This document shows positions 1-38,757 of a DNA stretch of 38,757 bases, piece after piece (positions within the stretch are counted from its first letter, which is position 1; the number at the start of each line of letters is the position of its first letter). Under the pieces are notes generated by a model. That model saw only the letters and a program-made list of their open reading frames with translations, ran no database searches and was not told the DNA's origin. A program made the translations under genes and the position numbers. The DNA lies in the NCBI GenBank assembly GCA_024641285.1, contig JAHEDH010000014.1, forward strand, positions 1 to 38,757. Direction: 5' to 3'. The stretch comes from a bacterium (GTDB lineage: Bacteria > Actinomycetota > Acidimicrobiia > Spongiisociales > ZC4RG35).

Positions 1-1
1 C

Positions 2-994
2 CACGTCCGCTTCGCCGAGCCGGTTTCGATCCGCAAGGAGCTGGGCGGGGACGGGATCGACGAAGACCACCTCGATCTGCAGAAGCTCGCCTTCGAAGTG
101 ATGTACCGGATCGGCCAGGTCACGCCGGTCACTCCGACCTCGGTCGTCTCGATTGCGGTCCTCGCCGCCCGTGGCCGGGCTGTCGGCGCAGCACAGATCG
201 CAGACGCTGCGCGGCGGGTTACTGGCGCCATCACCCGATCCGGTCTCCCCACCACCGAGCCGATCCGCCTCGAGGGCGAAGCCGCCACGGCCGCCATCCT
301 CCAGCAATTGGCCGATCACGGCTCGCTGACCATCGATGCCGACACTCCGGTGAGGCAATACCACCTCACACCGAAACAGGCCATCGAGGCCGCCTACTAC
401 CGGAACACCGTGGTTCACTTCTTCGTTCCGGGTGCGATCGCGGAGATCGCATTCATCCATTCGGATCCGGCTGCGGGCGTCGAGGGATTCTGGGAGGAGG
501 TCGACCAACTCAGGGATCTCCTCAAGTTCGAGTTCTTCTTCGCTGACAAGACCAGATTCCGGCACGACATCATCGACGAGATGGATGCCATCGACCGGAA
601 TTGGCGAACCCATATCGCCCATATCGCCGAGGACCGCCGAGCACTTCTCCTCGGCTCAGATCTACTGAGAGCACACTGGGCGCTCCTGCCGTTTCTCGAG
701 TCATATCTGATCGTCGCCAGCCAGATCGCCACAAGCGGATTCGATGGCGACCGCAAGCAGTTCATCACCGACTGCCTCGAAACGGGCAACGCCTGGCTGG
801 CCGACGGAAGGGTCTCTGCCGGCGAGAGTGTCGCGAAGCCGCTCTTCGGCTCCGCGCTCGACCTCGTCCTGAATCGCGGTATCCCCGACGGCTCGGACCA
901 AGAGAAGCAGCGGCTCGCCGATTACCTGGGCGACATCGTGGCTGCAGCCCTGAGCATCGGAGAGCTGGCCGAAGGGGCCGACCGGCTGGCATGA
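2..994 (+). CDS. Glycerol-3-phosphate acyltransferase (PlsB-like), C-terminal part, 5' truncated by window edge
   Basis: Frame is open from base 2 (HVRFAEPVSIRKEL...), upstream of the listed ATG at 98. 'VRFAEPVS', 'RIGQVTPVTPTSVVS' and 'YYRNTVVHFFVPGAIAEIA' resemble GPAT/PlsB C-terminal motifs. Confidence 0.8.
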   Translation, partial: HVRFAEPVSIRKELGGDGIDEDHLDLQKLAFEVMYRIGQVTPVTPTSVVSIAVLAARGRAVGAAQIADAARRVTGAITRSGLPTTEPIRLEGEAATAAILQQLADHGSLTIDADTPVRQYHLTPKQAIEAAYYRNTVVHFFVPGAIAEIAFIHSDPAAGVEGFWEEVDQLRDLLKFEFFFADKTRFRHDIIDEMDAIDRNWRTHIAHIAEDRRALLLGSDLLRAHWALLPFLESYLIVASQIATSGFDGDRKQFITDCLETGNAWLADGRVSAGESVAKPLFGSALDLVLNRGIPDGSDQEKQRLADYLGDIVAAALSIGELAEGADRLA

Positions 995-1479
995 CCGAGT
1001 CCGTGCTGTTCGTCCTGACGGCGGCCGTAATCGTCATCGGGGTCATCGGAACGATCGTGCCACTTCTTCCCGGTCTTGCACTGGTGTGGATCGCCACACT
1101 GGCCTGGGGGATCCTCACCGAGTTCGGCACAGCGGGAACGATCGCCATGATCTCGATCACGCTGCTGCTGGCGGCCGGGATCTACCTCAGCCTCCGCATC
1201 CCCCAGAAGTCCGCAGCCGCCCAGGGCCTGTCGCGCCGCGGCACGATCTTCGGCTTGGTGCTCGCCGTCGCCGTCGGCATCGTCATCCCGGTCATCGGGA
1301 TCCCGGTCGGTTTCGTCCTCGGCGTCTGGATCGTGAGGATCGCCGAGACCGGAGACGGCGCTGCGGCGTTTCAATCCGCCCTGGCCACCACCGGCGCGCT
1401 GATTCGGGCGAGCGCAGCCCAGTTCGCCATCGGCTGCGCCATGGGTGTGGTCTGGGTGATCTGGGCGCTCAGCGGGTGA
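991..1479 (+). CDS. DUF456 family membrane protein
   Basis: ATG at 991 overlaps the upstream stop (ATGA). Glycine-rich multi-TM protein (GVIGTIVPLLPGLALVWIATLAWG...) typical of DUF456. Confidence 0.8.
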   Translation: MTESVLFVLTAAVIVIGVIGTIVPLLPGLALVWIATLAWGILTEFGTAGTIAMISITLLLAAGIYLSLRIPQKSAAAQGLSRRGTIFGLVLAVAVGIVIPVIGIPVGFVLGVWIVRIAETGDGAAAFQSALATTGALIRASAAQFAIGCAMGVVWVIWALSG

Positions 1480-2620
1480 TGACCTTCTGCAGCCGCCAGA
1501 TCGCGACTGTGAGCAGGACGATCGAGTATGCCGCCAACACACCCAGGTGAGGAAGGATGTCGACGACCGAGCCGTCGCGTCTCACGAGCTCGGCGAAGGC
1601 ATCGTTGGCCCAGTAATGGGGCGTGATACGTGCGATCGACTGCATCGACGACGAGAAGATCTCGACCGGCACCATCGACCCACCCAGCGCAGCCAGCCCG
1701 AGTGCTGCAACCACCGAGATTCCGCCCGCCTGCTGGTCGTTCTTGAACACAGCACCGAAGAGCATGGCGGCAGAAGCACCGACCAGGCCGAAGCAGAGGA
1801 CGATCATCAATGCTCCGATCGGGTCGCCCCAGTCCACGCGGAAGGCCACCAGCGTGACAATGAGGATGTATATGCCCTGGAAGACGGCGACCCCCCACCG
1901 TCCGAGTACCTCGCCGAAGATCACCGTCCGCGCCGAAGCAGTCGTGGAGAGCATGCGTCGAGTCACTCCCAGTTGACGGCTCTGGATCAGCGCCGCCGAG
2001 CCGACCAGGCCGGTAAGGAAGACGAAGAGAACCAGCTGGGAGCTGGCTCCCAGATCGAACTGGCCCAAGTCGGCAAAGAGCGCATCTCCGGTCGTCCGCG
2101 TCTCGACATCGACATCGGCGATTGCCGACGCGGCACCTTCCACCAGCAACTCGGCCTGTTCGAGCGAGACCCCCTGGCTCTGAGAAACTGCCACTGCTGC
2201 GGCAGTGGGGCCGATGGCACGATTCAGCGCGCTCTCCGCAGCCGCTCGAATCGCCTGACCGGAGCTGTCAGGCTGGGTGATGAATCCGATCTGCGGGTCT
2301 CGACCGGCCAAAGCCTCAGCCGAGAGGTCATCGGGGAACACCATCACGGCGCTGACGTACCCCCGCTCTACCGCCAGCACAGCGGCATCCGAATCATCGA
2401 ACTCGCGGATCCCGTAGTCGGCGTCGAGCAAGTCGACGACGTCTCCGGCCAGCGGATCCCCGTCGACACCCGTCACACCGATGATCGGCTCGAATCCACC
2501 CCCGAATTGCGCTCCGATGATCAACACGAGCGCGATCGGGAACACGAAGACGAAGAAGAGATTCGAACGGTCACGAAACAGCCGAAGGAGTGCGGTCCGG
2601 GCTATGGCGAATGCCGTCAC
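1469..2620 (-). CDS. ABC-2 type transporter permease
   Basis: N-terminal TM, long extracytoplasmic loop, about five C-terminal TMs. GTG start at 2620 overlaps the stop of the upstream permease; the listed ORF extends to 2647. Confidence 0.85.
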   Translation of the reverse strand: MTAFAIARTALLRLFRDRSNLFFVFVFPIALVLIIGAQFGGGFEPIIGVTGVDGDPLAGDVVDLLDADYGIREFDDSDAAVLAVERGYVSAVMVFPDDLSAEALAGRDPQIGFITQPDSSGQAIRAAAESALNRAIGPTAAAVAVSQSQGVSLEQAELLVEGAASAIADVDVETRTTGDALFADLGQFDLGASSQLVLFVFLTGLVGSAALIQSRQLGVTRRMLSTTASARTVIFGEVLGRWGVAVFQGIYILIVTLVAFRVDWGDPIGALMIVLCFGLVGASAAMLFGAVFKNDQQAGGISVVAALGLAALGGSMVPVEIFSSSMQSIARITPHYWANDAFAELVRRDGSVVDILPHLGVLAAYSIVLLTVAIWRLQKVITR

Positions 2621-3795
2621 GCTGCCACCTCGCGAGTGAACGCCCACAGGGCGACGAGAGTCGCCGCGAGTGCGAACGCCCCGATCGCCAGCAGGCTCGG
2701 TACCACCAGGGAGATCGATCCACCTCCTGCGAGGTCGTTGAGCCCGCGCATGAACCAGGCGTGCGGCGTCAGGAGCGACAGTTTGGCGAGGATTCCCTCA
2801 CCGCCCGCCACGGGCACGAATGTCCCTCCGAGCAGACCGAGCGTCACAGCGATGATGGACTGGACGTTGCCTGCACCCTCCACGGTCTTGGCCAATGCAG
2901 CAACCACAGACATCACCGCGGTGGCTGCGAGCACACCCATGACGACGAGAGCGGACACCGCGAGCGGGTCCCCCCAGTTGGCGCCGAGACCCACCGCAGC
3001 CCCGAGCATCAGCACGGCCATCGACACAATGCCGAGCACGAAACTGACGAACGCCTTGGCAGCGATCACCGTGCCCTTCGAAACACCAGCGGACATCAAC
3101 CGGTCCCATGTGCCGAATCGGCGCTCCTCGAGCAGGCCCGCAACCCCGAACTGAACGGTGAAGAAGAGGAAGAACACGGCCATACCCGCCATCGCGTACG
3201 TCGGGCCGTCCATCTGTCGCACGACCGTGTTGAGATCACCCAGATGCGTCAGCGGGGGTTGGGTCGACGCCGCCTGGACCAGCGCAGGGATCGAATCGGG
3301 GCTCGCGCCGGCCGCAACCGATGCACCGACCGTGAGAGACACTCGTTCGACGTTGACGGCGTAGGCCTCGGCGATGGCGGCTGCGATGGCGGATCCGGTC
3401 GGGGCATCAACGTTGCCGATCACCTCGATCGCCGTGTCCTGGACGCCGACCAGCTCGCTGAATCCCGCGGGCACGACGAACGCCGCCGAGATCTCGTCGT
3501 CTTCGATCGCGGCCTCGGCGGCGGAGGCAGACGGGAAGTCTGTGACCTCGAACTGGTCGGAGCTGTCCAGCCCTTCGAGGACATCGGCCAGGGCAGCGCC
3601 GGCATCACCCCCGTCGAGGTCCACAAAGCCGTACGTCGCCGAGAACCCGCCGCCACTCAGGTCGAGCGCATCTCCAAACGCGAACGTGAAGATGAGAGCG
3701 AGCAACGCCGGAGCCGCGAGTCCGATGATGAATACGGATCGGTCCCGCAGTCGGAGCCGCAGGTCCTTTCCAGCGATGAGGAACATCTGTCGCAT
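2617..3795 (-). CDS. ABC-2 type transporter permease
   Basis: Same topology as its neighbour (MRQMFLIAGKDLRLRLRDRSVFIIGLAAPALLALIFTFAFGD...); coupled to the ATPase gene. Confidence 0.85.
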   Translation of the reverse strand: MRQMFLIAGKDLRLRLRDRSVFIIGLAAPALLALIFTFAFGDALDLSGGGFSATYGFVDLDGGDAGAALADVLEGLDSSDQFEVTDFPSASAAEAAIEDDEISAAFVVPAGFSELVGVQDTAIEVIGNVDAPTGSAIAAAIAEAYAVNVERVSLTVGASVAAGASPDSIPALVQAASTQPPLTHLGDLNTVVRQMDGPTYAMAGMAVFFLFFTVQFGVAGLLEERRFGTWDRLMSAGVSKGTVIAAKAFVSFVLGIVSMAVLMLGAAVGLGANWGDPLAVSALVVMGVLAATAVMSVVAALAKTVEGAGNVQSIIAVTLGLLGGTFVPVAGGEGILAKLSLLTPHAWFMRGLNDLAGGGSISLVVPSLLAIGAFALAATLVALWAFTREVAA

Positions 3796-4733
3796 CAGTC
3801 CCTCAACGCCTTGCCGGTGAGATGGAGAAACACGGCTTCGAGGTTCGGTTCCGACACCTCTACCGCAACGACCGAGACACCCGCCTCGGTGAAGGTGGCA
3901 AGGATCGAGGGCAACCGGATGGCAGCGCGATCGACCACCACCGAGACCACACCGTGCGCCTCCGCCGCCGTAACGACCCCTTCGACCGCACGCAGCAATT
4001 CGGCAACGTGGTGGAGGTTGCCGGTCGCCGTGACATGGACGGTGTCGTCCTGGCCGATGCTGTCGACAAGGCTGCGACGAGTGCCCTCGGCCACGAGCAG
4101 GCCGTTGTCGATGATCCCGACGCGATCGCAGAGGCGTTCGGCCTCCTCCATGTAGTGGGTCGTGTACAGGACGGACATGCCTCGACTCGACAGACCCTCC
4201 ACGCTCTCGAGAATGGCGTTGCGGGACTGCGGATCGACACCGACGGTCGGCTCGTCGAGGATCAGGAGTTGCGGCTCGTGCAACAGCCCAACGGCGATGT
4301 TCAACCGACGCTTCATCCCGCCGGAGTACTCGTCGGATCTGTCGTCGGCCCGATCGCTGAGTCCCACCATCTCGAGCACCGTCATGATTCGCTCGTTGAG
4401 CGATGCGCCCCTCATGCCATAGAGCGACCCGAAGAACTTGAGGTTCTCGGCCGCGGTCAAGTCGGGATAGATGGCGAGATCCTGCGGCACCAGTCCGATC
4501 GCCCGTTTGGCGTCACTGGACTTCGTCGTCATCAGCTTTCCGGCGACGCTGACCGAGCCCGCGTCAGACTCCAGGAGCCCAGCCACCATCGAGATCGTGG
4601 TCGTCTTGCCGGCACCGTTGGGCCCGAGCAGCCCGTAGGCCTCCCCCGGCTCGATCGAGAACGAGACACCTCCCACCGCGACGAGGTCGTCGAAGCTCCG
4701 CTTCAACCCGTCGACGTCGAGCACATTGGTCAT
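3795..4733 (-). CDS. ABC transporter ATP-binding protein (daunorubicin/CcmA-like)
   Basis: Walker A GPNGAGKTT, signature YSGGMKRRL, Walker B LLILDEPTVGVD. Start MTNVLDVDGLKRSF at 4733; the listed ORF to 5219 is an out-of-gene extension. Confidence 0.93.
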   Translation of the reverse strand: MTNVLDVDGLKRSFDDLVAVGGVSFSIEPGEAYGLLGPNGAGKTTTISMVAGLLESDAGSVSVAGKLMTTKSSDAKRAIGLVPQDLAIYPDLTAAENLKFFGSLYGMRGASLNERIMTVLEMVGLSDRADDRSDEYSGGMKRRLNIAVGLLHEPQLLILDEPTVGVDPQSRNAILESVEGLSSRGMSVLYTTHYMEEAERLCDRVGIIDNGLLVAEGTRRSLVDSIGQDDTVHVTATGNLHHVAELLRAVEGVVTAAEAHGVVSVVVDRAAIRLPSILATFTEAGVSVVAVEVSEPNLEAVFLHLTGKALRD

Positions 4734-5038
4734 GGCATTCCTTTCGTCTGATCGATCAACCGTTGCAGCATTTCGAGGTGCAAGGCCAAGGCATTGGCAC
4801 CGTCTGTCGTGGCGCGAATCCAGGTGCGGGGACGACCTGCGGGCCGGTCCCGGCGCCGGGCGATGTACCCGGCGTCTTCGAGCACCTGGAGGTGCCGATT
4901 GAGGTTGCCGTCCGTCAAAGCGAGTTCGCTCTTGAGGAAGGTGAACTCGGCCTCGTCGGCCTCCGCAAGGACGGCCATGATGCCCAATCGGACTCGCTGA
5001 TGGATGACGTCGTCGAGAAGGCCGGTGGGATGCGTCAT
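4730..5038 (-). CDS. Winged-helix transcriptional regulator (ArsR/MarR-like fold)
   Basis: LLDDVIHQRVRLGIMAVLAEADEAEFTFLKSELALTDGNLNRHLQVLEDAGYIARRRDRPAGRPRTWIRATTDG: HTH plus wing. Overlaps the ABC ATPase start. Confidence 0.88.
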   Translation of the reverse strand: MTHPTGLLDDVIHQRVRLGIMAVLAEADEAEFTFLKSELALTDGNLNRHLQVLEDAGYIARRRDRPAGRPRTWIRATTDGANALALHLEMLQRLIDQTKGMP

Positions 5039-5592
5039 CGGTACCGTGCATAGACCTGGACCGCCGAACCGGCCAGCAGCCCTGCGAACAGCGTCGAGAT
5101 CGCGGCGTACGCCATGAACGAGTCATCCGACAGCCGACCCATGACACCGGCGAGGAATGACGCCCCGAGGTACATCGATGCGGTCGGGCCGTCACCGTCC
5201 AGCACCGCGAATGCGGCAAAGCCGAGGCCGATCACGATCCAGATGACGATGACGAGCAGTTCTGCGTCGAGCATCATCGAGGCCAAGAGATTGGCGACAC
5301 CCATGGCGGCGCCGATGACCCAATACGGCCGGCCGTTGCGTCGGACCGCCCGCTGGTTCCTTGACCGTTGCTGGAGATACGCCGTGGCGACGAGGGCGAG
5401 GGGCACGGAGCCGATCCAGTAGAGGCCGGCGATGGGATCCAGCGCCTGCACGAGGACGGTGAGCCCTGCGCCGAACGCGACGACACTCCAGACCATCATC
5501 CACTGCCAGCGATCGGCGTTGAGAGCGACTGAGGTGCGCTTCTTCAAGGATTCGACATCGGCGAGAACCTCGAACGGATCTTCGGTGTACAT
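5035..5592 (-). CDS. Small multi-TM membrane protein, first gene of the exporter operon
   Basis: ATG at 5592 (MYTEDPFEVLADVES...) preceded by GAGGGG; several TM segments; overlaps the regulator start. Confidence 0.7.
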   Translation of the reverse strand: MYTEDPFEVLADVESLKKRTSVALNADRWQWMMVWSVVAFGAGLTVLVQALDPIAGLYWIGSVPLALVATAYLQQRSRNQRAVRRNGRPYWVIGAAMGVANLLASMMLDAELLVIVIWIVIGLGFAAFAVLDGDGPTASMYLGASFLAGVMGRLSDDSFMAYAAISTLFAGLLAGSAVQVYARYR

Positions 5593-5613
5593 GTGCCCCT
5601 CAGCTTTGCGCCA

Positions 5614-5632
5614 CAAAGTTTCCGGTACTTTG
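5614..5632 (-). promoter_or_regulatory. Candidate operator: CAAAGT-n7-ACTTTG inverted repeat upstream of the exporter operon
   Basis: Inverted 6-mers 22 nt upstream of the 5592 start, with a further CAAAG half-site between it and the RBS. Confidence 0.45.
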
Positions 5633-5679
5633 GTTCACGAGGTGCAGGCATGTCAAGGAGTTTGTCGGTCTGCGTCCCG

Positions 5680-5799
5680 TTTGTTCCCCCTCGGGGACCA
5701 GGCTTGCGCCGGTGAGCCATGGGGGTGTGACGGAGCCGCGAGTGTATCCCCCCTGGCTGCCCGGGAGGGCAGCCTGTCCCCCCACAAGGGGGACAAACA
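5680..5799. repeat. Long imperfect inverted-repeat (REP/BIME/MITE-like) intergenic element
   Basis: Left arm GTTTGTTCCCCCTCGGGGACCAGGC; reverse complement of right arm GTTTGTCCCCCTTGTGGGGGGACAGGC. Internal hairpin GGCTGCCC-GGGA-GGGCAGCC. Confidence 0.6.
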
Positions 5800-5810
5800 G
5801 GTGGCCGACG

Positions 5811-5850
5811 TTCCACGTTCCACGCCTCACGCCTCACGCCTCACGCCTCG
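5811..5850. repeat. Degenerate heptamer tandem repeat (TTCCACG)2(CCTCACG)3
   Basis: GTTCCACGTTCCACGCCTCACGCCTCACGCCTCACGCCTC, period 7, read directly. Confidence 0.75.
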
Positions 5851-6052
5851 GCATTGAACGCGGCAAAGCACCCAGCGTGGTTCGCTCCCGACTCCAACTC
5901 CCCCGTTCGGAAGTCGGCCGGCAAACCCATCCAGTCCAGCTCTCACCGACCACCTCAGACGCGGGCGGCAGCCCTGGCCGACCGGCGCCTGTTTCGGACT
6001 CGTCATCCACGCCAACCCGGCGGTAACCCGTCCGAAAGTCGGCCAGCAGGAT

Positions 6053-7423
6053 TCAGAGAGCGCCGAACTGGCGCTCGGTGGGCTCCGCTCAACAGAACCA
6101 CGGCTCGGTGAGCCGCGGGCGGCCGGTGATCGCACCGGCCGGGATCTGCGGGGAGGACCCAGTCGAGCCGGCGGCGTCGAGGGCCATCGACCACATGTCT
6201 GTGAGCGTCGACGTCAACGGCTCGCCATCCGACGCCGCTCGCTCCGCCCGGGCCGCCAAGCGACGCTGGAGCTCGTCGACCACCGGGTCCTGCGACACCC
6301 AGGCGTACGACAGTGATTCCTCGTCGTAATCGCCGAGCATCTCCGAGACCATGGGGACATCGAGAACGAGCGAGCCGCGCGGTATCAGCAGCCGGATCGC
6401 CAACTGCACCGGCTCGGTCACCTCGAACAGGTCGAACTCGTCGATGAACGAGAAGATGTCAGCCACGTCTCCGGGCTGCGTCCAGGGGGTGAAGGGCAGC
6501 CAGGAAGGGTGGATGTCCAGGCCGACTTCGCGGCACAGCTCGAGCACGGTCGCCATGTCGGCACGGGTGTGGCCCTTGTCGAGAAGCTCGAGCACCGCGT
6601 CGTTGGTCGACTCGAACGCCGAGGTGACGAAGAGGACGTTGCGATCGGCCAACTCCCCGAGCAGATGTCGATGTGCCAGCAGGTGCTCGACCTTGATCGT
6701 CACGTCGTAGGTGACCGAAGGGAACAGGTCGTTGGCTGAACGCAGCACCTTCATGGCGTGCGCGACACCGTTGAAGAAATCCGGATCCCCGAAGGTGACG
6801 TGCTCGGCTCCGGCCGACACCAGATTCGAGATGTCACCGAGGACGGTCTCAGCCTGCACGATGCGAAAGCGGCCGTCGTAGACGACAGGGAGCGGGCAGT
6901 GTCGACAGCGGTGCCGGCATCCATGACTGGCCTCGACGTATCCGACCTTGCGATGATGCTGGCCGAAGCTCAGATGGGCGTACGCACCCAGGTCTGGCAG
7001 GCCGGAACGGTCGGGAACGAGAAAGTGCTGGCGTCCGAGATCGACCGACGCCCCGGTACTCGCCTCGCCGATAGACAGCGCATCGACCCATGCCGCCAGC
7101 TGCTCCTCGTATTCGCCGACGATGACCCGGTCCACTCCTTCGATGACCCCCATGTTCGCGTACAGCCCGTAGACGGCGATCGGCAGATTTGGCGCCGACG
7201 AACGGATCCGCTCGACCGTCCGCTGGGCGAGGCGCATCGCCGTGTGCATCGGCACCGAGATGGCAACCGCATCGACGCCGTCGAGCACTCGGGCATCGAA
7301 CGAAGCGATGGCGAGATCGAGCGACGACACCCCGTGACCGGATGCGGTCAGCCGGGCAGCCGGCGATGCCACGTGCAGCGGCTGGTGGCCGAGCTCATAG
7401 GTCGAGACGAGGAGGACTCTCAC
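6053..7423 (-). CDS. Radical SAM selenoprotein with CUAEP tail, read through in-frame TGA at 6089-6091
   Basis: CxxxCxxC motif (GCRHRCRHCPLP) and a possible N-terminal B12-binding-like region. Listed ORF ends ...RPRLTEPWFC-TGA; read-through gives C-U-A-E-P-T-E-R-Q-F-G-A-L then TGA at 6053-6055. Start probably GTG at 7423 (VRVLLVSTYELGHQ). Confidence 0.8.
6058..6076 (-). promoter_or_regulatory. Candidate bacterial SECIS element
   Basis: Minus strand GAGCGCC-AGTTC-GGCGCTC: perfect 7-bp stem, 5-nt loop with G in the second loop position, stem beginning 12 nt after the UGA. Confidence 0.65.
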
Positions 7424-7485
7424 CGGGACAAGGGTATTGGCTGCCGGCGTCTTTGCGGACGCAGTCGCCTCGGTAACGTTGCCGG

Positions 7486-8376
7486 ATGCAGCAAGGCAGA
7501 TTCGTCGACCTCCCATCCACCGAGATCCACGCAATCGACTCTGGCGGCTCCGGCACGCCGTTCCTCCTCATCCACGGGCTGGGCGGCAACCACGCAAATT
7601 GGATCGAGGTCTTCGAGCCTTTGGCCGAGCGCGGACGGGCGATCGCCATCGACCTGCCCGGGTACGGGTTCTCCCCGCCGATCGACTCACATGATCTGGA
7701 ACATCTGCGAGACGTCCTGATCGAATTGCTCGAGACGCTCCATCGCCCCGCACACCTGGTCGGCAACTCGATGGGCGGGCTGCTCGCCGAGATGGTGACC
7801 GCCGAGCGGCGCGACCTCGTCGACCAGCTCGTCCTCATCGCTCCTGCGTCACCCGTTGCTTCGCTGCGCCACAGACCGAAGAACGCAGTCGCCGCCCGCC
7901 TCGCCGCCCAGTCCGTCCCCGGGCTGGGAAGCCTCGTCGTCGAGGCCTATCGCCGCATGCTGACACCGCAGCAACGCGCGACCATGCTGCTCGACACCGT
8001 CTCCGCAGACGCGTCGAAGCTCCCCGAACGGGTCGTGGCTGCCTCGTTGGCGATGGCAGCGCGGAGGGATGCCATGCCGTGGAGTACCCGGTCGCTGGTC
8101 GAGTCGACGGTCTCGATCCGCAGGATGTTCGTTCCTCCGACCCGATTCCGCAGCCTCGTCGAGTCGGTCGATGTCGAGGCGCTCGTCCTCAGCGGTGACC
8201 GCGACATCGTCGTGGCACCCGAGGCGATCGACGGGCTGCAGTCGTTGCGACCTGACTGGACCTTCCACCGTCGGGCAGATCTGGGCCACGTGCCCCAGAT
8301 GGAGGCGGCGGATTGGGTCCTCGCGGAGATCGACAGCTGGCTGAGCCGGGACAGGAGAAGGGCTCGGGCGACCTGA
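7486..8376 (+). CDS. Alpha/beta hydrolase
   Basis: PFLLIHGLGGNHANW oxyanion region, GNSMGG nucleophile elbow, SGDRDIVV and a late His (LGHVPQMEA). Confidence 0.92.
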   Translation: MQQGRFVDLPSTEIHAIDSGGSGTPFLLIHGLGGNHANWIEVFEPLAERGRAIAIDLPGYGFSPPIDSHDLEHLRDVLIELLETLHRPAHLVGNSMGGLLAEMVTAERRDLVDQLVLIAPASPVASLRHRPKNAVAARLAAQSVPGLGSLVVEAYRRMLTPQQRATMLLDTVSADASKLPERVVAASLAMAARRDAMPWSTRSLVESTVSIRRMFVPPTRFRSLVESVDVEALVLSGDRDIVVAPEAIDGLQSLRPDWTFHRRADLGHVPQMEAADWVLAEIDSWLSRDRRRARAT

Positions 8377-8515
8377 GGGAAGGGGGGTCCTCAGGCCGCC
8401 TCGAGCTCTGCTTCCGGTCGGTCTCGCACCCGGCGACTTAAGGCAAGCCAAGCGCTCACGCGCCGCCTCCGGCTCCGGGGTCCGCAACGTCGGCCCTGGA
8501 AGTAGGCTCGGACGC

Positions 8516-11227
8516 ATGTCGAACAACCCGGACCTCACCTACATCGACGGATTCGTACACCAACTGCACGATGCCGATCCCGCCGAGACCGGCGAGTGGC
8601 TGGATTCACTGGACACCGTCGTGGCCGAACGGGGGACGACCCGCGCCAAGTTCTTGATGGCGAAGCTCCTCGAGCGCGCCCACGAGATGTCTCTCGGTGT
8701 GCCGGGCTCGATCAGCACGCCGTACATCAACACCATCCCTCCCGAGGAGGAGCCCGAGTATCCGGGCGACGAGGCGATCGAGAAGCGGATCCGGAGGTTC
8801 ATCCGATGGAACGCCGCGGTCATGGTGATCAAGGCGAACCACCGGTCGAAGGGCATCGGCGGCCACCTGTCCTCGTTCGCGTCGTCGGCACTCATGTACG
8901 AAGTCGGGTTCAATCACTTCTTCAAGGGCAAGAACGACGGGCCGGGCGACGCCGTCTACATCCAGGGCCACGCATCCCCCGGCATCTACGCCAGGGCATT
9001 CCTCGAGGGCAGGCTCGACGAACAGCACCTCGACAACTTCCGCCACGAGATCGACGGCCACGGGCTGAGCTCATATCCCCATCCCCGCCTGATGCCGGAC
9101 TTCTGGGAGTACCCGACGGTCTCGATGGGCATCGGGCCGATGAACTCGCTCTACCAGGCGCGCTTCAACAAGTACCTGCACAACCGCGGCCTCGACGACA
9201 CATCCGACTCGAGGGTGTGGTGCTTCATCGGCGACGGGGAGTGCGACGAGCCCGAGACGCTCGGTTCGATCTCGCTCGCCGCCCGGGAGGGGCTCGACAA
9301 CCTCACCTGGGTGGTCAACTGCAATCTGCAGCGGCTCGACGGCCCCGTCCGCGGCAACGGCAAGGTGATCCAGGAGCTCGAGGCGATCTTCCGGGGGGCC
9401 GGTTGGAACGTCATCAAGGTCATCTGGGGAGGCAACTGGGACCCGATCCTCGAGCAGGATCACAGCGGGTCGCTGATCCACGTCATGAACACGACGGTGG
9501 ACGGCGAATACCAGCGCTACAAGGCCGAGAACGGCGCGTTTGTGCGTGAGCGATTCTTCGGGAAGGACCCAGAGGCCCTGAAACTCGTGGAGCACATGTC
9601 CGATGACGAGATCTGGGCGCTGCGACGCGGCGGCCACGACGCCACGAAGCTGTACGCCGCCTACGCCAAAGCCCAGACGCTCAAGGGCGCACCGACGGTC
9701 ATCCTGTGCAAGACGATCAAGGGTTGGGCGCTCGGCCCCGACGTCGAGGGACGCAACGCCACCCACCAGATCAAGGAGCTCACGAACCAGCAGCTGCTGA
9801 CGCTCCGAACCCGGCTGCACCTGGAGGACGAGATTCCCGAGGAGGCGCTCGCCGGCGACCAGGATCCGCCGTACTACCGGCCGCCCGCCGACTCGCCCGA
9901 GGGCCGCTATCTGCGTGAGACCAGGGCCAAGCTCGGAGGAGACATCCCGAGGCGAACAACCCAGGTCCGCTCCAAGCTCGAGCTCCCATCCCCCGACGTC
10001 TACGACCAGGTCTTCCAAGGATCGGGAAAGGTGGAGGCCTCCACCACGACCGCATTCACCCGCCTGCTCCGCAACCTCGCCCGCTCGGACGGATTCGGTC
10101 CGAGGGTGGTCCCGATCGTCCCGGACGAGGCACGGACCTTCGGCATGGACTCGCTCTTCCGTGAGCTGAAGATCTACGCCTCGAAGGGCCAACTGTACGA
10201 GCCGGTCGATGCTTCGATGCTGCTCGCCTACATGGAGAGCCGGGACGGCCAGATCCTCGAGGAAGGCATCACCGAGGCCGGATCGATGGCTTCGTGGACC
10301 GCGGCCGCCACCAGCTATGCGACCCGAGGCGTCCCTATGGTCCCCTTCTTCATCTTCTACTCGATGTTCGGCTGGCAGCGGACCGGAGACTTTCTCTGGG
10401 CTGCGGCCGACGCCAGGGCCCGGGGTTTCCTGATCGGCGCAACCGCCGGCCGGACCACGCTGATGGGTGAAGGGCTGCAACACCAGGACGGACACTCACT
10501 CGTTCTGTCCTCGGTGGTTCCAACCGCCCTCTCATACGACCCTGCGTTCGCCTACGAGACCGGGGTGATCGTCCGCGACGGCATCGAGCGGATGTACCTG
10601 CACAACGAAGACATCTTCTACTACATCACCGCCTACAACGAGAATTACATCCAGCCGGCCAAGCCCGAAGGCGTCGACCGCGGGATCCTCGACGGTCTGT
10701 ACAAGTGGTCGGATGCGCCCGAAGGCCCGACGCACCGGGCGACGATCCTCTTCTCGGGCTCTGCCAACATCGCGGCACGGCAAGCACAGGCGGAGCTCGC
10801 CGAGCACTTCGACGTCGCCGCCGATCTCTGGTCGGCGACGTCGTACAAGCTGTTGAGGGAGGATGCGCTGGAGGCGGATCGATGGAATCGCCTCCACCCG
10901 GCCGAGCAGCCGCGCACGCCTTTCGTCACGAGCGCCCTGAGCAACGGCACGGGACCGGTGGTCGCGGTCACCGACTTCATGCGGACGGTCGCCGAGCAGA
11001 TCCAGCCGTGGGTGCCGCGCCCCTACATCCCGCTCGGGACCGACGGGTTCGGCCGTTCGGACACGAGGTCTGCTCTCAGGCGGTTCTTCGAGACCGACAC
11101 CGGTCATGTCGTGGTGGCGACGCTGTCGGGGCTGGTCCGCGACGGTGCTCTCCCTGCCGAGGTGATGCCTCGGGCGTTCGAGCGCTACGGCATCGACCCC
11201 GACGTCGGACCTCCCTGGAAGCGTTGA
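8516..11227 (+). CDS. aceE: Pyruvate dehydrogenase (acetyl-transferring), homodimeric E1 component
   Basis: 903 aa; ThDP-binding GDGECDEPE...NLTWVVNCNLQRLDGPVRGNGKVIQELE and YIPLGTDGFGRSDTR typical of homodimeric AceE. Confidence 0.97.
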   Translation: MSNNPDLTYIDGFVHQLHDADPAETGEWLDSLDTVVAERGTTRAKFLMAKLLERAHEMSLGVPGSISTPYINTIPPEEEPEYPGDEAIEKRIRRFIRWNAAVMVIKANHRSKGIGGHLSSFASSALMYEVGFNHFFKGKNDGPGDAVYIQGHASPGIYARAFLEGRLDEQHLDNFRHEIDGHGLSSYPHPRLMPDFWEYPTVSMGIGPMNSLYQARFNKYLHNRGLDDTSDSRVWCFIGDGECDEPETLGSISLAAREGLDNLTWVVNCNLQRLDGPVRGNGKVIQELEAIFRGAGWNVIKVIWGGNWDPILEQDHSGSLIHVMNTTVDGEYQRYKAENGAFVRERFFGKDPEALKLVEHMSDDEIWALRRGGHDATKLYAAYAKAQTLKGAPTVILCKTIKGWALGPDVEGRNATHQIKELTNQQLLTLRTRLHLEDEIPEEALAGDQDPPYYRPPADSPEGRYLRETRAKLGGDIPRRTTQVRSKLELPSPDVYDQVFQGSGKVEASTTTAFTRLLRNLARSDGFGPRVVPIVPDEARTFGMDSLFRELKIYASKGQLYEPVDASMLLAYMESRDGQILEEGITEAGSMASWTAAATSYATRGVPMVPFFIFYSMFGWQRTGDFLWAAADARARGFLIGATAGRTTLMGEGLQHQDGHSLVLSSVVPTALSYDPAFAYETGVIVRDGIERMYLHNEDIFYYITAYNENYIQPAKPEGVDRGILDGLYKWSDAPEGPTHRATILFSGSANIAARQAQAELAEHFDVAADLWSATSYKLLREDALEADRWNRLHPAEQPRTPFVTSALSNGTGPVVAVTDFMRTVAEQIQPWVPRPYIPLGTDGFGRSDTRSALRRFFETDTGHVVVATLSGLVRDGALPAEVMPRAFERYGIDPDVGPPWKR

Positions 11228-11341
11228 ATTCGACGGCCCCGGCGCCCAGATCGGGCAGGGGATTCGGGGGCATGAAGAACCTGGTTCCATCGGCCCATTT
11301 CGGTCAATGCCGCCCGTATCCTGCCGATACTGAACCTGAGG

Positions 11342-13132
11342 ATGTCAGAGGAGCCCGACAACCAACCAGCTGCCTCCCACCGGTGGCAGGAGCGCCGATT
11401 TGCGGCGTTCTTGGTCCGCGCCTCGATCTTCTTCGTCCCACTCGTCGCCGGGTTCCTGGCAGGAGCATGGGTGTCGCATCGACTGCCGGCGCCCGAGCGG
11501 GTGTCCCAGGTCGTCCTCTGGTGGGTGCTGACCATCGCCGTAGCGTCAGCGGCCGCAACGGTCGTCGACCGGTTCGCCCGCAGGTTCCTGCCACTCTCGA
11601 CGCTCCTCAAGATGAGCATGCTGTTCCCCGACGAGGCTCCCTCCAGATTGCGGGTCGCTCGCCGGTCTGGCTCGATGTCGGAGTTGAAACGCCGGGTCGC
11701 CTCGGTCCAGACCGGTGGTGATCGTGCGACGGCCGAGGCGGCGGAACTGATCCTCTCACTCTCGGCAGCGCTCGGGCGGCACGACCGAAAGACCCGCGGT
11801 CATTCCGAGCGGGTGCGCGCCTACGTCGACATGATCGCCGAGCAACTCGGGCTCACGCAGGGCGATCGCGACCGTCTGCGTTGGGCTGCCCTGCTCCACG
11901 ACATCGGCAAACTCGAGATCTCCGGCGAGATCCTCAACAAGGACGGGGCGCTCGACGACGACGAATGGCACGCCATCCGCCAGCATCCGGTCCACGGGCT
12001 CCACATGATCGCGCCGATCGCCGGATGGCTCGGCCAGTGGGCACAGACCATCGAGCACCACCACGAGCGGTTCGACGGAACCGGCTACCCGTACGGACTC
12101 GCCGGTGAGGACATCGCCTACGGAGCGCGCATCGTGGCCGTCGCGGACGCGTACGACGTCATGACCAGCGGACGCTCGTACCAGCGGGCCATGTCGGCGG
12201 AACAGGCGCGCCGGGAGATCGTTGCAATGGCCGGGTCCCAATTCGACCCGAAGGTCGCCCGCGCACTCATGCGAGTCGCCTTGGGCCGATTGCGCTGGGC
12301 AACCGGGCCGCTCGCGGCCATCGGCCAGTTCCCGTGGTCGAGGGGGCTCCCAGCGCTCGGCCGCGATGTCATCACGCTCGCCGCCAGTTCCGCCTTGATG
12401 ACGACTTCGCTGGTGACAGGCATCATCCCTTCGCCCGCCGATCTCCCCACCCGAGACATCGTCGAGGTGGTGATCGCAGGGGCCGGGCTGAGCGGCCCGG
12501 CCATCGATGCGATCATCGCCGCCGACCAGTCCGAGACCGGTGGTCCGCAGACGGACGCACCGACCGACGATACGTCCATGGGATCGGCGACCACCACCAC
12601 GCTGCTCCTCGCCTCGGTCGAGGCGAACCCTTCCACGAGCGGTCCGGACTCCCCAACCACCACGGCGACGACGGTTGTCGGATCTCCTCCTGCGACTCCG
12701 GGCACGACAGCCCCTCCAACCAGCACGACGACCAACACGACCGCCCCTTCGACGACAACCACGACGACCGTCCCACCCACCACCACGACATCCGCTCCGA
12801 CCACCACAACGACGACGACAACGACCACCGTCCCCCCAACCACCACAACGACGACCGCCGGCTCGGTCGCTGCCGCCGACGATCGTTCAACGGTGCGAAA
12901 GAACGGCAGCGTCATCATCCGCGTCCTGAGCAACGATTCGGGCCCCTACCAACCGACATCGGTGCAGATCACCCGCGGTCCTCAGTCGGGGACGGCGACG
13001 CCAGTCGGAGGAAGCGGACAGATCCGCTACGACGCCGGTGCCGGTTTCACCGGCGCCGACACCTTCGAATACCGGGTTTGTGGTGCAGACGGTGCCTGTG
13101 ACACCGCGGTCGTCAGCGTGGGAATCGGCTGA
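11342..13132 (+). CDS. Membrane HD-GYP domain phosphohydrolase with Thr-rich linker and C-terminal Ig/cadherin-like domain
   Basis: LLHDIGK and HHERFDGTGYP motifs; two N-terminal TMs and a third after the HD-GYP domain; TTTTT linker; C-terminal VLSNDSG...GADTFEYRVCGADG-type repeat domain. Confidence 0.88.
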   Translation: MSEEPDNQPAASHRWQERRFAAFLVRASIFFVPLVAGFLAGAWVSHRLPAPERVSQVVLWWVLTIAVASAAATVVDRFARRFLPLSTLLKMSMLFPDEAPSRLRVARRSGSMSELKRRVASVQTGGDRATAEAAELILSLSAALGRHDRKTRGHSERVRAYVDMIAEQLGLTQGDRDRLRWAALLHDIGKLEISGEILNKDGALDDDEWHAIRQHPVHGLHMIAPIAGWLGQWAQTIEHHHERFDGTGYPYGLAGEDIAYGARIVAVADAYDVMTSGRSYQRAMSAEQARREIVAMAGSQFDPKVARALMRVALGRLRWATGPLAAIGQFPWSRGLPALGRDVITLAASSALMTTSLVTGIIPSPADLPTRDIVEVVIAGAGLSGPAIDAIIAADQSETGGPQTDAPTDDTSMGSATTTTLLLASVEANPSTSGPDSPTTTATTVVGSPPATPGTTAPPTSTTTNTTAPSTTTTTTVPPTTTTSAPTTTTTTTTTTVPPTTTTTTAGSVAAADDRSTVRKNGSVIIRVLSNDSGPYQPTSVQITRGPQSGTATPVGGSGQIRYDAGAGFTGADTFEYRVCGADGACDTAVVSVGIG

Positions 13133-13138
13133 CCCGCG

Positions 13139-14206
13139 TCAGTCGTCCGGACGATGCCGCCTGGTCACCGAGACGGGTTCGCCCGAACTCCCCGTTCTCA
13201 CCGCCAGGATCTCCGCCAGGATCGACCAGGCGATCTCTACCGGCCCCTCGGCGCCGATATCCAGGCCTGCCGGTCCACGGATTCGCCGCTTCAGCTCGGC
13301 ATCGAAGACGACACCCTCACCCTCGAGGTCATCGAACAGCCGGTCCAGTCGCTCGTTCGGGCCGAGTGCGCCGACGTACGCGACTCTCGATCCGTGGATC
13401 TGCCGCAGATACTCGAGATCGCGCAGGTAGTTGTGCGACATGAGCACGACATAGGTGCGCTCATCGAGGTTGACGACCGACGCCAACTCACCCGCCTCGG
13501 CGTGGACCAGTTCCGTGCCCTCGGGGAAGCGCTCCGTCGTCAGCAGATTGCGACGATCGTCGGTGACGATCGTCTCGAATCCGAGTTCGGAGCCGTATCG
13601 AACGACCGGGTTGGCATCGTGCCCGGCACCGCATACGAGCAGACGTGACGGGGATCCTACGACCTCGATCAGCGACCGCTCACCCTCGATCTCCACGACC
13701 CGGTGGCGCCCCTCGCGCATCGCTGCTTCGGCTTCCTCGGTCAACTGGCCGAGCACAGGCGCGTCTCCGGAAGGGGTGACGAATCGGCGAGTTCCGAGGC
13801 AGTCGGGGTCGAGGGAATGGATCACCGCCGAGCGACGGCCCGCTCTCGACACACCGAGCCGCTCGCCCAATTCGAGTGCCGTGGTGCTCGGTTCCACGAG
13901 CACCTCGGTGGCGCCGTTGCAACCGATCCCCCATCCCCAGATCGCCTCGTCGTCTGCCGTCAGATCGAACTCGACCAGCTGCGGCCGTCCGGTCTCGATG
14001 ACGTGTGCCGCCACCTGATGCAGGTCGTTGTCGAGGCAGCCCCCGGAGATGGTCCCGACGCTGGCGGACTGGTCACTCACGGCCTGGCGAGCAGCGAGGC
14101 CGCGATACGTCGAGCCTCTCACCCCGACCACCGTGGCGAGGGCGAACGGCACGCCGCGACGCTCCCAGTCGATCATCGTCTCGAGAATCGTGTCCAGCTC
14201 GGTCAC
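13139..14206 (-). CDS. XdhC family protein (molybdenum hydroxylase maturation)
   Basis: SVGTISGGCLDNDL, WGWGIGCNGATEVLVEP, LLVCGAGHDANPVVRYGSELGFETIVTDDR and MSHNYLRDLEYLR typical of XdhC. GTG start at 14206 inferred. Confidence 0.92.
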   Translation of the reverse strand: MTELDTILETMIDWERRGVPFALATVVGVRGSTYRGLAARQAVSDQSASVGTISGGCLDNDLHQVAAHVIETGRPQLVEFDLTADDEAIWGWGIGCNGATEVLVEPSTTALELGERLGVSRAGRRSAVIHSLDPDCLGTRRFVTPSGDAPVLGQLTEEAEAAMREGRHRVVEIEGERSLIEVVGSPSRLLVCGAGHDANPVVRYGSELGFETIVTDDRRNLLTTERFPEGTELVHAEAGELASVVNLDERTYVVLMSHNYLRDLEYLRQIHGSRVAYVGALGPNERLDRLFDDLEGEGVVFDAELKRRIRGPAGLDIGAEGPVEIAWSILAEILAVRTGSSGEPVSVTRRHRPDD

Positions 14207-14246
14207 AGCGATCAGATTACGGCCCCTTGGGGGCTGCGCGTCCGGA

Positions 14247-14726
14247 TCAGCGGTGTTCGGTGTCTCCAGCCAGCAGGTCGAGCGCATGCGGGATCAGCGG
14301 CAGGATCGCCGTGAGGTTCTCCTCCACCCCGCGCGGGCTCCCCGGCAAATTCACGATCAACGACGACCCCAACGAGCCGGCCACCGCCCGGGACAAAGCG
14401 GCCATCGGCGTGCTCGCCAGTCCGGTGGCGAGCATGAGGTGAACCAGACCCGGGGCCTCGCGATCGATCACGGCGCGGGTCGCCTCGGGTGTGACGTCCC
14501 GAGGACCGAATCCGGTGCCGCCGGTCGTCACGACGAGACGGGCACTACCTGCGAGATCGCGGATCGTCGAGATCAGATCCTCGATGTCGTCGGGCACCAC
14601 GACTTGTTCGACGACATCGAACCCGGCCTCGGTGAGCAGCCGGGCGACGAGTCGGCCGGACCGATCGTCACGAACTCCCGATGCGACGCCGTCACTCGCC
14701 GTGAGGACCGCAGCGGGATGCACCAT
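14247..14726 (-). CDS. MogA/MoaB family molybdopterin biosynthesis protein
   Basis: [38 protein letters not shown] and [15 protein letters not shown] motifs. Confidence 0.93.
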
Positions 14727-14727
14727 G

Positions 14728-15552
14728 TCAGGCGCGAGGGCGCCAGGCGAAGGAGTCGTCCCACGGTGGGATCGCGATACCTGGCTCGACGACGAATCTG
14801 AGCAGGCTGAACACGATGAGGGCGACGAGCACGAGAGCGATGCTCAGTGATCGCTCCTGGACGAGCTTCGGTTCGGGGACCTCGCGCGTCCAGCGGGCGG
14901 CGACCGCCGTGATGACGAGGAAGACGCCCAGGAACGGGAGCGTCGCCGTGAACCCGGTGCCGCGGTCGGGGATGAAATAGACCACTGCCAGCAGCGGTCC
15001 GACCAGGCCCGGCATCAGTCCCAGGGTGGCCACATACCGGATCCGCTCGGGCCCCGTGAGGATTTCACTGCGGTGACGTGAGAAGCCGAGGAAGGCGGGC
15101 GCAGCAGCGACCGCGAGCAACAACAGGCCGACCGCTCCGGTCACGCTGAGCACGACATCCAGGCCGGCAGGGGCATCGAACGTCGAGAGCGCCTTTGCGA
15201 CAGGCGAGTCGTCAACGTAGGCGGTGGATGCCAGGTCGAAAAAGCCGTTCCGAAGCGTGAAGAGGATCACCCAGAGCATCTGCAGCTTGCCCACGGAACG
15301 ATCCAGCGCGTTGGGAAACAGCGCCAACAGGAGCGCCCCGACCGTCAGGCTCGCGACCGTGCCCCCGAGATACACGAGCTCGGATCCACCGGCGCGCAGT
15401 TCGGTCACGACCGCAGTGAACACCGGGTCACGGCCGGCGATGACACCGGCGATGGCGACACCCGCCTGTTCGATGAGGCGGGCGAACACGACGCCGAGAC
15501 CAGCGGCGATGATTGAGTTCACGAAGAAGCCCCAAGAGGTCCGGATGACCAT
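14728..15552 (-). CDS. Multi-TM membrane protein of unknown function
   Basis: 274 aa with many hydrophobic segments; just upstream of the MogA-like gene on the same strand. Confidence 0.65.
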
Positions 15553-15676
15553 CGTCCGGCGTTCCTTGGTCGCTTCCTGGGTGTTGGCAGTCAGACGGTC
15601 CCCCTGTCACGGCATCTCACGAGCGAACAGCATATCCGATATGGCGTCGACCGCCAGGGATTGAAATCCGACCGGG

Positions 15677-16054
15677 TCAGCGGTCTCGGATTCGTCGGCT
15701 CCGGGCACGGACCACGCTCTTCCATGATGCAATGACGTCATCGGCGTCGAATTGCTGGAAGCGACCCGTCCCGGCATCGATCTCGGCGACCTCGACATTG
15801 AGGCGCTCGACAACCCGCCGGACATATGCTTCAGACGTCAGTGCCCACACCGACCCCAGCCGGGCCTCGATCCGCTCGAACGCCGCTCGACGCTCATCGT
15901 CGGCGCGTTCACGCTCGATGAACGACTTGACCCACCAGTTCGGGTCGTATGCCTTGCCCATGCCCGGGATCGGCTTGCCGGCTCCGGGGAGGTCGTCGAA
16001 CTCACCCCGTTCCATCGCCTCACGGATCAAACGGTCGGACACGGACTCGTGCAT
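15677..16054 (-). CDS. DUF1992 (DnaJ homologue subfamily C member 28-type) protein
   Basis: DRLIREAMERGEFDDLPGAGKPI motif typical of DUF1992. Confidence 0.88.
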   Translation of the reverse strand: MHESVSDRLIREAMERGEFDDLPGAGKPIPGMGKAYDPNWWVKSFIERERADDERRAAFERIEARLGSVWALTSEAYVRRVVERLNVEVAEIDAGTGRFQQFDADDVIASWKSVVRARSRRIRDR

Positions 16055-16132
16055 GGCGCAAGCCTAGGAGGCTGCCTGGGTCCCCCATGACGGATCGGGA
16101 GCTCGGGAAGATCGGCTGTTGGCCGCCGGCGC

Positions 16133-17200
16133 TCAGAGGACCTCGGACATCTGGACGGCCCGGCCTTCGCTGATGCTCTTGTGGGCAGCGACACCCATCG
16201 CCACGCTCAGCAGGCCGTCGCTGAGATCGACCGAGGGGGCAGAGCCGCTGCGGCATGCCGCGATGAAGTCGAGGTGCTCGAGATAGCTGGAACCGTGATG
16301 GTGCCCCTGGAACTTGATCCTCGGGTCGGAGACATGGTGCTGCTCCGCATTCCCGATGTAGTGCTCGCCCCGACGGCCGATCCGGAGGAGCATCTCGGGG
16401 ATGAACGCCTCGACCTTCCCCTTGTCACCGACGGCGACGATCTCCTCTTGGTTGTACGTGGCCTCGGCGAACATCGAGAGGTCCAAGAGCGATCGCGCTC
16501 CATTCGCGAAATCCACGATCACGTAGGCATTGTCGAGGATGTCGGGGGTCTGCCCGTCGTACACCTCGTCGAGATGATTGACATCCTGGGCTCCCGACGC
16601 CATGACCCGCACCGGATCGGACCCGACGATCTGATTCATCAGATCGAAGAAGTGACAGCATTTCTCCACGAGAGTCCCACCGGAGTTGCGGTTGAACCGA
16701 TTCCAGTTGTCGACTTTGGGGAGGAACGGGAAGCGATGCTCGCGGATCGCCAGCATCTTGAGATCGCCCACCGTTCCCTTGCGAACCTCGTCGATGAGCC
16801 GCGCCACGGGAGGCATGTAGCGATACTCGAGCCCGACCCACGTGATGGCGTTGCGCTTGGCGGCCCGTTCGATGGTGAAGCGGCAGTCTGCGACGGTGGT
16901 GCACAGCGGTTTCTCGACCAGCACGTGAAGGTCGGTTGCGAGCACGTCGGCGAGCACGTCGACATGGGTGTGGTTCGGCGTCACGATCACGACCGCGTCC
17001 ACGAGACCCGACTCGAGCATGTCCCGGTAGTCCGCGAATCCTGCTGCGTCCGCGGTGATCGCCGCGGCGTTCGCGCGAGACGGCTCGTACGGGTCGGCAT
17101 AGGCCGTCACCGAGGCTCCGTCGATGTGATTGATGTTCATGATGTGCTCGACACCCATCATCCCGGTACCGATCACGCCATAGCGAAACTGCTGGTTCAT
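16133..17200 (-). CDS. Gfo/Idh/MocA family NAD(P)-dependent protein
   Basis: YGVIGTGMMGVEHI Rossmann start, EKPLCTT motif, NRNSGGTLVEKCCHFFDLMNQI. Start at 17200. Confidence 0.9.
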   Translation of the reverse strand: MNQQFRYGVIGTGMMGVEHIMNINHIDGASVTAYADPYEPSRANAAAITADAAGFADYRDMLESGLVDAVVIVTPNHTHVDVLADVLATDLHVLVEKPLCTTVADCRFTIERAAKRNAITWVGLEYRYMPPVARLIDEVRKGTVGDLKMLAIREHRFPFLPKVDNWNRFNRNSGGTLVEKCCHFFDLMNQIVGSDPVRVMASGAQDVNHLDEVYDGQTPDILDNAYVIVDFANGARSLLDLSMFAEATYNQEEIVAVGDKGKVEAFIPEMLLRIGRRGEHYIGNAEQHHVSDPRIKFQGHHHGSSYLEHLDFIAACRSGSAPSVDLSDGLLSVAMGVAAHKSISEGRAVQMSEVL

Positions 17201-17266
17201 CCACCGCTCTTTCTGCTTTGTCGGACACACTAGGGTCCTTCACGACTCACGCAATCCAAGGAAGAC

Positions 17267-18166
17267 ATGACGCTCGACACCTCCTCTTCCCGCTCGCTCG
17301 GTCCGCTCGAACCGGTCGGCCCGCTGGCGTTCGGGCATTGGCGATTCGTGGGACACGACCTGGCCACTGCGACCGAATTGGTCGAGACGGCGCTCGACCT
17401 CGGCATGAATCTCATCGACACGGCTGATGTCTACGGGCTCGACTGGGGAGGCGACGGGTTCGGTGACGCCGAGAGCCTCCTCGGGTCGGTCCTGGCGGCG
17501 TCTCCCTCGCTCAGGGACCGCATGGTGCTCGCCACCAAGGGCGGCATCATGCCTCCCATCCCCTACGACTCGTCTGCCCGCTACCTGACCGCCGCCCTCG
17601 ACGCCTCGCTTTCCCGGCTTCGAGTCGACCGGGTCGACCTGTACCAGATCCACCGACCCGACATGTTCACGCATCCCGAAGAGCTCGCCGCGACCCTGAG
17701 CCGCTTCGTGGAACAGGGCAAGATCGGCGCAGTGGGTGTCTCGAACTTCACGCCGGCCCAGACAGAGGCGCTCATCTCGTATCTCGGCGATACCGTCGTG
17801 GCGACCCAGCCGCAATTCTCGGTCAGCCACCTCTCGCCGCTCCGGGACGGCACACTCGATCAAGCGATGAGGCTCGACCTCCGCCCGTTGGCGTGGAGCG
17901 CGCTCGGAGGAGGATCGCTCGCGACCGGACATGGCGTCCGAACGGAGTTGATGCTCGAACTCGATGCGCTGGCCGCCAGGGAATCGGTCGATCGCACCGC
18001 CATTGCGCTTGCATTCGTCCTCGCCCACCCGTCACGCCCCGTTGCGATCGTGGGCTCGCAGAAACCGGAGCGACTGCGCTCTGCGACTGCGGCGCTCGAC
18101 GTCTCGCTGACGAGGGATGACCTGTACACCTTGATCGAAGCCTCGGAAGGAGAGCCCCTCCCATGA
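17267..18166 (+). CDS. Aldo/keto reductase
   Basis: LGMNLIDTADVYG, ATKGGI, SLSRLRVDRVDLYQIHRPD and IGAVGVSNFT motifs. Confidence 0.93.
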   Translation: MTLDTSSSRSLGPLEPVGPLAFGHWRFVGHDLATATELVETALDLGMNLIDTADVYGLDWGGDGFGDAESLLGSVLAASPSLRDRMVLATKGGIMPPIPYDSSARYLTAALDASLSRLRVDRVDLYQIHRPDMFTHPEELAATLSRFVEQGKIGAVGVSNFTPAQTEALISYLGDTVVATQPQFSVSHLSPLRDGTLDQAMRLDLRPLAWSALGGGSLATGHGVRTELMLELDALAARESVDRTAIALAFVLAHPSRPVAIVGSQKPERLRSATAALDVSLTRDDLYTLIEASEGEPLP

Positions 18167-19230
18167 CCATCGAAATCTCCTGGTTCGGCGCACTGTGCGA
18201 CGACGACTATGAATTCCTCGGCGTGCCGGACCCGGCACTCCGAAGCTCCTGGCCTCACTGCCGCGACATCGTGCAGACTGCCGACCGGCTCGGATTCGAC
18301 AACATCCTGCTCCCGAGCGGTTACTCGCTCGGGATCGACACGGTCGCCTTCGCAAGCGCCATCGCCGTAAACGTCGAACAGATCCAACTCCTCGTGGCCG
18401 TTCGGATGGGCGAGATGTGGGTTCCACAGCTCGCCCGGCAACTCGCAACGATCGATCAGATGCTCGACGGCCGGTTGACGATCAACATCATCTCCTCGGA
18501 CATCCCCGGGGAGAGCCTCGACTCTGCACCCCGGTACCAGCGGACGATCGAGTGGATGCAGGCGCTCCGCGCCCTCCTCAACAACGAGAGACTCGAGATC
18601 AACGGCGGGTTCCTCGACCTGGACCTCGAGCCGCCTCGGATCTCGACGGTGTCCGGCACCTGCCCGCCGATGTACTTCGGAGGCTTCTCCGAAGCTGCCA
18701 AAGACGTCGCGGCACGTGAGGCCGACGTGTTCCTCACGTGGCCCGACACGGTGGCTTCGGTCGCTGCGACCGCTGCAGAGATGACCGAACGCGCCGCCGG
18801 GTACGACCGCACCCTGGCGATCGGGCTCCGTAGCCACGTCATCGTCCGCGAAACCGAGCAGGAGGCGCGAGCGGCAGCCGACCGCCTCATCTCCAAGCTC
18901 GACGCCGAGACCGGCGCCGCCATTCGCGGCAAGTCGCTCGACTCCGCCTCGGTGGGTGTCCAGCGTCAGGCCGCCCTCCGGGAAGGCGCATCCGAGGACG
19001 GCTACGCCGAGCCGAATCTCTGGACGGGGATCGGCAAGGCACGATCGGGGGCGGGAGCCGCCATCGTGGGAGATCCGGACCAGGTCGTCGCCAAGATCGA
19101 GGCTTACCAGGACGCAGGGGTGTCGGCATTCATCTTCTCCGGTTACACCCACATCGCAGAGGCCGAGCGGTTCGCCGAGATGGTGCTCCCCCGGCTCGAC
19201 CACGGCAGATTGAGGGATCAGCTCAGCTAG
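18163..19230 (+). CDS. LLM class flavin-dependent monooxygenase, SsuD/alkanesulfonate monooxygenase-like
   Basis: Recalled E. coli SsuD motifs are shared: PPMYFGG, LRSHVIVRETEQEA..AADRLISKLDAET, SVGVQRQAAL, PNLWTGIGKARSGAGAAIVGDPDQVVAKIEAY, SGYTHIAEAERF. ATGA overlap with the AKR gene. Confidence 0.9.
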   Translation: MTIEISWFGALCDDDYEFLGVPDPALRSSWPHCRDIVQTADRLGFDNILLPSGYSLGIDTVAFASAIAVNVEQIQLLVAVRMGEMWVPQLARQLATIDQMLDGRLTINIISSDIPGESLDSAPRYQRTIEWMQALRALLNNERLEINGGFLDLDLEPPRISTVSGTCPPMYFGGFSEAAKDVAAREADVFLTWPDTVASVAATAAEMTERAAGYDRTLAIGLRSHVIVRETEQEARAAADRLISKLDAETGAAIRGKSLDSASVGVQRQAALREGASEDGYAEPNLWTGIGKARSGAGAAIVGDPDQVVAKIEAYQDAGVSAFIFSGYTHIAEAERFAEMVLPRLDHGRLRDQLS

Positions 19231-19481
19231 CCGCCGGCCGCTTCACGGTTCACGCTGCACGGAACACGCTGCACGCCACGTTCTGCATCCAATAGCTGAA
19301 ATGCTCCCGGTGACAGGCCACGTTCTCGTGCTGTGCGGAGTCGCGTGGAACTCGATTCCAGTCGAGAGAGCCTCTACGAGCAGCGAAGTCGCCCGGAGGT
19401 GATCGACTCGAGCCAGTCCGCTCATGCGCCTCACGCCCCCATGCCGATGGCGGCGTGAAGCGTGAGGCGTGAAGCGGAGAA
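19231..19481. repeat. Intergenic spacer bounded by inverted degenerate heptamer arrays
   Basis: Left TTCACGG TTCACGC TGCACGG AACACGC TGCACGC; right GGCGTGA AGCGTGA GGCGTGA AGCGG; also CGCCTCACGCC ... GGCGTGA..GTGAGGCG pairing. Confidence 0.6.
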
Positions 19482-20465
19482 TCAGCCCTTGACGGAGCCT
19501 GCCAGGACGCCGCGGACGAAGTAACGCTGAAGCGCGAAGAAGACCGTGATCGGGAAGATGGTGGCGATGAACGCCGCCGCACTCAACAGGTGTTCGAACT
19601 GCCCGAAGCGGCCTGCCACGTTCGCCAGGGCCACCGTGATCGGAAGGCTGTCGCCGGTCGAACTGATCATCGTCAGAGCGATCAGGTAGTCGTTCCAGGT
19701 CCAGAGGAACTGGAAGATCGCAAAGGCCGCCAGCACGGGCGTCGACAGGGGCAGGACCAGTTTGTAGAAGATCTTGAAGTGGTCCGCGCCGTCGATGAAC
19801 GCCGACTCGAACACGTCCTTCGGCAGCTCCGAGATGTAGTTGTGCAATAGGAAGATGGCGAACGGCAGCGCGAAGCCCGTATGGGTCAGCCAGACGGCCA
19901 CCGGTTGCCCGACGAGATCGAGATCGGGAAAGAACCGGATTGTCTTGTCGATGAACGGGATGCCCAGCGTCCACCCGTTTCCATAGAGGCGCAGCAGTGG
20001 GATCAGCGAGGTCTGGAGGGGGATGGCCAACAGCGAGACCGTGCCGATGAACAGCCACTTCCGGCCCTTGAAGTCGATCCAGGCGAATGCGTAGGCGGCG
20101 AACGCAGCGAGGGCGATCGGGATGATCGTCGCGGGAATGACGATGGCGAAGCTGTTCAACAGGTTGTCGATCAGACCGTTTCCGGTGATGAGGACCTCGT
20201 TGTAGTTGGCCAGGGATGGCGATCCGTAGCCGTTCGACGAGTCCGAGAAGATCTGCCAGAACGGTGAATTGCGTTGGGCGTCGCGCGTCCGGAACGAGTT
20301 GATGAACAGCCCCAACGTCGGGATCGACCACAGCACGACCATGATCCACAGAAGGCCGGTCGGGATGTTCGACAGGAACGAGTGGATCCGGTCGCCCACC
20401 CCGCGTGAGGAGTCGGGTGTGAGGTCGCTGTCCGACCTCAGCTGTACGTCACGTGCTGTCGTCAT
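19482..20465 (-). CDS. Carbohydrate ABC transporter permease (MalG/AglG-like)
   Basis: Six-TM protein with EAA loop (ESAFIDGADHFKIFYKLVLPLSTP) and NDYLIAL; C-terminal RYFVRGVLAGSVKG typical of MalG-type permeases. Confidence 0.92.
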   Translation of the reverse strand: MTTARDVQLRSDSDLTPDSSRGVGDRIHSFLSNIPTGLLWIMVVLWSIPTLGLFINSFRTRDAQRNSPFWQIFSDSSNGYGSPSLANYNEVLITGNGLIDNLLNSFAIVIPATIIPIALAAFAAYAFAWIDFKGRKWLFIGTVSLLAIPLQTSLIPLLRLYGNGWTLGIPFIDKTIRFFPDLDLVGQPVAVWLTHTGFALPFAIFLLHNYISELPKDVFESAFIDGADHFKIFYKLVLPLSTPVLAAFAIFQFLWTWNDYLIALTMISSTGDSLPITVALANVAGRFGQFEHLLSAAAFIATIFPITVFFALQRYFVRGVLAGSVKG

Positions 20466-22393
20466 CAGGCTGCCTCCGCGTCACGTCGAATATTGATGAT
20501 CATCACCGGCAGGACCAGGAAGAACAGCACCATGGCGACTGCCGCGCCGAGACCCCGGTTGAAGTTCGTGAAGGCCTGCTGGAACATCTCGTTGGCCAAC
20601 ACGTTCGTTTCGAACTGGCCCGCCGTCATGACCTTGGGAATGTCGAACACCTTCATGACCAGCACGATCAGCGTCGTCGTGACGACTCCGATCGTGCTCG
20701 AAACCTGGGGGATGATCACTCTCCAGAAGGTCTCCGATTCCGTCGCGCCATCCACCTTGGACGCCTCGATCAGCTCGGTCGGGACGCCCTTGATGGCAGC
20801 GGAGAGCACGACCATGGCGAACCCGGTCTGGATCCAGATCAGAACCACCATCAGCCAGAAGTTGTTCCACGGGCGGGTCTCGAGGAAGAAGTAGGGCTCG
20901 GCCACGAAATCGCCGGCTTCGTTCAGCGACCCTCCGCCGACCCCGGTGAACATGCCAACCACCAGCAGCGCGAAGAGCGCTGCGACCATACCGGACATCC
21001 ACATGGCACCCGGCTCGTCGTCTGCTCGGGCACGCAGGGAGACGAACAGCGCGAACCCGATGATGGTGCCGAGGACGACGATCATCGCCCAGAACAAACC
21101 GTTCCTGGTTGCGGTCGCCTCCCCGAGTGCGACCCAGACCGTGTTGATGACGCCGGTCTGGGGAACGCTCGGCGGTCGGGCCAGGTACATGAACCGCCAG
21201 ATGATTCCCGCCCCGATGAAGCTGATCGCCATCGGCATGAAGATCAGGGACTTGGCGACCCGCTCACCCTTCGAGCGGTCCGAGAGGACTGCGACGGCGA
21301 GTCCGAGCGACGTGGCGATCGACGTGACGGCTGCTACCCACCAGACGTTGTTCCAGAACGTTCCCCGAAGGGTCGTGAAGATACCGAAGGCGATTGCGGT
21401 CGCGCCGATGGCGATGGGCGTGATCGAGCCACCCGTCCAGTCGTAGGGGGCTCCGACCTCACGGCCCTTCCGACGCGCGACGAACCATCCCAAAACGAAG
21501 GCCAGAACGCCGAAGATGGTCAGTCGACTGGTGAAGATGCCGCCGATGTTGTCGATGTTGAAGATCTGGGGATTCGTGAAGATGTTGCCGTAGTTCTCAC
21601 CGCCGATGAACTTCTCGCCTCGGGCGTCCTGGAAGCTGAGCAGGAAGGTCCCGATCGTCGGAACGATCAAGGTCATGACGATGAACAGGAGCGCGGGACC
21701 GAGGAAGATGACAGCACGCGAGCGGTTCTGGAGACGGTCTCGCTGGTTCTTGTCCAGGTTCGGGGTCAGACCGAACCGGAGACCGAGTGCCAGGCCGGCG
21801 AGCGCAAAGCCCAAACCGGCTTCGAGCCTCGTCCCGGAGCCGATCGTCCCGAGCCCCCACGAACCGACGAGCCATCCGAGGCCGGCACCGGTCACGGCCG
21901 GGGGGAGCAGATCGGACGTCGTGATGCCGCTGTTCCGCGCACGCTTGATCCCGGCGAAGACCACCGCACCGATGATCGGCCAGATGATCACATCGAGCGT
22001 CGACGGGGCCAAGAAGGCTTCCGATGTCACGAAGGCTCCGTACGAGCCGGCGACGACCAGCCCTCCGACTCCGCCGATCAACATGCGCCTCGTCCGGTCG
22101 TCGGTCCCGTTGAGCAGGAAGCCGACCAGTCCAGCCAGGACGACATACAGGGGTACGAGCAGCCAGGTGAGATCTGTCGCGTCCGCCGCAGAGCTCGTCT
22201 TCCACGCGATCACGCGGTTGCCGAGGAGAATGGTGGTCACGACTCCGCCGATCACGCCACCGGTGACGGCCCCGAACCATTTCCAGTTCTTGCCTGCCTG
22301 GTCGAACCACTTGTTGGCGCCGATGAAGATGATGGCCGAGCCGACGATCGCAACGGTGACACCGATGACGGTTCCGATGATTCTCTCTTCCAT
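20465..22393 (-). CDS. Carbohydrate ABC transporter permease (MalF/AglF-like) with large N-terminal membrane extension
   Basis: EAA loop EASKVDGATESETFWRVIIPQVSS; 642 aa, with about 230 aa of extra hydrophobic N-terminal sequence and an internal hydrophobic insertion. Confidence 0.88.
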   Translation of the reverse strand: MEERIIGTVIGVTVAIVGSAIIFIGANKWFDQAGKNWKWFGAVTGGVIGGVVTTILLGNRVIAWKTSSAADATDLTWLLVPLYVVLAGLVGFLLNGTDDRTRRMLIGGVGGLVVAGSYGAFVTSEAFLAPSTLDVIIWPIIGAVVFAGIKRARNSGITTSDLLPPAVTGAGLGWLVGSWGLGTIGSGTRLEAGLGFALAGLALGLRFGLTPNLDKNQRDRLQNRSRAVIFLGPALLFIVMTLIVPTIGTFLLSFQDARGEKFIGGENYGNIFTNPQIFNIDNIGGIFTSRLTIFGVLAFVLGWFVARRKGREVGAPYDWTGGSITPIAIGATAIAFGIFTTLRGTFWNNVWWVAAVTSIATSLGLAVAVLSDRSKGERVAKSLIFMPMAISFIGAGIIWRFMYLARPPSVPQTGVINTVWVALGEATATRNGLFWAMIVVLGTIIGFALFVSLRARADDEPGAMWMSGMVAALFALLVVGMFTGVGGGSLNEAGDFVAEPYFFLETRPWNNFWLMVVLIWIQTGFAMVVLSAAIKGVPTELIEASKVDGATESETFWRVIIPQVSSTIGVVTTTLIVLVMKVFDIPKVMTAGQFETNVLANEMFQQAFTNFNRGLGAAVAMVLFFLVLPVMIINIRRDAEAA

Positions 22394-22463
22394 GAGCTCG
22401 CGCTCACCTCCCGTTCAGTCCACGCAGATGCGATCACAGCGACCGAAGTGCCCACCAAAAAGC

Positions 22464-22495
22464 CGATGGGCACCGGATCGCTCCGGTGCCCATCG
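22464..22495 (-). terminator. Intrinsic terminator/attenuator between SBP and permease genes
   Basis: Perfect 14-bp stem CGATGGGCACCGGA / TCCGGTGCCCATCG with 4-nt loop, followed on the minus strand by TTTTT (plus strand 22457-22461 AAAAA). Confidence 0.82.
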
Positions 22496-22537
22496 TAAGT
22501 TCGACGAACGGAGTTCGTCGCTATCAGCGAGGATTTC

Positions 22538-23914
22538 TCAGCTCGTGGGCCAAGACTCCTCGACGAAGTCGGTTGCCTCTTGCGGCGTCAGCGATCCGGT
22601 CACGAGATCGGTTGCTGCGGTCCAGAACGAACCCGAGCCGACTGCGGCCGGCATGAGGTCGGATGCGTCGAAACGCACGACCGATGCCGAGCTGAGGATC
22701 TCGACCAGACCCGCCTCGAAGGGCGAGTACAGACCGAGGTCCTGGCCGCCAACGGCGCTCAGGAAACCGCCACCCTGCGCGGCGATACGCGCATTGGCGT
22801 ATTCGGCCGAGCCGAGGTAGTCCATGACGGCCCAGACCTCGGGAGCATCACGGAAGGCGGTCGCCAGGGTGCCTGCACCGAGAACCGGCTTGGAGTCCGC
22901 CGAGTTCGACGGGAAGTAGAACGCGTTGATCTCGCCCTCAGGGCCGAGAGTGGTGCCCTCGGGCAGGAATGCCGCGAAGAACGACGCCTGGCGATGCATC
23001 TCACACTGACCGTCGACGAGCGGCGTTCCGTTGTCGCCGAAGAACGTCGAGGCGATCGAACCACCGGCAGCGAACACGGCACCCGGCGTGTTCCACAGAT
23101 CGGCGATCTGGCCGAAGATGGAGGTGGTCGTCTCGTTGTTGAACGGAACTTCATGAGCAACCCACTGATCGTAGAACTCAGGGGTGGCCTGGCGAAGGGT
23201 CAGATCCTCGACCCAGTCGGTGAAGGGCCAGCCGGTGGCAGGCCCCGACTCGATGCCCACACAGAGCGGCGTACGGCCGTCGGCGATCATCGTGTCCACG
23301 AGTGCGAGGAAGTCGTCGTAGGTCTCGGGGATGTCGTAGCCGGCCTCGGCGAAGCGCGACGGTGAGTACCACACGAGCGACTTCAGGTCGGTCTTCGTCG
23401 GGATGGCGACCTGCACACCGTCGACGTTGCCGAACGAGGTCCACGCCTCCGGCCAGTTGGCCGTCACGTTGGCGTTCACATCGTCGGGAAGCGGAAGGAT
23501 GTCACCCGTGCGGGCGAAATCGGCGACCTTGCCCGGCTGCGGGAAGATGGCGATGTCCGGTGGGTTGCCACCGTCGATCTGGATGTTGATCTGATCCGAG
23601 AAGTCGCCGGCGCCGACATAGGTGATGTCGATTCCGGTTTCGGCGGCAAACGGATCGAGCGCGGCCTGGATGGCCTCACCCTCGGCTGCCGACTCGGGAC
23701 CGAAGACGTTCACAGACGTACCAGAGAGATCGGTGTCGTCGGCCATGGCCTCGGTGGTCTCGGTGGGTGCGTCGGTCTCTTCGGTCATTGCTTCGGTGGT
23801 CGTCGTATCGTCGCCAGCAGCGGTGGTTTCAGTGGTTCCACTGTCTCCCGAGCAGGCGGCGAGGACGAGCATCAGCGCTGTCAGCAAGGCGACGAGCCTC
23901 GTGTGCTTCAGCAT
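22538..23914 (-). CDS. Extracellular sugar-binding lipoprotein of ABC transporter (AglE-like)
   Basis: Lipobox LVLAACSG, Thr/Glu-rich linker; LCVGIESGPATGWPFTDWVEDLTLR..PEFYDQWVAHEVPF resembles alpha-glucoside SBPs. Confidence 0.9.
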   Translation of the reverse strand: MLKHTRLVALLTALMLVLAACSGDSGTTETTAAGDDTTTTEAMTEETDAPTETTEAMADDTDLSGTSVNVFGPESAAEGEAIQAALDPFAAETGIDITYVGAGDFSDQINIQIDGGNPPDIAIFPQPGKVADFARTGDILPLPDDVNANVTANWPEAWTSFGNVDGVQVAIPTKTDLKSLVWYSPSRFAEAGYDIPETYDDFLALVDTMIADGRTPLCVGIESGPATGWPFTDWVEDLTLRQATPEFYDQWVAHEVPFNNETTTSIFGQIADLWNTPGAVFAAGGSIASTFFGDNGTPLVDGQCEMHRQASFFAAFLPEGTTLGPEGEINAFYFPSNSADSKPVLGAGTLATAFRDAPEVWAVMDYLGSAEYANARIAAQGGGFLSAVGGQDLGLYSPFEAGLVEILSSASVVRFDASDLMPAAVGSGSFWTAATDLVTGSLTPQEATDFVEESWPTS

Positions 23915-24109
23915 CGATTGTTCCTCCCGTTGGGTTCAGTTCCAACGATCCATATGATCTGGACCGCGTAGCGCCCACGCCGATGAGGAGTGGGGCCGCG
24001 CGTCATCTTAGGTGTCGGCCGAAACCAAGTCGAAACATCCCGATACGAATACCGCATGGCTGAATCCGAGGTGCTCGCTCATCACACGAGACGCGGCGGG
24101 CGCAGAACG

Positions 24110-24144
24110 AGAAGCCAAGCGCCGAGAGTCAAGAGCCGGCAGCC
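24110..24144. repeat. Degenerate heptamer array (AGAAGCC AAGCGCC GAGAGTC AAGAGCC GGCAGCC)
   Basis: Period-7 pattern just beyond the DUF429 stop codon. Confidence 0.35.
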
Positions 24145-24147
24145 AGG

Positions 24148-24780
24148 TCAATACCAGATGTGGGGACCGGGACCGGGTGCGGGGACACGGGCGGCGAGAC
24201 CGGCGGCGATCCGGTCGGCGACATGGGCGCACACGGCGGCGTCGAGGGCATCGTCGGGATGCAGGTTCCCCTCGATGACCGGCAGGTCGATGCCGACGGA
24301 GGTGAGACAGTCGAGGCGCTGCCGCACACCCGACCACGCCTTCTTCGAGTCGAGCGGCGCCCCGCTGATCTGCCGGTATGCCAGTTCGGGGTGGGTCTCG
24401 TGCCAGGTTTCCGTGCGAGCGGCAGCTGCGTCGGCAACCGCACTCCTGAGGTTCCACGACTGCTTCGAGAACGACATCCCGTACGTGCTGCGCGCCGACA
24501 TCCTGGTCGCTTCGGTGTACTCCGCGTCGTACAGATCGGCGGGAAGAGACGAGAAGACCGAGTTGCGACGCGCTCCCAGCATCCGCCGCGCCTCCTCCTC
24601 GGCGGGCCGTCCGATCGCTCCGATCGGCAGGTCGAGCGGGATGTCGATCGCAACGACGCTCGCGGCGATCTCGATGCCGGCGAGCCGAGGCACCACTGCG
24701 GCGCCGTCGAAACGACCCGAGTCGAGATAGACGATCAGCCACGCTCCCCTGGCGATGTCGATCCCGGCGACCCTCGTCAT
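24148..24780 (-). CDS. DUF429 family protein
   Basis: GIDIARGAWLIVYL, IDIPLDLPIG, R..DAEYTEATR..GMSFSKQSWNL and DDALDAAVCAHVADRI typical of DUF429. Confidence 0.82.
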   Translation of the reverse strand: MTRVAGIDIARGAWLIVYLDSGRFDGAAVVPRLAGIEIAASVVAIDIPLDLPIGAIGRPAEEEARRMLGARRNSVFSSLPADLYDAEYTEATRMSARSTYGMSFSKQSWNLRSAVADAAAARTETWHETHPELAYRQISGAPLDSKKAWSGVRQRLDCLTSVGIDLPVIEGNLHPDDALDAAVCAHVADRIAAGLAARVPAPGPGPHIWY

Positions 24781-25040
24781 GAGACGAGCAGGGTTCCCAC
24801 CGTCCATGTGAGGAACAGCAGGATCGATGACAGGAGCACCACCCGCGTCTTGCGCCATCGAAATGAGCAGAGCCCCCCGACTCCGGAGGTTGCGACTCCG
24901 GCAACAACGGTCCACCAGGTGGGTACGAGACCGGCGAAGGCCGCTCCGAACACGAGCACGGCAACAACGACCACGAAGCCGCCTGCAACGAGCGCATAGA
25001 GCACCTGACGCTCCGTGGGCGGCGTCGATTCAGCGCTCAT
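24777..25040 (-). CDS. Small membrane protein (about three TMs)
   Basis: MSAESTPPTERQVLYALVAGGFVVVVAVLVFGAAFAGLVP...; overlaps neighbours on both sides. Confidence 0.6.
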   Translation of the reverse strand: MSAESTPPTERQVLYALVAGGFVVVVAVLVFGAAFAGLVPTWWTVVAGVATSGVGGLCSFRWRKTRVVLLSSILLFLTWTVGTLLVS

Positions 25041-25617
25041 CGCGTCCTCGCTCGGCCGTGATGCCGGCCGCCGATGCGACTCGCCCATACCAGCCGGCGA
25101 GCGAGTCGATCGTCTCGTGCGCATTGAGACCGCTCGGGTTCGGGACCACCCACAGCTCAGCACCCTCGAGATCGTCTGACTGTCGGCCCAAGACTGCGTC
25201 CCTCCTGCGAAACGCGCTCCGATAGGCCGTGATGCCGGCGATCGCCACCACGGAAGGGGCGAGATCGCGCACCTTGGCTGCGAGGATCTGTCCACCGGAC
25301 CGGAGTTCGTCTGCGCTCAGCTCCGAGGCCCTCGTGGTCGCGCGAGCCACGATGTTGGTGATGCCGATGCCACGGTCGACGAGATAGCGGCGGTCGCAGG
25401 CAGTGAATCCCTCTGTGCGGTCGATCTCACGATCGATGACGCCTGCTCTCTGTAGGGCTGGATAGAACCGGTTCCCGGGGTGGGCGAAATGGGTCTGGGT
25501 CGCCGCCGTCCACAGGCCCGGATTGATGCCGACGAACAGCAGCTGCACGCCGGGACCGATCAGGTCCGGCACCGTCGCGTCGCGGAAGGACTCGAGTTCG
25601 TCTGCGGTGAAGCCCAT
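25030..25617 (-). CDS. mug: Mismatch-specific (G:T/U) DNA glycosylase
   Basis: LFVGINPGLWTAATQTHFAHPGNRFYPALQRAG and VVPNPSGLNAH motifs of the Mug/TDG family. Confidence 0.92.
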   Translation of the reverse strand: MGFTADELESFRDATVPDLIGPGVQLLFVGINPGLWTAATQTHFAHPGNRFYPALQRAGVIDREIDRTEGFTACDRRYLVDRGIGITNIVARATTRASELSADELRSGGQILAAKVRDLAPSVVAIAGITAYRSAFRRRDAVLGRQSDDLEGAELWVVPNPSGLNAHETIDSLAGWYGRVASAAGITAERGRDER

Positions 25618-25784
25618 TCAGGCTCGGCGCCCGACCGGACGGGCGCGGACCTCGTCGATGTCCGACCTCGAACTCGCCTGGGTCGGCCTCGGCGATTCGC
25701 AGGCTGCAAGCCGACCCGGTGCCTGGGACTCCATGTCGCGATCGTACTCCGACACGACTGCCAACCTCTGAGTGAGCCAGCTGC

Positions 25785-28475
25785 TCAGCGCTTGCGGCGC
25801 ATGAGGCGCTCGAGTGTCTCCGACTCCGACGCGACAGCCTTCTCCTTGGTCTCGGCCCGCTTGGCTTCGACCTCGGCGACCCGCACCCGTTCCCGGCGGG
25901 TTTCCGACGTCATCCCCCGTTTCCATTCCTCGGCGTCACCCTCGATGAGGACCAGTCGCCGGAGCGCGACGTCGACGAGGAAGGCGAGGAGACCGACGAG
26001 CGCCAGCAGAGGCCACAGGGGCCGCTCGACCCGCCCGAGGGCGGGCGCCGCCTCGAACAACGATCCGACCGCCGGCTCGAACCGGCCCTCGGTGAGAGAC
26101 GCCACATCGGCGCCGAGGGTCGGATCGGGCTCGCGGAAGGCGAACTCCTCCTCGTAGCTGGAGACGGCTCCCGAGCCGGAGGTGATCGAGCCACCGGATC
26201 CGTCGTCGACCGTCACGGCCGCCCAGTACGCACCAGGGATCACGGCGTTGGCCTCGGCGCTGAAGGTGTCGGAGGAGGTCCTCACCATCGGTATCACGCC
26301 GGTCTCGCCATTCGGTGTCCGTACCCGGGCGATGGCGGTGGCGGCGTCGCCCATCCCCGCCGCGGACGCCACGATCCGGACCGTGCCGTCTTCGACGAAG
26401 ACCTCGGGTGGGCGCTCACGGCCCGCCGGCAGGGTCTCGCGGACCGCCGTTCCCCAGAACGACACAAAGCCGTCCCAGTCGACCCATCCGCTCGACCAGC
26501 GCGACGTGGCGTCCGACGTCCAGGCGGTGACGCGCCCGAGGCCCCGCTGCCAGCTCGCCAGCAGTGGATCCGCCTGCCCGATCTCCAGGTTGACCGCCGC
26601 CGTCGCCTTCGCCTTGGTCAACACGTATCCGAACAACGGCGGTGTGGAGCTGAGATCGTCGGTCGTCGCCGACGGAACACCCAACGCAGGATAGAACGAC
26701 CCCTCGGTGGCGAGGTTCCTGGCGACGGTCAGTGTCTCCTCGACGAAGATTTCGGGGACGCTCGACAGGTCCGTGCCCGGATAGAACCTGCCGCCGCCCA
26801 CGTCCGCCATACGCTGCAGCGTCGTGCCCGGCCCCTCTCCCGTCCCGAGCACCGACAGCGTGACACCGGCATCCGCTATCCGGCGGGAGATCGGGACCAG
26901 GTTGGCGTCGTTGGGATCCCAGCCATCGGTGAACAGCACGATGTGGCGGAGCGCATCGGGCACCGATCGCAGCTCTTCGAGCGCTGCCTCCAGGGCGACA
27001 CCGATCTCGGTGTCGCCGTTCGGGACGAGCCCACCCAACGCCTCGTCGACCGTGCCCGGGTCCGGCTTCGCTCCGAGCGGGATGACCCACTCGTATCCGC
27101 TCGAGAACGACAGGACGCCCACCGTGTCGGTGTCGGACAGCGCTTCGATCGCCAGCGCGGCACCGGCGCGCGAGATGTCGGTCTTGTTCGGCCCGGTCTC
27201 GTCGAACTGCCCGTTGTTGCAGTGACACCGCGCCATCGAGCCCGACGTGTCGATGACGAGGACTTCCGCCACCGGCTGTCGCCTGATCAGGTCGTCGGGG
27301 TTGGAGGACACGGGGAGGATCGATTCGAGCGCCGTCTCGTGGTAGTCGCCCAGACCGTAGGACTGGTCGCCACCGATCACCACCAATCCCCTGCCGAGGT
27401 CCTCCACGAACGCCACGAGCCGCGCTGCGCCGGCGCTGTCGGGCTTCGGGACGTTCACCAGGACGACGGCGTCGAAGGCCAACAGTCCGCCGTCATCTGG
27501 GATGGAGCCGACACGCTCGACGGTGAGGCCGCCGGCCTCCAGCGCCTCGACCAGCGCGGTGGCTTCGCCGTCGACGGCCTCGACCACCGCGACATTCGCC
27601 GGCCCGAGCACCCTCGAGACCCCCTCGGCGGTGTTGTTCTCGTCGCGGGTGTCGAAATCGGCCTCGATCGAGACCGAAACGGAGAGTGCGCCCGGCTCGG
27701 TGACCGGCAACTCGATCTCGACCGTCTGGGAACCGGCGACGATGTCGATGTCCGTTCGAACGACCGAGCCGTCACCCTGATCGACGACCAGCGTTCCCGG
27801 CCCGGCCTGATTCGATCGAACGGTGATCCGGGCGGTGGCGACCTCGCCGGTGCGGACCGTGGCCGGGAGACGGACCGACTCGACGAGCACGTCGGCACTC
27901 CGCGCGGTCGACAGAGGTATCACATCGACGGCGACGCCGTCGGCCGCCAGTTCTCTGGCGGCGACCCGTGCGTCACCCGAGGTCTGGACGAGATCCGTCA
28001 GCACCACGATCCTCCTGGAGCCCTCGGAGGGAAGTAGGGAGCCCGCCGACCTGAGGGCAGTCTCCAGGTCCGTAGCGGAGCCCTCGGAGACGGCACCGAT
28101 CCGAACGGACTCGAGGCCGATCGTGAGCGCCGTGTCGACCTCGAGCCCGGCACCGAAGACCCCGACGCCGACCCGATCGGTCGGACCCGCCAGATCGATC
28201 GCATCGTTGACGATGCGCTCCTGCTCGGTACGGGAGTCGATGCCGATCGAATCAGATCGATCGAGCAGGAAGAGGACGGTCTTGTCGTCCACCGTGCTCA
28301 CGATGGAGGGCTGAGCGGCCGCCAGCACGAGCAGAGACAGCGCCACCGACCGCACGACCATCGACCACCGATGCTGCCGCAGCGGGACACGCCGGACACC
28401 TGCTGCTCCGATCCGCCAGACGATCCACACGCCGATCGGGATGCCTGCCAATGCCAACGGGAGGACGAAGGTCAC
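25785..28475 (-). CDS. Membrane protein with two vWA-like modules and a glutamine amidotransferase-like segment (Bat family)
   Basis: FLLDRSDSIG and LVIDTSGSMA MIDAS motifs; GLVVIGGDQSYGLGDYHET segment; N-terminal TMs; C-terminal TM VERPLWPLLALVGLLAFLVDVALRR. GTG start at 28475 inferred. Confidence 0.85.
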   Translation of the reverse strand: MTFVLPLALAGIPIGVWIVWRIGAAGVRRVPLRQHRWSMVVRSVALSLLVLAAAQPSIVSTVDDKTVLFLLDRSDSIGIDSRTEQERIVNDAIDLAGPTDRVGVGVFGAGLEVDTALTIGLESVRIGAVSEGSATDLETALRSAGSLLPSEGSRRIVVLTDLVQTSGDARVAARELAADGVAVDVIPLSTARSADVLVESVRLPATVRTGEVATARITVRSNQAGPGTLVVDQGDGSVVRTDIDIVAGSQTVEIELPVTEPGALSVSVSIEADFDTRDENNTAEGVSRVLGPANVAVVEAVDGEATALVEALEAGGLTVERVGSIPDDGGLLAFDAVVLVNVPKPDSAGAARLVAFVEDLGRGLVVIGGDQSYGLGDYHETALESILPVSSNPDDLIRRQPVAEVLVIDTSGSMARCHCNNGQFDETGPNKTDISRAGAALAIEALSDTDTVGVLSFSSGYEWVIPLGAKPDPGTVDEALGGLVPNGDTEIGVALEAALEELRSVPDALRHIVLFTDGWDPNDANLVPISRRIADAGVTLSVLGTGEGPGTTLQRMADVGGGRFYPGTDLSSVPEIFVEETLTVARNLATEGSFYPALGVPSATTDDLSSTPPLFGYVLTKAKATAAVNLEIGQADPLLASWQRGLGRVTAWTSDATSRWSSGWVDWDGFVSFWGTAVRETLPAGRERPPEVFVEDGTVRIVASAAGMGDAATAIARVRTPNGETGVIPMVRTSSDTFSAEANAVIPGAYWAAVTVDDGSGGSITSGSGAVSSYEEEFAFREPDPTLGADVASLTEGRFEPAVGSLFEAAPALGRVERPLWPLLALVGLLAFLVDVALRRLVLIEGDAEEWKRGMTSETRRERVRVAEVEAKRAETKEKAVASESETLERLMRRKR

Positions 28476-30274
28476 GATGCGACTTCGATGCTGCGCACAC
28501 CGCTGCGACGATGGGCGTACCACCACTCGAACAACATGACGGCGATCACCACCGCGATCACCGAGGGCGCCCACTCTCTGACGATCGAGCCCGTCGAGGC
28601 CGTTGCCGGCCGAGGCGACACGACCGAGATGTCACGCGACCCCGCGATCGACTCGTTCCGGTCGAAGGACCGCACGGCCGTCGGGCCGGCAATCGCTCCT
28701 GTGTCGGTGACGTATTCGACCGAGTACACCCCGGGGGCTCCGGTGTCGTCGAATGCCAGCACAGGGTCGCCGAGCTCGGCGACGATCTCGCCGTCGCGGC
28801 GGATCACCGTATTCGCCCCTGCGGGCGGCGAGACCTGGATCGGGGTGCCCGCCACCGCCGTTTCGGTCGACCCGGCCGATGCGCCTCCGAGCCACTCCAG
28901 CACCCGCGTGCCCATGATCGGAAAGCCGATCTGGACGGGCAGGTTGGAGCGAGCGACATCGAAGGTGAAGTAGACCACACGATGGCCGTCCACTTCACCG
29001 AGCAGCACCAGCGGCACATCACCCGAACGGACGATCGGCAGCCAGGAGAAGGTCTCGGCGACCTGGGCTTCGGCCACTACCAGGCCCGACAGGTCGACGG
29101 AGTCCAGAATCGGCTCTCCTGGGGCCTGAAAGGTGGCTCCGAGGTTGGTTGCGATCTCGGAGAACTCGATCCCGGGTGGCGGCGTCTCGGGTCGGATGAG
29201 CCAAGTCGGCCGGTCGATCTCCGGCATCGGCCCGCCGTCGACGATCAGGACGTCGGCTGCTTCGGGAGTCGATGTGACGAATCCGGGAGCGATCTCCACC
29301 AGCACCTCGAGGAAGGGTGAGCCGTCGCCCGTGATGGCGACACCGCGGTCGGCACCACCGGCCACGACCAGCGACGCCGTGTCGTCCATGGCGAGCCCGT
29401 CCGACTCCCCCACACGTTCGACCACGACCAGATCGCCGGCGCCTGCGTCGATCGGCACGGTCCGGGCGGCATCCGACAACGCGCCGACTTCGAGTTCGAT
29501 CGAGCCCGACGGGAGACCGTTGACGAGGTATCGCAGCTGGACATCGGCGGGCACTCCGGTGTGATTCGTCACGTTGACGAACACCCTGACGACCCCTTCC
29601 GCCGAAGGCTCGACCGAGAATCCACTGATCGAGATGTTGTCTGCGGTGTCGGAGAAGCGGATGTGGTCCGCATCGACCACTGGCTCGGTCGCCAACGGCG
29701 ACGAGCTCCCGTCGCTCAAGATGACGAGGTTGGTCGGCCGGTCGGGCGTTGCCAGCGACCTGCCGAGCCGCACGGCACCGTCGAGATCGGCCGGCCCGCC
29801 GGTGACAGCGAGCGACGCGATGGCGTCGCGCACGGCGTCCGGCGTTCTGAGGAACGAGGCCACGACCCGCGCCGTCGGGCCGGCGGAGACCACCGAAACG
29901 AGGTTTGCATCCGATGTGTCGGAGGCGAGCGACACTGCCCGATCGGCCGCGAGATCGAAGCGGCCGGCGGCCGCCATCGAACCGGAGGTGTCCAGTACGA
30001 GCACGGTGTGCGGGCCGAGCAGGGACTCCTGGGAGAAGAAGGGGCGGGCGAGCGCGAACACCAACAGGGCGAGGATCAGCAGCTGGAGCAGCAGAAGCGG
30101 AGTGATCTCCAGCCGCTGCCACGGGACCGCCGATGTGACGGACTGGTCGGCGCGCTCCCACAGCAGCACGCTCGAAACCTCGACACGTTGACGCCTGCTC
30201 CGCAGCATGTAGAGCACGATCAGTGGCACGGCGAACGCACCGAGGGCGAGGGCGGCGGGTGCGAGCAGGTTCAC
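28472..30274 (-). CDS. BatA-like membrane protein with vWA domain
   Basis: [40 protein letters not shown]-terminus and [31 protein letters not shown] start at 30274, overlapping the DUF58 stop. Confidence 0.88.
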
Positions 30275-31137
30275 GTCACCGCCGCCGACTCGACCAGGCG
30301 CCTCAGAAAGCGCTCGGCGTCGTCCGGCCCCACCGGCACGACCACGTGGTCGAGGCCTCCCCGCTTCGACCGTAGCGCAACACCGTCCACGAAACGCTGG
30401 ACTGCGGCCGCGTATTCGTCGAGAACGCTGCTGGACGTGGAGGCTTCCACGGTCGCCCCCGTCTCGACGTCCACCAGTCTCAAGTCTCCGATCATCGTCG
30501 GCTCCAGCTCTTCGGGAGCCAGCACGTGGGCGATCACTCCTCCGACACCGAGAGCGGCACCGTCGAGGGCGCGCTCCCACTCGGCGTCGAGCAGATCACT
30601 GATCACGACGACCGCGCCCCTGCCGGCGGTCGGCCCGACCACACCGCGGATGACCGGCGCCAACGGCGCCGCGCCGCGGGGTTCGAGCCCCTCCAACCAG
30701 CGCTCGATCTGGGGCCACACCGAACGATGACGACCGATCGGCCCGCGCACGATGCTTCGATCCGACCCGCCGATCAGCACCGGGGCCACCCGATCACCGC
30801 TGGAGAGCGCCAGATAGGAGATGATCGCCGCGATTCTCCGGGCGGAATCGAATTTGCCATACATGCCCATCGAGGCGGTGGCGTCCAGCATGACGGTGAC
30901 CGTCAGGTCTTCCTCGGCCTCGAACCTCCGCACGAGCACCTGGCCGAGCCTCGCCCACAGCTGATGGTCGATCTTGCGGAAGTCGTCGCCGGGGACGTAT
31001 TCGCGGTAGTCGGCGAAGTCGAGGCTCTCACCGAGATGGCGCGAGGCGTGTCTACCTGTGTAGACGGACCTCACCCGGCCGTGTGTCATCATCGACAACC
31101 GGTCGAGGCGAGCGCGGAGTTCGGGGTCGAGGAGCAT
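30271..31137 (-). CDS. DUF58 domain protein
   Basis: [66 protein letters not shown] typical of DUF58. Confidence 0.93.
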
Positions 31138-32108
31138 CAGACGGTGGGGGTGGGCAACGCCTCGAGTACGTCTGCGATCAACTCGTCGGAGGTCACGCCG
31201 TCGGCGATCGCGTCGTAGCCGAGCACGAGCCGATGTCGCAGGCACCTGGTGGCCACGGCCCAGAGGTCCTCGGCGGCCACATTGGCGCGCCCGTCGATGA
31301 GGGCAGCCGCCTTGCCTCCCAGCACCATCGCCTGGGCACCGCGAGGAGAGGCACCGTTTCGGACGTACGCCCGGATCCGCTCCGGGGCGGTCGGTGACGC
31401 CGGATGGGTCGCTTCGACGAGCGACGCCGCATACCTCAGAAGGTGACTTCCGATCGGTAGGTCCCGGACCATCGCCGACATGGCGGCGAGCGTCTCCCGC
31501 TCGAGGGCGGACTCGGCAGTCGCCTCGGTGGCGCCGGTCGTCCTGCGCAAGATCTCGACGAGGTCGTCGGCGGGTGGGAACAAGACGATCTCCTTGAACA
31601 TGAATCGGTCGAGCTGCGCCTCGGGCAGCGGGTAGGTGCCTTCTTGTTCGATCGGGTTCTGGGTCGCCATCACCATGAACGGGCGGGGCAGGTCGTGGGT
31701 CTCACCGCCGAGGGTCACCCGGCGCTCCTGCATCGCCTCGAGCAGAGCGGACTGTGTCTTGGGGGTGGCTCGGTTGATCTCGTCCGCCAGCACGAGGTTG
31801 GCGAACACCGGGCCCGGCTGGAACTCGAAGCTCGAGCCCTCGAGGATCTTGGTACCGAGGATGTCCGCAGGCATGAGGTCGGGTGTGAACTGGATGCGTC
31901 CGAACCCGACATCGAGAACGTCACCGAGGGTCGCCAGCAGCTTCGTCTTTCCCAGACCCGGGACCCCTTCGAGCAGCACGTGCCCCTCACAGAGGGTCGC
32001 CATGAGCACGGTGTCCACCAGTTGCCGCTGGCCGACGATCACCGAACCGATGGCAGATCTCGCCGACTCGATGGCGGTTGCGAATTGTTCGGGCATCATA
32101 GGTTCCAT
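31137..32108 (-). CDS. MoxR family AAA+ ATPase
   Basis: [13 protein letters not shown] Walker [25 protein letters not shown] Walker [24 protein letters not shown]. Confidence 0.96.
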
Positions 32109-33694
32109 CAGGGCTCCAATCGGGTGAAATAGTCTCGGACGATCGCCTCGACACTCGACGAGAGCGTGAGCGAGTCGAGCGACTCGAGAGCAGCGCGCCG
32201 GTATTCGGTGAACCGTTGCGTGTAAGGGACGACCGCATCGTTTGCGACGCCGGTGCCAGATGCCGTCCCGAGGAACTCCCCAGGGTCGCGGCCGTCGATC
32301 GGAATCCGCACCTCGTCACCGGCATCGAAGTCGACAGGGTCGAAGATTTCGCCCCTGGTCGGGTCGGCGAAGGGATCGTTGTCGCCCTGCCCGGAGGGGA
32401 CCTGGCCCGAACCCGTCCCGTTGCCGGTCCCACCTCCGGTCTGTCCGCCCTGGCCCTGACCGCCACCGCCACCGCCGGCCCCCTGACCCTGGCCTTGTCC
32501 CTGGCCTTGTCCCTGTCCGTCTCCCTGACCGTCGCCGTCACCTTGACCCTGACCGTCGCCGTCACCCTGGCCCGCCCCCTCACCCGCCCCCTGGCCCGCC
32601 CCCTCGGCGGCGTCGAGTCGGCGCTGGGCATCACGCAGATCGCCGGCAGCCGCGGCCCGGGCACCGGACTCGGCGACCTCGCCTGCGACGCGTCGGGCGC
32701 CGTCGGCCGCCCGCCGCAGGGCATCTGCCGCCACGTCGCGGGCGCCCGGGGCATTCGGGAGGATGCGCAACGCGTCGGCGGCGTCGGAGAGTGCAGCGCT
32801 GAGCTCAGGGTCGACGCCGGCGAAGTCCGCTGCCCGCTCGGCGAGCTCCGCCGACGCGTCGGCCGCCGCGTCTCTCGACAGGCTGCCGAGCGACTCGGCC
32901 AGCGCATCGAGTTGGTCTGCCGCGGTGGCCCCGTCGGCGAGCGGATCGGCCGCCAGCGACTGCTCGAGCCCCGAAAGGGCGGTCTTCTTGGCCAGGTCGC
33001 CGGGGTCCAGCGCCGCCAGCAGCTGCTCCCTGGCATCTCCGAGCAGGTCGAGGGCCTCGTCGAGCGTCTCCGACGCCCGCAGCTCCTCCGCCAACGCCTC
33101 GAGCTGTTCTGCCGTTTCTGGCGGCGCGTCCTGCGCCAGCTCATCGACGAGATCCGCCTCCGCCTCGATTGCCTCCCTGTCCGCCCGGATGGCTGCGACG
33201 GCGGCATCGGTCGTGGACGGCAGCAGGCTCAGCACCAGCGAGGCCGCCAGCGTCAGCACAGCCAGATGCGGGAGTGGACGGCGGGGTACGAGCCCACCGA
33301 GGCCTTCGATGCGCCTGGCGGTGGACCAGGCGTCGGCCGACCGGACTGCACGCTCCTCGGCCACCGAGAGCTCTGCACCACTCGACGTGAGCTCCAGCGC
33401 CGTCGTGACCCGATCGAAGCCACCCAGACGGCGATCGATCTCGAGCGCAGTCCGCCGCGGCGAGGGCATCTTGATGAAGCCGACGAACACGGCGGACACG
33501 GCCGCCACCGCGATCAGACCCCAAGCGACCGGCTCAGCCCACAGGATGACGGTGACCCTGGACAGACCCAACAGCATGGCGGCGACGGCGCCGGAGACGG
33601 CCACGGCCACGACCAGGCCGGACACGAGCCACATCACCGTCAGCCGGCGACGGGCGGCTGCGATCAACCGCCGCACGGATTCAGGAAGCGCCAT
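32108..33694 (-). CDS. Membrane protein with two N-terminal TM pairs, Ala-rich helical region and Gly/Gln/Asp low-complexity linker
   Basis: EIDRRLGGFDRVTTALEL..., then GQGQGQGQGQGQGAGGGGGGQGQGG linker; coupled to MoxR by overlapping start/stop. Confidence 0.72.
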   Translation of the reverse strand: MALPESVRRLIAAARRRLTVMWLVSGLVVAVAVSGAVAAMLLGLSRVTVILWAEPVAWGLIAVAAVSAVFVGFIKMPSPRRTALEIDRRLGGFDRVTTALELTSSGAELSVAEERAVRSADAWSTARRIEGLGGLVPRRPLPHLAVLTLAASLVLSLLPSTTDAAVAAIRADREAIEAEADLVDELAQDAPPETAEQLEALAEELRASETLDEALDLLGDAREQLLAALDPGDLAKKTALSGLEQSLAADPLADGATAADQLDALAESLGSLSRDAAADASAELAERAADFAGVDPELSAALSDAADALRILPNAPGARDVAADALRRAADGARRVAGEVAESGARAAAAGDLRDAQRRLDAAEGAGQGAGEGAGQGDGDGQGQGDGDGQGDGQGQGQGQGQGQGAGGGGGGQGQGGQTGGGTGNGTGSGQVPSGQGDNDPFADPTRGEIFDPVDFDAGDEVRIPIDGRDPGEFLGTASGTGVANDAVVPYTQRFTEYRRAALESLDSLTLSSSVEAIVRDYFTRLEP

Positions 33695-34724
33695 CGACGA
33701 CCACGGTGGTCGGTTCCGTAGATGCCTTCGGCTTCTGTCCGTTGCGTGTCCTGAGCCGTGCCGCCGGCGCGGTCACGATGGTCGCGGCCCGCCAGAGCCC
33801 GAGCGCGATCAATCCGGTGTAGATGACCACCGTGTAGATCCACAGCGGTGGCCTCGAATAGTTCACGAACTGGCGGCCATCCTCGATCCTGATCGTCCCG
33901 GGCTCGAGCCCGCCTCCCCCGAAATCCACCGCACCGCCTGCCCCTTGCCTGGCGAAGAGATGGAGCTCCAGCGGGGTGTACGGACTCGCAAAGAACCGAT
34001 CTTGACCGATCTCGAGCGGAGCGGCGATCGCCGAGACGAGCCCGAAGTAGGGGTTGACGAACGCCGACACCGACTCCACCCCTTCGGAAGGGAGACTGCC
34101 GCGATCGTCGAGAGCGAAGAAGTACTCGGCGCCGAGCCCGGCGAAGCTGAGGAACGCGATCACGAATGCGATCGCATACGACATCGCGACGGCGCCACGG
34201 CTCGACTTCGCCCGTGCGGACATCCACATCGAGAGTGAGCCGAGCATGACGGTCAGGAGAGCGACGAAGCCCAGCGCCACGGCGATGTCGGACAGCGTCG
34301 TCCCCCCGAAGATCAGCGGCAGCGCCACGATCGGCAGCACCGCGACGATGAGGATCCCGAAGTAGGCGATCGAGGAGCTCAGCTTGCCGAACACCAGCTG
34401 ATAGGGCGACATCTGGGTCACCTGGAGCAGCTGGAACGTCTGCCGCTCCCGTTCACCCACGATCGTGAGAGCGGTGAGCCCCGGAACCACCATCACGACC
34501 GCAGTGACCACGAGCAGCGTCATCGATTCGAAGAGAAAGCGCCCCATGAACCCGGTGGCGAGTGCCTGGCCGAGCCCGAACTGCGATTGGGCGATCTCCC
34601 TGGCGATGACGAAGAGGAGATAGGCGATCAGCCCGATCGCGAGGATCCACACGATCAGCAGCCACGGCATCGTGCGCTTCCCCCGGAATCGCTCCTTGGT
34701 CTCGCGGGCGAGCACCGGGTTCAT
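33681..34724 (-). CDS. ABC-2 type transporter permease
   Basis: MNPVLARETKERFRGKRTMPWLLIVWILAIGLIAYLLF; ALTIVGERERQTFQLLQVTQMSPYQLVFGKL typical of NosY/ABC-2 permeases. Confidence 0.9.
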   Translation of the reverse strand: MNPVLARETKERFRGKRTMPWLLIVWILAIGLIAYLLFVIAREIAQSQFGLGQALATGFMGRFLFESMTLLVVTAVVMVVPGLTALTIVGERERQTFQLLQVTQMSPYQLVFGKLSSSIAYFGILIVAVLPIVALPLIFGGTTLSDIAVALGFVALLTVMLGSLSMWMSARAKSSRGAVAMSYAIAFVIAFLSFAGLGAEYFFALDDRGSLPSEGVESVSAFVNPYFGLVSAIAAPLEIGQDRFFASPYTPLELHLFARQGAGGAVDFGGGGLEPGTIRIEDGRQFVNYSRPPLWIYTVVIYTGLIALGLWRAATIVTAPAARLRTRNGQKPKASTEPTTVVVDGAS

Positions 34725-35650
34725 GGCTCGTCCCTGGTGAGTTGCATGAAGAGCTCTTCGAGCCCGGCCGCTTCCACCCGCCACTCGTAGACGGGGATGC
34801 CGGCGTCGACCAGCCCCGCCAACTGGGCGGCGGAGGCATCGTCGTCGCCCGACAGGAGGAACCCGAGCACCCCGCGTTCGATCGCGACATCGGTGACGTC
34901 GTGGCCCGATTCGAGGACCGCCACGGCATCGTCGACGCGACCGTCCGGCACCCGGGCCGCGACCCGGCGGGTTCCCCGTGCAGCCGCCCTGATCTCGTCC
35001 ATCGACCCCTGAGCCTTCACGACCCCATCGTCGATGACGGCCATGTGCGAGCAGATCCCCTCCAGCTCCGCGAGGATGTGCGACGAGATGATCACCGTCT
35101 TGCCGAGCCGGCTCAGCTCGGCGATCAACTCTCGCAACTGCACCCTGGCTCGCGGGTCCAGCCCAGAGGCCGGCTCGTCGAGGATCAGCAGGTCCGGGTC
35201 GTGCACCAGGGCACGAGCCAGCGAGAGGCGCTGCTTCATCCCCCGCGACAGCGAGTTCACGTCCGAATCGACCTTTTCGGTGAGATCGACCAGCTCGAGC
35301 AGGTCGGAGATGATCGCAGGACGGGACGCGGCGGGGATCTTCTGGGTCGCAGCGAAGAAATCGAGGTACTCCCGCGTGGTCAGCGACTCGTAGAAGCCGA
35401 AGAAGTCGGGCATCCAGCCGAGTTGGCGACGGACAGCTCTCGGATCGGACTGGGGGTCCACGCCCACCACCGTCACGCTTCCGGCATCCCGCTCGAGCAG
35501 CGTGCTCATCACCAACATCGATGTCGTCTTCCCGGCGCCGTTCGGGCCGATCAGGCCGGTGATCGATCCCTCCGGGATCGAGAGGTCGACGCCACCGAGT
35601 GCGGTCACGTCCCCATAGTGCTTCTCGACACCCTCGAACTGGACGATCAT
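34721..35650 (-). CDS. ABC transporter ATP-binding protein
   Basis: GLIGPNGAGKTTS, LSRGMKQRLSLARAL, LLILDEPASGLDPRARV. Confidence 0.95.
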   Translation of the reverse strand: MIVQFEGVEKHYGDVTALGGVDLSIPEGSITGLIGPNGAGKTTSMLVMSTLLERDAGSVTVVGVDPQSDPRAVRRQLGWMPDFFGFYESLTTREYLDFFAATQKIPAASRPAIISDLLELVDLTEKVDSDVNSLSRGMKQRLSLARALVHDPDLLILDEPASGLDPRARVQLRELIAELSRLGKTVIISSHILAELEGICSHMAVIDDGVVKAQGSMDEIRAAARGTRRVAARVPDGRVDDAVAVLESGHDVTDVAIERGVLGFLLSGDDDASAAQLAGLVDAGIPVYEWRVEAAGLEELFMQLTRDEP

Positions 35651-37713
35651 CGGTCGCCCCATGACAGCGTGAAGGCGGTCGGCGACATGGGCAGCTCCAC
35701 GAATCCGCCCTCGAACTCCGGTTTGTTGGCTCCGACCCGGAGGATGACGTTGCCGGCCGGGTCGATGAACCGCCCATCGAGGTCCTCGCCGATCTGCACG
35801 TCGACGAGAGCACCCGACACCCAGTCCCAGGCCTGCTGCCCCAACTGGCCTGCTCCGAAACGATCGATCCAGTCGAGCCGCGCCGACGTCACCTCGACAG
35901 GCAGCCGGTAGCCGAGCCACATCTCGTCGGTGCTCACGAACTCGAATCCCGGGCCGCCCGAAGGTTCGACGAATCCGCTCCCGATGCCCAGGAGGGATCC
36001 CCCCTGCGAACCGCCGGAGCCGGCCTGGCCGGCCATCGGCACGATGACGAGGGCATTGCCCTCGCTCGAAACGGGTTGGCCGTCGAGCGTGACGCTGGGC
36101 TGGAAGTCCTCCGAGAACCCGAAGACGAAACGGTCCAACGACCCCTCGAAGGCGAACTGGGCTGCGTTGCCGAGCGGAGAGATGATGCGCCACGCCCTGT
36201 CGTCGAACAAGCCCAGCTGATTGATGACGGCATCGCCCAGGAAGAACCCGAACTCGGTGTCGAGGCCCTGTCCTTGGCCGGCGCGCTTCAGGTCCAGCCT
36301 GACGGTCGATCCGGGCATGAGCGTCACGTCCGCAGTGGTGATCGTCCCGTGGTCGTACACACCCCATGCCCAGTAGCTGAGCTCGCCGTTGTTGGTGACG
36401 TCGACGGCAGTGTCTCCAGAGTCGTCTGCGGTCAGCAGCGTCGTCGACGGCGGCCCGATCGCGTTGGCGCCTGCGAAGCCGAGTTGCTGGAGATCGAACC
36501 TGACGTCTTTGCCGACGACCTGGCCGGACGCGGTGGCGATCGGTCGCCCGACCTCGTCGAAGCGATTGCCCAGCGTTGCCGGGTAGACGATCTCGGCGTC
36601 CGCGAATCCGAGCGAATACGACCCTTCCTTGCCGACCGCGAGCACGACGGCCGTTCTCTCGACCGGTTCCTCCCCGCCGATCATGACGGTGGCGTGGGTG
36701 ATCCCGGCATCCTCGAGGCGCTGGCCGCCGACCACCCAGAACACTCCCAGGGAGGCGAGGCTGATCGCCGGGATGGTGAGCCATGCCCAGTCACGGCGAC
36801 GCAGCCGACGCAACACGAGGAAGTTGACCGGGCCGATCAGCACCGTGTATCCGACGAGTGCGCCGAAGAGCCATGGCAGTTCGGGCACTCCACCGCTTCC
36901 GGCATTGGTGGCGGCGTCGGACAGCCCCTGGTCGGGCGATTGCCAGAACTCCAACGGGGCGCTCCCCCGTGCTCGTGCGATGAGGAGCTCGCCATACGTC
37001 GCGACGTCGGCGATCGAATCGACGACCAGGATTTCGCCATCGTCGAGCCGGAATCGGTCGACATCGCCGCTCGACACCCCGATCGCCTCCAAAGGAGCAG
37101 ACTGTTCGGTCACCAACACCCCGCCGGCCTCGACGAAACTCAGCTCGCGTTCGCCGAACGCACGACTCACGAAGTAGTCCAGGACCCCGATCGGCTGATC
37201 GTCCGTCACTTCCAGCGCGACGATGTCGCGGTCGACGATCGGCGTTCGAAGCTGGTCGAGCTCGTTTCGCGGCCCTCCGGATGTCACGCCGACGAGGACC
37301 TCGTCCACCGGATACCTCGGTGTGACTCTGGCTGTCTCGAGCCGATCGCCTTCGGCGTCGAGGACGTCGACGCGGATCGCCCCGCTCGAATTCGGCGGAG
37401 GCATGGTCAGAACGAACCGCTTGGTCGTGCCGGCAGGGATCTGCGCCGCCGTCGCCACGACGATCGAGCCCATCGTCGCCTGGATGGTTCCATCGAACAG
37501 GACGTCGGAGGTCACGGTGATGAGGAGATCGTACGGCTCACGCGGCTGGATCCAGCCGTCGATACCGGTCGCCACGTCGATCTCGATGGTCGACTGGGCG
37601 GCTGCGGGAACTGCGCCGAACGCGAGCCCACAGGTCAGCGCGAGCAGGGCGAGCTGTCGTTGGGCAGTGTGCACACTGCAGAGACGTAGGCCGGCCGCCG
37701 AAGGTTCCCGCAT
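35647..37713 (-). CDS. Secreted/membrane-anchored protein of ABC exporter operon, unknown function
   Basis: Signal peptide-like N-terminus (LALLALTCGLAFGAVPAAAQ), long extracytoplasmic domain, internal TM segments; overlaps the ATPase start. Confidence 0.75.
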   Translation of the reverse strand: MREPSAAGLRLCSVHTAQRQLALLALTCGLAFGAVPAAAQSTIEIDVATGIDGWIQPREPYDLLITVTSDVLFDGTIQATMGSIVVATAAQIPAGTTKRFVLTMPPPNSSGAIRVDVLDAEGDRLETARVTPRYPVDEVLVGVTSGGPRNELDQLRTPIVDRDIVALEVTDDQPIGVLDYFVSRAFGERELSFVEAGGVLVTEQSAPLEAIGVSSGDVDRFRLDDGEILVVDSIADVATYGELLIARARGSAPLEFWQSPDQGLSDAATNAGSGGVPELPWLFGALVGYTVLIGPVNFLVLRRLRRRDWAWLTIPAISLASLGVFWVVGGQRLEDAGITHATVMIGGEEPVERTAVVLAVGKEGSYSLGFADAEIVYPATLGNRFDEVGRPIATASGQVVGKDVRFDLQQLGFAGANAIGPPSTTLLTADDSGDTAVDVTNNGELSYWAWGVYDHGTITTADVTLMPGSTVRLDLKRAGQGQGLDTEFGFFLGDAVINQLGLFDDRAWRIISPLGNAAQFAFEGSLDRFVFGFSEDFQPSVTLDGQPVSSEGNALVIVPMAGQAGSGGSQGGSLLGIGSGFVEPSGGPGFEFVSTDEMWLGYRLPVEVTSARLDWIDRFGAGQLGQQAWDWVSGALVDVQIGEDLDGRFIDPAGNVILRVGANKPEFEGGFVELPMSPTAFTLSWGDR

Positions 37714-37725
37714 CGTCTGGACGCT

Positions 37726-37743
37726 ACCCGTCAGGAGACGGGT
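37726..37743. terminator. Possible hairpin between the Fe-S gene and the exporter operon
   Basis: ACCCGTC-AGGA-GACGGGT perfect 7-bp stem; no clear U-tract. Confidence 0.3.
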
Positions 37744-37782
37744 TCAGTTGGAGGCGCACCGGTGACGCTGCGCCCTCGAGCG

Positions 37783-38403
37783 CTATTTCTTGGCGGCCTG
37801 GTAGTAGGGATCGCTCCCGGATGCGTGATCGGTCACGTCGATCACACCCGAGAGATCCGGGATGGCCTCCATGAGGATCCGTTCGATGCCCTGTCGGAGC
37901 GTGACCTGGGCCATGCCGCAACCCTGGCAACCGCCCATGAGCTTGAGGTAGGCGATCGTCCCATCGACCGACACCAACTCGGCGCCGCCCCCGTGTGAGG
38001 CGATCGCAGGATTGACCTGCTGTTCGAGCACGGTCTGGATCTGGTCGGCGAGCGGCCCGGTGAGATCCCCCTGCGGTGCGGCGATCGTCGGGGTGGCCGG
38101 TGTGTTGGGGTTGTTCATGGCGAGACCTTCGTCCGAAAGGGACAGGCTCGCACCCTCGAGCTTCTCGATGTCTTCGGCCCTGACGATCACGGCGAGCGTG
38201 TCGTGACGCTCGATCACCTGGCTGTCGGCGACGTCCGCAACGGGGACGAAGCTCAAGTCGTAGGTGAACTGACCGGCGCGGATACCGGTGACCTCGATGT
38301 ACAGGCCGTACTCCTCCTCGCCCGGCTCCTGGCCGGCGAGGTTGGTGATCATCTCGATCGCGTCGGCGGCCAGAGTGAGGACGGTGGGTTCTGAATCAGA
38401 CAT
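37783..38403 (-). CDS. nfuA: Fe-S biogenesis protein, HesB/IscA-like plus NifU C-terminal domain (NfuA-like)
   Basis: NPAIASHGGGAELVSVDGTIAYLKLMGGCQGCGMAQVTLRQGIE: NifU-like CxxC; degenerate HesB-like N-terminus. Confidence 0.9.
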   Translation of the reverse strand: MSDSEPTVLTLAADAIEMITNLAGQEPGEEEYGLYIEVTGIRAGQFTYDLSFVPVADVADSQVIERHDTLAVIVRAEDIEKLEGASLSLSDEGLAMNNPNTPATPTIAAPQGDLTGPLADQIQTVLEQQVNPAIASHGGGAELVSVDGTIAYLKLMGGCQGCGMAQVTLRQGIERILMEAIPDLSGVIDVTDHASGSDPYYQAAKK

Positions 38404-38452
38404 GGGCTCACAGCCTACCGCTGATCCCCGGCATTGAGATACCCTCGCCACG

Positions 38453-38757
38453 ATGGGATCGCGAGTCGTGGTGGTGTTGCCGACCGAGAGCTATCGCGCT
38501 GCCGACTTCGTCGAGGCCGCCGATGCCATCGGGGTGGACCTCGCCGTGGCGTCCGAGCAACCCATGCCGTTGCTCGCCGACGATCGACAGGTCGTCATCG
38601 ACTGCGACGATCCGGAGGGCTCCGCCCAGCGGGTCGCAGACCTCGCAGCGAACACGCCGATCGATGCGATCATCGCGGCCGATGACGCCGGGGTGGAGAT
38701 CGCCGCCCGGGCATCAGAGCTCATCGGCCTGCCCTCGAGCCCGCTGGCCGCCGTCCA
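38453..38757 (+). CDS. Probable ATP-grasp carboxylate ligase, N-terminal part, truncated by window end
   Basis: MGSRVVVVLPTESYRAADFVEAADAIGVDLAVASE...IDAIIAADDAGVEIAARASELIGLPSSPLAAV resembles ATP-grasp pre-domains. Confidence 0.7.
   Translation, partial: MGSRVVVVLPTESYRAADFVEAADAIGVDLAVASEQPMPLLADDRQVVIDCDDPEGSAQRVADLAANTPIDAIIAADDAGVEIAARASELIGLPSSPLAAV

Follow-up and report, generated by a model that had tools for sequence, protein, structure and literature searches.

A radical SAM gene with an in-frame TGA codon is found on the minus strand of the window (the whole stretch of 38,757 nucleotides that was analysed). It is flanked on one side by a divergent hydrolase gene and aceE and on the other by ABC transporter genes. 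The features are as follows.

6053..7423 (-): CDS of the predicted CUAEP-tail radical SAM selenoprotein (GTG start, 456 aa, Sec at residue 445, true stop TGA at 6053-6055)
6089..6091 (-): in-frame TGA, residue 445, read as selenocysteine
6056..6106 (-): conserved C-terminal tail, E-P-W-F-C-U-A-E-P-T-E-R-Q-F-G-A-L
6058..6076 (-): putative bacterial SECIS hairpin (stem GAGCGCC/GGCGCUC, loop AGUUC), starting 12 nt after the UGA
6896..6919 (-): radical SAM [4Fe-4S] motif, C169-x3-C173-x2-C176 (Pfam PF04055 above cut-off)
7091..7414 (-): degenerate B12-binding-like N-terminal domain (PF02310, 27.7 bits, under the 32.1 cut-off)
7486..8376 (+): divergent alpha/beta hydrolase gene, whose cluster lies beside the CUAEP gene in six loci, the window included
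8516..11227 (+): aceE, pyruvate dehydrogenase E1, single copy in the genome
3795-5219 (-): ABC transporter ATPase, downstream of the CUAEP gene on the same strand
2617-3795 and 1469-2647 (-): two ABC-2 permeases, downstream of the CUAEP gene

Standard ORF calling ends at the in-frame TGA (ORF 6089-7534), as the first-pass annotation had said. The minus strand from 6109 to 6053 reads ACC GAG CCG TGG TTC TGT TGA GCG GAG CCC ACC GAG CGC CAG TTC GGC GCT CTC TGA, exactly the string quoted in that annotation with its C-U-A-E-P continuation. With the TGA read as Sec the protein ends in RPRLTEPWFC-U-AEPTERQFGAL. The likely start is the GTG at 7421-7423, because starting from the TTG at 7534 adds 37 residues beyond the family model. 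The canonical CxxxCxxC motif noticed earlier is present at residues 169, 173 and 176. All three cysteines are invariant in an alignment of 87 CUAEP relatives. In the same alignment E440, W442, C444, C/U445, E447 and P448 are invariant and A446 is nearly so; the tail residues are as conserved as the cluster cysteines. Genes of the ABC/ABC-2 type also lie downstream of the CUAEP gene in related Acidimicrobiia loci.

The CUAEP/CCAEP radical SAM family to which the first-pass annotation pointed exists as NCBIfam NF040546 (rSAM_CUAEP, "CUAEP/CCAEP-tail radical SAM (seleno)protein"). In the HMM search proposed there, the extended protein scored 530.5 bits over residues 2-453, above the curated cut-off of 500 bits. 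Without the tail the score is 509.3 bits, still above the cut-off. The gain in score and the conservation of the tail in the 87 relatives indicate that the read-through tail is not a chance continuation. The protein shares with NF040546 the whole-length match, the CxxxCxxC motif, the CU/CCAEP tail (here PWFC-U-AEP) and the Sec/Cys exchange. No defining difference was found, and the window protein is best described as a predicted Sec-carrying member. The literature searched (two main selenoprotein papers by NCBI authors lay outside its scope) contained no publication on CUAEP, CCAEP or RCCLKC, in agreement with the earlier remark that the function is essentially undescribed. Neither NF040546 nor CUAEP is listed in a 2026 review of prokaryotic selenoproteins. 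Since the public name of the family already holds the Sec possibility, the main selenocysteine claim is not new in kind, and both the family and its Sec reading are known to curators. New in this analysis are the evidence from the SECIS and from Sec/Cys exchange, the association with the ligase, the similarity of the tail to that of ArsL and the pyruvate dehydrogenase gene nearby.

Decoding of the in-frame TGA

All four genes for selenocysteine insertion, which the first-pass annotation had named as the check on its reading, are present in the window's genome. The tRNA-Sec (selC, anticodon TCA) was found above the Rfam cut-off, and selA, selB and selD were all identified. The selD gene (contig C106, locus L018, approximately 1500-2530) has its own in-frame TGA and reads YSHGAG-TGA-ACKLGP. 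This TGA falls at the position of the catalytic Sec or Cys in SelD enzymes, and SelD of this genome is likely itself a selenoprotein.

Homologs were compared at 117 related loci. The codon between the cysteine and (A/S)EP is TGA in 52 loci and TGC or TGT in 63; two distant loci read CCAAP. The homologs thus keep AEP after the TGA or carry Cys in its place, and none of this contradicts the original reading. One candidate TGA form (genome G014) was rejected, since its tail carries Cys and its TGA is a normal stop codon.

When the window was scanned with Rfam at gathering thresholds there was no match; the hairpin downstream of the TGA was identified by folding and by comparison of Sec and Cys forms. 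At a fixed register its seven stem pairs are formed at 95% in 48 distinct Sec sequences and at 39% in 54 Cys sequences, although both forms encode similar tails. The median folding energy is about -11.9 kcal/mol for Sec sequences and -3.4 kcal/mol for Cys sequences. Six of the seven stem pairs differ on both sides among sequences, as compensatory changes do, and the second base of the loop is G in all 48 Sec sequences. When the 3' arms were permuted among Sec sequences, 0 of 2000 permutations reached the observed pairing, a count that is no strict probability because the sequences are related. The contrast with the Cys forms is the stronger control. In two Cys forms (L106 and L114) 6 of the 7 pairs are still formed, and their neighbors in the tree are Sec forms. 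This fits what is expected of a recent Sec-to-Cys change, and both are likely to be such cases.

The distribution of SelA was surveyed across 296 genomes sampled evenly from the class, 103 with and 193 without the CUAEP gene. SelA is above cut-off in all 27 genomes with a TGA tail; of the remaining 76 that have the gene, 26 lack SelA above cut-off (p = 0.00016, a value that ignores kinship between genomes). In a tree of 109 proteins 13 Sec/Cys changes were counted, of which at least 8 are forced by well-supported branches. Sec and Cys therefore appear to have been exchanged at least eight times.

Three sequence hallmarks of a bacterial selenoprotein gene, namely the sel machinery, a downstream SECIS hairpin and Cys in homologs, were all found. 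We estimate at about 97% the probability that the TGA at 6089-6091 is decoded as selenocysteine by the genome's own SelA, SelB, SelC and SelD with the help of the downstream SECIS element. The suggestion in the first-pass annotation that this TGA is probably selenocysteine is thus strengthened by the sel genes, the Sec/Cys homologs, a hairpin specific to Sec forms, the co-occurrence of SelA and the tree. That the TGA is an ordinary stop, with the tail beyond it a leftover or chance, is most improbable: ORF callers do end there and the truncated protein passes NF040546 at 509 bits, but the tail is kept in 115 loci with Cys at the same position in half of them, the hairpin is specific to Sec forms and the Sec machinery is complete, so that this reading is refuted as far as sequence can refute it.

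CUAEP genes can be annotated 12 residues short and lose a likely catalytic selenocysteine. The hairpin offers a way to find Sec forms automatically. One example of a shortened annotation is found on a plasmid of Thermomicrobium roseum DSM 5159 (NC_011961.1, L149:6935-8395). Its RefSeq entry, WP_012643191.1, bears the CUAEP/CCAEP-tail name but is cut off at the TGA, beyond which the frame continues as WFC-U-AEP and the DNA forms a hairpin. This is a cultured organism in which Sec can be tested. The repeated selenium/sulfur swap in the CUAEP/CCAEP tail raises the further question of its reason.

An ATP-grasp ligase as constant partner

Gene clustering of 81 CUAEP neighborhoods found one constant companion, an ATP-grasp protein. 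It directly adjoins the CUAEP gene in about 40 of 80 loci from several phyla, lying a few dozen bases upstream on the same strand. In the loci of Acidobacteriota and Pseudomonadota it lies on the opposite side. In the sample of 296 genomes the ligase is present in 100 of 103 with the CUAEP gene and in 30 of 193 without it. In the window's genome it is found on another contig (C104), not adjacent to the CUAEP gene. Genomes of about 1 Mb retain both genes. The partner carries LAL_C2, the C-terminal domain of L-amino acid ligases. Its closest solved relative is the L-amino acid ligase BL00235 (5e-65), of the same ATP-grasp fold family, and BacD shares both the fold family and the LAL_C2 domain. 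The partner reached no equivalog cut-off.

The 30 CUAEP-free genomes imply either an independent role for the ligase or another enzyme in the place of CUAEP. An NfuA-like gene is usually divergent from the ligase gene, also in genomes without CUAEP. Two loci with the ATP-grasp gene and no CUAEP gene (L147 in G022 and L148 in G001) again have it beside NfuA. In a streamlined genome of ~1.1 Mb (G057) the NfuA/ATP-grasp pair is located away from the CUAEP gene, which lies there (L139, L140) beside an F420-type LLM oxidoreductase, a flavin reductase and a SelL-related redox protein.

Relationship to ArsL and possible chemistry

The ArsL model NF040542 matches the body of the protein at 262 bits, and all other families score 41 bits or less. 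The match is under the NF040542 cut-off of 450 bits, and the RCCLKC tail of that family is absent; the window protein has FCUAEP. ArsL transfers the aminocarboxypropyl group of SAM to arsenite, as deduced in E. coli cells with the aid of stop-codon mutants and from the speciation of arsenic (PMC8552651). The authors put forward the radical mechanism as a proposal. Three plasmid-borne ArsL-type proteins show 28 to 33% identity to the window protein over about 385 residues and end in FKRCCLKC. Their cysteine pair aligns with C444-U445. The two groups are homologous over 385-393 residues and some ArsL loci include an ATP-grasp gene. They differ in that CUAEP enzymes have ~50 more residues before the tail, carry AEP in place of LKC and lack the arsenic gene surroundings. 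An ArsL-like chemistry may be proposed for the CUAEP enzyme, although the level of identity (~30%) and a score below the ArsL cut-off count against it.

Following this proposal, the protein would be a radical SAM enzyme that works without B12, belongs to the ArsL lineage and splits SAM to give a 3-amino-3-carboxypropyl group. This group would be placed on a soft acceptor, such as a metalloid, sulfur or selenium center. Binding, delivery or reduction of the acceptor would fall to the Cys-Sec (or Cys-Cys) pair at the C-terminus, a part that the RCC of ArsL may also play. The product would be a 2-amino-4-substituted butanoate resembling methionine, and the co-occurring ligase would couple it to a second amino acid. 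The partnership would be most simply explained by a radical enzyme that makes an amino acid and an amino acid ligase that acts after it. The mechanism as a whole, from ArsL-like transfer onto an acceptor held by Cys-Sec to ligation, is put forward tentatively and at somewhat less than even odds. Against it count the place of the ligase gene on another contig in the window's genome, the 30 genomes that have the ligase and no CUAEP gene, and the near absence of arsenic genes around CUAEP genes. With a constant ligase partner and a tail in common with ArsL, the family becomes testable as to which atom takes the SAM-derived group.

Three other functions were weighed against ArsL-like transfer. The first is ordinary 5'-deoxyadenosyl radical chemistry (dehydration or oxidation in the manner of AprD4) with Cys-Sec as a plain redox tail. 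The AlphaFold2 model is confident along its whole length (mean pLDDT 95, and 78-89 in the last four ten-residue blocks) and its best solved structural matches are AprD4 and TsrM, which have in common with the window protein a B12-binding-like domain followed by a radical SAM barrel. The identity to both is 15-18%, a resemblance at the level of fold and architecture, and the sequence favors ArsL by a wide margin. This function is doubtful, with odds well short of even.

The second possibility is a role in support of pyruvate dehydrogenase or of lipoyl metabolism; the enzyme might, for instance, modify or repair a lipoyl or Fe-S component while its Cys-Sec tail reduces a dithiol. In 23 of the 81 loci aceE lies within 6 kb of the CUAEP gene. 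It does so in two layouts, and the window shows one of them; lipA is near the gene in 13 of 81 loci, lipB in 4 and the NfuA-like gene in 31. In Chloroflexota loci lipA, lipB and an E2-like gene are also near the CUAEP gene. The aceE of the window is the genome's only copy, and the idea of a spare, self-resistant copy was rejected on that ground. Against a role of this kind, aceE and lipA are missing from most loci, the constant partner is the ligase and not aceE, and many aceE loci come from close relatives and are not independent. We consider it unlikely. The closeness of aceE, lipA and lipB is left unexplained by the ArsL-like model and could be a sign of a link with pyruvate or lipoyl metabolism.

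The third possibility, that the enzyme makes arsinothricin-like organoarsenicals as ArsL does, is quite unlikely. ArsL is the nearest family, the C-terminal cysteine pair is shared, and an ATP-grasp gene can occur in ArsL loci too. The surroundings of the CUAEP gene do not fit: no arsM, arsQ or arsN1 link was seen in the neighborhoods, no arsQ, arsM or arsR context was found in the window, and there is one ArsR among the 81 neighborhoods. ArsM is no commoner with the CUAEP gene (21 of 103 genomes) than elsewhere (41 of 193), and none above cut-off was found in the window's genome. With arsenic genes nearly absent from CUAEP loci and ArsM not enriched, arsenic as the acceptor is not supported. 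The persistence of the gene in streamlined genomes of ~1 Mb also looks more like a core trait than a resistance or antibiotic trait.

The single neighborhood with ArsR (L057:7549-11131) has an ArsR-type regulator directly downstream of the CUAEP gene, followed by a methyltransferase and a probable metal-transporting ATPase. Two ArsL (RCCLKC) loci on Priestia and Alicyclobacillus plasmids hold an ATP-grasp gene broadly of the type of the CUAEP partner (26% identity) adjoining the arsenic genes (L150:1635-2858 and L152:1436-2668). This suggests that an amino acid like arsinothricin may become part of a peptide at these plasmid loci.

Returning to ArsL-like transfer, a broader reading is possible. 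The CUAEP/CCAEP enzymes and the ligase might together make up a two-enzyme pathway that is widespread among environmental Actinomycetota, Chloroflexota and Acidobacteriota and has so far gone undescribed. In it, a soft acceptor presented by the Cys-Sec tail would receive the aminocarboxypropyl group, and the resulting amino acid would be incorporated into a dipeptide whose core role is linked to pyruvate or lipoyl metabolism. This is a rather speculative extension, and we hold it to be doubtful.

Two other genes in the window are mentioned here. The gene at 18163-19230 (+) encodes a relative of FMNH2-dependent alkanesulfonate monooxygenase, under the cut-off of that family. The gene at 13139-14287 (-) belongs to the XdhC family and is related to the XdhC_rel_AOR model, under its cut-off. 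An XdhC-family gene is also found in three other CUAEP neighborhoods (L054, L060 and L077).
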